This document shows, piece after piece, positions 1 through 64,000 of a stretch of DNA of 64,000 nt (the stretch's first letter is position 1; each line of letters starts with the position of its first letter). Below the pieces are notes generated by a model. The model did not search any database. It had not been told where the DNA came from and saw only the letters and a list, made by a program, of their open reading frames with translations. The position numbers and the translations under genes were made by a program. The stretch covers positions 62,001 through 126,000 of the forward strand of contig NZ_CP051151.1 of assembly GCF_013745115.1 (NCBI RefSeq), given 5' to 3'. This DNA is from Hujiaoplasma nucleasis. GTDB lineage: Bacteria > Bacillota_I > Bacilli_A > Izemoplasmatales > Hujiaoplasmataceae.

Positions 1-20
1 TCAGTTGAGTAAAAATACTT

Positions 21-46
21 AAGAAGGCGATGCCTTCTTTTTTTTT
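21..46 (+). terminator. rho-independent terminator of an upstream gene
   Basis: An 8-bp perfect stem AAGAAGGC/GCCTTCTT with a 3-nt loop is followed directly by a T run. It ends a transcript entering from before the window. Confidence 0.85.
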
Positions 47-74
47 GTCTTGTGTAAAAAAAATAGCGAAAAAA

Positions 75-83
75 TGTTATAAT
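75..83 (+). promoter_or_regulatory. extended -10 promoter for recG
   Basis: TGT-TATAAT is an extended -10 element about 30 bp before the recG start. No good -35 hexamer is visible at the expected distance, which is common for extended -10 promoters. Confidence 0.55.
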
Positions 84-112
84 ATTTATTAAAGATTAAT
101 GCGGTGAAACTT

Positions 113-2110
113 ATGAGTGATTTAGAAAAAGTAAATGGGTTGGGGCCTAAAACAATTAAAAAATTAAATGATCTTTCAATCAACTCGATTGAAGATTTAT
201 TGTTATGTTTTCCTAAATCATATAAAATTCAAAAAAAGACACCCATTGAACAAGTCAAGATTAATCAAGTTGTAAGTATAGATGTGGAAGTCCTAAGCAA
301 AGCAACTATATTTTTCTTTAGAAAAAACTTAAGTAAACTTACATTTAAAGCCCAAAGTCAAGGACAATCATTTAGAATAGATATTTTTAATAGACATTAT
401 TTATCGAGTCAAATATATCCATCGGTTAAACTTGTGGTAACGGGTCGATTTAAGGAGCGATTTAATGCTTTCACAGCTAGTGATATCGTATTAGAAAAGA
501 ATTATGAAGAAGGAATCATCGCCCAATATCAATTGGGAGATATAAATGATGGACGGATCAAAAAAGTGATTCATCAATTACTGATTGATAATATTCTTAT
601 AAATGAAACACTACCTAAAGAACTCTTAGTTAGTAGAAAACTCGAACCTATCAATCAGCTTATTAGATATATTCATATTCCAAATGATGAAATGGAATTA
701 AGTCGAGCGATCTATCGTTTAAAGTATGAGGAATTAATCTTATTTGCCCTAAGGATTGAACTGATAAAAGGACTTCAAAAGTCTTCTCAAAGTTTTATTA
801 AACACTATAATATTGACCTTGTAAAAGATTTTATTAAAGAAATTGGCTTTGAACTTACCAAAGGACAAAAAGAAGCCACAAATGAAATTTTTAGGGATTT
901 AAGATCTTCTAAACAAATGAATCGACTATTACAAGGGGATGTAGGTTCAGGAAAAACTATTGTCGCAGTTTTAGCTTCTTTAGCCGTTGTATCAGCTAAA
1001 TCACAAGTTGCAATTATGGCTCCTACTCTTGTTTTAGCCCATCAACATTATCTTGTTTTTGAAAAATATTTAAAAACATATAATGTAAATATTGCATTAC
1101 TTACGAGTGAAAGTCCTGCAAAAGAGAAAAGGCAAATTTTAAGTGATATATCTAATCATAAAATTGATATTATTATAGGAACTCACGCGTTAATTCAAGA
1201 AAACATCGAATTTTTAAATTTAGGTTTGGCCATTATTGATGAACAACACCGATTTGGCGTTGAACAAAGAAAAAAACTAAGGCAAAAGGGATATTATCCC
1301 GACCTCTTGTTAATGTCAGCTACACCAATACCAAGATCTTTAGCAATATCTATTTTTGAAAGTTCAGATATTTCCCAAATCACAGAAAAACCATTAGGGA
1401 GAAAATCCATAATTACCAAAGTATATGAATATTCTCAAATAAAGTCAATCTATCAATTAATAAGACTAGAAATTAACTTGAATCATCAAGTATATGTGGT
1501 TTGCCCACTCATTGAGGAAAGTCAAAACTCAAATAGATTTTCTACAGAAGAAGTATATCAATTATTAAGCAAGAAATTTGATCCGAATTTGATGGACATT
1601 TTACATGGTAAATTAAGCGATAAAGATAAAATAAAAATTTTAAATAGATTCCAAAAGAATCAAATCAAAATTCTTGTCTCTACTAGCCTTATCGAAGTTG
1701 GCGTTCATGTCGATAATGCAACGACTATGCTAATCATGAACGCAAATACTTTTGGCTTAGCTCAACTTCATCAGTTAAGGGGAAGAATTGGAAGAAGTGA
1801 TTTACAATCATATTGTTGTTTGATTGTTGATGATGGTCTTGAAGATTTGGACAGGTTAAGTATATTAGAAAATACTGATGATGGCTTTAAAATTAGTGAG
1901 TATGACTTAAAGTTGAGAGGACCAGGAGAGGTATTTGGTAATAATCAAGCAGGTGTTCCTAAATTTAATTTTGCAAATTTAATTGAGGATGAAGCATTAC
2001 TAAAGAATGCACTTAAAGATGCTCAGAAAATTATTTCAAGTGAAGATAAAAAATCAAAAGAATTATATGATAAAGTATTTCAAACAATAGAATCTTACCA
2101 TTTAGATTAA
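113..2110 (+). CDS. recG: ATP-dependent DNA helicase RecG
   Basis: RecG reverses stalled replication forks and branch-migrates Holliday junctions in the cytoplasm. Visible: an N-terminal OB/wedge region (about residues 1-240), Walker A GDVGSGKT near residue 275, DEQH helicase box followed by RFG near 376, motif III SATPIPR near 402, and the RGRIGR motif of the second RecA-like domain near 560. The length of about 665 residues is normal for the family. The frame is open from a GTG at 104, but ATG 113 sits a proper distance behind GGTG and is preferred. It is the first gene of a compact run continuing with plsX and rnc; only 36 bp separate it from plsX. Identification is firm. Confidence 0.96.
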   Translation: MSDLEKVNGLGPKTIKKLNDLSINSIEDLLLCFPKSYKIQKKTPIEQVKINQVVSIDVEVLSKATIFFFRKNLSKLTFKAQSQGQSFRIDIFNRHYLSSQIYPSVKLVVTGRFKERFNAFTASDIVLEKNYEEGIIAQYQLGDINDGRIKKVIHQLLIDNILINETLPKELLVSRKLEPINQLIRYIHIPNDEMELSRAIYRLKYEELILFALRIELIKGLQKSSQSFIKHYNIDLVKDFIKEIGFELTKGQKEATNEIFRDLRSSKQMNRLLQGDVGSGKTIVAVLASLAVVSAKSQVAIMAPTLVLAHQHYLVFEKYLKTYNVNIALLTSESPAKEKRQILSDISNHKIDIIIGTHALIQENIEFLNLGLAIIDEQHRFGVEQRKKLRQKGYYPDLLLMSATPIPRSLAISIFESSDISQITEKPLGRKSIITKVYEYSQIKSIYQLIRLEINLNHQVYVVCPLIEESQNSNRFSTEEVYQLLSKKFDPNLMDILHGKLSDKDKIKILNRFQKNQIKILVSTSLIEVGVHVDNATTMLIMNANTFGLAQLHQLRGRIGRSDLQSYCCLIVDDGLEDLDRLSILENTDDGFKISEYDLKLRGPGEVFGNNQAGVPKFNFANLIEDEALLKNALKDAQKIISSEDKKSKELYDKVFQTIESYHLD

Positions 2111-2146
2111 AATATGATATACTTTAATTTAAGAAGGGGTGTACTT

Positions 2147-3169
2147 ATGATTAAAATAGCTATAGATGCAATGGGTGGAGATTATGCACCTAAAGAACAA
2201 GTTCTTGGCGCAATGTTAGCCGTAAAACAAATAAATGATATAGAACTTACTTTATATGGAAATGAGACAGAAATTAAGAAGTATTTAACTGATAACACAC
2301 GAATAAACATAGAACACTGTGAAAATGTAATTCCAATGGATGAAAAGAATCCAATCGCTGCCATCAGGAAAAACAAAGATGCTTCAATGGTGAGGGCATT
2401 ACAAAGCGTATCGGATGAGATAAATGAAGCCATAGTATCTAGTGGAGCGACTCAAGCTTTAATAGCTGGAGCCCATATTATCGTTAGAAGAATGGAAGGT
2501 TTTAAACGCACTGCTATTGCACCAGTGATTCCTACGGTTGATCATAGAAAAGCAATTCTGCTCGACACTGGGGCTAACTTACAAATAAGACCAGAACATA
2601 TGCTTCAACAAGCATATTTTGCGACGATATATGCCAATAAAATATTAGATATTAATAATCCCAGAGTAGGACTTATTAATATTGGAACAGAAAAAAGTAA
2701 GGGTAGAGATTTAGATAAAGAAGTATATCAATTATTTTCAGAAACTAATTTATTTGAATTTGCAGGGAATATAGAACCGAAAACAATTCTAGAACCTGAT
2801 TGTGATATTTTAATTAGTGATGGTTTTACTGCTAATATTGTTATGAAAACCATTGAGGGTACTGCTAAATCTATGGGTAAATTACTAAAAGAGAACTTAA
2901 TGAGTTCATTTTTTGGTAAATTAGCTGGACTTTTAGCAAAAAAGAATTTACGTGAATTTAAAAAACAACTTTCTGCTGAAGAAATCGGTGGAGCCGTAAT
3001 TTATGGCCTTAAAAAGCCTGTAATTAAGGCGCAAGGGGCTTCTAAAGCCTATGGTTTTTATAATGCAATTAGGCAAGCAGCTAACATCGTTAGAAAAGAA
3101 GTTTTCAAAATAGTTGAAGACTATATTAAAGAAGAAAGTGGTGAAACATTTGGACAAGAAACTGAATGA
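2147..3169 (+). CDS. plsX: phosphate acyltransferase PlsX
   Basis: PlsX makes acyl-phosphate from acyl-ACP, the first step of the PlsX/PlsY route to lysophosphatidic acid in Gram-positive-type bacteria; it works at the inner face of the membrane. The N-terminal signature IAIDAMGGDYAP and the later LIAGAHIIVRRMEGF and ILISDGFTANIVMKTIEG blocks are typical, and the length of about 340 residues fits. An ATG at 2114 is also in frame, but ATG 2147 has AAGAAGGGG in front of it and begins with the conserved MIKIAIDAMGG. A TATGAT -10-like sequence lies at 2113-2118, so it may also have its own promoter. The 3' end overlaps rnc, as often seen for plsX/rnc neighbours. Confidence 0.95.
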   Translation: MIKIAIDAMGGDYAPKEQVLGAMLAVKQINDIELTLYGNETEIKKYLTDNTRINIEHCENVIPMDEKNPIAAIRKNKDASMVRALQSVSDEINEAIVSSGATQALIAGAHIIVRRMEGFKRTAIAPVIPTVDHRKAILLDTGANLQIRPEHMLQQAYFATIYANKILDINNPRVGLINIGTEKSKGRDLDKEVYQLFSETNLFEFAGNIEPKTILEPDCDILISDGFTANIVMKTIEGTAKSMGKLLKENLMSSFFGKLAGLLAKKNLREFKKQLSAEEIGGAVIYGLKKPVIKAQGASKAYGFYNAIRQAANIVRKEVFKIVEDYIKEESGETFGQETE

Positions 3170-3842
3170 CTTACAGAAGCTCTTTGATTTAGACTTCAAG
3201 AATAAGAATTTATTAATTAGAGCTTTAACCCATTCATCTTATGCTTATGAAAATAACACTTTAAGTAATGAGAGACTAGAATTTATTGGTGATGCTGTAT
3301 TAGATTTAGCTGTGGGTAGATATCTATACGATCACATCCCAGAGTCTGAAGGCATTTTAACCAAAAAAAGAGCACAGGAAGTATGTGAAGATGCCCTCGT
3401 TGATTATGCTAAATCCTTTGACTTGGGTCAATATTTATTTTTAGGTAAAGGTGAAGAATTATCACAAGGTAGATCAAAGCCCGGTATCTTAGCAGATGCT
3501 TTTGAGGCTTTTATTGGTGCAATATATATTGATAGGGGTATTGACGAAACTTATAAAGTGCTAAATAAAATTGTTTTTCCACATGTAAAAAAAGACTTAA
3601 ACAAAGATGACGATGATTATAAAAGTAAATTACAAGAGTTAGTTCAATCCGATAAAAGAACTTTAAAATATGAAATAGTTTCAGAGAAAGGCCCTGCCCA
3701 TGATCGAGAATTTATTTCAAGAGTATATCTTGATGATTATATTATCATGGGGGAAGGCAAGGGGAAAACTAAAAAAGAAGCTGAACAAAAAGCGGCTTTT
3801 TCAGCTTTAAAAAAGTTGGCTGAAACTGATAAGGAACTTTAA
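3141..3842 (+). CDS. rnc: ribonuclease III
   Basis: RNase III cuts double-stranded RNA and processes rRNA precursors. The catalytic signature NERLEFIGDAVLDL lies about 43 residues from the start and the second acidic cluster DAFEAFIGAIYID about 90 residues later; a C-terminal double-stranded-RNA-binding domain (YKSKLQELVQ ... GKGKTKKEAEQKAA) completes the usual architecture of about 230 residues. The frame is open from a TTG at 3114, but GTG 3141 or TTG 3150 give the normal length and lie behind GAAGAAAG. The start lies inside the plsX 3' end, so translation is probably coupled. The next gene begins 2 bp after its stop. Confidence 0.95.
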   Translation: MKHLDKKLNDLQKLFDLDFKNKNLLIRALTHSSYAYENNTLSNERLEFIGDAVLDLAVGRYLYDHIPESEGILTKKRAQEVCEDALVDYAKSFDLGQYLFLGKGEELSQGRSKPGILADAFEAFIGAIYIDRGIDETYKVLNKIVFPHVKKDLNKDDDDYKSKLQELVQSDKRTLKYEIVSEKGPAHDREFISRVYLDDYIIMGEGKGKTKKEAEQKAAFSALKKLAETDKEL

Positions 3843-3843
3843 A

Positions 3844-4494
3844 ATGGACTTATTATTTATAAAAAAGTTGATTGAAGATCACTTATTAGATTTCGATCGC
3901 TTACTAAAAAAAACATATCGTCAAATAGGGCTTAAAGAAATCGAAGCCTTTTTCTTGATGGAACTAAACTCATTAAAACATAAAGGAATTCATTCAATTA
4001 ATCCTCTTGTTTTGACTGAACATTTATCCTTATCTGTAGAGGAAACAACAGATTTGTTAAACTCTATGATGCAAAGAGATTATCTTTCTTTTGAAATTAT
4101 TGAAAATAAACAAGGTTTAACCACGGAAAGTTTTTCTTTAGATCAAACCTTAATAAAAATTATTGATTACTACAAACATCATATTGAAGCTGAAATTGTT
4201 AAAGCAAAGAATCCTTCAGACACAGATGAAAATGAGATTGCAGAAATATTAGAAACTCAATTACAAAGACAATTAAAGCCAATTGAAGTAGAGATAATCA
4301 TTAAGTGGATTAAAGATTATCGGTATGACAAATTTCAAATAAAAGATGCCATTATTGAAGCAGTAAAATCAGGGAAAACATCGATTAGTTATATTGATGG
4401 AATTTTACTAAAAAAGTCAAAAGTAAAGGATGAAAAATCTATTAAAACTCAACGAAAAAAATCAAAAGTTTTGAAGGATTTTCTAGAATCATGA
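3844..4494 (+). CDS. dnaD: DnaD-like primosomal/replication initiation protein
   Basis: DnaD links DnaA and the helicase loader at oriC and remodels DNA in Firmicutes. The N-terminal part (about residues 1-110) looks like the winged-helix oligomerisation domain, and residues about 130-200 carry the DnaD/DnaB_2 domain with a W(I)KDYRY...ISYIDGILL motif close to the family YxxIxx signature. Its position directly before nth is the classical dnaD-nth order of Firmicutes, which supports the name. The start is 2 bp after the rnc stop and the end overlaps nth by 4 bp (ATGA). The gene is divergent, so the name rests on domain pattern and context. Confidence 0.82.
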   Translation: MDLLFIKKLIEDHLLDFDRLLKKTYRQIGLKEIEAFFLMELNSLKHKGIHSINPLVLTEHLSLSVEETTDLLNSMMQRDYLSFEIIENKQGLTTESFSLDQTLIKIIDYYKHHIEAEIVKAKNPSDTDENEIAEILETQLQRQLKPIEVEIIIKWIKDYRYDKFQIKDAIIEAVKSGKTSISYIDGILLKKSKVKDEKSIKTQRKKSKVLKDFLES

Positions 4495-5123
4495 CAAAAA
4501 AAGACAAAGCGAATTTTATCTTAGACCAAATTAGTAAAATGTACCCTAATGCTAGTATCGAATTAAATTATCGGAAAAATTATGAATTATTAATAGCCAT
4601 TATGTTGAGTGCTCAAACCACGGATGTAGCTGTTAATAAGATTACCAAGAAATTATTTTTAGATTTCAAAAGTTTAGAAGATTATGCCAAAGCAGATATT
4701 AAAGTCTTAGAGTCTTATATTAAAACAATAGGTTTATATAGAAACAAAGCAAAAAATTTAAAGAAACTAGCTCAAATGATTATAGATGAATTTCAGGGTG
4801 TCATACCTCAAGACCAAAAACTTCTTGAAAAACTACCTGGTGTCGGAAGAAAAACTGCTAACGTATATTTGGCAGAATATTATAAAATACCTCGCATTGC
4901 TGTGGACACTCATGTATCAAGAGTTTCGATTCGACTTGGGCTAGCAAAAGTGGGAGATTCTCCCTTACAAGTTGAAAATAAACTTATGAAAATATACGAT
5001 CGAGATCAATGGATTAGATTGCATCATCAATTTATTCACTTTGGAAGATATTTTTGTAAAGCGAGAAATCCTCAATGTAAGACATGTCCATTGCTAAAAG
5101 TTTGTAAAATGCCGATGATTTAA
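4491..5123 (+). CDS. nth: endonuclease III (DNA glycosylase/AP lyase)
   Basis: Nth removes oxidised pyrimidines and nicks the abasic site in base excision repair. Visible: the helix-hairpin-helix LPGVGRKTAN with catalytic Lys121, catalytic Asp139 in VDTHVSR, and a 4Fe-4S cluster motif Cys189-X6-Cys196-X2-Cys199-X5-Cys205, the same spacing as the E. coli enzyme. The length of 210 residues is standard. It overlaps the dnaD-like gene by 4 bp and closes the run; a terminator overlaps its stop codon. Confidence 0.97.
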   Translation: MTKKDKANFILDQISKMYPNASIELNYRKNYELLIAIMLSAQTTDVAVNKITKKLFLDFKSLEDYAKADIKVLESYIKTIGLYRNKAKNLKKLAQMIIDEFQGVIPQDQKLLEKLPGVGRKTANVYLAEYYKIPRIAVDTHVSRVSIRLGLAKVGDSPLQVENKLMKIYDRDQWIRLHHQFIHFGRYFCKARNPQCKTCPLLKVCKMPMI

Positions 5124-5138
5124 TCAACGGCTTTTTTT
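5111..5138 (+). terminator. terminator after nth
   Basis: GCCGATGATT and AATCAACGGC form a stem with one mismatch, followed by seven T. It overlaps the nth stop codon. Confidence 0.75.
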
Positions 5139-5203
5139 GTCTATTTAAAGGGCTTTTCTCTGAATCAGTTTAAAAATAAACAAATATACTCAAAATTTTC
5201 CTC

Positions 5204-5231
5204 TTGAAATTTTCTCAATATGTTTTATAAT
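5204..5231 (+). promoter_or_regulatory. sigma-A type promoter of the HTH regulator
   Basis: TTGAAA (5204-5209), a 16-bp spacer and TATAAT (5226-5231), about 35 bp before the start codon of the next gene. Confidence 0.75.
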
Positions 5232-5266
5232 TTATAAGACTGAAAAAATTTACTAAGGAGGAATTT

Positions 5267-6517
5267 ATGATTAATGCAGTACTGTCTTTTGCTTCAAGAC
5301 GAAAATATGAAGTTTACGAACACTATCATTTGTTTTATGGGCAGGTGATAAAAAAAAGAAGGTTGGAGTTAAACTTAACTCAGGAATATGTTGCAAACGC
5401 TATATGTTCCAACACTTACATTTCAAAAACAGAAAACAATCAAATTGTTATGGGTGAAGATCAGTTGTTTCAAATTATGGAGAGATTAGACATTCCAAAG
5501 AATCAATATGCAAGACCCGAGGAATTAGTATATTATTTAGAAAGGATAATAGTCTTATATTATTACAAAGATTTAGATGGTTACAAAAAAATATTTGATA
5601 AAGTAGCTGATATTGATTTTCAAGCAGTTATAGAAGTTGTAAGATTAGGTTATTTAATATTAAGTAAAGAATATTCAAAAGCCTATCAATTATATAATGA
5701 ACTATTAGATTATCTAAATTCATTGGACGATCTAGGTTTTGAAATCTTCTTAATTTTCTCAGCTGATTTATTACAGAGATTAAAGCAGTTAAAATTATCT
5801 AGGTTCATCATTGAATCTATCATAGTAGTTCATTCTGATTATCCAGAGGTTTCTATTATGATTGAATATATTAAATTTGTTATTTATGGTAGACTACATT
5901 TGTTTGATAAGGCATGGGATATACTACCAAACCTTACAAAGAACTTGATGAATACTACGAATATAACAAGATTAAATGAATTGACTTTATATAAATTATT
6001 ATTTTTAGAGTATAAACGACAATCATTGGATATATATAATTTAGAACAATTCATCAAGGATCTTGATCAAGACCTTGTTACTGAGTTTTTACTAGTTAGA
6101 GCTATTGGAAATAAAGAATATGGCAAATACAAGGATATGATTGATAAAGAAGCCTATGATGCAATTGCTTTCTTAACATATTTGCAAGCTAAGCAAGCTA
6201 TTAAAGAAAAGAATCAAGAATTATATACACAATGTAAGGAATATTTATCAAGCAATCATTATCGTTCTGCATTGCAGTTTGATTATGTTAATTTACTAAC
6301 ATTCGAAAAGAATAATGACTTAATGTTTTTAAAAGACTATTTGGTTAACTCATGTTTAAAGTTTTTCAAGAAAAACGAAAATATATTTTATTATCAATTG
6401 ATATGTAATGAAATTGTCGATATTTTATCATTGAAAAACAGATATAAAGATGCCTTGACATATCTTCAAAAATCCGAACAATATTTAACTAAATTACAAA
6501 AAAAAGATAACGGCTAA
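5267..6517 (+). CDS. XRE-type HTH regulator with long helical C-terminus (Rgg-like)
   Basis: A 416-residue protein. Residues about 25-80 form a cro/C1-type helix-turn-helix (QVIKKRRLELNLTQEYVANAI, then ISKTENN). The remaining 330 residues are helical and repeat-like, as in Rgg/GadR/MutR or PlcR-type regulators, where this part binds a small peptide. A perfect AAGGAGG ribosome site and a clear promoter precede the start. It stands alone between nth and the convergent mrp gene, with a bidirectional terminator behind it. No adjacent short peptide gene is seen, so peptide sensing is only a family-based guess. Confidence 0.75.
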   Translation: MINAVLSFASRRKYEVYEHYHLFYGQVIKKRRLELNLTQEYVANAICSNTYISKTENNQIVMGEDQLFQIMERLDIPKNQYARPEELVYYLERIIVLYYYKDLDGYKKIFDKVADIDFQAVIEVVRLGYLILSKEYSKAYQLYNELLDYLNSLDDLGFEIFLIFSADLLQRLKQLKLSRFIIESIIVVHSDYPEVSIMIEYIKFVIYGRLHLFDKAWDILPNLTKNLMNTTNITRLNELTLYKLLFLEYKRQSLDIYNLEQFIKDLDQDLVTEFLLVRAIGNKEYGKYKDMIDKEAYDAIAFLTYLQAKQAIKEKNQELYTQCKEYLSSNHYRSALQFDYVNLLTFEKNNDLMFLKDYLVNSCLKFFKKNENIFYYQLICNEIVDILSLKNRYKDALTYLQKSEQYLTKLQKKDNG

Positions 6518-6534
6518 CTTATGTTAGCCGTTAT
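6507..6534. terminator. bidirectional terminator between convergent genes
   Basis: A 12-bp perfect stem ATAACGGCTAAC/GTTAGCCGTTAT with a TTAT loop. It has A-rich sequence on the left and T-rich sequence on the right, so it can end both the HTH gene (+) and mrp (-). Confidence 0.85.
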
Positions 6535-6539
6535 GGTTT

Positions 6540-7511
6540 TTAATAGAGTTTCATTATCTTACGAGCAAGGTTTAAGTAGATCATTCCTGCAACATCTGAT
6601 TCTTTATATATAGGTTTATCTGAGGGTACTATTGGAAGTTTTTCTAATAATTCAACCATAAGTTCATCAGCAACTTTTTGGCCCCCACCTTTTCCAAATA
6701 TGAAGTGGTCTTCACCATTGACTTCATAATAAGACATATTTTCAACGACGCCTAAAAGATCTTGTGATAAATCTTTAGCTGCGTAACCAGCTTTTATCGC
6801 TATGTGTGCTGCACTCTCTTGAGGAGTGGTGACCAAGACCATTTTTGCATCTTCTGAGAAGTTTTTAATATCCATCATCACATCACCAGTACCTGGTGGT
6901 AAATCTACTAGAAAATAATCTATTTCTTCATTCCATAAGGTATCTTCAAAAAATATTTTTAAAATTTTTCCGAGCATTGGACCTCGTAACATAAGGGCTC
7001 TATTTTTTTCGACTAGGTACTCTGTTGAAACCATTTGGATTCCGTCTACTTCGAAAGGAAATACTTTATTATCAGCATCTGCCAATAATTGGTGACCGAC
7101 TCCGCCAAGTATTTTAGGCATATTAGCACCATAGATATCTGCATCTATAATAGCTACTTTTTTCCCCATTCTCATTAAAGCATAGGCTAAGTTGGCAGTG
7201 ACTGTTGATTTTCCAACACCACCTTTTCCTGAAGCGATTAATAAGGTTTTAGCGTTTTTATTTCTAGTTTTTCTTTTTTGAAATTCAATTTTTACGCCAG
7301 CAAATCCTAAATCTAATTTTACTATTTTTGCTATATCCCTTTGAATTTGCTTGGTATATTCAGTGGCTTTATCAGCCACTTCAACAATGAGTATGACAGT
7401 GTTATTATCATCTATGCCAACATGCTTGATGGCATCAACTTCACCAAGAGATTCATTTGAACTTGGGTCCATAACATTTAATAATTTTTTCTTAATTTCT
7501 TCAACTTTCAT
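6540..7511 (-). CDS. mrp: Mrp/ApbC-type P-loop ATPase
   Basis: Mrp/ApbC proteins carry or regulate iron-sulfur clusters; the related B. subtilis SalA acts in gene control. The N-terminal about 80 residues match the MIP18/DUF59 fold, followed by a MinD-like ATPase with SGKGGVGKST (about residues 95-104), DADIYGAN and VDLPPGTGD. The C-terminal CXXC cluster ligands of many Mrp proteins are absent: the sequence after NMSYY has no cysteine. The frame extends to 7556, but ATG 7511 has AAAGAGG before it and gives the family start. It has its own promoter and stands alone on the minus strand. Confidence 0.9.
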   Translation of the reverse strand: MKVEEIKKKLLNVMDPSSNESLGEVDAIKHVGIDDNNTVILIVEVADKATEYTKQIQRDIAKIVKLDLGFAGVKIEFQKRKTRNKNAKTLLIASGKGGVGKSTVTANLAYALMRMGKKVAIIDADIYGANMPKILGGVGHQLLADADNKVFPFEVDGIQMVSTEYLVEKNRALMLRGPMLGKILKIFFEDTLWNEEIDYFLVDLPPGTGDVMMDIKNFSEDAKMVLVTTPQESAAHIAIKAGYAAKDLSQDLLGVVENMSYYEVNGEDHFIFGKGGGQKVADELMVELLEKLPIVPSDKPIYKESDVAGMIYLNLARKIMKLY

Positions 7512-7544
7512 TGACGACCTCTTTCTAAAAGTATTTTCACCAAT

Positions 7545-7572
7545 ATTATAACGCATATATCAATTCTTTCAA
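7545..7572 (-). promoter_or_regulatory. sigma-A type promoter of mrp
   Basis: On the minus strand: TTGAAA (7567-7572), 16-bp spacer, TATAAT (7545-7550), about 35 bp before the start at 7511. Its position inside the longer open frame supports the shorter start. Confidence 0.75.
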
Positions 7573-7616
7573 ACTATTATGATTATTATTTTGACCTGAT
7601 TCGAATGATGTTTTTC

Positions 7617-7645
7617 TTGACAATTACAAACAAAAAAAGTATAAT
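7617..7645 (+). promoter_or_regulatory. consensus sigma-A promoter of the DUF177-rpmF operon
   Basis: Exact consensus TTGACA (7617-7622), 17-bp spacer, TATAAT (7640-7645). It is one of the strongest promoters in the window, as expected for a ribosomal protein operon. Confidence 0.92.
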
Positions 7646-7671
7646 TGTAATGCTGTGATGAGGTGATTAAA

Positions 7672-8142
7672 TTGAAATGGACAATTCATGAGCTCAAGAA
7701 AAAAGTTTACAGCGATAATGAGATTGATCAAGTCATTGATTTGAAAGCTTTCTTATCAGATGATTTTGTTGATTTGATTGATATATCGTCAACATCGATT
7801 AAGGGATATTATGAGTATATCAAAGCTGAAGATGTTTATGCTTTCTATTTAAAAGTTCAAACTATATTAACTATGTTATGTTCTATAACTTTAAAGGAAG
7901 TCAAAATAAATTTAGATTTTGATACAGACTTATATTTTTCTGAAACAAATGACGATGATGATATTCATCTTATCGAAGGTATTACGATTGATTTAAATCC
8001 TTATATTTTTTCGGAAATTATTACTGAAAAACCTATGAGAGTGATTAGTCCTGATGCTGATAAAGAATTTCATGAAGAAAAGGATACAATAGATGAAACA
8101 GAGGTTCTTGAAAACAGTCCCTTTGCTAAGTTAAAAAAATAA
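7672..8142 (+). CDS. DUF177 (YceD/YlbN) family protein
   Basis: DUF177 proteins sit immediately before rpmF in most bacteria and are linked to 23S rRNA and ribosome biogenesis; the biochemical role is unclear. The protein begins MKWTIHELKKK, is acidic and ends with a phenylalanine-containing tail (SPFAKLKK), all typical. GTG 7663 is also in frame, but TTG 7672 lies the right distance behind GAGGTGA and yields the MKW start seen in the family. Only 12 bp separate it from rpmF; both are read from the consensus promoter. Confidence 0.85.
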   Translation: MKWTIHELKKKVYSDNEIDQVIDLKAFLSDDFVDLIDISSTSIKGYYEYIKAEDVYAFYLKVQTILTMLCSITLKEVKINLDFDTDLYFSETNDDDDIHLIEGITIDLNPYIFSEIITEKPMRVISPDADKEFHEEKDTIDETEVLENSPFAKLKK

Positions 8143-8154
8143 GGAGGTAATAAT

Positions 8155-8355
8155 ATGGCTGTTCCTAAAAGAAAAGTGAGTAAACAAAGAAAAAGAAAAA
8201 GAAGAACTCATTTTAAATTACATGCTCCAGCAATGACAGTTTGTCCAAACTGCGGTGAAGTAACACTTTCACATCAAGTATGTAAAGCTTGTGGTTTCTA
8301 CAAAGATAAAGAAGTAGTATCTCAACCTGTTGAAGAAGAAGTAGAAGCTGAATAA
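8155..8355 (+). CDS. rpmF: 50S ribosomal protein L32
   Basis: L32 is a small zinc-ribbon protein of the large subunit. [17 protein letters not shown] is the classic start, and Cys30, Cys33, Cys43 and Cys46 form the zinc site. The length of 66 residues includes an acidic tail. The ribosome site is a strong AAGGAGG. A terminator follows immediately. Confidence 0.98.
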
Positions 8356-8393
8356 AAGAAAGAGACGTTGATATTTCAACGTTTTTCTTTTAC
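8355..8393 (+). terminator. terminator after rpmF
   Basis: ACGTTGA (8365-8371) pairs with TCAACGT (8376-8382), with flanking A-rich and T-rich arms extending the stem, then a T-rich tail. Confidence 0.8.
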
Positions 8394-8425
8394 CTAAAAT
8401 ATGATATACTTAATTGGGTGAGATT

Positions 8426-9346
8426 ATGGAAAAACATATACCAGTTTTATTAAAAGAAACTATTGAAAATTTGAATATTAATCCTTCAGGAATCTACGTT
8501 GATATGACTCTAGGTGGTGGTGGTCATTCTGAAGCCATATTAGAAAGACTTGAGGATGGAGAACTTATAGGTTTTGATCAAGATGAATTTGCTATTCAAA
8601 AAGCGACAGCTAGATTGTCAAAATACAAACATTTTTTTGCTATTAATGATAATTTTCTAAATGCAAAAGTAAGACTATTAGATATAGGTATTGACCAGGT
8701 TGATGGAATAGTCTTTGATTTAGGTGTATCATCATTTCAGTTTGATACCCCAGAAAGAGGTTTCTCTTATCGTTTTAACCACTTATTAGATATGAGAATG
8801 GACCAAAGTCAAAGTCTAACAGCTAGACAAATTATTAATGAATATTCTTTTAATGAGTTGGTAAAGATTTTTTTTGAATATGGAGAAGAGAAATTTTCAA
8901 GAATCATTGCGAAAAAGATTATTCTTGAAAGAGAAAAAAAACAAATTGAAACAACATTTGATTTAGTAGAAGTTATTAAATCTGCCTTACCTCAAAAAGT
9001 ATTAAATAAAAAGGGGCATCCTGCAAAAAAAGTTTTTCAAGCTTTGAGAATTGAAGTTAACAATGAGTTAGGTATTTTAGAAGAATCATTAAAAAATGCT
9101 ATTGATATATTAAAGCCTGGCGGAAGAATGGCTGTAATAACTTTTCATTCTTTAGAAGATAGAATATGTAAAAATTTATTTAGAAGCTTATCTACTATTG
9201 AAATTCCAAAAGGTTTAGCTATCATTCCTGATGAAAAACCTATTATTAATTTGGTCAATAAAAAAGTAATTATTGCTGAAGATGAAGAACTTGAGGATAA
9301 TAATCGTTCACATAGCGCTAAGTTAAGAATTATTGAAAAAAACTAG
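8426..9346 (+). CDS. rsmH: 16S rRNA (cytosine-1402 N4) methyltransferase RsmH
   Basis: RsmH (MraW) methylates C1402 of 16S rRNA. Visible: start MEKHIPVLLKE, SAM-binding MTLGGGGHSEAIL (about residues 27-39), FDLGVSSFQFD and the C-terminal GGRMAVITFHSLEDR. The length of 306 residues is normal. A TTG at 8414 is in frame but ATG 8426 lies behind GGGTGAG. A TATGATATACT -10-like sequence stands just before it, nearly identical to one before plsX. In walled relatives rsmH is followed by ftsL and penicillin-binding protein genes; here a tRNA and the accessory region follow. Confidence 0.96.
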   Translation: MEKHIPVLLKETIENLNINPSGIYVDMTLGGGGHSEAILERLEDGELIGFDQDEFAIQKATARLSKYKHFFAINDNFLNAKVRLLDIGIDQVDGIVFDLGVSSFQFDTPERGFSYRFNHLLDMRMDQSQSLTARQIINEYSFNELVKIFFEYGEEKFSRIIAKKIILEREKKQIETTFDLVEVIKSALPQKVLNKKGHPAKKVFQALRIEVNNELGILEESLKNAIDILKPGGRMAVITFHSLEDRICKNLFRSLSTIEIPKGLAIIPDEKPIINLVNKKVIIAEDEELEDNNRSHSAKLRIIEKN

Positions 9347-9356
9347 TATTAATATA

Positions 9357-9386
9357 TTGACAAAATAGGCGAGAGTATGTTATCAT
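9357..9386 (+). promoter_or_regulatory. promoter of tRNA-Gly
   Basis: TTGACA (9357-9362), 18-bp spacer, TATCAT (9381-9386) with TGT directly before the -10. It stands 15 bp before the tRNA. Confidence 0.8.
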
Positions 9387-9401
9387 ATTTTTACGTCTAA
9401 C

Positions 9402-9472
<71 letters not shown>

Positions 9473-9475
<3 letters not shown>

Positions 9476-9518
9476 TATTGAAAGCATAGGTTTGATACAA
9501 TTTGTATCAGGCCTTTTT
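9473..9518 (+). repeat. tRNA-flanking direct repeat with terminator hairpin
   Basis: Starting in the tRNA CCA, a block beginning CCATATTGAAAGCATAGG is followed by a GATAC/GTATC hairpin and T run, so it works as the tRNA terminator. The same block recurs at 43010-43020 plus 44501-44538 (split by an IS element) and, diverged, at 33810-33835. It is a candidate attachment or island boundary repeat. Confidence 0.8.
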
Positions 9519-9612
9519 ATATTGTAATAGAGCCATTCTAAGTTTTGAAGGAAATAGAAGTCACCATCTATAGTGATGATTTTTTAGTTTTATAGGGATT
9601 GGGTCAAAAAAA

Positions 9613-9714
9613 GAGATATTTATAATATCTCAAATATTTTGGTAATTAAAAACCAAAAAGTTGTTGACAAAAAATATTTGGGTGTGATACAATTTTGGTA
9701 TAGGAAAACCAAAA
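9613..9714 (+). promoter_or_regulatory. promoter framed by two TTTTGGT-N8-ACCAAAA palindromes
   Basis: TTGACA (9664-9669), an 18-bp spacer and TACAAT (9688-9693) with TGA before the -10 form the promoter. One inverted repeat TTTTGGT-N8-ACCAAAA lies upstream (9637-9658) and a second with the same half-sites and the same 8-bp spacer overlaps the -10 and start region (9693-9714). An additional perfect 8-bp palindrome (GAGATATT/AATATCTC) lies at 9613-9631. The geometry suggests a dimeric repressor or controller protein with cooperative sites. The rest of 9519-9612 shows only a weak hairpin followed by T at about 9561-9586. Confidence 0.7.
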
Positions 9715-9733
9715 AAAACGAGGAGTGAGTGTT

Positions 9734-11470
9734 TTGGAAAATAAAATTAAGCAATTGTTTTGGAATATTAGTAATGTTATAAGAGGGTATCATTCTCAAA
9801 GAGAAATGTTTGATGTTTTTGTATCTGTGTTCTTTCTTTATTATATATCCGATAAGTATAATGCGGATATAAGAAATGTAAAGATTAATAGAGACCATCT
9901 GAAGACCAAAAATATTACAAAAGAAGAACTTGAAGTGCTAGATTATTTTGAATCGTTACCATATTTTAATACCTTTAAAAAGAATGATTTGGATTTGGTG
10001 TTGAACGAGTTATCAAAGTTTGATTCAAATAGTTATATTTATATTATTGAGCAACTACTGGATATTGATCATTTTGAAATCGGTGAGGCTACTACTAATC
10101 TATATTTAACTAAGCTTTCTCAAAGACTATTTGGTGATATTAGAGGTTCTTTCGTAGATTTATGTTCAGGATATGGTACATTTATTCTCAACACATTTAA
10201 CAAAAACGATAGAACTACGAAAATTGATTCATATGAGTTAAATGATAGTAACACCTATATTCAGAAAGCTTTGAGTTTGATAATGGGTATAAACAACAAT
10301 GTACATAGAGCAAATGTTCTTACTGATTTAGGAAATGAAAAATATGATTATGTATTTAGTTCACCTCCTCTAGGGTTAAGAGTCCAAAGACAAATCGTTG
10401 AACAAAGCATTCATAGTTCTGATAGTATCATCAGTAGCTACTTGAGAGCAAACTCCACAGAATGGTTATTCGTCAATAAAGTACTTAGCAGTTTGAAAGA
10501 TACTGGTAGAGCAGTAGTAATAGTATCAAATGGTACACTTTTCAAGACTGTAGATGAAGATATAAGAAAAACAATCATAGAAAACAATATGCTTGAAGGT
10601 GTTATTAATTTATCAAGTGGATTACTTGGAAGACATACAGGTATTGAAGGTAGTTTATTGATTTTTGGAAACAATACGAATAGTTTCATAAAAATGGTTG
10701 ATGCGTCAGAAATATATTCTAAAGAACGTCACAATAAATACTTGAGCGATTTTGATATTGATAAAATCATGAGTTTATATGAGTCAGAAAAATCACATAT
10801 TTCATTAGATTCATTAAGAGAAAATGATTATGTTCTGTTAAAGAAAAGGTATGAATTTGTTGGGGAACTAGATGATTTTATTACTGTTGGAGATATTATA
10901 GAAGATACTTTCAGAGGTATCCAAATTTCTTCAAGGGATTATGAGAAAAAAATAGTAAAAAAAGGTACTGAAGGAAGTATCCAATTGTTATCTCTAGGAA
11001 ATATCTCAGAACACTTTATTGATTCTGACCTAGACACAATCAATCCAGAAGGTATAAGATATCAAAGATATATTCTAGAAGATGGAGATTTTATAATCTC
11101 TGCAAAAGGATCCAAAATCAAAACGTCAGTGTATGATAAATCCATTTTAAAAGGAGTAACAGTTCCACTTGGAAATGTGATGGTGCTTAGAATTGACAAA
11201 GAGAAATACAATCCACATTTTCTGAAAGTATTTCTTAATACACCATTAGGACTTAAATTGTTAGAGAATGCTCAAACAGGATCAACAATAGTTAATCTTA
11301 ATAAAAAGAATCTTCTTGAGCTTAAAATACCAAACATTAAACTAGAAGAACAGAACAGAATTGCAGTAGATTATTTAGTAGCAGTAGATAGTTATTCATA
11401 TGCTTTAAAAGAAGTAGAAAAGAAACAACTAGAATTAGATAGTTTCTTTAAGAACCAAAGTTGGGAGTGA
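9734..11470 (+). CDS. N6-adenine methylase-like protein fused to a Type I specificity domain
   Basis: A fusion of a HsdM-like methyltransferase (about residues 1-365) and one HsdS-like target recognition domain with a C-terminal helix (about 375-578). The SAM motif is DLCSGYGTF near residue 140 and the catalytic motif IV reads SSPPLG near residue 210, where active enzymes have N/D/S-P-P-Y/F/W; Leu in the aromatic position makes activity doubtful. The recognition domain has the usual EDGDFIISAKG and LEEQNRIAVDYLVAVD blocks. GTG 9725 is in frame, but TTG 9734 has GAGGAG at the correct distance. It is followed 4 bp later by a 171-residue gene and then by a separate, canonical hsdMSR operon with its own promoter. 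It may be a one-polypeptide modification enzyme, a decayed paralogue, or part of another defence system. Confidence 0.72.
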   Translation: MENKIKQLFWNISNVIRGYHSQREMFDVFVSVFFLYYISDKYNADIRNVKINRDHLKTKNITKEELEVLDYFESLPYFNTFKKNDLDLVLNELSKFDSNSYIYIIEQLLDIDHFEIGEATTNLYLTKLSQRLFGDIRGSFVDLCSGYGTFILNTFNKNDRTTKIDSYELNDSNTYIQKALSLIMGINNNVHRANVLTDLGNEKYDYVFSSPPLGLRVQRQIVEQSIHSSDSIISSYLRANSTEWLFVNKVLSSLKDTGRAVVIVSNGTLFKTVDEDIRKTIIENNMLEGVINLSSGLLGRHTGIEGSLLIFGNNTNSFIKMVDASEIYSKERHNKYLSDFDIDKIMSLYESEKSHISLDSLRENDYVLLKKRYEFVGELDDFITVGDIIEDTFRGIQISSRDYEKKIVKKGTEGSIQLLSLGNISEHFIDSDLDTINPEGIRYQRYILEDGDFIISAKGSKIKTSVYDKSILKGVTVPLGNVMVLRIDKEKYNPHFLKVFLNTPLGLKLLENAQTGSTIVNLNKKNLLELKIPNIKLEEQNRIAVDYLVAVDSYSYALKEVEKKQLELDSFFKNQSWE

Positions 11471-11474
11471 TGAG

Positions 11475-11990
11475 ATGCTATTAAGTCAGGATGAGTTGGA
11501 CCATGTTAATGAATCGATTAATAATCTTAGATCAAGAATTTTCATTGCTAATCGAACAGAAGATAAAAGTACATTAGATAGCTTGTTAAGTATACTTGGT
11601 ATTTCGTTTGATGAAAAGGAAGTTAGAGACGAATGGAGAATATTCTTATGTGCAGGTACGGATATCTCTAAGGATATAATCAGAAAAGTTCTTAGTGATT
11701 ATAAACTTGAAGATAGAGTAGAACTAGAATTAGATTATAAGAAGATTACGAGTATTAACTTTGATAAATTTAGAGACTCTCAAACATACAAATACATAGT
11801 CTTTGGACAAGGCCCACACAAAGCAAAGGGAATTGGAAAATATGGTAGCATCATTTCTAGGATGCAAAGTGAACCTGAACATTACCCAGAAGTAATTGTA
11901 ATGACCGATTCACAAGATAAACCACATTTATCAGTAAGTGAATTACATAAAGCAATGCAACAAATATTTAATAAAGAAGATATTGAATAA
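11475..11990 (+). CDS. small partner protein of the methylase-specificity fusion, unrecognised
   Basis: A 171-residue protein I do not recognise. The N-terminal 40 residues are helical, the centre alternates strands and helices (IFLCAGTDISKDIIRKVL), and a glycine-rich segment FGQGPHKAKGIGKYGSI precedes EVIVMTD near the end; this could be a small alpha/beta fold, but no catalytic signature is clear. It starts 4 bp after the preceding gene with GGGAG in front and is surely co-transcribed with it. The coupling suggests a dedicated partner such as a regulator or nuclease subunit. There are no membrane segments. Confidence 0.6.
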   Translation: MLLSQDELDHVNESINNLRSRIFIANRTEDKSTLDSLLSILGISFDEKEVRDEWRIFLCAGTDISKDIIRKVLSDYKLEDRVELELDYKKITSINFDKFRDSQTYKYIVFGQGPHKAKGIGKYGSIISRMQSEPEHYPEVIVMTDSQDKPHLSVSELHKAMQQIFNKEDIE

Positions 11991-12024
11991 AACCCAAACA
12001 TAAGAAGAAACATTAGTTTGATTA

Positions 12025-12033
12025 TGTTATAAT
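12025..12033 (+). promoter_or_regulatory. -10 promoter element of the hsdMSR operon
   Basis: TATAAT at 12028-12033, near TG, about 40 bp before hsdM. The expected transcript start near 12040 rules out the TTG start at 12038 and supports ATG 12074 (or TTG 12080). Confidence 0.6.
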
Positions 12034-12073
12034 AATTTTGAAAAAGACAAAAAATAATAACCAAAAGGGGAAG

Positions 12074-13822
12074 ATGAAATTGAGTAGAAATATAGACGTA
12101 AAAGCAAATATGATTTGGAACATCGCAGACACATTAAGGGATGTTTATAAAAGACATCAATATGGAAGTGTAATTTTACCATTTGTTGTTATAAAAAGAT
12201 TCGATGCAGTATTACAAGATACAAAAGAAAAAGTATATGAAACATATAAACAAGTAAAAGATTTTGATGATCACAAAGTGCTTCTAAAAAGAGCATCAGG
12301 TCATGGATTCTATAACTGTTCAAGATATACTTTAGGCTTAATATTATCTGATGCTGATAATATCGAATCTAACTTTAATGATTATGTAAATGGATTTTCT
12401 GAAGAAGTCCAAGATATATTAAGTAACTTTGAAATGCACAAGTTAATTGAAAAACTTGCATCTAATAATCTATTATACAATGTATTACAAGAAGTGAATA
12501 AAGTCGACCTACATCCTGAAACTGTATCCAATATTGAAATGGGGTATATCTTTGAAGAAACTATTAGAAGATTTAGTGAAGCACAAAATGAAGAAGCTGG
12601 AGAACACTACACTCCTCGTGAAGTTATTGAACTAATGGTCAACATCCTTTTTACTGATGAAGACTTATCGAAAACTACTGAAGCAATTACAAAAACAATT
12701 TATGATCCAGCATGTGGTACGGGAGGAATGCTTACAGTAGCAGAGAAACATTTAAGAAAGCAAAACTCATCATATAATTTAATTAGTTATGGACAAGAAA
12801 TCAATTCTGAAACATATGCTATATGTAAAGCTGATATCTTAATTAAGGGAGAAGATGCAGATTTTATTAGACATGGGAATACATTATCCAATGATAGATT
12901 TAAAGGGTATAATTTTGATTACATAATTTCGAATCCTCCTTTTGGAAAAGATTGGAAATCTGACCAAAAGAAAGTAAAAGAAGAAGAGAAACTTGGAGCA
13001 GCAGGAAGATTCCATATGGGCTTACCTTCAGTAAGTGATGGTCAAATGTTATTCTTACAAACTGCTGTTGCGAAAATGAAAGATAAAAATAAAGGCGGAT
13101 CTCGAGTGGCTATCATTCATAATGGGTCACCATTATTTACAGGGGATGCAGAAAGTGGACCTTCAAAAATTCGTCAATATATTATTGAAAACGACATGCT
13201 CGATACAATTATAGCTTTACCTAACGACATCTTCTACAATACAGGAATCGCAACCTATTTATGGGTTTTATCGAATAAGAAACCAGCACATCGAAAAGGG
13301 AAAGTACAACTTATCAATGCAAATGATATGTTTGAAAAAATGAGAAAATCATTAGGTAAGAAAAACAAAGAAATTACTCCAAAACAAATTGAATATATTT
13401 CAAAGATTTATGGGGAGTTCAAGCCAGGTGAGTTTGAATATAATGGTAATATAATTGAATCTAAAATATTCGATAATCAAGATTTTGGCTACTTGAAAGT
13501 TACTGTGGAAAGACCACTTAAGGATAAAAAAGGTGAACTTATTCTTAAACGTGGTAAAAAACAACCTGACTCAAATCTCAGAGATACAGAAAATATCCCT
13601 TTAAAAGAAGATGTAAAAGAGTATATGGAAAGAGAAGTACTGCCATATGCACCTGATGCATGGATTGATAAAAAGAAAACAAAAGTTGGCTATGAAATTC
13701 CATTTACTAGATACTTTTATAAATATATTCCACCTAGAAAATCAGATGACATCTTCTCGGAAATTAAAGAACTAGAAGACAAAGAACTTCAATTAATGAA
13801 GGAGTTGTTTGGAAATGGCTAG
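12074..13822 (+). CDS. hsdM: Type I restriction-modification methyltransferase subunit HsdM
   Basis: HsdM pairs with HsdS to methylate adenine at the host recognition site and is required for the restriction complex. Visible: the N-terminal helical domain, SAM motif YDPACGTGGM (about residue 210), catalytic SNPPFG (about 285), and the C-terminal VLPYAPDAWID...GYEIPFTRYFYKY block typical of EcoR124-type HsdM. The length of 582 residues is slightly longer than usual. ATG 12074 follows AAGGGGA closely; TTG 12080 is an alternative. The stop overlaps the hsdS start by 8 bp. Confidence 0.93.
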   Translation: MKLSRNIDVKANMIWNIADTLRDVYKRHQYGSVILPFVVIKRFDAVLQDTKEKVYETYKQVKDFDDHKVLLKRASGHGFYNCSRYTLGLILSDADNIESNFNDYVNGFSEEVQDILSNFEMHKLIEKLASNNLLYNVLQEVNKVDLHPETVSNIEMGYIFEETIRRFSEAQNEEAGEHYTPREVIELMVNILFTDEDLSKTTEAITKTIYDPACGTGGMLTVAEKHLRKQNSSYNLISYGQEINSETYAICKADILIKGEDADFIRHGNTLSNDRFKGYNFDYIISNPPFGKDWKSDQKKVKEEEKLGAAGRFHMGLPSVSDGQMLFLQTAVAKMKDKNKGGSRVAIIHNGSPLFTGDAESGPSKIRQYIIENDMLDTIIALPNDIFYNTGIATYLWVLSNKKPAHRKGKVQLINANDMFEKMRKSLGKKNKEITPKQIEYISKIYGEFKPGEFEYNGNIIESKIFDNQDFGYLKVTVERPLKDKKGELILKRGKKQPDSNLRDTENIPLKEDVKEYMEREVLPYAPDAWIDKKKTKVGYEIPFTRYFYKYIPPRKSDDIFSEIKELEDKELQLMKELFGNG

Positions 13823-15002
13823 AGCAAGAATAAAACGCGCTTTAAGTGTTGAATCGTCAAATAGAACTGTCAACTCTACAAGCTATATTGATGAAGGGTT
13901 CCCTCTTTATGGAGCAAGTGGTTATTTAGGAGATATTAACGAGTATGATCAAATAGATAAATACATTTCGATTGTCAAGGATGGTGCAGGTGTAGGTAGG
14001 GTAAATCGCAATCCGGAGAAATCTTCCATTGTAGCAACTATGAATTACCTTTTACCAAAAAGGGGATTTGATTTAAATTTTCTATACTGGGTATTGTCTG
14101 TATTTAACTTTGATTTGTATATAAATGGTTCAACAATACCTCATATATATTTCAAAGATTATTCGAATGAATATTTCGATTTTCCAACGAATAAACATCA
14201 ACAATCAATAGCAAATTTTCTTGATAAAAAAATTGATAAAATCAACGAACTTATTCAAGTTCAAGAAGATGCTATTGTAAAATTTGAGGAATATAAGCAA
14301 CAAGTTATAAGTGAAACCATAAATTTTGGTTTAGAAAAAGATAACCTAGTTGACTCTAAATATGAATGGATCAAAAAAATACCTGCGCATTGGGAAATTG
14401 AAAAAGTTGCTAGAACAACATATTTAAAAGGTCGAATTGGATGGCAAGGACTTAAGAGTACCGAATTTAAAACTGAAGGACCTCACCTTGTTACTGGTAC
14501 TGATTTTAACAATGGATATGTTGACTGGGATAACTGTGTAAGAGTAACAGAGCAAAGATATGAAGAAGCGAAATTTATTCAAGTTCAGGAAGGAGACCTA
14601 TTAATAACAAAAGACGGTACAATTGGAAAAGTTGCAATTGCACAAAACGCTCCTGAAAAAGTATCGGTGAATAGTGGAATTTTTGTAACAAGGCCTTTAC
14701 ATAACGAATATATTAATAAGTACTTTTACTACTTGATGTTATCTAATGTTTTTAAAGAATTCTTTCAATTGACTTTAACAGGTAATAGTACTATTTTACA
14801 TCTTTATCAAGGAGTTTTTTCTCAATTTAGATATCCATTACCACCTAAGGCGGAACAAATAGAGATAGTAAATTACCTAGATAAAAAAACAGAAGAGATA
14901 GAACAATTGATTCAAATTAAGAAAGATAAGATTGAAAAATTAAATGAATATAAAAAGTCATTGATTTATGAAGCTGTGACTGGGAAAATCGAGGTGATGT
15001 AA
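13815..15002 (+). CDS. hsdS: Type I restriction-modification specificity subunit HsdS
   Basis: HsdS determines the bipartite DNA target. Two recognition domains (about residues 5-135 and 195-345) are each followed by a conserved helix (HQQSIANFLDKKIDKINELI and AEQIEIVNYLDKKTEEIEQLI), the arms that set half-site spacing. The first domain is short at its N-terminus and lacks the usual lead-in of about 20 residues. TTG 13809 is in frame but ATG 13815 has AAGGAG upstream. It overlaps hsdM by 8 bp and abuts hsdR exactly, a strongly coupled operon. Confidence 0.93.
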   Translation: MARARIKRALSVESSNRTVNSTSYIDEGFPLYGASGYLGDINEYDQIDKYISIVKDGAGVGRVNRNPEKSSIVATMNYLLPKRGFDLNFLYWVLSVFNFDLYINGSTIPHIYFKDYSNEYFDFPTNKHQQSIANFLDKKIDKINELIQVQEDAIVKFEEYKQQVISETINFGLEKDNLVDSKYEWIKKIPAHWEIEKVARTTYLKGRIGWQGLKSTEFKTEGPHLVTGTDFNNGYVDWDNCVRVTEQRYEEAKFIQVQEGDLLITKDGTIGKVAIAQNAPEKVSVNSGIFVTRPLHNEYINKYFYYLMLSNVFKEFFQLTLTGNSTILHLYQGVFSQFRYPLPPKAEQIEIVNYLDKKTEEIEQLIQIKKDKIEKLNEYKKSLIYEAVTGKIEVM

Positions 15003-18000
15003 ATGAATGAGTATAATGAAAAACGATTAGAAGATACTATAGAAGAATATTTAATCAGTGAAAATGGTGGATACACGAAAAGTACAGATTCTGATTTTAA
15101 TGCAGAGCTGGGATTAGACACTGAGAAATTACTTGCTTTCATAAAAACATCACAAGAATTTGAGTGGGATAAGTTTGCTAACAAATTTAAAAATAATCCT
15201 GAAAAGAATTTCCTATTAAAGATGGATGAGGCAATTAAAAAACAAGGGATACTAAAGGTTTTGCGATCAGGATTTAAAACAAGAGGAATCAAGTTTAGAA
15301 TGGTTTATTTTAAACCTGTTTCTTCATTAAATGATATCGATAGAATCAACTACTCAAAAAACATATGTAATGTTGTTAGACAATTACATTATCAAGTGAA
15401 AGGTAATAATTCACTTGATATGGTTCTTATGGTAAATGGGATACCACTTGTAACGATGGAATTAAAGAACCAATTTACAGGACAGAATGTAGAAAATGCA
15501 AAACATCAATACAGGTATGATAGAGATCCTAATGAGGCAATTTTTAAATATAAATACCGTTCATTAGTTCATTTTGCTGTTGATGTTAAAGAAGTATATA
15601 TGACGACTAGACTTCAAAAAGAAAATACATTCTTCCTACCTTTTAATCAAGGAACTAATGGTTCTGGTAATGTTGGTGGTAAAGGAAATCCTGTAAATAT
15701 CAATGGATTTGACACAGCTTATTTATGGGAAAAAGTATTGCAAAAAGATAGTTTGCTAAACATTATCCATAAGTATATGCATGTCGAGGAAGTTGAGAAA
15801 ACCGATAGAAAAGGAAACCAAATTAAGAAAGATATTGTTATTTTCCCTAGATATCATCAACTAGATGTAGTAACAAAACTGATTGATGATGTGAAACAAA
15901 AAGGTTCAGGAGATAACTATCTAATCCAGCATAGTGCTGGTAGTGGTAAATCCAATTCTATTGCTTGGTTGGCTTATCGATTGGCAGGATTGCATAACGA
16001 TAATAATGAGCCAATCTTTAACTCAATCATAGTTGTCACAGATAGAAGAGTTTTAGATTCTCAATTGCAAGATACTATTTATCAATTTGATCATATGGAT
16101 GGTTTAGTTGAAAAGATTGATGAAAAGAAAACGTCTCAACATTTAAAAGAAGCGATAAATGATAATAAAAAAATCATTATATCTACTATCCAAAAATTCC
16201 CTGTAGTATATAAAGAGATTAATGGAAGCAATAAAACATTTGCAGTCATCGTAGATGAAGCACATTCATCTCAAACTGGCGAAGATGCTAGAAAATTAAA
16301 GGAAGCTCTAGCTGATAAAGAAGCGCTACTAGAAGAATATGCTAGACTAGAAGGATTGGATGAAGAACAAAGAGACTTAGAAGAAGATAAAGTGGTTCAA
16401 GAGTTGATTTCACATGGAAAACATACGAACCTATCCTTCTTTGCATTTACAGCTACACCAAAAGTAAAAACACTTCAATTATTTGGACATAGATTAAATG
16501 ATGGCACATATAGACCTTTCCATATTTATTCAATGAGACAAGCAATTGAAGAAGGATTTATATTAGACGTGCTGCAAAACTATATGACTTATAATACGTA
16601 CTATCAAATCGCCAAGAAAATAGAAGATGATCCAACATTAGATGCATCACGTGCAGCTTCAGCAGTTGCAAAATTCCAATCATTACACCCTCATAACATT
16701 TCTCAAAAAGTTAAAATAATTGTAGAACATTTTGATACAATAACTAGACACAAAATTAATGGTAAAGCCAAAGCTATGATTGTTACTGCAAGTAGATTAC
16801 ATGCAGTTAGATATTATCAAGCTTTAGTGAAATATATTAAAGAAAATGACTATAAACACTTAGATGTTCTAGTGGCATTTAGTGGAACAGTCAACGATGA
16901 TGGAATAGAGCATACTGAAGTTAGTTTAAATAAACTCAATCAATATGGTTATCATATTAAAGAGAGTCAACTGCCAGAGTACTTTGAAAGTGAAGACTTT
17001 AATATGCTTGTTGTTGCCGAAAAATATCAAACTGGATTTGATCAGCCATTACTACACACAATGTACGTAGATAAAAAACTAAGTGGTGTAAAAGCTGTTC
17101 AAACACTTAGTAGATTAAATAGAACAACAAAAGGTAAAGAGGATACTTTTGTACTAGACTTCGTAAATGATGCAGAAGATATTCAAAAATCATTCCAGCC
17201 ATACTATGAAGCAACCATTTTAGAAAACGGTACTGATCCAGATATCTTATATAATTTAAAATCAGACCTTGATGACTATAAGATGTATTTGTCTCATGAA
17301 GTACATGAATTTGCAAAAGTGTATTATTCTACTTCGGATGAACTTAAAAATATGGGTCGATTAACTAATCATTTACAACCGGCAATTGAAAGATACAATG
17401 AAAGAGAACCTGAAGAACAAAATCAGTTCAAAGCAGACTTACAATCTTTCAATCGTTTATATGCCTTCATAATTCAAGTTGATAGAATGTTTGATAAGGA
17501 GCTTCAAGAATTTTATGTGTACGCTAGAATGTTACAAAAAATCTTACCAAAAGGAGATATTGGTAAGATAGAATTAGATGATAAACTAGTTTTAGAATAC
17601 TATAAAATTGAAAAGAGCTTTACTGGTTCTATTGAATTAGAAAAAACAGAAGGTATGGTTTCTGCAATTAAAGGTGGTAGTGGAGGTAAAGAACAGAAGA
17701 AAGATCCATTGTCAGTTATCATCGAGAAATTTAATGAACGATTTGGTACAGAATGGTCTGAAGCAGATAAAGTATTAATGCAGCTTGAGTCTAGGTTGCT
17801 AAAAAGTGATCAATTACTTGGGTTAGGTAAATCACCTGATAGAAAAACGTTTGATGATATTTATGAACGTGAAGCAGAAAATGTTATTGCTGATCAATAC
17901 TTTGAGAATGCTGAAATATTTAGTTATTTAATGCGAAACCCAGATGCGAAGCAATACTTGATAGCAGAAATGAAAGAAAAAGTATATCACGCTATTACTA

Positions 18001-18008
18001 AAAGATAG
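15003..18008 (+). CDS. hsdR: Type I restriction-modification endonuclease/translocase subunit HsdR
   Basis: HsdR translocates unmodified DNA and cuts it at a distance. Visible in 1001 residues: N-terminal PD-(D/E)XK nuclease with DMVLMVNGIPLVTMELKN (about 137-154), Walker A HSAGSGKSNS (about 310), DEAHSSQ box (about 420), motif III FTATPK and motif VI TLSRLNRT, then a helical C-terminus that docks on HsdM. Size and motifs match the EcoR124-type subunit. It follows hsdS without a gap. The system looks complete and intact. Confidence 0.95.
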   Translation: MNEYNEKRLEDTIEEYLISENGGYTKSTDSDFNAELGLDTEKLLAFIKTSQEFEWDKFANKFKNNPEKNFLLKMDEAIKKQGILKVLRSGFKTRGIKFRMVYFKPVSSLNDIDRINYSKNICNVVRQLHYQVKGNNSLDMVLMVNGIPLVTMELKNQFTGQNVENAKHQYRYDRDPNEAIFKYKYRSLVHFAVDVKEVYMTTRLQKENTFFLPFNQGTNGSGNVGGKGNPVNINGFDTAYLWEKVLQKDSLLNIIHKYMHVEEVEKTDRKGNQIKKDIVIFPRYHQLDVVTKLIDDVKQKGSGDNYLIQHSAGSGKSNSIAWLAYRLAGLHNDNNEPIFNSIIVVTDRRVLDSQLQDTIYQFDHMDGLVEKIDEKKTSQHLKEAINDNKKIIISTIQKFPVVYKEINGSNKTFAVIVDEAHSSQTGEDARKLKEALADKEALLEEYARLEGLDEEQRDLEEDKVVQELISHGKHTNLSFFAFTATPKVKTLQLFGHRLNDGTYRPFHIYSMRQAIEEGFILDVLQNYMTYNTYYQIAKKIEDDPTLDASRAASAVAKFQSLHPHNISQKVKIIVEHFDTITRHKINGKAKAMIVTASRLHAVRYYQALVKYIKENDYKHLDVLVAFSGTVNDDGIEHTEVSLNKLNQYGYHIKESQLPEYFESEDFNMLVVAEKYQTGFDQPLLHTMYVDKKLSGVKAVQTLSRLNRTTKGKEDTFVLDFVNDAEDIQKSFQPYYEATILENGTDPDILYNLKSDLDDYKMYLSHEVHEFAKVYYSTSDELKNMGRLTNHLQPAIERYNEREPEEQNQFKADLQSFNRLYAFIIQVDRMFDKELQEFYVYARMLQKILPKGDIGKIELDDKLVLEYYKIEKSFTGSIELEKTEGMVSAIKGGSGGKEQKKDPLSVIIEKFNERFGTEWSEADKVLMQLESRLLKSDQLLGLGKSPDRKTFDDIYEREAENVIADQYFENAEIFSYLMRNPDAKQYLIAEMKEKVYHAITKR

Positions 18009-18066
18009 ACTATCTCATTATCAAGTTTTAGCACTACAATTTAATGAACAAATAGAATTAGAAAAT

Positions 18067-18103
18067 AGCGATCCAGCTTTTAATTTAGTTGAATCGCTTT
18101 TTT
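18067..18103 (+). terminator. terminator after hsdR
   Basis: AGCGAT (18067-18072) pairs with ATCGCT (18093-18098) around a 20-nt loop, followed by T6. It ends the restriction operon. Confidence 0.6.
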
Positions 18104-18119
18104 GTATAGTTCAATAAGG

Positions 18120-18224
18120 ACCCGAACTTATAGCTGATTTCTGAGGACTATGATTTAGAGATAATTATTCTTATTTTAAGTTTATTGGCAAAGCTTGTGA
18201 TATCTCGCCATTATACTATTGAAG
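18120..18224 (+). promoter_or_regulatory. regulatory boxes upstream of the AAA gene (paired with 20501-20574)
   Basis: Two sequence blocks recur before both element operons. Block 1 is ACCCGAACTTATA followed by a partly conserved GGACTA tail (18120 here, 20562 in the other copy). Block 2 is TATTGGCAAA (18183), CTCGCCA (18204) and ATTGAAG (18218); its sub-boxes start 21 and 35 bp apart in both copies. The order of the blocks is reversed between the two sites, arguing for protein-binding sites rather than one duplicated promoter. Confidence 0.6.
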
Positions 18225-18261
18225 AGATAATACTCTAAATTAATAGAATCGAGGTATTTAA

Positions 18262-19344
18262 ATGAAAAGATACAAAAACAACTACTATGAGTGGGATGAT
18301 ATTGATGATGATAGATTGCCAAGTCCAATATTATTTGATGAACTATTAGCCAATCCTCCAAGACTTCCTGAAGAAGTTATTGAAGGAGTAGTTCGAAAAG
18401 GACAAAAAATGATGATTTCAGGTGCATCTAAATCTGGTAAAAGCTTCCTGCTCATGGAACTTGCCATTGCATTAGCTGAAGGAACGATATGGCTTGGGTT
18501 TCAATGCAAGAAATCAAAAGTATTGTATATCAACCTAGAAATTGATAGACCTAGTTTTATCAATCGTTTTAAAGAAATATATAAAGCTATGAAAATTAAA
18601 CCCAAATATAGCCATGATATTGTTATTTGGAACTTAAGAGGTGAAGCAATGCCTCTTGATAAACTTGTACCAATCATTATTAGAAGGGTTAAAAATTTAG
18701 GATTTGATGTCATCATTATTGATCCTATCTATAAAGTCATGATGGGAGATGAAAACAACGCAACTGATATGGCACGATTTACCAATCTATTCGATAAGAT
18801 TTGCTATGAAACAGATTGCACTTTTGTATACAGCCATCACCACTCAAAAGGACCACAAGGATTTAAGAGAGTGATGGATCGTGCATCAGGGTCTGGTGTA
18901 TTTGCTAGAGATGCTGATGCTCAGGTGGATATGATACAATTGAATTTAGTCGAGGTACCCATGCAAAAGGAAAATGAAGATTCATCAGCTACTGCTTGGA
19001 GACTAGAAAGCAGCTTGCGTGAATTTAAAAGTTTTAAACCTGTGAACTTTATGTTTGAATATCCAATTCATAAAGTTGATAATACAGGTGGGTTAGATAA
19101 AAACTACGTAGATGGAGATCCCAGAGCGAACTTACTAAAAAGTTATAAACGTTCTCAAACAAGAGAATCACGTAAAGAAGAATTCGATAAGGCATTTGAA
19201 GTTAACAAAAAGAAAGATGGTACATGTCTAGCATTTGTGCTTGCTGAATATTTAGGAATTGCTGAAAGAACTGTCAGAGATCGCGTAAAAGAATTTAGTG
19301 ATGAATATGTTACAAAAAAGGGAATCATATCACATAAAAAGTGA
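18262..19344 (+). CDS. RepA-like AAA/RecA-fold ATPase of the mobile element
   Basis: A 360-residue ATPase of the RepA/AAA_25 type, hexameric helicases found in plasmids and recombinase-bearing islands of Firmicutes. Walker A is GASKSGKS (about residues 54-61); Walker B is DVIIIDPIYKV (about 152-162), followed by YSHHHSKG and a DRASGSGVFARDADAQVDM block typical of this group. The C-terminal 60 residues are basic and contain a putative helix-turn-helix (CLAFVLAEYLGIAERTVRDRVKEF). It probably serves element replication or maintenance next to the serine recombinases. Expression is likely tied to the boxes just upstream. Confidence 0.8.
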   Translation: MKRYKNNYYEWDDIDDDRLPSPILFDELLANPPRLPEEVIEGVVRKGQKMMISGASKSGKSFLLMELAIALAEGTIWLGFQCKKSKVLYINLEIDRPSFINRFKEIYKAMKIKPKYSHDIVIWNLRGEAMPLDKLVPIIIRRVKNLGFDVIIIDPIYKVMMGDENNATDMARFTNLFDKICYETDCTFVYSHHHSKGPQGFKRVMDRASGSGVFARDADAQVDMIQLNLVEVPMQKENEDSSATAWRLESSLREFKSFKPVNFMFEYPIHKVDNTGGLDKNYVDGDPRANLLKSYKRSQTRESRKEEFDKAFEVNKKKDGTCLAFVLAEYLGIAERTVRDRVKEFSDEYVTKKGIISHKK

Positions 19345-19475
19345 ATATGGAAAACAGTGAAAAATGCAGTTCCCGTCTAAAATTCACGATTTTGGCAGAA
19401 AGGGTAAAAATCCCTATCTTGAAACTGCAGAAAAAACTGGCGGATAGGCCTTATATAGTTGGATGTAACCAACAC

Positions 19476-19542
19476 GCTGACGCATGTTAGTAGGATAGGG
19501 CTTGAAAGCCCGCCCTATCCCTTACTATGCATCATCGTCAGC
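19476..19542 (+). ncRNA. 67-nt strongly structured non-coding element
   Basis: Between the AAA gene and the DUF6933 gene lies a long imperfect hairpin: GCTGACG (19476) pairs with CGTCAGC (ends 19542), then GCAT/ATGC, AGTA/TACT and GGATAGGGC (19493-19501) with GCCCTATCC (19512-19520). This totals about 24 base pairs in a 67-nt stretch much richer in GC than its surroundings. It could be a replication or transfer origin, a regulatory RNA or a packaging/recombination site; sequence alone cannot choose. No T run follows, so it is not a simple terminator. The remaining non-coding DNA at 19345-19475 and 19543-19681 shows a TATAAT near 19652 and little else. Confidence 0.55.
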
Positions 19543-19681
19543 ACCCGCCTTTTTACAACCGAAAAAAGAAGAAAAAAGAAGAACTGAAGAAAGCAGTAAG
19601 CAATTACCATTTTTTGTAACTATTTCAGATTTTAATCACTAATCTATTTTGGTATAATAAATTGAAACGAGGTGTTAAATT

Positions 19682-20200
19682 ATGCACATTCAATGTACAA
19701 AAGCATTACTTGATTATCTAAAACCACAGATAACTGATAAAAATACTGATAGTGATCTGTATGCTTGGCATGCTCATATAGTTAAACGAAGTAGAAAAAA
19801 TTGTTTTGTGCTAATGCATAATCTGTCACGCTTTGTTTTAGTGTTTTACCCTGTTAAGAAAAGTGATTTCAAAGAACTCTATCAAATGATGAGTGTTGCG
19901 ATGATGAATGCGATGCTTGGAGTTGGTTTTACTCCAGAAGAAGTAGATGCATATATCAAAAGATAACCTTCTGAGCTAACATTTAATAAAACAAAGAATA
20001 GAACACTTGTTGCTAGATTAAATAAAGCAGTTGAAAGTGTAGATGTCGTGATGAGTACAGATGGTTACTATGATGATTGCATTGAACAAACACATGCAAG
20101 TATATTTTGTAACCAGTATTTGGTTTGTGAAGATAACTATAAAAAGTGCTACAAACCAAAAGACAAACTAAGAGAATATCTAGAATTGTTCTTAGACTAA
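19682..20200 (+). pseudogene. DUF6933-like gene interrupted by an in-frame TAA
   Basis: The frame starting MHIQCTKALLDYL runs 94 codons to a TAA at 19964-19966. The same frame then stays open for another 77 codons with clearly coding sequence (for example VESVDVVMSTDGYY and CIEQTHASIFCNQYL) up to a TAA at 20198-20200. Together they give a product of about 172 residues, as expected for DUF6933-type proteins carried by recombinase islands. The simplest view is one nonsense mutation. No frameshift is needed. The upstream part alone could still be made as a 94-residue protein; it has GAGGTG in front of ATG 19682. Confidence 0.7.
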
Positions 20201-20500
20201 CCCCCCCCAGGTCATGAAGTATGGAGATGCAAGGGTACCGTCGGCTGGGCAATTTATTTACACGGGACCGATTTTTTGAAATTCTGAAAATTACTTTGGA
20301 TTTTTGATTGATACTGGAATAAAAACCGATAATTTTGAAATATTTTAAATAATTTGAATAAATAGAGTAGACTCTCATTCTAATAATTGAATGGGGGTCT
20401 ATTTTTTTGTTTAATCCCTTAACGATTTGTTTTGTGTGCTTTTGTTTAAGAGTTTGAATGAATACTTATCTTTTAAAATAAATGAAAACGTTGAACCTAT
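20201..20500. other. non-coding segment with C8 tract and GC-rich block
   Basis: Eight C in a row (20201-20208) directly follow the DUF6933 stop, then a GC-rich block to about 20270 that can pair CCCAG (20206-20210) with CTGGG (about 20245). It stands out sharply against the AT-rich background. No open frame on either strand looks coding. The rest to 20500 is AT-rich and featureless apart from a weak hairpin near 20370-20400 with a T run. Confidence 0.5.
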
Positions 20501-20574
20501 TATTGGCAAATCATCACTTACCTCGCCATATATCTATTGAAGCAGATGAAATTCATACATAACCCGAACTTATA
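20501..20574 (+). promoter_or_regulatory. regulatory boxes upstream of the zinc-finger/recombinase operon
   Basis: Second copy of the paired boxes: TATTGGCAAA (20501), CTCGCCA (20522), ATTGAAG (20536) with the same 21/35 spacing as at 18183, then ACCCGAACTTATA (20562-20574) close to the gene start at 20613. It suggests coordinated control of the AAA gene and the recombinases. Confidence 0.6.
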
Positions 20575-20612
20575 CTTGAATTTCGCGGACTAAGATATAG
20601 GAGGTGAAACAG

Positions 20613-20816
20613 ATGGAAGATAAAGATTATACCAATGATGATTTAATTGGTAAATGCCTGAAATGTGGAATGGTGATTGCATCGATTAAAGGTAAAAAGA
20701 AAAAGCGATTTTGTTCCGATCGTTGTAGATGGGACTGGTGGAATAACCACATCAAAGAAGAAAAACTGAAATCAAGATTAGAAACCAATAAACAAAACCA
20801 CATTGTATCAAAGTAA
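20613..20816 (+). CDS. small zinc-finger protein preceding the recombinases
   Basis: A 67-residue basic protein with Cys-X2-Cys (CLKCG) and Cys-X3-Cys (FCSDRC) pairs about 19 residues apart, then RWDWWNNH; a compact zinc ribbon of the kind carried next to large serine recombinases in Firmicute islands. It may bind DNA as a recombination directionality or regulatory factor, but that is inference. GTG 20604 is in frame, but ATG 20613 has GGAGGTG at the right distance. The gap to the first recombinase is 69 bp. Confidence 0.7.
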   Translation: MEDKDYTNDDLIGKCLKCGMVIASIKGKKKKRFCSDRCRWDWWNNHIKEEKLKSRLETNKQNHIVSK

Positions 20817-20885
20817 GTCATAACACCCTTGACTATTGTTCAAGACTGAGTGATTAATGTAATGAATTAAAGGAGGTCTAATATC

Positions 20886-22196
20886 ATGAAAAGAACTATA
20901 ACCAAAATAGAAGCGAAACCTAGATTGGTATCTAAAACTAAAGTAGCTGCTTATGCTAGAGTATCTACTGGTAAAGATGCTATGCTTCATTCATTAGCTT
21001 CACAAGTGAGTCATTATAAGAAACTTATCCAAGATAATAACGATTGGGAGTTTGCTGGTGTTTATGCGGATGAAGCATATACTGGAACCAAAGAATCTAG
21101 AACAGAGTTTCAACAATTAATCAAAGACTGCAAAACAGGTAAAATCGATATGATCATTACTAAATCAATATCTAGATTTGCTCGTAACACTGTAACACTA
21201 CTTAAAACAGTTAGAGAACTAAAATCAATTGATGTAGATGTATTCTTTGAAGAACAGAATATCCATTCCATTAGTAGTGAAGGTGAAATGATTCTTACCT
21301 TATTAGCTTCTGTAGCTCAAGAAGAATCTAGAAGTGTATCAGATAATATGAAATGGAGAATCAAAAGAGAATTTGAAAATGGTGTGATGTGGGGAGGTAA
21401 ATCTTCGCTAGGATATAAGTTAGTAGATAAGAAGTTAATCATTGTTCCTGAAGAAGCAGAGATTGTGAAACTAATCTTTCAACTTTATATCGATGGACAT
21501 GGTGCAGATTCCATAAGAAAGATACTAGATTCAAAAGGTATCAAACCAATGTATACAAAAACATGGGGACATTCATCCATTATGAAAATCTTGAAGAATC
21601 GAAACTACACAGGTGATCTAATACTTCAAAAGACATACGTAGAAAACCATTTAACAAAAAAGCAAAAGATGAATAAGGGTGAACTAAATAAGTATCTTAT
21701 CACAGATAACCATGATGCAATTATCAGTAAAGAGACTTTTGAAAAAGCACAAGCAATTAGAACACAACGAGCTAGTAAAAATAAATCTCATGCTCCTAGA
21801 CAACAATATCCATTTAAAGGGATTACAAAATGTGGTATCTGTGGCAGTTCCTATACAAGAAAAAGAATGAGAGATAAACTAGTATGGGTATGTTCCTTAT
21901 CAGCAAGACAAGGGCAAGAAGTATGTAATGCTAAACTAGTCCCTGATAACATAATCGTTGAAGCGTCTAATCACATTTTAGGTATGGACCAATATGATGA
22001 CACCTATTTTAAATCAAAGGTAAAGACGATAATCGTTAAGCCTAATAGACTATTAGAGTTTCATATGAAAGATGGTACGATTATCAATTATCATTGGGAA
22101 CATCCATCAAGAAGTAAAAGCTGGACACCAGATATGAAAGAGAAAGCTAGACAAAGATCATTACTGCAACATCAAGGAGGTAAGCAAAATGCCTAA
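20886..22196 (+). CDS. large serine recombinase A
   Basis: Site-specific recombinase of the resolvase/invertase superfamily, large-serine type, which integrates or excises DNA between att sites. Visible in 436 residues: catalytic N-terminal domain with YARVSTGKD (nucleophile Ser near 27) and ITKSISRFARN, recombinase domain (about 170-260), and a zinc ribbon CGICG ... VCS...C (about 314-350). The strong ribosome site is AAAGGAGG. It overlaps the second recombinase gene by 8 bp, so the two are translated together and may act as a pair, as CcrA/CcrB do in SCC elements. Confidence 0.92.
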   Translation: MKRTITKIEAKPRLVSKTKVAAYARVSTGKDAMLHSLASQVSHYKKLIQDNNDWEFAGVYADEAYTGTKESRTEFQQLIKDCKTGKIDMIITKSISRFARNTVTLLKTVRELKSIDVDVFFEEQNIHSISSEGEMILTLLASVAQEESRSVSDNMKWRIKREFENGVMWGGKSSLGYKLVDKKLIIVPEEAEIVKLIFQLYIDGHGADSIRKILDSKGIKPMYTKTWGHSSIMKILKNRNYTGDLILQKTYVENHLTKKQKMNKGELNKYLITDNHDAIISKETFEKAQAIRTQRASKNKSHAPRQQYPFKGITKCGICGSSYTRKRMRDKLVWVCSLSARQGQEVCNAKLVPDNIIVEASNHILGMDQYDDTYFKSKVKTIIVKPNRLLEFHMKDGTIINYHWEHPSRSKSWTPDMKEKARQRSLLQHQGGKQNA

Positions 22197-23772
22197 AGTC
22201 ACTGTAATACCATCAACGATAAATCCTATTACACAAATGCCTATACATGAGAATCATGTTAAGAAAGTAGTAGCATACGCAAGGGTTTCAACAAATAGTG
22301 ATGAGCAGTACACGAGTTACGAAGCACAAGTGAACTTCTATAAAAAACACATTCAAGAAAAACCTGACTGGGAGTATACCGGAGTATATGCTGATGAAGG
22401 ACTATCCGGAACAACAACTAAAAAGCGTACTGAGTTTAACCGAATGATTAAGGATGCGCTAAACGGTAAAATCAATCTGATCATCACTAAATCAATATCA
22501 CGATTTGCTAGAAACACTCTAGATACAATCTCATATGTGCGTAAACTTAAAGCAAAAGGTATTGAAGTCTTCTTTGAGAAGGAAAACTTATGGACACTTG
22601 ATTCAAAGAGCGAACTTATCTTAACCATTATGGCATCAATAGCCCAAGAGGAATCACGCTCCATTAGTCAAAACGTAACTTGGGGTAAACGAGTCGGTTT
22701 CCAGGAAGGTAAAGTATCGTTTGCTTATAAAAGATTTCTCGGATACAAGAAAGAAGATGACAAGATTGTTATTGACGAAGACCAAGCTAATGTGGTTAGG
22801 TTAATATATAGGATGTTTCTTGTTGAAGGTAAAACACCAACAGGAATAGCAAGAAATCTCAAATTGCAACACATAAAAACGCCAAGTGGAAAATCTACAA
22901 ACTGGACCAAGAACACAGTAACATCGATACTAACAAATGAGAAGTACAAAGGTGATGCGTTGCTTCAAAAGACTTATACAGTAAATTACTTAGAACATAC
23001 CAAAGCAGTTAATACTGGACAAATACCGCAGTACTATGTAGAAAACAATCATCCTGCTATTATCGATAGAGATACATGGGAACAAGTTCAAATTGAAATG
23101 AAAAGACGAGACAAACTTGGTGTACACTATTCATCATCTGATGTCTTTGCATCCAAACTAATATGTGAAGATTGTGGTGGATTCTATGGTAAAAAGAAAT
23201 GGCATACGAATACCAAGTACGAACGATTTGTATACCAATGCAATAGCAAGTTCCACAAAGGTAAAGATAAATGCAAAACACCACATCTAAAAGAAGAGTA
23301 TATTAAACAGAAGTTTATCCAGTCCTACAATATCATGATGGAAGAAAAGGAGAGAATCATTCAGGATGTTAAGGATATAATTAAATTATTAAATGACACT
23401 AAGGATATTGAATCAGAAATAGCAAAACTAGACTACGAACTTGAAATAGTATCTAAACACGCAAATAAACTAGTAAAAGAAAACTCGAAAACTGGAATTA
23501 GCTTTGAATATTATAATAGGAAATATAAAGACATCCAAAACCGATATGAAGAACTCAAAATTAAGCGTGATGACTTGATTAATACAAAGATGAATAAGGA
23601 AAATCAAGCAATTAAGATGAGAACATACTTAAACAACATAATTCAATCAGAAGATGAACTAATGCAATGGAATGAAAGTGTATGGATGCTTATGGTGGAA
23701 AGCGCAGTTGTGCACAGAGATTCAAGTATTACATTTAGATATAAAAATAGCGAAGAAATAGAAGTTCGATAA
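22189..23772 (+). CDS. large serine recombinase B
   Basis: Second large serine recombinase, 527 residues. Catalytic domain with YARVSTNSDEQ and TKSISRFARN, recombinase domain, zinc ribbon CEDCGGFYGKKK ... QC...C (about 323-360), then a long coiled-coil (about 370-470) that controls synapsis and directionality in this family. It starts inside the end of recombinase A. The two share architecture but are divergent, so both are probably functional rather than a recent duplication. Their att sites are not evident; the direct repeats at 23784 and 23892 just downstream are one candidate place to look. Confidence 0.92.
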   Translation: MPKVTVIPSTINPITQMPIHENHVKKVVAYARVSTNSDEQYTSYEAQVNFYKKHIQEKPDWEYTGVYADEGLSGTTTKKRTEFNRMIKDALNGKINLIITKSISRFARNTLDTISYVRKLKAKGIEVFFEKENLWTLDSKSELILTIMASIAQEESRSISQNVTWGKRVGFQEGKVSFAYKRFLGYKKEDDKIVIDEDQANVVRLIYRMFLVEGKTPTGIARNLKLQHIKTPSGKSTNWTKNTVTSILTNEKYKGDALLQKTYTVNYLEHTKAVNTGQIPQYYVENNHPAIIDRDTWEQVQIEMKRRDKLGVHYSSSDVFASKLICEDCGGFYGKKKWHTNTKYERFVYQCNSKFHKGKDKCKTPHLKEEYIKQKFIQSYNIMMEEKERIIQDVKDIIKLLNDTKDIESEIAKLDYELEIVSKHANKLVKENSKTGISFEYYNRKYKDIQNRYEELKIKRDDLINTKMNKENQAIKMRTYLNNIIQSEDELMQWNESVWMLMVESAVVHRDSSITFRYKNSEEIEVR

Positions 23773-23840
23773 CTCTCAAATAAGTTACGATTTAAAATGA
23801 TACTTTTTGGCTAAGGTGTGTTTCTATAATTAAGAATATA

Positions 23841-23966
23841 TGATATAATTTTATTTAAGAGAATATCTAGGGGAACACATCATGAATAACCACTAAGTTG
23901 CGATTTAAGATACAACTTTAGCTACACGAGTTCTAGGCGTAGAAATTCTAGGTGTGTAGCTTTTTT
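23841..23966 (+). promoter_or_regulatory. leader region: extended -10 promoter, 4-codon ORF, tandem hairpins ending in a terminator
   Basis: TGA-TATAAT (23841-23849) is followed by AGGGGA and a minimal frame ATG AAT AAC CAC TAA (23882-23896, peptide MNNH). A first hairpin AAGTTG/CAACTT (23895-23918) starts at the leader stop. A second hairpin GCTACAC/GTGTAGC (23921-23960) with an inner TTCTA/TAGAA stem is followed by six T. This is the layout of a transcription attenuator before the defence operon; the terminator could instead just end the recombinase transcript. A partial direct repeat of the GTTRCGATTTAA sequence lies at 23784 and 23897. Confidence 0.55.
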
Positions 23967-24003
23967 AATTATTTAGATCTATTGTGTATAAGGGGGAATA
24001 ATT

Positions 24004-25317
24004 ATTAAAGTTAAAGATTTTATAGAAGATTTTTATAATAACGATTTTCAAAAATATAAAGATGAATTATATATATTGCTTAAGAAAAATGACTTCAAGT
24101 TGTACCGATATATTCCAGTTCATCAATTTCTAAATGATAGAGGCAAAGTCAAAAAAAACCTATTACATAAAAAGCAGTTTGGAATTGAGTCTTTACTAAA
24201 TAAATATATTTTTCATAATAAACCTAGTTTTTTTAACGATCCATATGATTGTGTTTTTGGTATAAGTCTTAATAACTTTTTTAGAGAGCTGTTGGGACAA
24301 TTTACAGAAATAAAGGGAATTGGAGATGTTATGCAAGAGTTGCAAAATAATCCTAGCATATTCAATCTTGATGATGCTAGGAGGGAACTTAGTCAGTATG
24401 AAATAGCACCTAATATAAAAAAATACATAGAATTCATCTTTGATTTAACTGAAGAAGTGATAACTGAGCAGGAGACCTTTGATATTAATAAAGGAATTAT
24501 ATCATTTTCAAAAAAAATAATGAGCCATCCAGAAATGTATATTGATTTGCTAAAACCATTTATAAGTCAGGAAATTGATAAAGATAAATTGACAAATGAC
24601 ATGAAGAACATGCAAGAGAGAATTGGTGAGGAGAATTTAGCTAAAATAAAAGTTGATCCTGTTAATATAAGGATAAATGATTTTAAGGAGATGTCTGAAT
24701 TCGCTGGAATAGGACCTGGATTTCAGCAAACTGAAGACAAAATTAATGATTCTGTAACTAACTTTAATGATAGAATATTTGACTTTATAGATAATCGATT
24801 TGGAATTGCATCCTTAACAACTCGTTTTAATAATGCATTGATGTGGTCTCATTATGCTTCTTCGCATACGGGTATTTGCATTGAGTATGATTTTACCGAT
24901 TACATAGATCAGTTGGAGACATCCAAAATGCTATTATTTCCGATTAACTATAGTGATAAACGTATTACAATTGATCAATCAATTTTAGATAGAATTGATT
25001 TAAAGAATATAGAAGAAAAAGGTAAAAAAGATTTACTGAAGCTATTCTTTGATGGATTGTATACTAAAAATGATATTTGGAAATATGAAGACGAGATAAG
25101 ATCAATTACACTTGTAAATGAGACAGAGGACAAGGATGCTAGGAAGATGTACATCAATAATATATCAGCAATTTATTTAGGGAGTAAAATGACTGAATCC
25201 ACTAAAAGAAGTTTATTGAAGCTGATTAGTGGAGATGCATATTTTGATAATTTAAAGATTTTTGAAATGAAGAATGATATTTCTGAATATAAAGCTACAC
25301 CATCTAGACTAAAATGA
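24004..25317 (+). CDS. DUF2971 family protein of the defence block
   Basis: DUF2971 proteins are common in defence islands; the biochemical role is not established. The C-terminal half has the family motif SLTTRFNNALMWSHYASSHTGICIEYD and a later IYLGSKM block. The clear conserved frame begins before the first standard start (TTG 24076): in-frame sequence runs back to 24001 with no ATG/GTG/TTG, and GGGGG at 23992-23996 is ideally placed for ATT 24004, giving IKVKDFIEDF. Thus an ATT start is proposed; otherwise TTG 24076 gives a 413-residue product. It lies 13 bp before the CD-NTase gene, probably in one operon with the CBASS pair. Confidence 0.7.
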   Translation: MKVKDFIEDFYNNDFQKYKDELYILLKKNDFKLYRYIPVHQFLNDRGKVKKNLLHKKQFGIESLLNKYIFHNKPSFFNDPYDCVFGISLNNFFRELLGQFTEIKGIGDVMQELQNNPSIFNLDDARRELSQYEIAPNIKKYIEFIFDLTEEVITEQETFDINKGIISFSKKIMSHPEMYIDLLKPFISQEIDKDKLTNDMKNMQERIGEENLAKIKVDPVNIRINDFKEMSEFAGIGPGFQQTEDKINDSVTNFNDRIFDFIDNRFGIASLTTRFNNALMWSHYASSHTGICIEYDFTDYIDQLETSKMLLFPINYSDKRITIDQSILDRIDLKNIEEKGKKDLLKLFFDGLYTKNDIWKYEDEIRSITLVNETEDKDARKMYINNISAIYLGSKMTESTKRSLLKLISGDAYFDNLKIFEMKNDISEYKATPSRLK

Positions 25318-25330
25318 AGGGAGTAAATTT

Positions 25331-26233
25331 ATGAGAAGTAGAAGTGAATGGGAAAGTATATTTGGGAATTGGTCTAGGGGGCCACAGAAAACAGAAACTG
25401 ATAGAATAGAAAATACTAAAAGAGCGATACAAGATGCTATTCGTAATGATGATAAGTTAAAAAGTAGAAATATCTCAGTTTTTGTGCAGGGGTCATATAA
25501 AAACACAGTTAATGTTAAAAAGGACAGCGATATTGATATTGGTGTTTTATGCATGGATACTTTTTATTATGACTTTCAAGATGAGAACCTAAGGGAGTAC
25601 CAACAAAGTAGAATTACTCCAGCAACATATGATTACTCTACATTTAAGAACGAAGTTGAAACTGCTTTGGTAAATAAATTTGGAAGATCAGCGGTCACAA
25701 GAGGAAACAAAGCGTTTGATATAAAGGCAACTAGTGCAAGAGTCGAAGCAGATGTTGTAGCATTTTTTGAACATAGAAGGTATTATGCTCGTGATCAATA
25801 TTATTCGGGAGTACAAATGTATACAGATAATGGAAACAAAGTAATCAATTGGCCTGAACAACACTACAACAATGGAGTCGATAAGAATAGTAAAACATAT
25901 CGACGTTATAAAAGAAGTGTTCGTATATTGAAAAAATTGAAAAACGCAATGGAGAATGATAATTATATAGATCAAGATAGAATATCTGGATTCTTTATAG
26001 AGTGTTTAGTATGGAATGTACCTAATAACTATTTTAATTATGATAGTCATTATGACAGGATTAAAGCTATTATCACATACTTATATAATGAAACAAAGAA
26101 AGAGGAAATCATTAATGATTGGGGAGAAGTAAGTGACTTAAAATATGTTTTTAGAGGTAAAAATAGAGGGATTGCAGATGCAAACTATTTTGTTCTAAAA
26201 GCATGGCGATATGTGGGGTATACAAATGACTAA
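25331..26233 (+). CDS. CBASS cyclic-oligonucleotide synthase (CD-NTase)
   Basis: CD-NTases sense phage infection and make a cyclic nucleotide signal. The nucleotidyltransferase signature is present: Gly54-Ser55, then Asp67-X-Asp69 (KKDSDIDIGVL), and the third acidic residue Asp141 in VEADVVAFFEHRR. The length of 300 residues is normal, with an OAS-like helical C-terminus. The start has GAAGGGAG in front. It overlaps the downstream membrane-protein gene by 8 bp. There are no Cap2/Cap3 (E1/E2, protease) genes, so this is a minimal two-gene Type I layout. The cyclic product cannot be predicted from sequence. Confidence 0.85.
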   Translation: MRSRSEWESIFGNWSRGPQKTETDRIENTKRAIQDAIRNDDKLKSRNISVFVQGSYKNTVNVKKDSDIDIGVLCMDTFYYDFQDENLREYQQSRITPATYDYSTFKNEVETALVNKFGRSAVTRGNKAFDIKATSARVEADVVAFFEHRRYYARDQYYSGVQMYTDNGNKVINWPEQHYNNGVDKNSKTYRRYKRSVRILKKLKNAMENDNYIDQDRISGFFIECLVWNVPNNYFNYDSHYDRIKAIITYLYNETKKEEIINDWGEVSDLKYVFRGKNRGIADANYFVLKAWRYVGYTND

Positions 26234-26870
26234 TATCGATGTAAAAGGAAAACTTTATTTTGTTTTATTACCAACAGCATTATTGATTTTTCTATTAGGA
26301 ATGATTTTCGATAAGAATCTTGGTGACATTTCTTCTTGGCTTTTTGTAATTCCAAAAGTAATCGCTATTGAAACGATAGTATTCTTACTTTTTCAATCTT
26401 TTCTATGGAAATGGAAAATATTTAGAAAATGGCTTGTCTTGTTTCCAAATTTAGGAGGAACTTGGGTAGGGGAAATCAAATCTGATTATCCTGACCCTAA
26501 AACTGGGAAACGTATTAAACCTATACCATGTATGAGTACAGTAGTTCACAGATTTAATCAGATTAAGTTCAAAATTAAGACATTGGAATCTGAAAGCATA
26601 TCATTTTCTGAACAATTAAATTTTGATAAATCTTCTAATACTAAGAGAATTACTTATAGCTATACAAACGATCCTAATCTACTCCTGGATTATCGTAATG
26701 ATACCCATAAAGGTACTGTGATCCTAAATCTTATTGGTGATGATAAGATGGAGGGATACTATTTTACAAGTAGAGGACGTAAAGGCACTATCACTTTAAA
26801 CAGACATGACAAAAAAATGCTTGACGAATTACCTGCTGAGATAGCAAAGCATCCAATGAAAAACAAATAG
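26226..26870 (+). CDS. Cap15-like CBASS membrane effector
   Basis: A 214-residue protein with two predicted transmembrane helices near the N-terminus (about residues 8-25 and 40-60) followed by a beta-rich domain beginning LGGTWVGEI and ending KMEGYYFTSRGRKGTITLNR, the pattern of the Cap15/S-2TM-beta effector, whose beta-barrel binds the cyclic nucleotide and whose helices disrupt the inner membrane. ATG 26211 is in frame, but ATG 26226 lies 8 bases behind GGGG and overlaps the synthase stop. The effector assignment is from fold pattern and context. Confidence 0.78.
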   Translation: MTNIDVKGKLYFVLLPTALLIFLLGMIFDKNLGDISSWLFVIPKVIAIETIVFLLFQSFLWKWKIFRKWLVLFPNLGGTWVGEIKSDYPDPKTGKRIKPIPCMSTVVHRFNQIKFKIKTLESESISFSEQLNFDKSSNTKRITYSYTNDPNLLLDYRNDTHKGTVILNLIGDDKMEGYYFTSRGRKGTITLNRHDKKMLDELPAEIAKHPMKNK

Positions 26871-26971
26871 ATGTTATATGGATATTTTTTTGTTGTAAAG
26901 AAGTGTATTACATCTTAATATTAAGGAAGAATTACAATGCAACCTATATGAATGGGTTTTTCTAGAAACTA

Positions 26972-26993
26972 TTGCGAGATAAATTGCGAGAAA
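26972..26993 (+). repeat. left TTGCGAGA direct-repeat site of the deaminase-ATPase gene
   Basis: TTGCGAGA-N5-TTGCGAGAAA, two direct half-sites 13 bp apart, immediately before the ribosome site of the gene at 27004. A near-identical site lies after the gene at 28474-28495, so the two frame exactly one gene. Confidence 0.75.
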
Positions 26994-27003
26994 GGGAATA
27001 TGT

Positions 27004-28458
27004 ATGAAAAATATTGTGACAAGCGAAACACCGTTAGATTTTATGAGGATCGCATATGAAGAAATGTTAAAATCAGTTCAAGATAATGATTACAAAAAGG
27101 AATCACCAAAAGTAGGAGCAGTAATTGTTTTTGACCATAATGGCAAAACATATTATGAAGCTGCACATCGAGGACATACAAGGGATGGGCACCATGCCGA
27201 AGAATCATTATTAGATGACTTAAATCAAAACGTTGATTTTACAAATGCTGAAATGTATGTTACTTTAGAACCTTGTGTACCAGAGGGTAGAAGTATAGGA
27301 ACAGTATCATGTGCTGAAAGAATTGTAGACGCGAGAGTATCAAAAGTCTATATCGGGATGATAGATCCGAATCCAAATATAAGAAATAAAGGTGTGCAAT
27401 TTTTACTTAATAATAATGTAGCTGTTCAAATGTTTGAACCAGATATTAAGAAAAAAATAGAAATTGCAAATACTTCATTTATTACCTCGTCTTTTTCAGG
27501 GATAGATTATGAAAAATTAGAAGAGGATATATTACCACAATTATCTGAAGATGCTCTAAAATTTTATTCCGAAAATGTAAATATTGATATCTCAGATGGA
27601 TATGGGAACCTTTGGAATAATCTATTGTCAATCAAATTAATATACAAAGAAAACAAGAAATATAACGTGACTGAGGAATGTGGGATTGCATTTGGAAAGT
27701 CAGCCAAAAGCTTTTGCATTGGGGCTCAAGTTCAATTGTTCGTAAATTTTAGCAAAGGTAATATATTGAATAAGACAGGTAAAGATTTGGAATTTAGAGA
27801 TGTATATGATGGTCCAATGATACTAATAACAAAACAATTGCGAAAATGGTTAGAGAGTCATTTTTTTATTAATCAAGATAGGTCAGCTGAAAAAACTGAC
27901 TATATTATTCCGTATGAAGCAATTAAAGAAGCAGTTGTGAACTCCATCGCACATAGACAATATGGGTCAAATGGAAGTTATAGTTATATAAGAATTAAAG
28001 ATTATTCTCTAGAGATTGAAAACCCATGTAAAATAAGTTCTGGAAGGCTAGATAAAATACGAAAGTTTAAAGCAAAATCAATACCAATTAATGCGGGGCT
28101 AACAGAATTGTTCATTGGAACACAAATGATGAATAGAAGTGGATCTGGTATGGACACTTTCAAAAAGACGTCTCCCCTTCCGGTTTATGAGTATGATGAT
28201 GATTATTTAAGTCTAATATTTCCGTATTCAAATAGGAATGCCTTTATATTATTTTCAAATGAGAATCCTAATGTTACATATGATGAATATCTAGTATATG
28301 AGTTTATTAACTTGGTGGGGGATATTACGAGATCAAAAGTGCAGTCAGAATTCAATTTAACTGAAAAAACTGCTAATAATAGATTAAATAAACTGGTAAA
28401 AGAAGGTCTAGTTATTCAAACTGGTAAAGGTCGCTCTACAAAATATAAGATTTCATAA
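27004..28458 (+). CDS. deaminase-like / HATPase / winged-helix fusion protein
   Basis: A three-part protein of 484 residues. Residues about 10-145 form a cytidine-deaminase/RibD-like domain with zinc ligands in HAEES (64-68) and PC (90-91) plus Cys103; the Cys-Cys spacing of 11 is longer than usual. Residues about 290-400 match the HATPase_c_4 domain (EAIKEAVVNSIAHRQYG, IRIKDYSLEIENPCKI, NRSGSGMDTF) of Schlafen/AlbA-type regulators, although no AlbA domain is present. The C-terminus is a winged helix (LTEKTANNRLNKLVKEGLVIQTGKGR). The fusion suggests nucleotide deamination under ATP- and DNA-linked control, for example an anti-phage nucleotide-pool effector; this is inference. ATG 27004 follows AAAGGG. 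Confidence 0.7.
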   Translation: MKNIVTSETPLDFMRIAYEEMLKSVQDNDYKKESPKVGAVIVFDHNGKTYYEAAHRGHTRDGHHAEESLLDDLNQNVDFTNAEMYVTLEPCVPEGRSIGTVSCAERIVDARVSKVYIGMIDPNPNIRNKGVQFLLNNNVAVQMFEPDIKKKIEIANTSFITSSFSGIDYEKLEEDILPQLSEDALKFYSENVNIDISDGYGNLWNNLLSIKLIYKENKKYNVTEECGIAFGKSAKSFCIGAQVQLFVNFSKGNILNKTGKDLEFRDVYDGPMILITKQLRKWLESHFFINQDRSAEKTDYIIPYEAIKEAVVNSIAHRQYGSNGSYSYIRIKDYSLEIENPCKISSGRLDKIRKFKAKSIPINAGLTELFIGTQMMNRSGSGMDTFKKTSPLPVYEYDDDYLSLIFPYSNRNAFILFSNENPNVTYDEYLVYEFINLVGDITRSKVQSEFNLTEKTANNRLNKLVKEGLVIQTGKGRSTKYKIS

Positions 28459-28460
28459 TC

Positions 28461-28495
28461 TTTCTCGCAAGTATTGCGAGATACGTTGCGAGAAA
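28461..28495. repeat. right TTGCGAGA repeat site with inverted arm
   Basis: TTTCTCGCAA followed by TTGCGAGA-N5-TTGCGAGAAA; outer arms TTTCTCGCAA/TTGCGAGAAA form a perfect 10-bp inverted repeat. The direct part copies the site before the gene. It may be an operator, a recombination site, or a hairpin ending the transcript. The interval 28496-28638 is AT-rich without a clear gene. Confidence 0.7.
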
Positions 28496-28638
28496 ACACT
28501 AATTAATAAATAAAAATATTATAACAATAGCATTGAGAAAAGGGATAGATTTACGCTAAAGATATTATTGAAAAAGATAAAATGGAAAATACAACAATTT
28601 TAAATAACTTTTTCTAATGCGGATTTTGGAGAAATACT

Positions 28639-29739
28639 ATGAGAATAAGTGATGATAGTCAAAAAGAATATTTTTCTTCTCTTGTTGCTTCATTAAGAAG
28701 TTCGGGAGATATTACAACTGTTGATTTATTAAAAAAAGCATTTCCTGAACTAATCGATACACGATACGATAATTGGAATAGTGGAACATGGTTTTATAAG
28801 CTTTTCATTTATATAAAACTCTCTGATTATAATCAACTTACTAATGAAGTTAGAGAAAAACATGAGGGAGTGATTTTTGGTGCATATTCAAATTTGTTTA
28901 GTGATGAATCCAATGTGCTAGAAACCGTAGAAATAAAGCCGCTAATTGAACAACAACTCGATTGGGCTGCTTTAAAAGGTAAAGAAACTAAACAGAGTAT
29001 AATTAATAGACTTAATCGAGAAAAAGAATATTTAATCAGTTCTGGCACAGGAAAAACTCGAATTCAAGATTGTGACAAAGATTACATAGCTTTACATTTA
29101 GATACAAAAAATGTCCTTTCAGAATTAATGCTTGAACATCCTCTAGATTATAGAACACTATGGGATTGGTATCACTATTATAGTGAGAACCTTAGTACCT
29201 ATCGTGAAAGACGAAAATATATTAATGAAACATTTGCAAATGTAATTGATATAATTTCAAAAAGCGATGAGATACAAAATGATTTATTAAAATATGAACC
29301 AACTGGATGGGAAAAAATTGATTATTCAGTGAATCTGTTATCCATTCAACTAGTAAATATATCTGATAGTATTGACTTTAATCATATTGGTCTTCGATGT
29401 AGAGAAACAATTATTCTTCTTGCTAATGAAGTTTACAAAGAACCTTTGCACCACCCATCTTCATATAAAGATAAAATATCCCGAACCGATTCATCTAGAA
29501 TGCTACAGGGATATATCGAATATCATTTCAAAGGGCAAAGCAATGACGAGAAGAGAAGATATGCTAAAGTAACAAATGATTTAGCAAATAGCCTAACTCA
29601 TAAAAAAAATGCTACCTTACTTGATGCAAAACTTTGTCTTAACGCAACACTATCCCTAATTAGTATTATAAAAATAATAAATGATGAAATTTCACTCGAA
29701 GCAAATATAACCGAAATTTGTACAAGGGAGGATGACTAG
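28639..29739 (+). CDS. helical defence-island protein, possible HEPN-like C-terminus
   Basis: A 366-residue soluble protein I do not recognise with confidence. It is mostly helical; the C-terminal about 130 residues (from RCRETIILLANEVY to LSLISIIKIIND) resemble ymh/Abi-C-type HEPN helices, with NSLTHKKNATLLDA near 325-340 carrying a possible catalytic His, but the Arg-X4-6-His signature is not exact. It is followed without a gap by the nuclease-like gene at 29740, which has its ribosome site inside this frame, so the pair is a unit. A toxin/abortive-infection role is plausible from context only. Confidence 0.6.
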   Translation: MRISDDSQKEYFSSLVASLRSSGDITTVDLLKKAFPELIDTRYDNWNSGTWFYKLFIYIKLSDYNQLTNEVREKHEGVIFGAYSNLFSDESNVLETVEIKPLIEQQLDWAALKGKETKQSIINRLNREKEYLISSGTGKTRIQDCDKDYIALHLDTKNVLSELMLEHPLDYRTLWDWYHYYSENLSTYRERRKYINETFANVIDIISKSDEIQNDLLKYEPTGWEKIDYSVNLLSIQLVNISDSIDFNHIGLRCRETIILLANEVYKEPLHHPSSYKDKISRTDSSRMLQGYIEYHFKGQSNDEKRRYAKVTNDLANSLTHKKNATLLDAKLCLNATLSLISIIKIINDEISLEANITEICTREDD

Positions 29740-30885
29740 TTGAAGAAACTTTTAGATATACCTAAAAATTGGCAGGATTTTGAAGATGTATGCAAAGAAT
29801 TATGGAGAGACAATTGGCCTTGTCGTGAAATACAATCTCACGGAAGAAATGGTCAAGCTCAATATGGAGTGGATATTTTTGGCATTCCAGATGGAGAAGA
29901 TAAATACTACGGAATACAATGTAAACATAAATCAATAGGAGAAGAATTAACTGAAATTGAGGTCGACCGTGAAGTAGAAGAAGCATTAAACTTTCCAGCT
30001 CCACTAAAAATGCTTTATATAGCAACAACGGCTAAAAATGATGCTAAAATACAAAAGTATGTCATGAAAAAGGATGTGGAAAACAGAAAGAAAGGGCTCT
30101 TTGGTATTAGAGTTTATAGTTGGGCAGAGATTTCAGATTTATTACGACAGCACACAAAAGTTCTAAATTGGTACAAAGAAGAGAAATTTTATCAAAGTTC
30201 AATGGAACTGTATATTAACTCAATTAGAATTAGTGAGGAATCTGTTATTCTCAAACCACAATTTAATAGAATAATTGATGAAGTTGTGTTTGTTGAACCA
30301 ATCAATTTATCAAAAGATATACAAGATAAAATGATAAAGCAGAGGAATGTACTTATGAGTACATTTAAACATTTAGAGAAAACTAGACCTGAAATTAGTC
30401 TTAGAATAAGTAATCCATTAGTACATAATTATAAACTCAATAGAAGTTTAGTTGAATTAGAAATAGATATTGAGAATACAGGAGACCAACCATTCGAAAA
30501 CTATTTTTTGTTTCTAGAAATCAATGATTCTGATTTTGATAGAGGTATTCATTTTCAAAATAATGATATTTTAGTTGATGACAATGAATCAGAAAGAAGA
30601 GAGAAACAGCTTCAATTTCATGAAGATAATAAAGTTATAAATGGTGGTATGAGCAGAAGGTTTTTAACTTATATTTGCTTATCACATGAAGAGCATGACA
30701 TGAATATTGACTATTTTTTTAACGCAAAGAATTATAAGACTAACGGGACAATTATTATTAATAATAGACCGGTTATACAAGATGTGAAAAAAAGAAGAAT
30801 AACCCACAAGAAAGATGAAGCAGGTATTTCTACATCAATAACAAACATTATTGATGAGGAAGAAAGAAGCATCCTGGATATATAA
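29740..30885 (+). CDS. Mrr-like PD-(D/E)XK nuclease protein
   Basis: The N-terminal about 140 residues have the restriction-endonuclease fold of the Mrr type: NWQDFEDVCKELW with Glu20, YGVDIFG with Asp45, and YYGIQCKHK with Gln60-X-Lys62, followed by a LYIATTAKND strand-turn and WAEISDLL. Such domains cut DNA in defence proteins. The C-terminal 230 residues are an unrecognised sensor or binding region. TTG 29740 is the start, immediately after the upstream stop, with AGGGAGG 8 bases before it. The stop codon lies in the first bases of a dispersed intergenic repeat (from 30884), so the C-terminus may have been trimmed by recombination. Confidence 0.72.
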   Translation: MKKLLDIPKNWQDFEDVCKELWRDNWPCREIQSHGRNGQAQYGVDIFGIPDGEDKYYGIQCKHKSIGEELTEIEVDREVEEALNFPAPLKMLYIATTAKNDAKIQKYVMKKDVENRKKGLFGIRVYSWAEISDLLRQHTKVLNWYKEEKFYQSSMELYINSIRISEESVILKPQFNRIIDEVVFVEPINLSKDIQDKMIKQRNVLMSTFKHLEKTRPEISLRISNPLVHNYKLNRSLVELEIDIENTGDQPFENYFLFLEINDSDFDRGIHFQNNDILVDDNESERREKQLQFHEDNKVINGGMSRRFLTYICLSHEEHDMNIDYFFNAKNYKTNGTIIINNRPVIQDVKKRRITHKKDEAGISTSITNIIDEEERSILDI

Positions 30886-30961
30886 AATTGTAGCAAAATA
30901 GGTCATACAACCCATAATTTAAAAGTCGACATTTTGTATCCATTACAAGATGTCTTTTTTT
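30884..30961 (+). repeat. partial intergenic repeat (copy A) and terminator
   Basis: The right end of the 190-bp repeat, from AAAATTGTAGCAAAATAGG to CCCATA (30884-30916), fused to the end of the nuclease gene. It is followed by a terminator: GACATTTTGT (30928-30937) pairs with ACAAGATGTC (30945-30954), one G-U pair, then T7. Confidence 0.8.
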
Positions 30962-31013
30962 ATGTTTTCCCTGAATAGCGATGTTTTATGTATATCAAGA
31001 TGATTAGAAAAAA

Positions 31014-31064
31014 GTCGACAATGTCGAGGAAACTATTTATAATGTCGACATAAATTGATATAAT
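31014..31064 (+). promoter_or_regulatory. promoter and GTCGAC palindrome operators of the first AbiEi-like module
   Basis: TGA-TATAAT (31056-31064) is the extended -10. The perfect palindrome ATGTCGACAT (31042-31051) lies in the spacer, and GTCGACA-ATGTCGAGG (from 31014) lies upstream. The same arrangement is conserved before the second copy (36507-36556), consistent with autoregulation by the encoded winged-helix protein. Confidence 0.65.
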
Positions 31065-31085
31065 ATCCATAAAGAAGGTGAAAAT

Positions 31086-31733
31086 ATGAACTATACGCAA
31101 ACATTAAGAGAGTTCTGCAAGCAAAATCAAGGACACATATTTGACGTACAATATGAACAAAATCATCGGTTCTCATTAGTTCCATATAAGACATTACTAA
31201 AAATACTGAACAGATTAGTAGAAGAGGATATTGTTTCTAGTATTTCAAAAGGTGTATATATCATCAATTCTGATGAAGAGCTGAATATCGATAATGCAAT
31301 CAAAGAATACTATATTGATTATTTTAGTGGAATGATGATTGGTAAAGCGCTATACAACTATTATGATATCGGCGATCAAGATGAGGATAGTATAGAAGTC
31401 TATACTAATAAGATAATTTCTAACAATAAAACAATCGGGAAATATCACTTAATTAAATTCGATACTCATTTCTGTGATGAGGTAGTGCGTTTAGTTACCG
31501 CATTAGAATTAATAGAAAAGGTAAGTACAATTAAAGATATCAATTATATTCGTTATAATGAGGAAATAGAATCAGGAGTAAAATCTTATACTAATGAAAT
31601 TTTCAAAGAGCTTATAACGAATCATAGGTATAAATATTCAACCATAGCTACACTTGACGAAATGTTACAAAGGTTCTCAATTGAAAATAACGCCTTAAGC
31701 ATCTATAAAGAGAACTACATAAATGCGTTTTAG
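31086..31733 (+). CDS. AbiEi-like winged-helix antitoxin/regulator, copy 1
   Basis: A 215-residue protein with an N-terminal winged helix (residues about 1-65: YTQTLREFCKQN ... LLKILNRLVEEDIVSSISKGVYII), as in AbiEi-type antitoxins and related regulators, and a C-terminal domain of about 150 residues. Known AbiEi proteins repress their own operon; the conserved palindromes upstream fit that. No AbiEii-type nucleotidyltransferase is adjacent. Instead it overlaps a gene for an XRE-containing protein by 11 bp, which here is frameshifted. The copy at 36578 is closely similar at DNA level. Confidence 0.65.
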   Translation: MNYTQTLREFCKQNQGHIFDVQYEQNHRFSLVPYKTLLKILNRLVEEDIVSSISKGVYIINSDEELNIDNAIKEYYIDYFSGMMIGKALYNYYDIGDQDEDSIEVYTNKIISNNKTIGKYHLIKFDTHFCDEVVRLVTALELIEKVSTIKDINYIRYNEEIESGVKSYTNEIFKELITNHRYKYSTIATLDEMLQRFSIENNALSIYKENYINAF

Positions 31734-32263
31734 AAATAATGAAACTGATTTTTGGAATTGGTGTAAACATTATTTGAGACAAGCTAAGTCTGTCATTAGA
31801 GCATATGATAATATAGAAAGTTCTAGTTACCGTTTTAAAAACATAAAAGCTTATAAAGAAGCAAAAGAAATATTGGAACAGTATGAAGTGTTGAAATTTT
31901 TAACTAACGGAAGAACAAAATCAATTATTAGAGAAGTCATTGATCAATAATCAAGATTTCAAGTACAATATCAAAACATTTAATAATATCGATGAAATAA
32001 TGAGAAACTGGAGTCAAATCTGTTTTCCAAAACACAAACCAAAACTCAAATCAATTGGTAAAAAAGAAATGAGTAAAGTGATAAAAAATCAGAGAGTGAT
32101 TTATGGGATGACATTAAAGTATGTTGCTGATCTTTTACATATTAGTGAAGCTACTTTAAAAAGTTATGAGATGGGTTCTAGATTAGTTAGAATTGATGTG
32201 TTGTATCAATTATCACAGATTTATAATATGACGATTGATGATTTAATAAATGGTTATCATTGA
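31723..32263 (+). pseudogene. frameshifted XRE-domain partner, copy 1
   Basis: The first frame (31723-31950) encodes the N-terminal half and the second (31940-32263) the C-terminal half of the protein that is intact at 37215-37754. Base-by-base comparison places a +1 insertion in the T5 run at 31897-31901: the intact copy reads TTAAAATATTCACTAAC, this copy has one base more. The C-terminal XRE domain (MTLKYVADLLHISEATLKSYEMG) is undamaged. Either the gene is dead, or the T run permits slippage; a sequencing error is also possible. Confidence 0.75.
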
Positions 32264-32331
32264 ATTAATGGTGTTTTTATGAATTGTTTTAGAATATAAT
32301 ATAATACTGTATATGGCCACATTTGGTATAT

Positions 32332-32390
32332 GCAACTTTCCGTTGCTAATATGTAAGTACATCTATTCTTGAGTAGGAATGTACTTTTGT
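32332..32390 (+). promoter_or_regulatory. leader hairpins before the HTH-membrane gene pair
   Basis: GCAAC/GTTGC (32332-32346) and AAGTACAT (32355-32362) with ATGTACTT (32379-32386) form two hairpins, the second followed by TT. It could be an attenuator or the end of the preceding unit. A decayed copy of this leader precedes the pseudogene at 40205. Confidence 0.45.
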
Positions 32391-32418
32391 GTAGTATTGA
32401 ATCAAAGGAGGAATCAAC

Positions 32419-32748
32419 ATGGAATATTTTGGATTAAAATTACAAACTTTAAGAAAAAAAGCATCTATGTCACAAGACGATTTAGCTTCATTAATAGGTG
32501 TTAGTAGACAAGCTATTAGTAAATGGGAAAGATCAGATGGACTACCAGATTTATACAATGTCAAAAAAATTGCAGAGGTCTTCAATATCACTATTGACGA
32601 ATTGATGGATATTGAGATAAAACCAATTGATATGGACAAAGTTAAAACGAATAAATTAGCACTTGCATTTTTAACTGTACCAGGAGCAATTTTAGCGTTT
32701 TTATCAATTATTGCTTTAATCGAATTTTTAGGAGGTATAGTTTTATGA
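32419..32748 (+). CDS. XRE-type HTH regulator with membrane tail
   Basis: A 109-residue protein. Residues about 5-62 are a cro/C1-type HTH (LRKKASMSQDDLASLIGVSRQAISKWERSDGLPDL). Residues about 80-108 form a transmembrane helix (LAFLTVPGAILAFLSIIALIEF), so the regulator is probably tethered to the membrane. It has AAAGGAGG in front. Its stop overlaps the next membrane-protein gene by 4 bp (ATGA), so the two are a regulator-membrane pair. A decayed copy of the 5' part lies at 40205. Confidence 0.75.
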   Translation: MEYFGLKLQTLRKKASMSQDDLASLIGVSRQAISKWERSDGLPDLYNVKKIAEVFNITIDELMDIEIKPIDMDKVKTNKLALAFLTVPGAILAFLSIIALIEFLGGIVL

Positions 32749-33611
32749 TTGTTCAAGGTGGATTTACAATCTTAACATTGTTTGGTTTAGTAGTACCAGT
32801 TATTGGTGTAACATATTTATTCTCGCTATATAATCTTTATATAGGTAGAAATGTTTTAAAACACAAGTACATTATTCTAGGAATGAATTTCACATTCTTG
32901 TTTGGGTATATTATTGTTTTGTTTAATATACCTGATTATAATCATATTCCACTTATTGTATTATTGATCTTGATTTTAGCTATAATAGTTTTAGGTATTA
33001 TTGGTGGGTTTTTGTACGAACAAGAACGAAGTCGTAATTTTATAGATAAGTATGCTAATTTAACTAAAAGATTACTCCTTGCTGTAAAATTAACATATGG
33101 ATTTGTTGGTCTGGTTTTTGTTGCATTCATTTCTTATACTTTGTTGACACATGAAATTGAAGTCGTAAACAGAATTTCATATTATTTTGAACAGCCAGAT
33201 AATGTTGATACTCCATTGTATGGTTATGTAGAGGTGTCTACTGATGATGAAGTTACTATTGTTGTTGAAGGTATACATTTGGATTACTCTATTGAGGAGA
33301 TTAAACAAGTTGAAGTTTACATAAACGATACCTTAGTCCACACAAGTGTTAATATTGAAGGGTTCTTGATTAATGAAAATTACAATAGTGAGTATATCGT
33401 AATAATTGAAGAACAACCTTCTCAAGGATTTATGTTGAATTATGTTTTCGATTATGACTTTGATTCTATGGAAGATTTTGGATCAACTGTTAATGTTAGT
33501 ATAGTGCTTAGTACTCAGGATGATGTATTCACTTACGATTATTCTAATGTGGATTATAGCTATGGTTATCAAAACAAGATAGTACCAATTTGGGTAAAAG
33601 AAGAAAATTAG
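32745..33611 (+). CDS. membrane protein partner of the HTH regulator
   Basis: A 288-residue protein with four predicted membrane helices (about residues 8-30, 45-63, 68-90 and 112-132) and a C-terminal extracytoplasmic domain of about 150 residues rich in Asp, Val and Tyr. No catalytic motif is recognised. It is translationally coupled to the HTH-membrane gene and is probably its partner or signal-receiving subunit. The ribosome site GGAGGT lies inside the upstream gene. Confidence 0.6.
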   Translation: MIVQGGFTILTLFGLVVPVIGVTYLFSLYNLYIGRNVLKHKYIILGMNFTFLFGYIIVLFNIPDYNHIPLIVLLILILAIIVLGIIGGFLYEQERSRNFIDKYANLTKRLLLAVKLTYGFVGLVFVAFISYTLLTHEIEVVNRISYYFEQPDNVDTPLYGYVEVSTDDEVTIVVEGIHLDYSIEEIKQVEVYINDTLVHTSVNIEGFLINENYNSEYIVIIEEQPSQGFMLNYVFDYDFDSMEDFGSTVNVSIVLSTQDDVFTYDYSNVDYSYGYQNKIVPIWVKEEN

Positions 33612-33622
33612 ATGTTAGATTT

Positions 33623-33814
33623 GGGTTCGATACCGAACATTATGAAGGTAGTTGAATAACCTATTTTGATACAAAGAAATTAATACTAAAAAAAATGCAA
33701 AAAATAAAACCTCTAAACAAAGCCATAATTTAGGGATGCAATTTTTCAGGGTGGGGGTGTAAAAATTTTGGCAAAGGGTGTAAGATTGTATTAAAATAGG
33801 TCATACAACCCATA
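33623..33814. repeat. 190-bp intergenic repeat, copy B
   Basis: Starts GGGTTCGATACC, contains GAATAACCTATTTTGATACAAAG, then three GGGGTGTAA-like elements in tandem and ends GGTCATACAACCCATA. The right flank continues with the tRNA-type block (TTGAATGCATAGG). This is the most diverged of the full copies in its tandem part. Confidence 0.8.
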
Positions 33815-33826
33815 TTGAATGCATAG

Positions 33827-33877
33827 GTTCGATACAGAAGCGATTTACCAATCGCCCTAAGTATCGAACTTTTTTTC
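33827..33877 (+). terminator. terminator after repeat B
   Basis: GTTCGATAC (33827-33835) pairs with GTATCGAAC (33861-33869) with an inner GCGATT/AATCGC stem, followed by T8. Confidence 0.75.
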
Positions 33878-34186
33878 ATGCAAAAAGGGTGAAATCCCCT
33901 ATTTTTAAGTTATATAGTGTCATTTGGATGACAAAAACCTGTACTTAGTGTAAACTAATATTTACAAAAGGTATCAGATAAAAGGCAATATGAAAAAGAC
34001 TGAAAAATTAGACATAATATCATTAACTTGAATAAAATGCCTATTGTTAAGTTATTAAAAAGTTGAAACAGACGTTCCTTTAGAAGTTGTAGATTCTAAA
34101 GATAGATTACCTAGGGTAATATAAAAATTAGAAGTTCGACTAATATTAGTGATGATTAAATTTTTTTTAAGAAGAGGAGGTTTAAG
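33878..34186. other. non-coding interval with a decayed coding fragment
   Basis: From 33990 a short frame MKKTEKLDIISLT stops after 13 codons, and a different frame shortly after reads ETDVPLEVVDSKDRLPRVI before a stop. These look like remnants of one small gene broken by mutations, but the family is not recognised. No RNA gene or clear promoter is seen. Confidence 0.4.
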
Positions 34187-34558
34187 ATGAAGATTGAAGT
34201 TATGTTTCATTGTGGGAATTCACCAAAAATGGAGCGCGTTATAGACTTAACAATCGCACTATCAAAGAAAGACATTGATGCTGTTAAGACTCATGTACGA
34301 GAAGATTTCACATGGAGAATAGTGGGAGAGAATCATATTGTAAAATTAGATCAATTATCTCAAACTTTAATAACTAAGCCGCAAATATTGGAGTTAACAG
34401 TTGAGAATGCATTAAGTCATGGAAAAGGAGCAATGTGCGAAGGTGTCATCATTTTTGATAATGGATTAACTTATGTCTTTTGCAATGTTGTTCAGTTTGT
34501 GAATACTGCTAGTGATGCACTTATAAAAGAAGCACATACTTATTTTATAAAAGCATAA
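34187..34558 (+). CDS. SnoaL/NTF2-like small protein
   Basis: A 123-residue protein with the cone-shaped NTF2/SnoaL pattern: helices at the N-terminus (MERVIDLTIALSKKDIDAVKTHVREDFTWRIVG) followed by strands (GEGVIIFDNG-type CEGVIIFDNGLTYVFCNVVQF). The family binds small ligands or acts as simple enzymes; the substrate cannot be read from the sequence. The start has GAGGAGG in front. It is a single-gene unit within the cassette-like region. Confidence 0.65.
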   Translation: MKIEVMFHCGNSPKMERVIDLTIALSKKDIDAVKTHVREDFTWRIVGENHIVKLDQLSQTLITKPQILELTVENALSHGKGAMCEGVIIFDNGLTYVFCNVVQFVNTASDALIKEAHTYFIKA

Positions 34559-34623
34559 AAAAAAGGGAAAATAGAAACCGTTTGCTAATGAAACTACCCA
34601 TATAAAACAGTAAAAGATTAATT

Positions 34624-34923
34624 TTAATTATTTGACTTATTTCTATGAAAGACAAGTACATATGTAATACCAGATAATGCAATAATATATGTAAACCACA
34701 CTAAGAATCCATAACTAGGTATATCAATACCTTTAATTTCATGCATACCAATCAATAAATCAGAGAAAATAAATATACTATAAAATACAGTGAGTAGAAT
34801 ATAATTTCTATTCAGTATTACTCTTGCTATAGAATAAACAAGAGGTGTGCCTAATGCGACACAATAAACCAATGCTAAGATTGATAAGAAGTTAAAATTA
34901 TTATTAATCAGTAAAAACCACAA
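34624..34923 (-). CDS. small membrane protein, hypothetical
   Basis: A 99-residue frame with three hydrophobic segments (about residues 10-30, 40-55 and 70-90) and a basic C-terminus FHRNKSNN. No family is recognised. It is convergent with the NTF2-like gene and has no strong ribosome site, so it is only probably real; composition and membrane pattern argue for it. Confidence 0.4.
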   Translation of the reverse strand: MWFLLINNNFNFLSILALVYCVALGTPLVYSIARVILNRNYILLTVFYSIFIFSDLLIGMHEIKGIDIPSYGFLVWFTYIIALSGITYVLVFHRNKSNN

Positions 34924-35085
34924 AACAATACATGAAACTTCATGATTTCTCAGATATACATACAGCTATACAATTATATGTTCATTACTTTAATAATATC
35001 GATTAGCATATCGTCTTGATTACATAACACCAGTTGAATATAGAATGATTAATGGATTTACTTAAACACTAAATATTGATAAAAT

Positions 35086-35125
35086 AATAGCAACAAAGGA
35101 AAGTTGCATGTCGCTATTTTTATAT
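35086..35125 (+). terminator. hairpin with T tract in the 34924-35179 gap
   Basis: GCAAC (about 35088-35092) pairs with GTTGC (35104-35108), with an outer AATAGC/GCTATT, then T5. It probably ends a lost or decayed upstream unit. Nothing else is recognised in the gap except the short CCTATGTGTCCTAGAA repeat at 35138. Confidence 0.45.
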
Positions 35126-35179
35126 CTAGGTAGGTACCTATGTGTCCTAGAAAATCATAGCAGTGCAGGGTTATAAACC

Positions 35180-35401
35180 ATGAAAAGTTTAGAATCACTT
35201 TTAAGAAATCTTGCTTTTTCACTTATGATCATTAGAATGGTTAACTTAGTATCAAAACTAGGTAATTATTGTATAGCTAATAATTTTATATGGTCTTGGC
35301 TTTTATTGCCAGGATTGGCATTAGCTGATTTAGTGAAACAAGAAAAATCTGAAAACAAAGATAATATTAGAACTAAAACTTTTCGCTACTTATTTTTTTG
35401 A
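35180..35401 (+). CDS. small membrane protein, hypothetical
   Basis: A 73-residue frame with one or two hydrophobic helices (about residues 8-30 and 38-52) and a charged tail. No family is recognised and the ribosome site is weak (CAGGG far upstream). It may be a fragment of a longer membrane gene. Confidence 0.3.
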   Translation: MKSLESLLRNLAFSLMIIRMVNLVSKLGNYCIANNFIWSWLLLPGLALADLVKQEKSENKDNIRTKTFRYLFF

Positions 35402-35514
35402 TTTAGTAGGGGTTATGTGGTCAGGTCGAATGTGGTGAAAATTGCCCTCGATTTAACTTTTTCACCGATTTGAAATGTGCAAAATGTTCATTAAGAAATT
35501 TATCCTTTGCATAG

Positions 35515-35811
35515 GAGAAGTTAAAGGAGGAGAATGCTCCACTAAGAGTAGTTATTAATGGCAAATTAACTAGTGCGCCTATAGATTTCTATGATTATTA
35601 TATACGCAAGGAGATTTCAGATGGTGAATTCATTATGGGAAGAGTCATAGGAAAAATACTTGGTAAGCATAGATTTAGAATGGGAGATTTATTGGTTTCA
35701 ATGCGTATGGAGGTAATGATAATTGGGGGCGAACTGGAAATCGTAAAGGATGATGAAATAAAATATAGAAATATTCTTAAAAAAACCAAGAGTTTTTGTG
35801 ATAGAAAATAG
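35515..35811 (+). pseudogene. C-terminal fragment of a DUF1835/DUF3658-type gene
   Basis: The frame opens after a stop at 35512 and lacks a proper start. It reads RVVINGKLTSAPIDFYDYYI, then GRVIGKILGKHRFRMGDLLVSMR and MIIGGELEIVKDDEIKYR, the pattern of the DUF3658 C-terminal domain that normally follows DUF1835. The N-terminal domain is missing. This looks like a decayed gene inside the cassette-like region. Confidence 0.6.
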
Positions 35812-35931
35812 ATACAGTACGCTTCACTCGCCCATTTTATTACTGCTCTAAAGCATAAAAGAGAGAATGAGGCTAAAGAATGTATCAGGATGGATAAGCA
35901 AGTCTCCCTAGGTGTTAATGTCAATACTAAA

Positions 35932-36015
35932 TTTACCAATAATGATGGAATAAAATTAACTCTAGGTGGCTATTCACCTATTCAATATAGGTTAATGAAT
36001 CAACAAATGATATAA
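35932..36015 (+). pseudogene. remnant of an IS3-type transposase C-terminus
   Basis: The frame FTNNDGIKLTLGGYSPIQYR ends with a stop at 36013-36015 and matches the terminal YNN-R-K-L-GG-SP-xxYR motif of IS3-family transposases. No upstream catalytic part in frame was seen, so this is a scar. A further 50-codon frame (36045-36194, start MVSIQKVPFSQVLYF) follows and is not recognised. Confidence 0.5.
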
Positions 36016-36214
36016 TAACTACAAAGAACATTAAGTACAAGAAAATGGTATCAATTCAAAAAGTTCCATTCTCACAAGTTTTATATTTTTCTGATATTGT
36101 TAGACAAGAAGGATGGTCAAACTTTCTTGATACTAGAGCATCAATTAAAGAGAAAATAAATAGAGTAATGATTGAAACAGTAGTAAACCTTTAGGGTTGA
36201 TATTTATATTTCAT

Positions 36215-36406
36215 GGGTTCGATACCTAACAATATGCAGATAGTTGAATAACCTATTTTGACACAAGGAAATCACTGATTGAATATTAGCCCAAAATAAA
36301 AAGGCTAAAATAAGCTATAATTTAGGGGTGTAATTTTTTCGGGTGGGGGTGTAAAACTTTTAGCTAGGGGTGTAAAATTGTAGCAAAATAGGTCATACAA
36401 CCCATA
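36215..36406. repeat. 190-bp intergenic repeat, copy C
   Basis: GGGTTCGATACC start, GGGGTGTAA elements at 36325, 36346 and 36367 (exactly 21 bp apart), and the CATACAACCCATA end. The right flank is the same as in copy A (ATTTAAAAGTCGAC and the AbiEi-like module). Confidence 0.85.
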
Positions 36407-36417
36407 ATTTAAAAGTC

Positions 36418-36451
36418 GACATTTTGTATCTAATACAAGATGTCTTTTTTT
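36418..36451 (+). terminator. terminator at the end of repeat C
   Basis: GACATTTTGT (36418-36427) pairs with ACAAGATGTC (36435-36444), then T7; same stem as at 30928. Confidence 0.75.
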
Positions 36452-36506
36452 ATGTTTATCCCTATATAGCGATGTTTTATGTATAAAAAGTTGACTTGAA
36501 AAAAAG

Positions 36507-36556
36507 TCGACAATGTCGAGGAAACCATTTATAATGTCGACATAAATTGATATAAT
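36507..36556 (+). promoter_or_regulatory. promoter and GTCGAC operators of the second AbiEi-like module
   Basis: GTCGACA-ATGTCGAGG from 36507, the palindrome ATGTCGACAT at 36534-36543 and TGA-TATAAT ending at 36556. The spacing is the same as in copy 1. Confidence 0.65.
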
Positions 36557-36577
36557 ATACATAAAGAAGGTGAAAAT

Positions 36578-37225
36578 ATGAACTATACGCAAACATTAAG
36601 AGAGTTCTGCAATCAAAATAAAGTTAGAATATTTGATGTTCAATATGAACAGAATCATCGGTTCTCTCTAGTTCCATATAAGACATTACTAAAAATACTA
36701 AACAGATTAGAAGAAGAGGAAATTGTTTCTAGTATTTCAAAAGGGGTATATATCGTCAATTCTGATCAAGAGTTAGATATTGATAAAGCCATCAAAGATT
36801 ACTACGTTAATTACTTTAGTGGAATGATGATTGGTAAAGCATTGTATAATTATTATGATATTGGTGATCAGGATGAAGATATCATAGAAATCTATACGAA
36901 GAAGATTATATCTAACACAAAAACAATTGGAAAATATCACTTAATTAAATTTGATACTTATTTTTATGATGAAGTATTAGGTCTAATTACATCCTTAGAA
37001 TTAATAGAAAAGGTAAGTTCAATTAAAGACATCAATTATATTCGTTATAATGAGGAAAAAGAATTTGGAGTAAGATCTTATACTGATGAAATATTCAAAG
37101 AGATCATTACTCATCATAAGTATAAGTATTCAACCATCGCTACACTTGATGGTTTATTAAGTAAGTTTTCCATCAAAAATAACGCTATAAGGATATATAA
37201 AGAGAATTACATTAATGCACTTTAG
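36578..37225 (+). CDS. AbiEi-like winged-helix antitoxin/regulator, copy 2
   Basis: A 215-residue paralogue of the protein at 31086; most residues agree and no indels are needed. It has the same winged-helix N-terminus (LLKILNRLEEEEIVSSISKGVYIV). Its partner gene is intact here and overlaps by 11 bp, so this is the complete form of the module. The GAAGGTG ribosome site and the operator region are conserved in both copies. A toxin-antitoxin role is inferred from the AbiEi-like start and the two-gene layout; the second gene is not a known toxin. Confidence 0.65.
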   Translation: MNYTQTLREFCNQNKVRIFDVQYEQNHRFSLVPYKTLLKILNRLEEEEIVSSISKGVYIVNSDQELDIDKAIKDYYVNYFSGMMIGKALYNYYDIGDQDEDIIEIYTKKIISNTKTIGKYHLIKFDTYFYDEVLGLITSLELIEKVSSIKDINYIRYNEEKEFGVRSYTDEIFKEIITHHKYKYSTIATLDGLLSKFSIKNNAIRIYKENYINAL

Positions 37226-37754
37226 AAAAAACGAGACTGATTTTTGGAGTTGGTGTAGACATTATTTAAGAAGAGCGAAATCTATAATTAGTGCATATGA
37301 AAGTATTGAAAGTACGAGTTACCGTATTAAAAACATAAAGCAATATAAAGAAGCAAAAGAAATTATGGAACAGTATGAAGTGTTAAAATATTCACTAACA
37401 GAAGAACAAAATCTATTATTGGAACAATCATTGATCAATAATGAGAGTTTTAAGTACAATATTAAAACATTTAACAATATCGATGAAATAATGAGAAATT
37501 GGAGTCGAATATGTTTTCCAAACCACAAACCGAAAATTAAATCGATTGATAAAAAAGAAATTGGTAAGTCGATAAAAGAACAAAGACTATATTATGGTAT
37601 GTCCTTAAAGCTTGTTGCGGATCTACTACACATTAGTGAAGCAACTTTAAAAAGTTATGAGATGGGGACTAGGTTGGTTAGGCTTGATGTGATGTATCAG
37701 TTATCTCAGATATATAATATGACTATTGATGAACTGATGAACATTACTTTATGA
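37215..37754 (+). CDS. XRE-domain partner of the AbiEi-like protein, intact copy
   Basis: A 179-residue protein. The N-terminal about 110 residues (KNETDFWSWCRHYLRRAKSI ... NIDEIMRNWSRICFP) form an unrecognised helical domain rich in Trp and basic residues. The C-terminal 60 residues are a cro/C1-type HTH (IKEQRLYYGMSLKLVADLLHISEATLKSYEMG). It is the second gene of a two-gene module. A toxin or co-regulator role is possible. The frameshifted sister at 31723 shows that loss of this gene is tolerated when a second copy exists. Confidence 0.65.
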   Translation: MHFRKNETDFWSWCRHYLRRAKSIISAYESIESTSYRIKNIKQYKEAKEIMEQYEVLKYSLTEEQNLLLEQSLINNESFKYNIKTFNNIDEIMRNWSRICFPNHKPKIKSIDKKEIGKSIKEQRLYYGMSLKLVADLLHISEATLKSYEMGTRLVRLDVMYQLSQIYNMTIDELMNITL

Positions 37755-37825
37755 ACTTTCTAAATTATAATAATATAATTATTCTAAGACAACTATCAAA
37801 TTTTTCTATAAACTAATTAAGTACG

Positions 37826-37834
37826 TGTTATAAT
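37826..37834 (+). promoter_or_regulatory. extended -10 promoter for the 37865 gene
   Basis: TGT-TATAAT at 37826-37834, 30 bp before the start codon. Confidence 0.5.
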
Positions 37835-37864
37835 AATTGTAAATAAGCAAAAAGGAGGTAAATT

Positions 37865-38194
37865 ATGACTAGTAGAAGATATAAGCTCGCTTTGTTTTTA
37901 ATAGTGGCATTTTTCATTACCAGACAAGCATTCATGATTAATGATCTTAATATCATTACTAGAATGAACTATAGTATTGATTTGCTATACATTCTTTTAG
38001 CTGCTTTGATGATTATTATAGCCACTATTGTTTTTTATGTTCTTCCTTCAAGAATTTACATAGAATATTCATTTAGAATTAACTTTACCTCTCTTAACCT
38101 TCGTAAATTAGTTGCTAATAATAGAATTAAATACATAACTAAAAAATTTAAATCAATTAAGATATATAAAGAGTATCAAGTCTTTCGTTGTTGA
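37865..38194 (+). CDS. small membrane protein, hypothetical
   Basis: A 109-residue protein with two hydrophobic segments (about residues 8-25 and 38-62) and a basic C-terminal tail (NLRKLVANNRIKYITKKFKSIKIYK). A strong AAAAGGAGG site precedes it. No family is recognised. Its last codons form the 5' arm of an inverted repeat that covers the ribosome site of the next gene, so the two genes are likely translationally linked. Confidence 0.55.
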   Translation: MTSRRYKLALFLIVAFFITRQAFMINDLNIITRMNYSIDLLYILLAALMIIIATIVFYVLPSRIYIEYSFRINFTSLNLRKLVANNRIKYITKKFKSIKIYKEYQVFRC

Positions 38195-38238
38195 GATTTT
38201 ATTTTCATTTTATAAGACAAAAAAACCAACAACGAAAG
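38182..38238 (+). promoter_or_regulatory. inverted repeat coupling stop of gene 37865 to RBS of gene 38246
   Basis: CTTTCGTTGTTG (38182-38193) and CAACAACGAAAG (38227-38238) are perfect 12-bp complements. The left arm ends within the stop codon of the first gene, and the right arm contains the GAAAGGA ribosome site of the second. No T run follows, so it is not a terminator. Confidence 0.6.
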
Positions 38239-38245
38239 GATAAAT

Positions 38246-39643
38246 ATGAAAAAATCAATAATTAAAACAATACTTATTTTATTAAGTGTATTTTTCTATA
38301 TAATTGCAAATAATTTTTCAAGACAATTTCAGTTTGCACTTGTAGTTAAGTACATATTACTATTTGCTGCAATGATCTTTGTGGCATATATTTTAATCGA
38401 GTGGTTCAGTAAGATAATTATTAAAGAACATAAAAGAACTGAGCCTATTCAAAAAGGTTTGAAATGGATTAAATTAATCGCATTTTCCCTGATACTTATG
38501 CTTATCAGTTCATTTCAAATTGATTATATAAGACAAACTGAAGTGCCCTCAATTGTTGCTTGTAAGTACTTTGATGAATATAATAATTTGATTTATCAGA
38601 GCATGTATTACGATGTATGTCCTGAGTTAAATGTTTCCGTTCATACTAGCGATACTTTAGAATTTTCTGTCTATGAATCAAAAGAAGTAGAATTCTATGA
38701 TAGACTTATTTCTGAGAATTTAAATTACCACATTACAATTAACTATGAGGATAATTTGATCACTTCAATCGATTCAGAAACTAGTTTAGTAAGAACTAGC
38801 GATTTTGAAGGAGAATTAACCTATTATAAGATCGATACACATCATATCATAGAAAACAATTATGATGGTTCTTTTTCAAGAATAGAGAAATATGCTTATC
38901 ATGTTATAGAGACAGATTATATTGAGAATACCTATGGTGGGTTCTTTGATTTTGATAGTAGTGACTATAAGATAAATGAGTTTACAACTGCATACAATGT
39001 TAGTGATGATTATTATAAAATTTCATGTACTGATAGTTCTAATAATACATGGTGTGTTAGTAATAGTAGTTTTACAATATCCACCGAAGATGAGTCCACT
39101 AAAATTACACAACCGAGTTTAATGGAAACAGTCATTAAAGAAAATGAATCGGTAAGTTATCGAGCACCTTATTCCGACAATCTTTATGTAGAGTATGGGT
39201 TTACATATAATGAGGAATATGATTTGTATATATTAACTTATGATCAACCATTTCAATCTTTAGGAGATAACTACATAACGCTTCAAGAAAAAGATGATAG
39301 GGTATTTTTGTACGAAGATTCTGCATTATTCAATTGGGCATCATCAGATAACACGGTCTATGAAATTTCAAAAGAAAGTTATGGAACAAAGATTATTCAG
39401 TATGAGTATAATGAATATGAACCATTTAATAAAACTTTAGCTTACTACAAAAGAACAAATAATGAAACAATGTATAATAACGAAGTCATGTCAAAACATA
39501 TTTCATTTAATTACTTTTATTTAAGAGATGACGAGTACCGTTTTGAAGAACTATTTAAGCTGTATTCACCAAGTAGTATGGCGTATAGAAATGTCATATT
39601 TTCAGCGCCTAATTACCTAAAATATTATATAAATAAAGATTAA
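38246..39643 (+). CDS. membrane-anchored protein with large extracytoplasmic domain
   Basis: A 465-residue protein. Three hydrophobic helices occur in the first 95 residues (about 5-23, 32-52 and 74-92), then about 370 residues rich in Asp, Glu, Tyr and Ser, probably outside the cell. Repeated short acidic motifs (EYNNLIYQ, NEEYDLYILTYDQ) suggest beta-rich modules; no enzyme motif is recognised. It shares an RBS-hiding inverted repeat with the gene before it. The function is unknown; a surface or sensor role is likely. Confidence 0.55.
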   Translation: MKKSIIKTILILLSVFFYIIANNFSRQFQFALVVKYILLFAAMIFVAYILIEWFSKIIIKEHKRTEPIQKGLKWIKLIAFSLILMLISSFQIDYIRQTEVPSIVACKYFDEYNNLIYQSMYYDVCPELNVSVHTSDTLEFSVYESKEVEFYDRLISENLNYHITINYEDNLITSIDSETSLVRTSDFEGELTYYKIDTHHIIENNYDGSFSRIEKYAYHVIETDYIENTYGGFFDFDSSDYKINEFTTAYNVSDDYYKISCTDSSNNTWCVSNSSFTISTEDESTKITQPSLMETVIKENESVSYRAPYSDNLYVEYGFTYNEEYDLYILTYDQPFQSLGDNYITLQEKDDRVFLYEDSALFNWASSDNTVYEISKESYGTKIIQYEYNEYEPFNKTLAYYKRTNNETMYNNEVMSKHISFNYFYLRDDEYRFEELFKLYSPSSMAYRNVIFSAPNYLKYYINKD

Positions 39644-39696
39644 CTTATATACTAAGAAGGTTGTGGGGTATTTTACTCGAAGTAAATAGACAATTA

Positions 39697-39887
39697 GGGT
39701 TTGATACCCCACAATAACCTGATAGTTGAATAACCTATTTTGATACAAGAAAATTAGCACTAAAGAAAAGTCCAAAATAAAAAGCCTATACTAAGCCATA
39801 AATTAGGGGTGCAATTTTTTGGGTTGGGGGTGTAAAAATTTTGGTTAGGGGTGTAAAATTGTAGCAAAATAGGTCATACAACCCATA
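39697..39887. repeat. 190-bp intergenic repeat, copy D
   Basis: GGGTTTGATACC start, GAATAACCTATTTTGATACAAG, three tandem GGGGTGYAA elements (about 39807-39857) and the CATACAACCCATA end. The right flank (AGAGTAGAATAGGGC) differs from the other copies. Confidence 0.85.
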
Positions 39888-39898
39888 AGAGTAGAATA

Positions 39899-39931
39899 GG
39901 GCTGATACATTCGGTATCAAACCTTTTTTTT
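39899..39931 (+). terminator. terminator after repeat D
   Basis: TGATAC (39903-39908) pairs with GTATCA (39914-39919), extended by GG/CC, then T9. Confidence 0.75.
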
Positions 39932-40105
39932 GTCTTTATTTAGCGGTTTCTTTATTTTCACATTGTGCTAAAATAGGTAACTTGGTAAATAGAGAATACC
40001 TTATTTTGATGCAATTTTAGTGGAGTTTAAGAGATCGCTACACGATTATAGATTTTAGGAGATTACTGACGTTTTATAATGTATAATACAATTATTGTTT
40101 AGTCA

Positions 40106-40309
40106 TATTTGGCAAATGCAACTTTCCCTCACTAATATGTAAGTACATCTATTCTTGAGTAAATTGGTATTTTTATATCGTATTGAATTAGAGGAGGAAT
40201 TATCATGAATTGTTTTGGATTAAAATTACAAACACTTCGAAAAAAGTTCTAATGTCACAAGATGATTTGGCTTCATTGATTGGAAGTAGTAGACAAGTAA
40301 TATTCCAGT
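40106..40309 (+). pseudogene. decayed copy of the 32419 HTH gene and its leader
   Basis: From 40106 the sequence follows the leader and first 35 codons of the gene at 32419 (TTTGGATTAAAATTACAAAC, then GATGATTTGGCTTCATTGAT). ATG 40205 is preserved, but a lost base near 40245 shifts the frame to an early stop, and similarity ends at about 40306. The stretch 39932-40105 holds one ACACGATTA element (40040-40048) and no gene; 40310-40387 is empty. Confidence 0.7.
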
Positions 40310-40387
40310 CTTACTATGAATTTATTTAATTATTTACCAACAAAACACTTATGATTTGCATCTAAATAGTGAATAGGAGGAATTAAA

Positions 40388-40981
40388 ATGAAAAAAAAGT
40401 TATTTTTTATAATAGTTACAGTAATTTTATTAAGCGGATGTAGAAGTATGAATAATACACCATATGAACCGCCAACTGACGATGAGGAAGAAATAATATA
40501 CACTGTTGATGAAGAAGTAACATTCAGTGGAGAAATTGTTAGCATTCATGGCAATAAAATAACACTAGATGATGGTACAATGGTTAATATCACTGAAAAT
40601 ACAATATTATCAGGTAACTATCTAACATTCACTGTAACTGCGGGACCTACAGACCATGAGTTTTATATAACAGAAGTAACTTCTCAAAGCTCTCTTTTAA
40701 TAAATCCAGGTTCGAATGTTTTAGATGTGAATCTAATCGATGGAGAAGGTGAAGTATATGGGAACATCACAATCATTGGATGTAATATAATTCAAGTATT
40801 AGATAAAAGGTTTATATTAAACAATGACACGGTGTTTTCCGCACATATAAGTGATGGAGATCCGCTTTTTGATGATATGATTTCAGTCTTTGAAGTTGGG
40901 GATTTAATCTCAGGGTATGGAGTTGCGAATGAAAACAACGAAGTTTCTAGTGGGACAATTATGACAATAATGGTGTCGTAA
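40388..40981 (+). CDS. secreted lipoprotein, hypothetical
   Basis: A 197-residue protein with a type II signal peptide: basic start MKKK, hydrophobic core and lipobox LLSGC with the lipidated Cys at about position 17. The mature part begins with an acidic linker (PPTDDEEE) and is beta-rich (VTFSGEIVSIHGNKITLDDGTMV), resembling small OB-like surface domains. No enzymatic motif is seen. GGAGGA precedes the start. Confidence 0.7.
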   Translation: MKKKLFFIIVTVILLSGCRSMNNTPYEPPTDDEEEIIYTVDEEVTFSGEIVSIHGNKITLDDGTMVNITENTILSGNYLTFTVTAGPTDHEFYITEVTSQSSLLINPGSNVLDVNLIDGEGEVYGNITIIGCNIIQVLDKRFILNNDTVFSAHISDGDPLFDDMISVFEVGDLISGYGVANENNEVSSGTIMTIMVS

Positions 40982-41057
40982 ATTATCTGTTTTAATGTAG
41001 TGTATGTTTGTCATGCTGTGATAGAATATTAGTTCAAAATATGTTAGAGGTGTGAAG

Positions 41058-41801
41058 ATGAATAAGGAATTAATTAAAGATGTATTTATTGCTCTAAAAA
41101 ATAATAAAGATAGAGGATTAGAATTACTGTATAATCATTATCATACAGTACTTTTAGGAGTAGCCTTTAAATATATAAAATCTAAGGATCTTGCAGAAGA
41201 CATCGTTCAAGATGTGTATTTGAAGTTGTTAAATTTGGATCCTTCATTATTCCCTAAAAAAGGTGAACTTTCTTGGTTATATGTTGTCACTAAAAACCAA
41301 GCGATATCCTATATTAGAAAAGAAAGTAAGTATGTATATTTTGATCAATTAGATCAGATTGAAGATGAAAAAGCAATTCAGAACTTTACAGATACGACTT
41401 TTGATGAAATAATTGAACCTTTATCAGAAGTACAAAAAGAGGTTGTTTCATTAAAAATTTATGCTGGTTTAACACACAAAGAGATAAGCAAATTGTTAGA
41501 AAAACCCATTGGAACAATTCAGTGGATATATAACACTTCAATTAAAAGATTGAGAAAAGTATTATTAGCAACGTTTATCACCTCGATTACTTTATTGATT
41601 TCTGGTGCATCGCGTTTTGTATTCTTGTATTATGATTTACAAAGTCAAAGACTTCGACCAATTCAACCCGATATTGATATTGCAGCATATTATAAAGATG
41701 GCATTGGTATTGCATTACTAACTTTGGCCATAGTTGGTCTTTTAGCACTAACTATTCTGTTTAGAAAATCAGATGTAATACCTAGAAAATTTCTTAAATA
41801 A
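41058..41801 (+). CDS. ECF-type sigma factor fused to membrane helices
   Basis: Residues about 1-165 are a sigma-70 family ECF factor: region 2 (LELLYNHYHTVLLGVAFKYIKSKDLAEDIVQDVYLKLL) and region 4 (LSEVQKEVVSLKIYAGLTHKEISKLLEKPIGTI). It continues into two hydrophobic segments (about 170-190 and 215-238), placing the sigma factor at the membrane. ECF factors are usually held by a separate membrane anti-sigma; here the membrane part is in the same chain. GTG 41052 is in frame, but ATG 41058 has AGAGGTG in front. The gene before is a lipoprotein, the gene after a membrane-anchored phosphodiesterase-like protein, so it may control an envelope response. Confidence 0.75.
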   Translation: MNKELIKDVFIALKNNKDRGLELLYNHYHTVLLGVAFKYIKSKDLAEDIVQDVYLKLLNLDPSLFPKKGELSWLYVVTKNQAISYIRKESKYVYFDQLDQIEDEKAIQNFTDTTFDEIIEPLSEVQKEVVSLKIYAGLTHKEISKLLEKPIGTIQWIYNTSIKRLRKVLLATFITSITLLISGASRFVFLYYDLQSQRLRPIQPDIDIAAYYKDGIGIALLTLAIVGLLALTILFRKSDVIPRKFLK

Positions 41802-41826
41802 AGAAGAAAGTAAAAAGAGGATAATG

Positions 41827-42717
41827 ATGAAAAGAAAAATTAAATATATGTTAATAGGGACAACCTTATCTATAGTTTTACTTGCTATCTTTGCATTCAC
41901 TATAGTAAATGTCAAAGATGTTCCGGATAAAGGAAGCAACATTCGTGTTGTATCCTATAACATCAAAAATGCAGCAAGCAACTTAGAGACATTCGAGCAA
42001 AGAAAGGATGTTATCATCAATCAGGTGCTAGACTACAACCCAGATGTCATAGGTTTTCAAGAAGCTGATTATGGATGGATGTCTGAGTTTAGTGGATTAC
42101 CGGGGTTGTTAGATGATTATGGTTTCGTTGGTGTTGGAAGAGAAGATGGTGATACTCAAGGTGAATTTGCACCAATATTTTATCTTAGTGATAAATATAT
42201 TGTCATTGATAGTGGAACATTTTGGCTTTCTGAAACACCAAAAGAAGTTTCAATCGGATGGGATGCATCAACGTATAGAATAGTTACCTGGGTAACCTTA
42301 GAGGATATTGAATCAGGTAATCAGTTTACACACTATAATACTCATTTTGATCATATTGGTAAGACATCACAACTAGAAAGTGCTAAATTGTTAGTGAATG
42401 TGGTTGAAGAGTGTGAGACACCATTTGTTATTACAGGAGACTTTAATGTTCTACAAGGAAGTAAGACATATGATATCATTGTTAAAAGTGATCGTGTTCA
42501 TGATTCAAAGAAAATAGCCAAAGATTCAATGATTCACGGTACAGTTAATTGGTTTCAGCCAATTAATGTATGGTTAATGCCACCGATTGATTTTATTTTT
42601 GTGAGTTCACAAATTATAGTTGAAACATACCGTGTAGATAACTCATTTTGGTTTGATGATTTGCCTGTTAGTGATCATTATCCTGTTATTGTTGATATTA
42701 ATTTGAGTACTAAGTGA
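41827..42717 (+). CDS. membrane-anchored endonuclease/exonuclease/phosphatase-fold protein
   Basis: A 296-residue protein. A signal anchor (about residues 6-26) precedes an EEP (DNase I-like) domain: VVSYNIKNAAS, VIGFQEADYGW (metal-binding Glu), THFDHIGKTSQ, TGDFNVLQGS and SDHYPVIVDI at the end. These are the catalytic Asn, Asp and His motifs of the superfamily, so the fold should be active outside the cell on DNA, phospholipid or phosphoester substrates. The first ATG (41824) is too close to AGAGGA; ATG 41827 is preferred. Confidence 0.8.
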   Translation: MKRKIKYMLIGTTLSIVLLAIFAFTIVNVKDVPDKGSNIRVVSYNIKNAASNLETFEQRKDVIINQVLDYNPDVIGFQEADYGWMSEFSGLPGLLDDYGFVGVGREDGDTQGEFAPIFYLSDKYIVIDSGTFWLSETPKEVSIGWDASTYRIVTWVTLEDIESGNQFTHYNTHFDHIGKTSQLESAKLLVNVVEECETPFVITGDFNVLQGSKTYDIIVKSDRVHDSKKIAKDSMIHGTVNWFQPINVWLMPPIDFIFVSSQIIVETYRVDNSFWFDDLPVSDHYPVIVDINLSTK

Positions 42718-42832
42718 TCGTGTATTGATAGAATGTTATCACATGTTGAAATTGATTATGAAGTAATAATAAGCTAAAATTATGTAGTTAGATTCAAATA
42801 AAAACTCTTATCAAGTAAATAAGGGTTTGATA

Positions 42833-43014
42833 CCGAACATCATATAGATAGTGGATTACACTATTTTCACACAAAGAAATCACTATTTGAAAATTGACAC
42901 AAAATAAAAAGCCTAAACTAAGCCATAATTTAGGGGTGTAATTTTTTCGGGTGGGGGTGTAAAAATTTTTGCTAGGGGTGTAAAATTGTAGCAAAATAGG
43001 TCACACTACCCATA
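42833..43014. repeat. 190-bp intergenic repeat, copy E
   Basis: GGGTTTGATACC start and GGGGTGTAA at 42933, 42954 and 42975, exactly 21 bp apart. It ends CACACTACCCATA and continues with TTGAAA up to the IS element. Before it, 42718-42832 is non-coding with nothing recognised. Confidence 0.85.
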
Positions 43015-43020
43015 TTGAAA

Positions 43021-44500
43021 TGAAGTGGCTTCCAAAAGTTGGAGATATGGTATACTAAACCATACACTCTAATGAAGGGAGCCTTTTTTATATGAAAATA
43101 ACATTAAAAGAAAAGATAGAGATGTGTGAAGAGCATATTCTTAAAGGTAAATCATTGTCCCATGTATCAGAGATGTATGATGGGTATGATATAGGGAACT
43201 TAAAATATATCATAAACTTATACAAGAAACATGGAAAGAAAGTATTTGATCATAATAAAATAAAAACATATAAAAGAGATACAAAGTTATTAGCGATCGC
43301 AAGGGTAGAGAACGGAGAATCAATACGGAGTGTAGCGTTGGATTTAGGACTTACAGATCCAACGATACTAGGAGATTGGTTAAAGTTATATAGAACAAAA
43401 GGTGAAGCAGCAGTTAAAGACACATATTCAAGAAAAGGATACCTTACAAAAGACAAGAGAGCAAAAGCAATCGTTGATCAAACATTATTAGAAGAAAATG
43501 AAAGACTGAAAGCCGAGATAGAGTACCTAAAAAAATCGCGGTCCTTAACAAAAAAACTAGAAGGCGTAACAAGCAAAGAAAAAGCTGAAATTGTTACATC
43601 GTTAAGGACCAAATTTAAATTATCAGACCTTCTAGAAGTAGCACAGATGGCATCATCAGTTTATTACTATCATACAAGTGAATATAAGAAGAAAGCTAAT
43701 AAATACAAGGATATAGAAAAAGAAATAGATTATCTATATCTAAAGAAGCACAAGAAGAGAATTGGCTATCATAGGGTCTATATTGAGCTTAAGAAGATGA
43801 ACTATGTTATAGGGAAAAACAAAGTCTTAGAGATTATGAGACATAAAGGCTATACTAAAAAGAAAGTTAAGAAATGGAGAAAATATAATTCATACGCAGG
43901 AGATTTAGGGTTTACAAAGCCAAATCAAATGAACCAAGATTTCTCAACTCTCAAACCATATCAAAAAGCAGGTACAGATATTACCATGTTTAGAACTGAG
44001 AGAGGACCTGTTTATCTTTCGCCAATCATAGACTTTGATTCAAGAGAAGTATTATCATATGTCGCAGGAACAAACGCCAAGATGGATAAGATTACAAAGA
44101 TGTTGGAGTTATTAAAAAAACATCATTCCAATCGTGTGAAAGGAATGATGATACAATCGGATCAGGGTATTCAATATCAAAACTCAAGATATCAAACAAA
44201 ACTTGAAGAGTTGGGCATCATACAATCAATGAGTCGAAAGGGAAACTGCTTAGATAATTCTCCTACTGAGAACTTCTTTGGAAGAATGAAAGTAGAGATG
44301 TGGTATGGTCATGAAAAAGAGTACAAGAGCCCAAAAGCTTTGATTAAAGCTTATGATGAATATATAAATTATTACAACAATACCCGTTTAGTTACAAAAC
44401 ATAAAATGAGTCCAATAGAATATAGAAATTATATGATATAATATAAATAATAAGTATGGGGGTTAACCATTTTTCTCTCCAACTTTATAAAGCTAGTTCA
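43021..44500 (+). mobile_element. IS3-family insertion sequence (1480 bp)
   Basis: The left end starts TGAAGTGGCTT and the right end, read inward on the other strand, starts TGAACTAGCTT; over 25 bp the imperfect ends share 20 positions, including AAAGTTGGAGA. The termini are TG...CA as in IS3 elements. A 3-bp target duplication AAA flanks it (43018-43020 and 44501-44503). Removing the element restores the tRNA-type block ATATTGAAAGCATAGGTTTG. One transposase gene fills the element. Confidence 0.88.
43092..44441 (+). CDS. IS3-family transposase, single-frame OrfAB
   Basis: A 449-residue transposase. Two N-terminal helix-turn-helix units (about 1-120, with SIRSVALDLGLTDPTILGDWLKLY), a linker coiled-coil, then a DDE integrase domain: first Asp in GTDITMFR (about 300), second Asp in MIQSDQGIQY (about 357), Glu in DNSPTENFFGRMK (about 393), ending in YYNNTRLVTKHKMSPIEYR. 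OrfA and OrfB are one continuous frame, as in several mollicute IS150-type elements, so no frameshift is needed. It appears intact. GAAGGGAG lies 12 bases before the start. Confidence 0.92.
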   Translation: MKITLKEKIEMCEEHILKGKSLSHVSEMYDGYDIGNLKYIINLYKKHGKKVFDHNKIKTYKRDTKLLAIARVENGESIRSVALDLGLTDPTILGDWLKLYRTKGEAAVKDTYSRKGYLTKDKRAKAIVDQTLLEENERLKAEIEYLKKSRSLTKKLEGVTSKEKAEIVTSLRTKFKLSDLLEVAQMASSVYYYHTSEYKKKANKYKDIEKEIDYLYLKKHKKRIGYHRVYIELKKMNYVIGKNKVLEIMRHKGYTKKKVKKWRKYNSYAGDLGFTKPNQMNQDFSTLKPYQKAGTDITMFRTERGPVYLSPIIDFDSREVLSYVAGTNAKMDKITKMLELLKKHHSNRVKGMMIQSDQGIQYQNSRYQTKLEELGIIQSMSRKGNCLDNSPTENFFGRMKVEMWYGHEKEYKSPKALIKAYDEYINYYNNTRLVTKHKMSPIEYRNYMI

Positions 44501-44538
44501 AAAGCATAGGTTTGATACAATTGTATCAGGCCTTTTTT
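44501..44538 (+). repeat. right part of the tRNA-type direct repeat, cut by the IS
   Basis: AAAGCATAGGTTTGATAC, an AATT loop and GTATCAGGCC with six T match 9481-9518 almost exactly (one base shorter in the loop). It works as a terminator and is the candidate right border repeat of the tRNA-Gly island. Confidence 0.8.
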
Positions 44539-44633
44539 GCGCTATATAGGGCCGTTTCTCTATTTGTTCATATTTGTCGTGCATAAAAAGTACATTGATT
44601 TTACTGAAATTTAGATATTTCAATAGAATTTCT

Positions 44634-44682
44634 ACACGATTACATTTTGAAATACACGATTAAAAATGGATTTACACGATTA
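44634..44682. repeat. three ACACGATTA iterons with 20-bp period
   Basis: ACACGATTA at 44634-44642, 44654-44662 and 44674-44682, exactly 20 bp apart, i.e. about two helical turns. One more copy is at 40040. These are probable protein-binding iterons. Confidence 0.6.
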
Positions 44683-44707
44683 TTTTGAAACTTCCTTTTT
44701 ATCAACC

Positions 44708-44798
44708 ATTCCCAAAACATACAGAAATATTCGATTTTGGGACTCATAAGCTAACAGTCAAATTCCCAAAAAAATAAAATAATTGAAGTTTTGGGAAT
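44708..44798. promoter_or_regulatory. two inverted repeats TTCCCAAAA-N17-TTTTGGGA before the ATPase gene
   Basis: ATTCCCAAAA (44708-44717) faces TTTTGGGA (44735-44742), and ATTCCCAAAA (44762-44771) faces TTTTGGGAAT (44789-44798). Both pairs have a 17-bp spacer. A TATAAT follows at 44806-44811, just before the gene, so the second pair covers the -35 region and could act as operator. Confidence 0.6.
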
Positions 44799-44821
44799 AG
44801 TGTTGTATAATATATGTGGTG

Positions 44822-46021
44822 ATGAAAATGAAAATAATTGAAAGAAAGAAATACTTGGATGAACTGCTATCACTTAAAAACAAACCAGACATCAAAATCA
44901 TAACAGGTGTGAGACGTGCTGGGAAATCAATGCTATTAAGTGAATACATTAAAATTCTTAAACGAAATGAAGAAGATGCAAATATCATTCTTGTAGATTT
45001 TAATCGAATTGTATTTGATGAGATTAAAGAATATAAAAAACTAAACGCACACATTAGGGAAAGATTTATACCCAATGTAAATAATTATGTGTTTATCGAT
45101 GAAGTTCAGATGTGTGAAAAATTTGAATTAGCTGTCAATGATCTATATGAATCAAAAGAGTTTGATATCTATATTACTGGTTCAAATGCATTTTTGTTAT
45201 CGAGCGATTTAGCAACGCTCTTCACGGGCAGATACTTCGAGATAGAAGTATTACCATTTTCATTTTCAGAGTATTGTGAATATTATGGATATAATAATAT
45301 AAGTGATGCATTTGACAAGTATACCATCGAAGGTGGATTTGCAGGGAGTTATCTTTACGACACAGAGAAACAAAAATCTGATTATATTACTAATATTTTG
45401 GATGTCGTTATTTTAAAAGACATCATGAAAAGAAATGGTGTGACTGATAAGGTAGCAATGGAGAATATTGTAGCATTTCTTTTAGACAATATCTCAAATC
45501 TCACCACACCAAGTAAAATAACAAATAAACTCAAAGATGACGGTATTGCAATTGACCATAAAACAGTAGGAAATTATATCTCATACCTATGTGAAGGGTT
45601 TGTCTTTTACAAAGTCAAGAGGTTTGATATTCGAGGGAATGGTTATCTAAAGACAAATGAAAAGTATTATTTGGTGGATCAAGGATTTCGATTTGCAAAA
45701 CTTGGAAAAAGGTATTTTGACTATGGCAGACTTTACGAGAACATTGTGGCTTTGGAGTTAATGCGCAGAGGATATGATATTTATGTTGGAAAACTATATC
45801 AAAAAGAAATAGATTTTGTTGCGATTCGAGGAACTGAAAAGATTTATATTCAAGTGTCTGATAATATATCAAGAGAAGAAACGCTAGAAAGAGAATTGAC
45901 ACCTTTAAGAAAAATTAACGATGCTTATCCTAAGATTTTGATAGCTAATACAAGACATGAGGACTATGATATAGGTGGAATCAAAGTGTTTGATATTTCT
46001 AAATGGTTATTAGATAAATAG
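44822..46021 (+). CDS. AAA ATPase with DUF4143 (P-loop, possible nuclease-like C-terminus)
   Basis: A 399-residue protein of the common AAA_14/DUF4143 family. Walker A GVRRAGKS (about residues 29-36), Walker B YVFIDEVQM (about 89-97), sensor ITGSNAFLLSS, then the DUF4143 C-terminal domain with GRLYENIVALELMRRGYDIYVGK and KEIDFVAIRG, which has the E-D-EXK-like layout of a nuclease fold although no cutting is established. GTG 44816 is in frame; ATG 44822 is preferred, with ATG 44828 as an alternative. It is probably controlled by the operator pairs and iterons upstream. Confidence 0.82.
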   Translation: MKMKIIERKKYLDELLSLKNKPDIKIITGVRRAGKSMLLSEYIKILKRNEEDANIILVDFNRIVFDEIKEYKKLNAHIRERFIPNVNNYVFIDEVQMCEKFELAVNDLYESKEFDIYITGSNAFLLSSDLATLFTGRYFEIEVLPFSFSEYCEYYGYNNISDAFDKYTIEGGFAGSYLYDTEKQKSDYITNILDVVILKDIMKRNGVTDKVAMENIVAFLLDNISNLTTPSKITNKLKDDGIAIDHKTVGNYISYLCEGFVFYKVKRFDIRGNGYLKTNEKYYLVDQGFRFAKLGKRYFDYGRLYENIVALELMRRGYDIYVGKLYQKEIDFVAIRGTEKIYIQVSDNISREETLERELTPLRKINDAYPKILIANTRHEDYDIGGIKVFDISKWLLDK

Positions 46022-46080
46022 ATTAGGTAAGAGATAATATTTTCATATTTATAAAAATGATAAGTCAAGAAGATTGTTTA

Positions 46081-46374
46081 ATGGATTTAAAACAAATACA
46101 AAAAAGAATTTTTGAGAATAAATTAACAAAAGGTTTTAATATAGATAATGTAGAAAAGGAGTTTTGCTTTTTAATGGGAGAAGTATCGGAAGCCTTTGAT
46201 GCATATAATAAAAAGCAGGGGACACTAGGGAGCGAATTAGCAGATATTGCTATCTATTTGCTTGGATTATCCGAGATGCTTGGAATTAATCTTTCTGAAG
46301 AAATTCAAAAAAAGATTCTGGTTAACGAAAACAGAGAGTATGTAAAAGTCCACGGAGCAAATGTAAAAAAGTAA
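46081..46374 (+). CDS. MazG-like nucleotide pyrophosphohydrolase
   Basis: About 97 residues with the all-alpha NTP pyrophosphohydrolase signature: EKEFCFLMGEVSEAFDAYNK (E-X2-E) followed by GSELADIAIYLLGLSEML (E-X2-D). These enzymes remove non-canonical or excess nucleotides. ATG 46057 is in frame, but ATG 46081 has AAGAAG in front and gives the usual MDLKQIQ start. It follows the ATPase by 60 bp and precedes repeat F. Confidence 0.75.
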   Translation: MDLKQIQKRIFENKLTKGFNIDNVEKEFCFLMGEVSEAFDAYNKKQGTLGSELADIAIYLLGLSEMLGINLSEEIQKKILVNENREYVKVHGANVKK

Positions 46375-46397
46375 TATTAGTTAACGACTTGAATTGA

Positions 46398-46588
46398 GGG
46401 TTCGATACCCAACAATAAGTGGATAGTGGAATACCCTGTTTTGACACAAGAAAAGTAGCGCTAGAAAAAGTTGAAAAATAAAAAGGCTAAACTAAGCCAT
46501 AATTTAGGAGTGCGATTTTTTCGGGTGGGGGTGTAAAAATTTCCGCTAGAGGTGTAAAATTGTAGCAAAATAGTTCATTCAACTCATT
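46398..46588. repeat. 190-bp intergenic repeat, copy F
   Basis: GGGTTCGATACCC start, TTTTGACACAAG, three tandem GGGGTGTAA-like elements and an altered end (TTCATTCAACTCAT instead of CATACAACCCATA). It is the last full copy and is followed by an IS end remnant. Confidence 0.8.
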
Positions 46589-46594
46589 TTAAAA

Positions 46595-46666
46595 TGAAGT
46601 GGCTTCCAAAAATTGGCGATATGGTATAATAAACTGTACACTCTATTGAAGGGAGCTTTTTTTATA
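46595..46666 (+). mobile_element. solo left end of the same IS3 element
   Basis: About 72 bp starting TGAAGTGGCTTCCAAAA, including the promoter-like and GAAGGGAGC region, match 43021-43091. The transposase gene is absent. It is a remnant of a second insertion next to repeat F. Confidence 0.75.
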
Positions 46667-46739
46667 TTTAAAACAGTTCCTATGTATCCTAGAATATCAT
46701 CGCCTTATATAATTAAACATCAATGAAAAGAGGATTTAT

Positions 46740-47669
46740 ATGACGATTTATGATTTCATAAACCTGACTGGACTAAAAGATTTCATATCAATAAAAATGA
46801 TTGAACTTGGATGGTCTAGTGATGAAAAATATAGATTAACATCAAAAAATGGAAAACACTATCTTTTAAGGCTTTCTAATATCAAGTATTATGATTTGAA
46901 AGAAAAGGAATTTGAAGTCATCAAACTTTTTAGTAAACTTGGTTTTTTGATGTCTATGCCGATAGCCTTTGGAAAAACAAAGGATTTTTTGCAGTGCTAT
47001 ATGATACTTACATATATAGAAGGAAATACATTAGAGGATATTTTGCCTTCCTTTAGTACGGCAATTCAGTATAATCTTGGTATAAAAGCAGGTCATATAT
47101 TAAAAAAGATTCATAGCATGGATGTTCCTAAATCGTATAAGCAAGACAAAAATATTAAAGAGAAGAAATTAAAACAACTACATCTTTATGAAAATTCAAA
47201 TAATCGAATGCCTTATGATGAAGATGTGATTTCATTTATTAAAGCTAATATCCATTTAATAGGTAGAAACACACATAGTTTTCTACATGGTGACTTTCAT
47301 CCAGGTAATCTCATCCTTACTGATGATATGAATCTAGGGGTGATAGATTTTAATAGATGGGATGTAGAAGATCCTTATGAAGAATTTTACAAAGTAACTT
47401 ATTTTAGCGCTAATAATAGCCCATATTTTGCAAAGGGTCAAATTGATGGATATTTCGATCATCAAGTACCTTTGGAATTCTGGAAAACACTTGCTGAATA
47501 TAGTGCGCATGCGACACTATATAGCATTAAATGGGCAGAACCATATGGTGAAAAAGATGTAAATAATATGAAGGAGTACTACAATAAGATGATGTTTCAT
47601 TATGACGGTTTTAAAAGCGACATCCCTAAATGGTATGTGGAATTGTCTCGTGAAAACATCTTAACATAA
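46740..47669 (+). CDS. APH/choline-kinase-like phosphotransferase
   Basis: A 309-residue kinase of the aminoglycoside phosphotransferase superfamily. Lys/Arg-containing N-lobe (LTSKNGKHYLLRLSN), catalytic loop HGDFHPGN with Asp185 and Asn190 (residues 183-190) and metal-binding Asp203 in VIDFNRW. It could give aminoglycoside or macrolide-type resistance or phosphorylate a metabolite; the sequence does not decide. It is the last gene of the accessory region. The start ATG 46740 follows AGAGGA. Confidence 0.8.
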   Translation: MTIYDFINLTGLKDFISIKMIELGWSSDEKYRLTSKNGKHYLLRLSNIKYYDLKEKEFEVIKLFSKLGFLMSMPIAFGKTKDFLQCYMILTYIEGNTLEDILPSFSTAIQYNLGIKAGHILKKIHSMDVPKSYKQDKNIKEKKLKQLHLYENSNNRMPYDEDVISFIKANIHLIGRNTHSFLHGDFHPGNLILTDDMNLGVIDFNRWDVEDPYEEFYKVTYFSANNSPYFAKGQIDGYFDHQVPLEFWKTLAEYSAHATLYSIKWAEPYGEKDVNNMKEYYNKMMFHYDGFKSDIPKWYVELSRENILT

Positions 47670-47830
47670 TTGCATCGACTATATACTGATCAATACCTAT
47701 GACTTATAACGTAAATTATAATTAAACTAATTTTATAGGGAACTCACAAAAATCAAGTAGGAGTCCTTGCTGGTTTTACTAGATGCATCATTGTATTTAA
47801 GTTGCTATTGTATCCCATAGAACAATAAAA

Positions 47831-47857
47831 GTAAATCTTTCGATTTGCTTTTTTTTT
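47831..47857 (+). terminator. terminator before mscS
   Basis: GTAAATC (47831-47837) pairs with GATTTGC (47842-47848), one G-U pair, followed by T9. The interval 47670-47830 is non-coding with nothing recognised. Confidence 0.75.
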
Positions 47858-47868
47858 ATTTCAATTTT

Positions 47869-47877
47869 TGTTATAAT
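47869..47877 (+). promoter_or_regulatory. extended -10 promoter for mscS
   Basis: TGT-TATAAT ending at 47877, about 39 bp before the start; no good -35. Confidence 0.5.
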
Positions 47878-47916
47878 TAGAATGATGATTAAAAAATAAA
47901 TTAAGGAGGATTATAT

Positions 47917-48951
47917 ATGGTTTTTCCATTACCAATCAATATTTTAATATCATTAGGAATTGTTGTTTTAGCAATAGCATACTATTTGTTAATAAATAAG
48001 TTTATTAATAAATCTGATGATAAAATTAACAAACTTATTATTTTTGTATATTACCTGATATTTTTCATTATTATTATACTTGGACTAGGATTTGGTTTTT
48101 ATATTTGGGGCTATGATCTTAAAACCTATTTACAAGATTTATGGGCAACGGTTGGAGATGGTGTCTTAGAAAAATTAGGCGCAATCATATCAACTGTGAT
48201 TATTATTTTAGTCTCTGGATTTATTGTTAAAATATTTAGACTCTTAGTTAGAAGATCTCAAAAATATATGAAAACAAGCAATGAAAGAAGAAAACATACG
48301 ATTTTGAAAATTACTTCAAGTATTGTAAATTATACTGTGAAAATTATTGCACTTTTATTAATATTAGCCGTTTGGGGTGTAAATGTTTTACCGGCTTTAG
48401 CTGGTCTAGGTATTCTAGGTCTAGTTGTTGGTTTAGGTGCTCAAGATTTAATTAAAGATATTATTGCTGGATTTTTCATTGTATTTGAAAAACACTTTGA
48501 TGTTGGAGATATGATTGAAGTAGAAGGTTACAAGGGTGAAGTTATTGATATTGGGTTAAAAACCACTCGTGTCATGAACTGGAAAAAGGATGTTAAAATA
48601 TATAATAATTCTAGTTTGCGTAATCTTATAAATTATTCATTGACTGAATCAATAGCTATAGTTGAATTTGGTATAGCATATGAATCTGATCTTGACAAGA
48701 CTTTAGAAATATTAGCTGCTGAACTTCCAAAAACAAGAGCACTTATCCCTTCTTTAATTGAAGATCCTGTATGTGTTGGTGTTATTGCCTTGGCTGATAG
48801 TTCTATAAACCTTAGGGTTGTTGGTAAAACTAGTACTGAACAACATTACGGAGTTGAAAGAATTTTAAGAAAAGAAATCAAGAAAATTCTAGACGCACAT
48901 GGCATAGAGATACCATTCCCACAAATTGTCATGCATGAAGCAAAAAAATAA
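47917..48951 (+). CDS. mscS: mechanosensitive channel of the MscS family
   Basis: MscS channels open under membrane tension and release solutes on osmotic downshock. The 344-residue protein has membrane helices at about 7-27, 40-62, 82-105 and 130-150, the pore helix ALAGLGILGLVVGLGAQDLIKDIIAGFFIVFE (about 160-190), and the cytoplasmic beta and vestibule domains (GDMIEVEGYKGEVIDIGLKTTRV). AAGGAGG precedes the start. It is the first gene of the right core segment. Confidence 0.93.
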   Translation: MVFPLPINILISLGIVVLAIAYYLLINKFINKSDDKINKLIIFVYYLIFFIIIILGLGFGFYIWGYDLKTYLQDLWATVGDGVLEKLGAIISTVIIILVSGFIVKIFRLLVRRSQKYMKTSNERRKHTILKITSSIVNYTVKIIALLLILAVWGVNVLPALAGLGILGLVVGLGAQDLIKDIIAGFFIVFEKHFDVGDMIEVEGYKGEVIDIGLKTTRVMNWKKDVKIYNNSSLRNLINYSLTESIAIVEFGIAYESDLDKTLEILAAELPKTRALIPSLIEDPVCVGVIALADSSINLRVVGKTSTEQHYGVERILRKEIKKILDAHGIEIPFPQIVMHEAKK

Positions 48952-48964
48952 ATTATTCTAATAA

Positions 48965-48998
48965 AAAAGCTTAACCTTCAGTGAAGTGCTAAGCTTTT
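48965..48998. terminator. bidirectional terminator mscS / ABC operon
   Basis: AAAAGCTTA (48965-48973) pairs with TAAGCTTTT (48990-48998), A-rich on the left and T-rich on the right; it serves the convergent mscS and minus-strand ABC genes. Confidence 0.75.
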
Positions 48999-49004
48999 CT
49001 TTTA

Positions 49005-49697
49005 TTATTTAGTAATATCGGTATAAACTCTTCCATCTTTTAACTCAATAATTCTATCCGTTTTTTCTGCGATTTTACGATCATGAGTAATGATGATAAA
49101 AGTTGTTTTTAGTTCTTTATTAATTTTTCTTAATAATTGGTATACATTTTCGGTTGAGTCACTATCAAGGTTCCCTGTTGGCTCATCTGCTAAAACTATA
49201 TCCGGTTGATTAATTAAACTTCTTGCAATAGCAACCCTTTGTTGTTGTCCACCAGATAAATTAGTTGATAAAGTGTTTTTGTACTTATCTAAACCAACTG
49301 TTTCTAACAAATAATGAGCTCTGTTTAATACTTCATCAGTAACTTCTTGTTTTGAAATTTGGTATGGCATTAAGACATTCTCTAAAGCTGTAAACTCAGG
49401 TAATAAGTAATGGAATTGGAAAATAAATCCTATGCGTCGATTTCTAAATTCTGCTAATTGATCTTTGTCATAATTTGATATATCTTCATTATTGAATAAA
49501 ACTCGACCGCTCGTTGCTTTATCCAATGTTCCGATAATGTTCAACATGGTCGATTTTCCTGAGCCTGATTGACCTATAATAGCATTAAAAGAATGTTTTT
49601 CAAAAAATAAATCAACTTCATGTAAGGCTTTATAAGGATTTTTAGTGTTTTCTCCATAAATTTTTACAACTTTATTTAACTCTAAAATTTTATCCAT
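49005..49697 (-). CDS. ABC transporter ATPase (LolD/MacB type)
   Basis: A 230-residue ATPase that powers a MacB/FtsX-type permease. Walker A GQSGSGKS (about residues 39-46), Q-loop QFHYLLPE, signature NLSGGQQQR (about 144-152), Walker B PDIVLADEPTGNLD (about 163-176) and His switch ITHDRKIAE. It overlaps the permease gene by 8 bp and is the last gene of a three-gene minus-strand operon. The family handles lipoproteins, peptides or antibiotics by mechanotransmission; the substrate is unknown. Confidence 0.92.
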   Translation of the reverse strand: MDKILELNKVVKIYGENTKNPYKALHEVDLFFEKHSFNAIIGQSGSGKSTMLNIIGTLDKATSGRVLFNNEDISNYDKDQLAEFRNRRIGFIFQFHYLLPEFTALENVLMPYQISKQEVTDEVLNRAHYLLETVGLDKYKNTLSTNLSGGQQQRVAIARSLINQPDIVLADEPTGNLDSDSTENVYQLLRKINKELKTTFIIITHDRKIAEKTDRIIELKDGRVYTDITK

Positions 49698-50847
49698 TTC
49701 TAATCACCTCAATGACAGATAATTTTGAAGATTTAATAGCAGGTGATAAAGCAGCAATGGTCGATGCAACAATAGCAATACCTGCAGACATTGATAAGAA
49801 ACCAATATCAATAGTAATTGGAATACCTGTATCAGCAAAAACATCAAAAGCATAGAGTAAACCAATTCCTAGTAATATACCAATGATGGCTCCAAAGACA
49901 CCTAATAGTAATCCCTCGAATAGAAATATCTTGCTGGCATCTTTATCTTTGATCCCCATAGCTTTAAGTATTCCTAATTGCTTAGATTTTTGTAATACGG
50001 TAATAGCTAAAACAGATGATATACCTAAGACAACAGATATAATAACAAATATTTGAATCATAAGTGAAGAAATACTTTGTCCTTGAAGTCCACTTAATAA
50101 ATCACCATTTCTTTCAATCCAAGTCACAGACTGAATTGATGAATTATTTAAGTTAGATAAAATGCTTTGAGAAATTTCATCTGCTGCAAACACATCTTTG
50201 ATTTGAATTTCAATGGCTTGAGTTTCATTGCTATTTAATCCTAAGATATTTTGACTAGTAGATAGTCCCGTTATCATCCATGAATTATTTAAATCAAGGG
50301 AATTAAAATCTACGAAACCAACAACCTCTAGAGTATAACTTGTACCTGATAAATCCGTGTTATCCACATATGACAATGAATCACCTATGTTTACTTCTAG
50401 TAAATCCTTTAAACCAATACCAAGGAGAACTTGATTATTAGATAAAGGAATGGTAGATTGGTCAGTTAATCTTTCTTTAAACTTGTAAATGCCTTCAGCA
50501 TCATTAAATGATACACCTTTAATGACTATATTTTCCTTTAAAGTATTATTAGATAAGGCACCGCTTGATGTGACAGATGGACTTACATGAGTTAAGTCAT
50601 CTCTTTGTTTTAACTCTCTAACCAATGATTCGTAATTTGATATATATCCCATATCAGAAGAACTGGTTAATGTAATTTGAGATTGAGAGCCGATAGCAGT
50701 GTCTATTAAGTTATCTTGGAGCCCATTAATTAAAGCACCAATAAAAACTTGAACAGAGACACCAACAGCGATTCCTAAAATAATCACTAAAGTTTGTTTT
50801 TTTGCGGATAATAGAAATCTTTTAGCTATATTAAAGGCGAGTTTCAT
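49690..50847 (-). CDS. MacB/FtsX-type ABC transporter permease
   Basis: A 385-residue permease with one N-terminal membrane helix (about 15-40), a large extracytoplasmic MacB_PCD domain (about 45-250) and three C-terminal helices (about 265-290, 310-340 and 350-375) with the FtsX domain motif LQKSKQLGILKAMGIKD. The frame reaches 50856, but ATG 50847 stands at the proper distance from AGAGGTG. It overlaps the B12-binding gene upstream and the ATPase downstream. Confidence 0.9.
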   Translation of the reverse strand: MKLAFNIAKRFLLSAKKQTLVIILGIAVGVSVQVFIGALINGLQDNLIDTAIGSQSQITLTSSSDMGYISNYESLVRELKQRDDLTHVSPSVTSSGALSNNTLKENIVIKGVSFNDAEGIYKFKERLTDQSTIPLSNNQVLLGIGLKDLLEVNIGDSLSYVDNTDLSGTSYTLEVVGFVDFNSLDLNNSWMITGLSTSQNILGLNSNETQAIEIQIKDVFAADEISQSILSNLNNSSIQSVTWIERNGDLLSGLQGQSISSLMIQIFVIISVVLGISSVLAITVLQKSKQLGILKAMGIKDKDASKIFLFEGLLLGVFGAIIGILLGIGLLYAFDVFADTGIPITIDIGFLSMSAGIAIVASTIAALSPAIKSSKLSVIEVIRNG

Positions 50848-51478
50848 TTTCATCACCTCTAAATTTCTTAATATCTTCTAGACTGTTGAGAATAAAATCG
50901 TGTGGTATTTGAGACTTTTTTGCATATTTCATAACTGCTTGGCCACCTAAGATTATTTTCACATTTTGATGATTATTTTGAATATCTTCTAGTAACTTTT
51001 TTGTTTGAATTAAATTGTAATAATTAGTGATACTAAGAGCTAAATAATCAGGCTTCATAATTTCTATAGCTGATTTAATTTCAAAACTAGGAGTATTTGC
51101 CCCGATGTATTTTACTTTGTATCCCATCAAATAAAAATAGTTGCTAGATATAATTGCACCAATTTCATGATATTCTTCTTGAGGACAAGCCACCACGACA
51201 AACTTATCAATATTTTTTGCTTTTTTGGCTTTGATTAGATAAGGATAGGTACTTTCTAAAATCGTTCTTACTATGGAAGTTCGTGTGTGTTCTTTCCAAA
51301 TACATATTTCTTCGTGTTCACTGTTACATTCATAGTTTGCTAATGCAGGAATTAAGAAATGTTCATAAATATCGATTATAGAAACTGATTCTTCCAACAA
51401 CTTATGGATAAAAAGAATTGCTTTATCTTTATCTTCATTATCTAATATAGCAATAAATTCATTAATTAATTTTTCCAT
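50831..51478 (-). CDS. B12-binding-domain protein
   Basis: A 215-residue protein with the two-part corrinoid-binding architecture: a helical cap (about 1-85) and a Rossmann-like domain (about 90-210) with EEYHEIGAIISSNYF, the D/E-X-H-X2-G motif whose His binds cobalt, then LALSITNYYNL and IILGGQAV. Such stand-alone domains act as light- or B12-sensing regulators or as corrinoid carriers. There is no methyltransferase or DNA-binding domain here. It heads an operon with a MacB-type ABC transporter, overlapping the permease gene. AAAGGAGGG is directly in front. Confidence 0.8.
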   Translation of the reverse strand: MEKLINEFIAILDNEDKDKAILFIHKLLEESVSIIDIYEHFLIPALANYECNSEHEEICIWKEHTRTSIVRTILESTYPYLIKAKKAKNIDKFVVVACPQEEYHEIGAIISSNYFYLMGYKVKYIGANTPSFEIKSAIEIMKPDYLALSITNYYNLIQTKKLLEDIQNNHQNVKIILGGQAVMKYAKKSQIPHDFILNSLEDIKKFRGDENETRL

Positions 51479-51591
51479 ACACCCTCCTTTAGTAAATATT
51501 ATAACTTATTATTTTGTTTTTGTTGTGAATTTGCTTAATGTTTTTGAAAAAAATAATACTTTTTACTTGAAATAATAAAAGATATTATTCA

Positions 51592-51620
51592 TTGAAGATT
51601 ATTTAAAAATGTGCTATAAT
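51592..51620 (+). promoter_or_regulatory. promoter of aspS
   Basis: TTGAAG (51592-51597), 17-bp spacer, TATAAT (51615-51620) with TGC before the -10. An inverted repeat AATAATA/TATTATT lies just upstream (about 51572-51590). Confidence 0.8.
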
Positions 51621-51655
51621 TGGTAAGAAATTTTAACATAGATTAGAGGGTTATC

Positions 51656-52975
51656 ATGGCGAAAATATTATTTAAAGATTTAGAAAAATATTTTGATCAA
51701 GAAATTGAAATACAAGGATTTGTTGATAAAATAAGAGATTTACAATATGTTCAATTTGTGGTTCTAAGAGACTCATCAGCTAAAGTGCAAATGACACTTG
51801 AAAAAAATGATGAAAATAAGGAACTCAATGACATCATATCAAAACTTACTAAAGAAAGTACAATTTTAACCAAGGGTACTGTTTTTAAACAAGAAAAAGT
51901 AAAATTAAGAGGTATGGAGTTTATTCCAACTAATATTGAAGTCACTTCAAGAAGTGAAGAGGAATTACCTATAGATATTTTAGATTATAACAATAAATCA
52001 AAACAAGATTTAAGGTTAGACAATCGTTTTCTTGATTTAAGATTAGATAAAAACTACTTAATCTTCAAAGGTCAAACCTTAGCTGAAAATGCTATGAGAG
52101 AGTATTGGATTAATAATGACTTTATCGAAATTCATTCTCCTAAAATTCTAGGAACTGCATCAGAAACGGGTGCTGAAGTATTTGAGTTGGATTATTTTGG
52201 AAAAAAAGTATATTTAGCTCAATCACCTCAATTTTATAAGCAAATGGCTATGGCTGCTGGTTTTAATAATGTTTTTGAAATAGGACCTGTATTTAGAGCT
52301 GAAAACTCTCATACCGCATATCATGCTACTGAGTTCACATCAGTTGACTGTGAGATATCTTGGATAAAATCACATCATGAAGTGATGGATTTGGAAGAAG
52401 CTAAGCTTGTACATGTGATGAAGTCTTTAAAAGAGAAACTCACTGTTGATTTCAAAGAAATATTTAAAAAAGAAATTCAAATACCTAGTGAAAAATTTCC
52501 TAGAATTCCATTTTTAGAAGCCAAACAAATCATCCAAGAAAAATATAAATATTTTGGTGAAAAACCTTATGATTTTGATAGAAAAGAAGAAGAATTAATT
52601 TGTATGTATGCAAAAAAGAATTTAAATTCAGATTTTGTATTTATCATTGATTATCCTTTCCAAGCAAGACCTTTCTATCATATGTTAGATGAAAACACTA
52701 AGCTAACTAAGAGTTTTGACTTATTATATAAGGGTATTGAAATAACAACGGGTGCTCAAAGAGAACATCGAATTGATGTATTAAAAGCTCAAGCCTTAGA
52801 AAAAGAAATGTCTTTAGAATCCCTTGATTTTTATTTGAATTTCTTTAGATATGGTATGCCACCTCATGGCGGCTACGGTTTTGGTTTAACAAGATTTTTA
52901 ATGCGTTTATTTGAAGTGGATAGTATTAGAGATGTAACATTCTTGTATAGGGGTCCAAATAGAGTTATGCCTTAA
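51656..52975 (+). CDS. aspS: aspartyl-tRNA synthetase, archaeal type (Asp/Asn-tRNA)
   Basis: A 439-residue class IIb synthetase with an N-terminal OB anticodon domain (about 1-105) and catalytic domain. The motif QSPQFYKQMAMAAGF, motif 2 GPVFRAENSHTAYHATEF, and motif 3 GYGFGLTRFLMRL are seen; the QSPQ element and PFQARPFYHM are AspRS-like rather than AsnRS-like. The short form without the bacterial insertion is the archaeal or non-discriminating type found in some Firmicutes, which can charge both tRNA-Asp and tRNA-Asn. AsnRS remains the alternative. It has its own promoter. Confidence 0.8.
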   Translation: MAKILFKDLEKYFDQEIEIQGFVDKIRDLQYVQFVVLRDSSAKVQMTLEKNDENKELNDIISKLTKESTILTKGTVFKQEKVKLRGMEFIPTNIEVTSRSEEELPIDILDYNNKSKQDLRLDNRFLDLRLDKNYLIFKGQTLAENAMREYWINNDFIEIHSPKILGTASETGAEVFELDYFGKKVYLAQSPQFYKQMAMAAGFNNVFEIGPVFRAENSHTAYHATEFTSVDCEISWIKSHHEVMDLEEAKLVHVMKSLKEKLTVDFKEIFKKEIQIPSEKFPRIPFLEAKQIIQEKYKYFGEKPYDFDRKEEELICMYAKKNLNSDFVFIIDYPFQARPFYHMLDENTKLTKSFDLLYKGIEITTGAQREHRIDVLKAQALEKEMSLESLDFYLNFFRYGMPPHGGYGFGLTRFLMRLFEVDSIRDVTFLYRGPNRVMP

Positions 52976-52981
52976 AAGATT

Positions 52982-53011
52982 ATGAGATTATTTCAAATGA
53001 AATAATCTCAT
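52982..53011 (+). terminator. terminator-like hairpin after aspS
   Basis: Perfect 13-bp stem ATGAGATTATTTC/GAAATAATCTCAT with AAAT loop; the T tail is weak (TTCTT). Confidence 0.65.
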
Positions 53012-53068
53012 TCTTAATAAATAAACATACGTTTATCTACTTTGTGGTAAAATAGACAAGAGGAAATG

Positions 53069-53779
53069 ATGGACATAAAAATATTATATGAAGACAATCA
53101 TCTGCTAGTCGCAGTCAAAAAACCAGGTGTATTATCACAGGCTGGTTCTTTAGATATGCCTGATATGTTAAGTATCTTGAAAGACTATATAAAAGATAAA
53201 TATCAAAAACCAGGAAATGTTTTCTTAGGGTTGGTTCATAGATTGGATTTAAATGTGGGCGGGGTTATGGTCTTTGCAAGAACATCTAAAGCTGCAAAAA
53301 GACTCAATGAACAAGTGAGAAATCATCTTTTTTCAAAAAAATATTTAGCAGTTGTATTGGGTAAAATGAATTTAGATCAACAAGTTCATGTTTTAGAGAA
53401 CTATATAAAAAAAGATGAAGTACATAAGGTTGCCCAAATTACAGAGTCTAAGAATGACCAATATGCTAAGCTTACTTACCAAGTTATAGAACAAGTTAAT
53501 ATTAAGCGTGATGTTATTTCATTGGTTGATATAAGTTTGGAAACTGGTAGATTTCATCAAATAAGAGCACAATTTTCTCATATAGGACACCCCTTATATG
53601 GTGATAATAAGTATGGTCCAAAAACACTAGGTTATGAATTAGGCTTATATGCTTATGAACTTTCTTTTTCTCATCCGATAACAAAAGAATCTTTGACCTT
53701 TATTCATTACCCTGGTGAAGGAATCTTTAAGAGCTTTATAATCTTTGGAGGTAATTCTAATGATTCAAATGAGAATTAA
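53069..53779 (+). CDS. RluD/RluA-family pseudouridine synthase
   Basis: A 236-residue pseudouridine synthase acting on rRNA or tRNA. Catalytic HRLDLNVGGVMVFARTSKAA with Asp about residue 66, then YLAVVLGK and GRFHQIRAQFSHIGHPLYGDNKYG. There is no S4 domain, so it is the short RluA/TruC-like type; the target base is not predictable. ATG 53069 is chosen over 53066 because of the distance to GAGGA. The next gene starts 20 bp before its end. An extended -10 TGG-TAAAAT at 53045-53053 precedes it. Confidence 0.85.
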   Translation: MDIKILYEDNHLLVAVKKPGVLSQAGSLDMPDMLSILKDYIKDKYQKPGNVFLGLVHRLDLNVGGVMVFARTSKAAKRLNEQVRNHLFSKKYLAVVLGKMNLDQQVHVLENYIKKDEVHKVAQITESKNDQYAKLTYQVIEQVNIKRDVISLVDISLETGRFHQIRAQFSHIGHPLYGDNKYGPKTLGYELGLYAYELSFSHPITKESLTFIHYPGEGIFKSFIIFGGNSNDSNEN

Positions 53780-55226
53780 CCAGTTGATTCAATATGGATT
53801 AGACAATCAATTATTAAATTTAGATGATTCTTTTTATGCAACCAATAAGTTGTTGGATATTTTTAAGATAAAAGATTTTTCAAGCAAAAGTGTTGAGTCA
53901 ATTGACTATAATGTTTTAATGAATGATCTGATTGCTTATGCATTAGAGAAATCAATTATAGAAAAAGATACACTCTTTGAAAGAGATGCTTTTGAAGCAA
54001 GATTAATAGATTGTTTGTTGCCGCGACCAAGTGAATTGAATCGGATGTTTCGTTTAAAATATAAAAAATCTCCCCAACAAGCAACTTTTTTTTATCACGA
54101 GTTTTCTAAGAATTCCAGATTTATTAAACTGGATAGAATTGATCAAAATATTAAATATAATTATCCTGGTAAATATGGTGATTTAGACATCACCTTAAAC
54201 TTATCAAGACCTGAAAAAGCTTCAATAGATTTTACGAATTTATCAATTGAAGAAGATCAATATCCTCTTTGTCCATTATGCATGGAAAATATAGGTATGT
54301 ATCAAAATGCTTTAATGGAACCAAGAATGAATCATAGACCCATTTCAATTACCGTGAATAATGAAAAAGATCAATGGGCTATGTTTTACTCACCCTATGC
54401 TTATTTTAACGAACATTTAGTTGTTTTTAGAAAAGAACATATAAAAATGTTCATGAATGATCAAGCTTTTGAAGAGATGGTTGATTTTGTTAATAAATTT
54501 CCTCATTACTTTATAGGATTAAATTCGGGCTTACCTATTGTAGGAGGTTCTTTATTATCCCACCATCATTTTCAAGCTGGTAGATATGATTTTCCAATTG
54601 AAAAAGCTAGGGTCGTAAAAAAATACAAAGTCAATCGTGTTAGTATTGAAGTCTTGGATTGGCCAGTCGCAACAATTAGGTTGATTGGAAACAATGAAAA
54701 TAGATTATTGGATACTGTGCATTATATCTATGAAAATTGGAAAAAATATCATAATGAATCATTGAAAATTTTTTCTGAAACTTCTCAAGTTCACCAAAGT
54801 ATAACACCTTTTGTGAAATTAGATGGTTTAAAGTTTAATTTTTATATGGTATTTAGAAATAATTTTACTAATGATGACTTACCCCATGGCCTATTTCATC
54901 CTAGTCCAGAAAAATTTCATATAAAAAAAGAAAATATCAGTTTATTTGAAGTCATGGGTATGGCTATCTTACCAGGACGATTGGTAGAAGAAATAGAATT
55001 AATTAAAGATGTCTTATTAAAAAACAAATCTCTAAATGATTATAGGCAACTGGATAAACATGCTGATTGGATTAAAGAGATGATGAGTAAAAACTTACCT
55101 GATAACTTAGATGAATATATTAAAATGGAAATCGGTAGGATATTTGAACAAATGTTAGAAGATGTAAATATCTTCAAATATGGTGATCAAAAAGATTTTA
55201 TATCCTTTGTAGAAAAAGCGATATAA
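53760..55226 (+). CDS. galT: UTP-hexose-1-phosphate uridylyltransferase (GalT class II)
   Basis: GalT exchanges UMP between UDP-glucose and galactose-1-phosphate in the Leloir pathway. The 488-residue length and lack of the short-form motifs fit the Firmicute class II enzyme. The N-terminal half has CLLPRPSELNRMF; the active-site segment VGGSLLSHHHFQAGRYDFPIEKA contains the His-X-His nucleophile. An upstream in-frame start (53745) is less likely than ATG 53760, which follows GGAGGT. It overlaps the pseudouridine synthase gene. There are no galK or galE genes nearby. Confidence 0.88.
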   Translation: MIQMRINQLIQYGLDNQLLNLDDSFYATNKLLDIFKIKDFSSKSVESIDYNVLMNDLIAYALEKSIIEKDTLFERDAFEARLIDCLLPRPSELNRMFRLKYKKSPQQATFFYHEFSKNSRFIKLDRIDQNIKYNYPGKYGDLDITLNLSRPEKASIDFTNLSIEEDQYPLCPLCMENIGMYQNALMEPRMNHRPISITVNNEKDQWAMFYSPYAYFNEHLVVFRKEHIKMFMNDQAFEEMVDFVNKFPHYFIGLNSGLPIVGGSLLSHHHFQAGRYDFPIEKARVVKKYKVNRVSIEVLDWPVATIRLIGNNENRLLDTVHYIYENWKKYHNESLKIFSETSQVHQSITPFVKLDGLKFNFYMVFRNNFTNDDLPHGLFHPSPEKFHIKKENISLFEVMGMAILPGRLVEEIELIKDVLLKNKSLNDYRQLDKHADWIKEMMSKNLPDNLDEYIKMEIGRIFEQMLEDVNIFKYGDQKDFISFVEKAI

Positions 55227-55251
55227 GTATCTTCATTTAATAAATAAATTG

Positions 55252-55260
55252 TGTTATAAT
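55252..55260 (+). promoter_or_regulatory. extended -10 promoter for proS
   Basis: TGT-TATAAT ending at 55260, 22 bp before the start; TTCATT at 55232 is a weak -35 at 17-bp spacing. Confidence 0.65.
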
Positions 55261-55281
55261 GATTTGAAATTGAGGTGCAAT

Positions 55282-56718
55282 ATGGGAAAGAAAAAATTTG
55301 TTAAAGCAATAACTTCAAGGGATGAAGATTTTGCTCAATGGTATACGGATGTTTGCTTAAAAGCAGAATTAATGGATTATTCTGATGCAAAAGGTTTTAT
55401 TATTTATAGACCTTATGGCTATGCTTTATGGGAGAACATGAAAAATTACTTAGATGCTGCCTTTAAAAGAACTGGCCATGAAAATGTATATATGCCACTT
55501 GTTATTCCTGAATCTTTATTTTTAAAAGAAGCAGAACATGTTGAAGGCTTTGCGCCTGAAACTGCAATTATTACAATGGGTGGTAATGAAGAATTACAGG
55601 AAAGATTAATCATTAGACCTACATCAGAAGTTTTATTTTGTAACCACTATGCAAAAGTGATTGAATCACATCGTGATTTACCTAAGAAATATAACCAATG
55701 GTGTTCTGTTGTTAGATGGGAAAAAACAACTAGACCTTTCTTGAGAGGATCTGAGTTCTTATGGCAAGAAGGTCATACTGCTCATGCGACAGAACAAGAA
55801 GCAAGAGAAGAAGCGTTGAATATGTTAGATATCTATCAAGACTTAGGGAAAAACCTGCTAGCGATCCCTTTTATTACTGGTGTAAAGACAGATAAAGAGA
55901 AGTTTGCTGGGGCAGTAGATACATATACAATAGAAGCTTTGATGCATGACAATAAAGCTTTACAGTCAGGAACAACACATTACTTAGGCACTGGATTTGC
56001 AAAAGCCTTTGATATTAATTTTCAAGATAAAGATGGGGAATTGAAAAATGTTTATCAAACGTCTTGGGGTGTCTCTACGAGATTAATTGGGGCTGTGATC
56101 ATGGTTCATGGTGATGATTCAGGTTTAGTTTTACCGCCTTATTTAGCACCTATACAAGTAGATATTATACCTATTATGTCACACGTCGAAGGTGTGATGG
56201 ACAAATCGCTCGAAATTAAAGAGTCTTTGGAAAAATTAGGTATAAGAGTAAAACTTGATGATACAGATAAATCTCCTGGATGGAAATTCTCGGAATCTGA
56301 AATGAGAGGAACACCTCTAAGAATAGAGGTCGGACCAAGAGACTTAGAAAATAATCAAGTTGTTGTTGTAAAAAGATACAACCGAGAAAAAATAACTTAC
56401 CAAATTGATCAAGCCATTTCAGATATTCCAAATTTATTAAAAAATATTCATGATGCTATGTATGAGAATGCTTTAAAAAATGTGGAAGAAAATACTCGAG
56501 TAACCAATGATTATGAAGAATTTAAACAAATAATGCAAGATAAATCAGGTTACGTGAAAATGATGTGGTGTGGTGATGAAACTTGTGAAGCACAAATCAA
56601 GGAAGAAACCAAAGCGACATCAAGGTGTATGCCTTTTGATCAGTCTCCAGTTGGAGAAAAATGCCCTGTTTGTCATAAAGAAGCAAAACATTTAGTGTAC
56701 TTTGCTAAAGCATATTAA
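55282..56718 (+). CDS. proS: prolyl-tRNA synthetase, short (archaeal/eukaryote-like) type
   Basis: ProRS charges tRNA-Pro. The 478-residue length without the editing insertion and the C-terminal zinc-type domain (MMWCGDETCEAQIKEETKATSRCMP...EKCPVCHKEAKHLVYFAKAY) define the type 3 enzyme. Motifs: RPTSEVLFC, VVRWEKTTRPFLRGSEFLWQEGHTAH (motif 2) and the anticodon domain with VEGVMDKSLEIKESL. The frame is open from 55249 but ATG 55282 has GAGGTG and begins after the promoter. Confidence 0.95.
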   Translation: MGKKKFVKAITSRDEDFAQWYTDVCLKAELMDYSDAKGFIIYRPYGYALWENMKNYLDAAFKRTGHENVYMPLVIPESLFLKEAEHVEGFAPETAIITMGGNEELQERLIIRPTSEVLFCNHYAKVIESHRDLPKKYNQWCSVVRWEKTTRPFLRGSEFLWQEGHTAHATEQEAREEALNMLDIYQDLGKNLLAIPFITGVKTDKEKFAGAVDTYTIEALMHDNKALQSGTTHYLGTGFAKAFDINFQDKDGELKNVYQTSWGVSTRLIGAVIMVHGDDSGLVLPPYLAPIQVDIIPIMSHVEGVMDKSLEIKESLEKLGIRVKLDDTDKSPGWKFSESEMRGTPLRIEVGPRDLENNQVVVVKRYNREKITYQIDQAISDIPNLLKNIHDAMYENALKNVEENTRVTNDYEEFKQIMQDKSGYVKMMWCGDETCEAQIKEETKATSRCMPFDQSPVGEKCPVCHKEAKHLVYFAKAY

Positions 56719-56725
56719 TTAATTA

Positions 56726-56749
56726 GACTAGGAGTTTTCCTAGTCTTTT
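56726..56749 (+). terminator. terminator after proS
   Basis: GACTAGGA (56726-56733) pairs with TCCTAGTC (56738-56745), loop GTTT, then TTTT. Confidence 0.8.
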
Positions 56750-56754
56750 GTATT

Positions 56755-56785
56755 AAAAAAAAACGCAATCTATATGATTGCGTTT
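56755..56785 (-). terminator. terminator of the fumarase operon
   Basis: Perfect 10-bp stem AAACGCAATC/GATTGCGTTT; on the minus strand it is followed by a long T run (A run at 56754-56763 on plus). It ends the two minus-strand fumarase genes. Confidence 0.85.
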
Positions 56786-56791
56786 AAAATA

Positions 56792-57313
56792 TTAAAATAC
56801 AGATTGACCTAGAGAATCTATGGCAACAATGGCTGGAAATTCAACAACTTTTAATTGCCTTATAGCCTCAGATTCAAGATGTGGATAAGCAATGGTAATA
56901 TTTTCTTTAACTGCTTGAGATAATTTTGCGCCTAAACCACCAATAGCAAGAAGATAAACGGCTTGGTGTTTTTTTAATTCTTCAATAAACTCTTGACTTC
57001 TAGGACCCTTTCCAATCATGACTTTTAAACCTTTATCCATTAATTTGGGACTGAACTGATCCATGCGATAAGACGATGTAGGGCCACATGCACCAATAAC
57101 TTGACCTGGTCTAGCTGGAGTAGGACCAACATAATAAATGACTTGATCCTTCACATCAAAAGGTAATTCTTGGTTATTATCTATAGCATCTATAAGTAAT
57201 TTATGAGCAGCATCTCTTCCCGTATATATATATCCAGTGATTAATACTTCTTCACCGGCTCTTAAAGATCTTCTTAGCTCATCACTAATGGGTGTTGTTA
57301 ATTTTTTTTCCAT
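56792..57313 (-). CDS. class I fumarate hydratase, beta subunit
   Basis: Beta half of the two-subunit class I (Fe-S) fumarase, which interconverts fumarate and malate; the same family includes L-tartrate dehydratase. In 173 residues: TPARPGQVIGACGPTSSYRMD, then GKGPRSQEF and LAIGGLGAKLS. GAGGTGA precedes ATG 57313, which lies inside the alpha gene (29-bp overlap), so the subunits are co-translated. Confidence 0.9.
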   Translation of the reverse strand: MEKKLTTPISDELRRSLRAGEEVLITGYIYTGRDAAHKLLIDAIDNNQELPFDVKDQVIYYVGPTPARPGQVIGACGPTSSYRMDQFSPKLMDKGLKVMIGKGPRSQEFIEELKKHQAVYLLAIGGLGAKLSQAVKENITIAYPHLESEAIRQLKVVEFPAIVAIDSLGQSVF

Positions 57314-58151
57314 GAAGAGTCACCTCACTTTTTCTTGCGCTATGGCATTGTAAATTAACCGCTACTGGAAGAGAAGCTATATGACAAGGAAATGAATTGA
57401 CTTTTACTGCAAGTGCAGTAGTGATTCCACCAAGCCCCATAGGTCCTACCTCTGTTTCATTAATTAACTTGAGAAGTTTATCTTCTAACTTACGATCGAC
57501 TTCATTATCAGCTTGATCATCGATGTGTCTAAATATAGCTTTTTTTGCAATTAAGGCTGCTTTTTCAAAGTTACCACCAATGCCTACACCAACAATCAAA
57601 GGCGGGCAGGCTTTTCCACCAGCTAATTTTACTGTTTCTATAACGAAATCAATAACACCTTGTTCACCCTCTCCTGGAGTTAACATAGCTAATCTTGACA
57701 TATTCTCACTTCCACCACCCTTTGGCGCTGCATGAATAATTAAGTCATGGCCATCAATAAATTCATAATGGATGACTGCTGGTGTATTGTCTAAAGTGTT
57801 GATTCTACTTAGAGGATGTCTTACCATTGATTTTCTAAGATAACCATCAAGATACCCTAATCTCACACCAGCATTGACAGCATCTTCAATGTCAAAATCA
57901 AAAATAAGTTCTCTACCTATTTCTAGTATAACAACTGACACACCAGTGTCTTGGCAAAGAGGAATTTGCTTTTCTCTAGCAATATCTTGGTTTTCAATAA
58001 TCTTTGATAGTACTGATTTGCCTAACTGGCTACTTTCTTTTTTATAAGATGATTTTAATTTCGCTACAAAATCATCACCTAAGTGATAAGCAGCATCAAT
58101 AAACATATCTTTTATAGTGTTAACTATATCTTTTCGTTCGATCGTATACAT
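57285..58151 (-). CDS. class I fumarate hydratase, alpha subunit
   Basis: Alpha half of the class I fumarase/tartrate dehydratase, 288 residues, holding the 4Fe-4S ligands: QIPLCQDTGVSVV (Cys about 62), GKACPPLIVGVGIGGNFEKAALIAKKA (Cys about 183) and LQCHSARKS near the end (about 270). The AAPKGGGSENMS motif is typical. GAGGTGA precedes ATG 58151. The naming between fumarase and tartrate dehydratase cannot be settled from sequence; fumarase is the common one. Confidence 0.9.
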   Translation of the reverse strand: MYTIERKDIVNTIKDMFIDAAYHLGDDFVAKLKSSYKKESSQLGKSVLSKIIENQDIAREKQIPLCQDTGVSVVILEIGRELIFDFDIEDAVNAGVRLGYLDGYLRKSMVRHPLSRINTLDNTPAVIHYEFIDGHDLIIHAAPKGGGSENMSRLAMLTPGEGEQGVIDFVIETVKLAGGKACPPLIVGVGIGGNFEKAALIAKKAIFRHIDDQADNEVDRKLEDKLLKLINETEVGPMGLGGITTALAVKVNSFPCHIASLPVAVNLQCHSARKSEVTLHGKKINNTH

Positions 58152-58232
58152 TATTTCACCTCATCACCATTATATCAAAAGAAATGGATTTTTAAATAAA
58201 AAAAACCTTATTCTCTAAAATTCTATAAAGCG

Positions 58233-58261
58233 TTTACATTTTCTTTAAATTTGGTTATAAT
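58233..58261 (+). promoter_or_regulatory. promoter of degV
   Basis: TTTACA (58233-58238), 17-bp spacer, TATAAT (58256-58261), 20 bp before the start. Confidence 0.85.
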
Positions 58262-58280
58262 CTTTATGAGGTAGGTAAAT

Positions 58281-59129
58281 ATGCGAAAAACTAAATTAGT
58301 AACGGATAGCACTTGTGATTTAAGTAAAGAACTAATAAATAAGTATGATATTGAAGTTATACCTTTGTTGGTTAATTTCAAAGAAAAGTCATACCTTGAT
58401 GGTGTAGATATTCAAGTTCCACAGATGTATGATATGGTTACAGACACGAATGAATTACCTAAAACAGCAGCACCTGCCCCTGGTGCATTTGTAAGTGTTT
58501 TTAAAAAATATCTAGAAGAAGATTATGATATTATCTATATGGGTATAGGATCTAAATTTTCAGCGACTTTAAATTCAGCCAAAGTTGCTAAAGATTTACT
58601 GGAAAGTGATCATATATACCTTATTGATTCTTTAAATTTATCATCTGGTACAGGTTTGCTTTTACTCAAAGCTGGTGAAATGATTAAAAGAGGCTTAAGC
58701 CCTGAGCAAATCAAAATAGCTATTGAAGAAATGGTACCTAAGGTAAGATCTCAATTCGTAATTAATACTTTAGATTATTTATATAAAGGCGGAAGATTAA
58801 ATGCCTTATCAGCTTTTTTTGGGACCATGTTAAGATTTAAACCCATTATAAAAGTGCGAGATGGACTCATGGGCGTTGGTAAAAAAGGGAGGGGTAAAAT
58901 CGAAAACGCTATCAATATCATGTTATCTGATATGTTAGGAGAAGCTGATCAAATAGATCAAGATTTTATGATGATTACTCATTCAATGGCTGATGATAAA
59001 GCTGTTTATATTAAAGATAAAATTAAAGATAAAATCTCTGTTAAAGAAATTCATGAAACTCAGGCTGGATGTGTTATTTCTAGCCATTGTGGAAAAGGTA
59101 CCATAGGCGTACTATATATTCTTAAATAA
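58281..59129 (+). CDS. DegV family fatty-acid-binding protein
   Basis: DegV/FakB-type proteins bind a fatty acid and present it to the kinase FakA. The 282-residue protein has the DegV start LVTDSTCDLS, TAAPAPGAFVSVF, a fatty-acid-pocket LIDSLNLSSGTGLL, and RFKPIIKVRDGLMGVGKKGRG. There is a lone promoter and terminator, so it is monocistronic. No fakA gene is in the window. Confidence 0.9.
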   Translation: MRKTKLVTDSTCDLSKELINKYDIEVIPLLVNFKEKSYLDGVDIQVPQMYDMVTDTNELPKTAAPAPGAFVSVFKKYLEEDYDIIYMGIGSKFSATLNSAKVAKDLLESDHIYLIDSLNLSSGTGLLLLKAGEMIKRGLSPEQIKIAIEEMVPKVRSQFVINTLDYLYKGGRLNALSAFFGTMLRFKPIIKVRDGLMGVGKKGRGKIENAINIMLSDMLGEADQIDQDFMMITHSMADDKAVYIKDKIKDKISVKEIHETQAGCVISSHCGKGTIGVLYILK

Positions 59130-59130
59130 G

Positions 59131-59160
59131 ATCTTATGTAATGACATAAGATTTTTTTTT
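59131..59160 (+). terminator. terminator after degV
   Basis: ATCTTATG (59131-59138) pairs with CATAAGAT (59145-59152), loop TAATGA, then a T run to 59160. Confidence 0.85.
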
Positions 59161-59219
59161 GATTTTTATGGGACGATGGGGTAAAATAATAAGTTGTGAC
59201 TAAATATTGGAGGATCTAT

Positions 59220-61001
59220 ATGCTGTTTGGAAAACATGTGAACAAATTTTATTTAAAATATGGCGTTTTTTTCTTGTTGGGGGTAATCGCCTTAATACTT
59301 GTTGATTACTATCAATTGTTAATACCAGAATATATTGGAAATATCATCGATGGTCTCAATGGAGAAGAAGGTGTTGAAATAATTGATGAAATGGCTGATA
59401 TTACACAAGTTATTATCAATCTCCTATGGATAGCTTTGGTGATAGTTTTTGGGCGATTTGCTTGGCGAATTTTTATTTTTGGGACATCAAGACAAATTGA
59501 TTATGATTTAAGAAATAAGATGTTTGCTCATGCAGAAAAGTTAAGTCAAAGTTATTATGGCAAGAAGAAAACTGGTGGATTAATGGCTTTGTTTACCAAT
59601 GATTTAAATGCCATTAGAATGGCTTTTGGTCCTGGTTTATTAATGTTATTTGATGTTTTAATTTTAGGTACATTGGCTTTTTATAAAATGTATAACCTTG
59701 ATCCTTTTATCACATACATGGCAGCAATTCCGCTTTTCTTAATTGCTGTTTTAGCAACTTTTGTTTCAAAGATTACTAGACAAAAATTCAGAGAAAGACA
59801 AAAAGCTTTTGAAGATTTAAGTGATTTTACTCAAGAAAATTTTTATGGTATTACTGTAGTCAAAGCATTTGTTAATGAAATTAGAGAAATTAGAGCTTTT
59901 GCAAAAGTAAATAAGAACAATCAAGAGAAAAATGAAGCTTATATTAGAGTTAGTACCTTATTGCATGTCAGCATTGAACTATTCATAAATGTGGTTAGAG
60001 TTATCATGTTAGGCTTGGGTGCTTTATTAGTTATGAACACTATTGGAGAAGAAGCTGACTTTACTGTAGGTAATCTAACAACCTATATTGGTTACTTTGG
60101 GTCGCTTATTTGGCCGATGATGGCTATAGGAAGACTCATCAATATGAGAGCTCAAGCCAAAGCATCTTTGGATAGAATATCTGAATTCTTAGATGAACCT
60201 ATTGAAATTAAAGATGATAGAGAACAATTAGAGCACGTAGATGAAATCTATGGAAAAATTACTTTCAATAACTTATCTTTTGCTTATCCTGGAACAGAAA
60301 AATTAGTCTTAAAGAATATTAGTTTAACAATTGAAAAAGGACAGACTATTGGTATTATAGGTCGTACAGGCTCTGGAAAAACTACGATGGTAGATTTGCT
60401 TCTAAGATTATATAACTTAAGAACTAATGAACTTTTATTAGATGATCATGATATTATGAAGTTACCAATTAAAACAATCAGAGATTCAATAGGGTATGTA
60501 CCACAAGATAACTTTATTTTTTCTGATTATATCAGAAACAATATTTCTTTTGCTGATGACGAAGCGGATATAGAACTCGTAACTGAGATGGCAAAATACT
60601 CAGACGTTCATCAAAATATTATTGATTTTCCTAGTCAATATGACACCATGGTTGGCGAAAGAGGTGTCACTTTATCAGGGGGTCAAAAACAAAGAATTTC
60701 AATTGCTAGAGCTTTACTAAAAAAACCAAATATATTAATCATGGATGATTCCTTCTCTGCAGTTGATACTAAAACAGAGGAGTCAGTTATCTCAAACTTA
60801 AAAAAACTCAGACAAGGACAAACGACAATCATTATTGCTCATAGAATTTCTACCATAAAAGAAGCTGATCAAATTATATACCTAGAAGATGGCGAAGTTT
60901 ACGCAAAAGGAACTCATGATGAATTAATCAAATCATGTAAACTATATCATGATTTAGTTCTCCGTCAACAATTAGAGTCTGAATTGGAGGGAGAAGAATA
61001 A
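59220..61001 (+). CDS. ABC exporter half-transporter, first subunit
   Basis: A 593-residue fused membrane-ATPase protein of the MdlA/LmrC type. Six helices in the first about 310 residues, then the nucleotide-binding domain: Walker A GRTGSGKT (about 378-385), Q-loop YVPQDNFIFSD, signature TLSGGQKQR (about 485-493), Walker B PNILIMDDSFSAVD and IIIAHRIS. The Glu after Walker B is Asp (MDD), typical of the degenerate site in heterodimeric exporters. The upstream frame begins at 59196, but ATG 59220 follows GGAGGA. Its stop overlaps the second subunit start by 1 base (TAATG). Confidence 0.92.
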   Translation: MLFGKHVNKFYLKYGVFFLLGVIALILVDYYQLLIPEYIGNIIDGLNGEEGVEIIDEMADITQVIINLLWIALVIVFGRFAWRIFIFGTSRQIDYDLRNKMFAHAEKLSQSYYGKKKTGGLMALFTNDLNAIRMAFGPGLLMLFDVLILGTLAFYKMYNLDPFITYMAAIPLFLIAVLATFVSKITRQKFRERQKAFEDLSDFTQENFYGITVVKAFVNEIREIRAFAKVNKNNQEKNEAYIRVSTLLHVSIELFINVVRVIMLGLGALLVMNTIGEEADFTVGNLTTYIGYFGSLIWPMMAIGRLINMRAQAKASLDRISEFLDEPIEIKDDREQLEHVDEIYGKITFNNLSFAYPGTEKLVLKNISLTIEKGQTIGIIGRTGSGKTTMVDLLLRLYNLRTNELLLDDHDIMKLPIKTIRDSIGYVPQDNFIFSDYIRNNISFADDEADIELVTEMAKYSDVHQNIIDFPSQYDTMVGERGVTLSGGQKQRISIARALLKKPNILIMDDSFSAVDTKTEESVISNLKKLRQGQTTIIIAHRISTIKEADQIIYLEDGEVYAKGTHDELIKSCKLYHDLVLRQQLESELEGEE

Positions 61002-62791
61002 TGGCGAAAATGAATAAAGATTTCGATGAAATCATCAATCGTGAAATGACTGATACGCAGATTATCAAACGATTATTAACCTATGTTAAACCATATTTAA
61101 GACCTGTTATTATTTCATTTATTTTAGTTGTTATTATTGTTGGATTAGATTTAGTTGGACCTTATTTTGTATCAATAGTCTTGGATGAATTATCATTATC
61201 TGATATCAATGGGCTAAAAATCATTCTAATTGTTATTGCATATTTACTTACATTATCTTTATTGGCTTTTTTGACTTATAAGCAACAAATTATGTTGCAA
61301 GTTACAGGCCAAAAGATTATTTATAATATTAGACGAGATGTCTTCAATCATATGGAAACATTATCTATCTCTCAATTTAATCGAGTACCTATCGGTAAAT
61401 TAGTGACGCGTGTTACAACAGATATTGATAGACTAAATATGCTTTATACTGATGTGGTTGTTTCAGTATTTAAGGATATATTAATGGTCTTTGGGGTTTT
61501 CATTTTTATGTCGTTTTTAGCACCAAAGTTAACGCTATGGCTATTGGGATTAGTTCCATTAATTTTCATCGCTTCATATGTCTTTAGAAAATTTGCGCGA
61601 AAAGCTTATCGTAAAGTAAGAAAAAATGTTTCAAATATTAATGCATTTTTATCTGAACATTTATCTGGTATGAAGTTGATTCAAATTTTTAATAGAGAAG
61701 ACAAAAAATATAATGAGTTTAAAGGTAAAAACAATATTTTAAGAAGAGCTTATTATCAAGAAATATTAACTTTTAGTTTGTATAGGCCATTTATGTATAT
61801 GTTGTATGTATTAGGCTTGATTCTAATCTTATGGCAAGGTACAGGTTTTGTTATAGAAGGTTATATTAGTGCTGGTATTTTATTTGCTTTTACTCAATAT
61901 GTAAATCGATTCTTCCAGCCAATTCAAAATTTAGCTGCTCAATTTAATGTTTTGCAAGAAGCTTTTACTTCCGGTGAAAGAATATTTGAAATTCTTGATA
62001 CTGTACCTGAAGTACAAGACGAGAATGATGTTATTGAATTAGAAAAAGTCAAGGGTAAAATAGAATTTAAAAATGTATGGTTTGCTTATAACGAAGGTGA
62101 ATGGGTTTTAAAAGATGTTTCATTCGTTGTTCAACCAAATCAAACAATGGCTTTGGTTGGAGCAACAGGATCAGGAAAAACAACAATCATTTCATTAGTT
62201 GTTAGAAATTACGATATCCAAAAAGGTCAAATTTTAATTGACGATATTGACATAAAAAAAATTAAAATTTCAAGTTTAAGAGAAAAAATTGGTCAAATGC
62301 TTCAAGATGTTTTCTTATTTTCGGGTACAATTGAGTCCAATATTCGTTTAAGAGATGAGACCATCACTGATAGAGATGTTTTATCGGCTTCTAAATATGT
62401 TAATGCCGATTATTTTATTCAAAAATTGCCAGATAAGTATGATGAATTGGTAAGAGAAAGAGGCAATAATTTTTCTTCTGGGCAAAGACAATTATTGTCT
62501 TTTGCTAGGACGATTGTCCATCATCCACAAATAATGATTTTAGATGAAGCCACCGCTAATATAGATACTGAGACAGAAATGTTAATTCAAGAATCATTAA
62601 AGAAAATTATGAATATAGGTACTATGATTATCGTAGCCCATAGATTATCAACAATCCAACACGCGGACAATATCATAGTCATGCAAAAAGGTAAGATAAT
62701 CGAACAAGGAAATCATCAGGAATTACTTAAAGCTAAAGGACATTATTATCAGTTGTATCGTTTGCAATATGATAAAAAAGTTGAAGAATAA
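61001..62791 (+). CDS. ABC exporter half-transporter, second subunit
   Basis: A 596-residue partner of the preceding gene (MdlB/LmrD type). Six membrane helices, then Walker A GATGSGKT (about 387-394), Q-loop MLQDVFLFSG, Walker B ILDEATANIDTET with the catalytic Glu, and VAHRLSTIQHADNI. The signature position reads NNFSSGQRQ instead of LSGGQ. Together with the Asp-containing first subunit this fits an asymmetric heterodimer exporting lipids or drugs. Translation is coupled by TAATG. Confidence 0.92.
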   Translation: MAKMNKDFDEIINREMTDTQIIKRLLTYVKPYLRPVIISFILVVIIVGLDLVGPYFVSIVLDELSLSDINGLKIILIVIAYLLTLSLLAFLTYKQQIMLQVTGQKIIYNIRRDVFNHMETLSISQFNRVPIGKLVTRVTTDIDRLNMLYTDVVVSVFKDILMVFGVFIFMSFLAPKLTLWLLGLVPLIFIASYVFRKFARKAYRKVRKNVSNINAFLSEHLSGMKLIQIFNREDKKYNEFKGKNNILRRAYYQEILTFSLYRPFMYMLYVLGLILILWQGTGFVIEGYISAGILFAFTQYVNRFFQPIQNLAAQFNVLQEAFTSGERIFEILDTVPEVQDENDVIELEKVKGKIEFKNVWFAYNEGEWVLKDVSFVVQPNQTMALVGATGSGKTTIISLVVRNYDIQKGQILIDDIDIKKIKISSLREKIGQMLQDVFLFSGTIESNIRLRDETITDRDVLSASKYVNADYFIQKLPDKYDELVRERGNNFSSGQRQLLSFARTIVHHPQIMILDEATANIDTETEMLIQESLKKIMNIGTMIIVAHRLSTIQHADNIIVMQKGKIIEQGNHQELLKAKGHYYQLYRLQYDKKVEE

Positions 62792-62798
62792 TAATTTT

Positions 62799-62828
62799 GA
62801 GCTATTCATATGATGAATAGCTCTTTTC
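62799..62828 (+). terminator. terminator after the exporter pair
   Basis: GAGCTATTCA (62799-62808) pairs with TGAATAGCTC (62814-62823), then TTTT. Confidence 0.85.
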
Positions 62829-62843
62829 TTTCTTAATAATTAG

Positions 62844-62872
62844 TTGACATCGCAACTATATTATTTTATACT
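62844..62872 (+). promoter_or_regulatory. promoter of the marR-ABC operon
   Basis: TTGACA (62844-62849), 17-bp spacer, TATACT (62867-62872). The start of transcription falls before 62900, so ATG 62900 and not 62879 is the translation start. Confidence 0.88.
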
Positions 62873-62899
62873 TATTATATGTATAAAAGGAGTAATGAA

Positions 62900-63343
62900 A
62901 TGAACAATCAACATGAAAGAATGATTAATAAGTATCATCATAAATTTTTAGAAGAAAAGTTTAAGGAATTTAATTTAGGAAGGGCTGAAGCTCCTTATAT
63001 CAAAATGATTTACCATCAGAGTCCTATCAAGATGAACACATTAATCTCTAATGTGGTTTTTCATAAGTCTCATACAACAAGAGCCATCAATCAAATGGTT
63101 AAAGATGGACTTATTACCAAGGAAAAAGACTTAGAAGATAAACGATCGTACATCATTACCATTACTCAAAAGGGGATCAAAGTGGCAGAACAAGTCAAGC
63201 AAATCTTAGAGGAATGGGAAAATTTAATCGATAGTGCTTTAAATGAAGAAGAGCGAAATCAATTAAATATTATGAGAGAAAAAGTATACTATAAATTAAA
63301 GGAACACTTTGAGGAGGATTTACAAGATGAAAAAAATGTTTAA
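62900..63343 (+). CDS. MarR-family transcriptional regulator
   Basis: A 147-residue winged-helix repressor, dimeric, usually released by small ligands and controlling a neighbouring transporter. Helices at the N-terminus (MINKYHHKFLEEKFKEF), HTH with ALTISVVFHKSHTTRAINQMVKDGLI-type sequence, and the wing EDKRSYIITITQKG (DxR motif). The strong ribosome site AAAGGAG fits ATG 62900. It overlaps the ABC gene that follows by 17 bp. Confidence 0.9.
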   Translation: MNNQHERMINKYHHKFLEEKFKEFNLGRAEAPYIKMIYHQSPIKMNTLISNVVFHKSHTTRAINQMVKDGLITKEKDLEDKRSYIITITQKGIKVAEQVKQILEEWENLIDSALNEEERNQLNIMREKVYYKLKEHFEEDLQDEKNV

Positions 63344-64000
63344 TTACTTAAAACCATATAAACTTCAAGTTTTCTTTATCTTGATTCTTGTGACTTTTAC
63401 TGCTTTAGGTATGTTATTGTTGCCAGATTATATGAGTAAAATTATTGGTGAAGGTTTAGATGCAGAATACCAAGTATTGGTTGATAACGAATGGCAGGTT
63501 GTTGAAGAATGTAGTATCGAAGTAAATCCTGATACTTGTAGGGTTATTCAAACATCAGATTTTAATGTGATTTTAAAATATGGTGGCATCATGCTTTTAG
63601 TTACTTTGGCTTCAACTTTAAGTTTTATTGGATTAATGTATTTATCAAGCGATGTATCTAGTAAAGTTGGTCGAGATATTAGAAGAGACTACTATAATAA
63701 AATTAATGATTTATCTATTTACGAAACAGGAAAATTTGGGACATCTACATTAATTACAAGAGCAACGAATGATGTTATGCAAGTTCAAAATTTCTTAATT
63801 ATGGCTTTAAGAATGGTCTTACGAATACCTATTATTTTTATTGGAGCATTGGTTTTTTCATTACAAAAATCAGTAACTCTAACACTAGTTATTTTAGCTG
63901 GTGTTCCTTTGCTAGGTATTGTGATTGTGATTGCATTTAAACTTGTCTTACCTTTATTTAAATTATTCCAAAAACGAGTCGATAAAATGACTTTAGTGAC
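63327..64000 (+). CDS. ABC exporter half-transporter, partial (cut by the window end)
   Basis: The frame starts at ATG 63327 behind GAGGAGG and stays open to the end (224 codons). It begins MKKMFNYLKPYKLQVFF, with a first membrane helix (about 12-33), an unusually long loop of about 60 residues containing two Cys 12 positions apart (EECSIEVNPDTCRVI), then further helices and the ABC-membrane motif STLITRATNDVMQVQNFL. The ATPase domain lies outside the window. It is probably a second exporter under MarR control. Confidence 0.85.
   Translation, partial: MKKMFNYLKPYKLQVFFILILVTFTALGMLLLPDYMSKIIGEGLDAEYQVLVDNEWQVVEECSIEVNPDTCRVIQTSDFNVILKYGGIMLLVTLASTLSFIGLMYLSSDVSSKVGRDIRRDYYNKINDLSIYETGKFGTSTLITRATNDVMQVQNFLIMALRMVLRIPIIFIGALVFSLQKSVTLTLVILAGVPLLGIVIVIAFKLVLPLFKLFQKRVDKMTLV

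What the first reader, a model, noticed from the sequence alone, without database searches (positions are those of the whole stretch)
9734..11990. Methylase-specificity fusion with SPPL motif plus an unknown small partner next to a full Type I system
A single chain carries a HsdM-like domain and one HsdS-like recognition domain, but motif IV has Leu where an aromatic residue holds the target base. It is followed by an unrecognised 171-residue protein and placed directly before a complete hsdMSR operon, with separate promoters. It may be a DNA-recognising but non-methylating module, or a distinct defence or regulatory system.
Basis: partly seen in the sequence, partly recalled or inferred. Interest (0 to 1): 0.65.

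Follow-up and report, generated by a model that had tools for sequence, protein, structure and literature searches.

The report
Dead methylase as restriction-system gene switch
A protein built like a DNA-methylating enzyme but without the residues needed to methylate appears to have become a gene switch: its DNA-reading part matches a pair of mirror-image sites around its own promoter, just ahead of a bacterial anti-virus restriction system, and it travels with a small partner of unknown chemistry.

Summary
At 9725/9734-11470 lies a 581-residue HsdM-HsdS fusion with one recognition domain (TRD) and motif IV SPPL, followed by a 171-residue protein (11475-11990) and a complete hsdMSR operon. The pair is conserved: I found 13 loci in several Bacillota families, all fusion + small protein + hsd genes, attached to unrelated type I subtypes. 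Motif IV is degenerate in every fusion checked (0/18 intact in the main alignment), while 19/19 neighbouring HsdM proteins keep NPPF/Y.

The explanation lies outside the coordinates given. The fusion's promoter carries two copies of a bipartite palindrome, TTTGGT-N8-ACCAAA, around -35 and -10. It occurs exactly twice in the 1.81-Mb genome, both times here. Related loci carry twin palindromes in the same arrangement, and their sequence follows the fusion's TRD, not HsdS: in one near-identical pair HsdS is swapped while fusion TRD and operators stay. Three loci found afterwards largely matched expectation.

Best reading: a type I methyltransferase turned into an autoregulator, probably a repressor, of a restriction-modification operon, with a co-regulator of unknown role. 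No binding or expression data exist. It is a new class of regulator within a known kind (R-M controllers). Confidence 0.72.

The parts
9637..9658 (.). Operator O1, TTTTGGTAATTAAAAACCAAAA, just upstream of the -35 box
   Evidence: perfect 7-bp arms; one of only two exact TTTGGT-N8-ACCAAA sites in the 1.81-Mb genome
9664..9669 (+). -35 box TTGACA of the fusion promoter
   Evidence: consensus match only
9688..9693 (+). -10 box TACAAT (TG before it), 18-bp spacer
   Evidence: consensus match only
9693..9714 (.). Operator O2, TTTTGGTATAGGAAAACCAAAA, abutting the -10 box and covering the expected transcription start
   Evidence: twin score 28/28 with O1, 0/100 shuffles reach it
9734..11470 (+). M-S fusion (pseudo-methylase regulator), TTG start; ORF opens at GTG 9725. 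Motif I DLCSGYGTF (residues 145-153) kept, motif IV SPPL (213-216) lost; one TRD, C-terminal helix
11475..11990 (+). Small partner: N-terminal helical hairpin plus flavodoxin/CheY-like alpha/beta domain with conserved GPxPHSxxGxxxxSS-type loop (here GQGPHKAKGIGKYGS)
   Evidence: in 13 loci directly behind the fusion
12074..13822 (+). hsdM, canonical NPPF (ORF opens at TTG 12038; RBS favours ATG 12074)
13809..15002 (+). hsdS
15003..18008 (+). hsdR

Best explanation
The fusion is a type I methyltransferase half-complex that has become a transcription factor for its own operon. Two copies pair to imitate an M2S complex; their two identical TRDs read a palindromic, bipartite site. Two such sites (O1 upstream of -35, O2 at or after -10) bracket the fusion's promoter. 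Binding, at O2 above all, should block RNA polymerase, giving negative feedback on fusion + small protein and, by read-through, on hsdMSR (in SMALL-less relatives hsdM starts 1-14 bp after the fusion). The recognition site is independent of HsdS, so the switch keeps working when the restriction specificity is exchanged or phase-varied. The small protein, often with its start overlapping the fusion's end, is probably a co-regulator or sensor bound to the fusion. SHOWN by sequence: conserved gene order, lost catalytic motif, twin operators, operator-TRD covariation. INFERRED: dimer, binding by the fusion, repression rather than activation, effect on hsdMSR, role of the small protein, and whether retained motif I means that SAM is a ligand.
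For: (1) Catalysis lost: no intact [N/D]PP[F/Y/W] in 18/18 aligned fusions, while all 19 neighbouring HsdM proteins have NPPF/Y; motif I GxG kept in 13/18. (2) The twin palindrome in the window promoter scores 28/28 (0/100 shuffles, max 24; none of 150 control gene starts reaches 28); nine fusion-SMALL loci against control starts Mann-Whitney p=1.3e-5. (3) Genome-wide the site is nearly private to this promoter: exactly 2 hits in G000 and in G067, 2 of 2 in G139, 2 of 3 in G198 at the fusion promoter. (4) TRD and operator covary: TRD identity 38.5% within an operator group against 28.6% between, 3/20000 permutations. The window shares its operator with L061, its closest TRD (40%), although its MTase domain is slightly closer to L049. 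(5) Loci found afterwards: L086 (TRD nearest L009) has TGGTTAT-N2-ATAACCA twice, 28/28; L087 (nearest L049/L050, 66%) has ACGTTT-N4-AAACTT; L085 (nearest L059) has AGGATAT-N2-ATATCCT twice, 28/28. (6) L049 and L050: fusion residues 471-559 100% identical and operators unchanged while HsdS is 35% identical, which argues against HsdS as the reader of the site. (7) The same operator type occurs in loci without SMALL (L048, L009, L007), so the fusion and not SMALL is the likely reader. (8) A single-TRD type I enzyme is known to read a palindromic bipartite site, GAA-N7-TTC (PMC3320862).
Against: No binding, expression or methylation data. No operator copy was found ahead of hsdM in the six gaps tested, and a weak separate hsdM promoter is possible in the window, so control of hsdMSR rests on read-through. 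L058 and L051 show only one clear site; L063 and L087 are recognisable by motif but not significant in the blind test; L044, L046, L053-L057 and L065 gave none. L085's half-site differs by one base from its nearest TRD relative's. Part of the TRD-operator correlation may be shared ancestry.
Confidence: 0.72

Rival explanations
1. Controller-protein logic rather than simple repression: O1 next to -35 activates at low dose, O2 represses at high dose, giving a delay before restriction appears in a new host.
For: O1 lies directly upstream of -35 and O2 over or after -10 in most loci; C proteins of type II systems activate at low and repress at high concentration (PMC12255303).
Against: L058 and L051 seem to keep only the downstream site; the promoters already have good -35/-10 boxes, so activation is not obviously needed; O1-O2 spacing varies from 40 to 141 bp.
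Confidence: 0.15
2. The fusion is an active second methyltransferase with an unusual motif IV that methylates its own palindrome genome-wide or at its promoter.
For: Motif I is kept in most members; SPP-type motif IV occurs in m4C enzymes (own knowledge); non-canonical m6A/m4C type I enzymes exist (PMC9613975, abstract).
Against: Motif IV changes freely between members (SPPL, HFPF, HMPF, DPPA, YPPL, FIPL, EVPF, DFSR), which fits loss and not a new catalytic rule; the site occurs only twice in the genome.
Confidence: 0.07
3. The operators belong to another factor (SMALL or an unlinked regulator) and the fusion does something else, for example competing with HsdMS or altering HsdR activity.
For: The fusion could form mixed complexes with HsdM/HsdR; the adjacency to hsd genes is strict for the FUS-SMALL pair.
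Against: Operator groups follow the fusion's TRD, and loci with and without SMALL share them; no other regulator gene stands out as shared by the loci (not searched systematically).
Confidence: 0.13
4. A decaying, duplicated hsdM-hsdS copy with no function.
For: Catalytic residues are lost.
Against: dN/dS 0.14 for the fusion and 0.10 for SMALL between L049 and L050; intact reading frames in distant families; FUS directly followed by SMALL and then hsd genes in 13 loci.
Confidence: 0.02

Closest known systems
RptR, repressor of type I R-M islands (PMC12255303)
   Same: First gene of a type I R-M island, represses its own promoter through repeated palindromic sites
   Different: RptR is a small homodimeric DNA-binding protein reading a fixed TAGCTA; the fusion is a 581-residue methylase-fold protein whose site changes with its TRD
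C proteins, including HsdC of Mollicutes type I operons (PMC5282649)
   Same: Autoregulatory R-M controllers upstream of hsdMSR with repeated operators at the promoter
   Different: C proteins are tiny HTH proteins; no HTH match here
Dual-function MTase repressors (Ecl18kI, SsoII, EcoRII; PMC12707154)
   Same: A methyltransferase polypeptide regulates R-M genes
   Different: There a repressor domain is fused to a living type II MTase; here the MTase fold and TRD themselves are the proposed DNA reader and catalysis is gone
Type I HsdM/HsdS and single-TRD EcoR124INT (PMC3320862)
   Same: Fold of M (top Foldseek hits are type I M subunits and related MTases), TRD, palindromic bipartite site
   Different: Covalent M-S fusion, no catalytic motif, site private to its own promoter
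PDB 8vsq/8vsr 'Esub1' (TRD only)
   Same: Closest solved TRD (E=6e-18); its nearest plasmid relatives are mostly such 'N-6 DNA methylase' fusions
   Different: No paper or source found in the library; whether it is a regulator is unknown here

Membership tests
Active type I / N6-adenine methyltransferase | Catalytic motif IV [N/D]PP[F/Y/W] | tested here: not met
   SPPL in the window; 0/18 fusions intact against 19/19 neighbouring HsdM
Active type I / N6-adenine methyltransferase | SAM-binding motif I (DxxxGxG) | tested here: met
   DLCSGYGTF; GxG kept in 13/18
HsdS specificity subunit | Two TRDs in one chain reading an asymmetric site | tested here: not met
   One Methylase_S domain; the associated site is palindromic
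R-M controller (C) proteins | Small HTH protein | tested here: not met
   No HTH match; methylase fold
R-M controller (C) proteins | Autoregulatory operators at the gene's own promoter | tested here: inconclusive
   Twin operators present, covarying with the TRD; binding and effect not tested
RptR | Small protein reading TAGCTA repeats | tested here: not met
   By motif and size only: the operators here are TTTGGT-N8-ACCAAA, GGTTAT- or ACGTTT-type and the protein is 581 aa; no sequence comparison with RptR was run
Dual-function MTase repressors | Separate repressor domain fused to an active MTase | tested here: not met
   Only MTase fold and TRD found; catalytic motif absent
MADS defence system | MAD2/MAD5 equivalogs above NCBIfam cut-off, with the other mad genes | tested here: not met
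   MAD5 45 bits against cut-off 400, MAD2 23 against 720
DUF2325 (for the small protein) | Profile match to DUF2325 | tested here: not met
   No Pfam hit; hhalign with the Salimicrobium DUF2325 protein, probability 0.9%

The most novel reading that the evidence does not exclude
The methylase scaffold is kept because the switch is a sensor: the pseudo-M2S complex on the operators responds to things aimed at real M2S enzymes, such as phage DNA-mimic antirestriction proteins (Ocr/ArdA type), or to falling SAM, and then releases the promoter, so that the attack on restriction itself raises restriction. The small protein would tune or transmit this.
Probability: 0.15. Interest if true: 0.88.

Novelty: new variant of a known kind. 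Interest (0 to 1): 0.67.

Why it matters
Known R-M controllers are HTH or other small DNA-binding proteins, or living methylases with an added repressor domain. Here the restriction enzyme's own recognition machinery seems to have been turned into a transcription factor whose operator can be changed by exchanging a TRD. That gives a predictive link from TRD sequence to operator sequence, offers a natural source of half-site data for type I TRDs (an old specificity problem), and suggests that many genes annotated 'N-6 DNA methylase' ahead of hsdMSR are regulators, so they should not be counted as methylases. It would also explain how a type I system whose specificity is exchanged or phase-varied can be kept under constant control.

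Tried and rejected
DUF2325 kinship of the small protein: suggested by a DUF2325 gene upstream of the fusion in Salimicrobium and a similar look, rejected by hhalign. MADS membership: rejected. Methylation sensing by HsdMS at the operators: argued against by L049/L050. Operators ahead of hsdM: none found in six gaps. Viral carriage: no SMALL or window fusion in viral contigs; phage hits of the fusion were almost all MTase-only matches. SMALL not found in plasmids. Literature on 'Esub1', SPPL fusions and a fourth type I gene: nothing found. Foldseek of SMALL: only weak CheY/flavodoxin-like matches, best E=0.007.

Full report
1. What is there. The 581-residue ORF 9725-11470 (likely start TTG 9734, RBS GAGGAG) has an HsdM-type methylase domain and one HsdS-type recognition domain. 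Its motif IV is SPPL: both the Asn/Asp and the aromatic residue are gone. It is followed 4 bp later by a 171-residue ORF without database matches and then by hsdM, hsdS and hsdR. Upstream is tRNA-Gly (9402-9475) and its terminator. In the text below FUS is the fusion and SMALL the 171-residue protein.

2. The pair is conserved. tblastn on plasmids found FUS relatives ahead of hsd genes in Salimicrobium, Lactobacillus and Lactococcus, and others in Paenibacillus and Subdoligranulum. Searches of genomes of the window's class and of genome contigs gave FUS + SMALL + hsd genes in 13 loci: the window, L049, L050, Inordinaticella fortuita (L043/L061), an Acholeplasmataceae MAG (L045/L058), Sharpea porci (L047/L062), Aminicella lysinilytica (L059), Dolosicoccus paucivorans (L060), L063, L064, L085, L086 and L087. 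The order after SMALL is usually hsdM-hsdS-hsdR; in L063 it is hsdR-hsdM-hsdS, and in L087 the large gene after hsdS was not matched by my HsdR profile. In the class survey all six full-length SMALL genes lay directly behind FUS (compared); the other matches were SMALL-like domains of larger proteins or a fragment. FUS and SMALL reading frames overlap by 1-8 bases in several loci. The window's FUS is closest to that of L043, whose HsdM is of a very different type, so the module moves between type I systems. Between L049 and L050 FUS and SMALL are under purifying selection (dN/dS 0.14 and 0.10).

3. It is not a methylase. Motif IV is degenerate in all 18 fusions of the main alignment and in the additional plasmid and L054-L057 members, whereas all 19 HsdM proteins of the same loci have NPPF or NPPY. 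Motif I is mostly kept, so SAM binding may persist (inference). The AlphaFold model (pLDDT 80) has a type I M-like fold, a TRD and a long C-terminal helix; the best Foldseek hits are type I M subunits, PacII M1M2S and CamA.

4. The operators. The FUS promoter (TTGACA-18-TACAAT, 9664-9693) is bracketed by TTTTGGTAATTAAAAACCAAAA (9637-9658) and TTTTGGTATAGGAAAACCAAAA (9693-9714). A blind twin-palindrome score gives 28/28; none of 100 dinucleotide shuffles exceeds 24 and none of 150 control gene starts reaches 28. TTTGGT-N8-ACCAAA occurs twice in the 1.81-Mb genome, both here. Other FUS promoters show twin palindromes around -35/-10: L061 TTTGGT-N8-ACCAAA; L049/L050/L064 ACGTTT-N4-AAACTT or close variants; L059/L048 AGGTTAT..AACCT; L009 TGGTTAT..AACCA; L060 TGATTAT..ATAACCA; L062 CGGATAT..ATCCA; L007 TTAGTATT-N3-AATACTAA. 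In G067 and G139 the corresponding motif also occurs exactly twice, both at the FUS promoter, and in G198 two of three.

5. Who reads them. Loci with similar TRDs have similar operators: identity 38.5% within and 28.6% between operator groups, 3/20000 permutations. The operator groups were assigned by me from the sequences, before the permutation but not blind to the locus. The best FUS-TRD partner of the window (L061, 40%) has the same operator, although the MTase domain is not the closest. Three loci found afterwards agreed with their TRD neighbours: L086 and L087 by group, L085 with a one-base change of the half-site. L087 was not significant in the blind test and was recognised by motif. 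Loci without SMALL have the same operators, so SMALL is not the sole reader. A single-TRD type I enzyme is known to read a palindromic bipartite site (EcoR124INT, GAA-N7-TTC; PMC3320862), which is what a FUS dimer would be expected to do.

6. Mechanism. I propose that FUS dimers bind O1/O2 and repress their own promoter, with read-through to hsdMSR: there is no terminator between SMALL and hsdM, and in L006, L007 and L066 hsdM starts 1-14 bp after FUS. Repression is preferred because O2 overlaps or follows -10 and is the copy kept when only one is clear (L058, L051). Binding, sign of regulation and the role of SMALL are inferred. SMALL has a helical hairpin and a flavodoxin/CheY-like alpha/beta domain (pLDDT 84; weak Foldseek matches) with a conserved GPxPHS..G...SS loop. 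Related domains end larger proteins, one of them beside a UvrD/Schlafen-g3-like helicase.

7. Known relatives. Functionally closest are RptR (PMC12255303), C proteins including HsdC of Mollicutes (PMC5282649), and dual-function methylase repressors (PMC12707154). None is a catalytically dead type I M-S protein using its TRD as reader. A TRD named Esub1 (8vsq/8vsr) is the closest solved structure; no paper on it was found, so prior unpublished knowledge cannot be excluded.

8. Verdict. Real, conserved, and most likely a new class of R-M autoregulator; interest 0.67, confidence 0.72. The weakest points are the lack of any binding or expression data and the indirect link to hsdMSR expression.

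Noticed in passing
window 9481-44537: A roughly 35-kb island holding the whole system is flanked by a near-identical direct repeat of about 37 bp (tRNA-Gly terminator, 9481-9518 and 44501-44537) and is absent in a same-genus genome (G001), where the tRNA is followed directly by sequence like window 44512-44676; it carries two serine recombinases (20886-22196, 22189-23772).
   Followed up: partly
L053 1298-2971, L065 6607-8295: FUS relatives that lost motif I as well and stand, without hsd genes, in front of an S4/pseudouridine-synthase gene in two genomes of one genus; their TRDs are 66% identical.
   Followed up: no
L070 1029-3348 (minus), L071 7482-9727 (minus): SMALL-like domain at the end of 340-350-residue proteins beside a second gene, which in L070 is a UvrD/Schlafen-group-3-like helicase; possibly another defence or repair module.
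   Followed up: no
L059 10290-13919, L086 10054-13497: FUS-SMALL type I loci with oppositely oriented hsdS pieces and a gene of 326-329 residues between them, as in invertible (phase-variable) specificity cassettes.
   Followed up: no
L054-L057: Shorter FUS relatives (526-547 aa) in loci with two consecutive hsdM genes; no operator pair was found there.
   Followed up: partly
window 13809-15002: The hsdS ORF seems to lack about 40 N-terminal residues compared with Specificity_I models.
   Followed up: no
L005 4250-4573, L006 4134-4664, L008 4005-4481: In plasmid relatives other small genes (DUF2325; unknown 176 and 158 aa) precede the fusion; palindromes lie near their promoters.
   Followed up: partly
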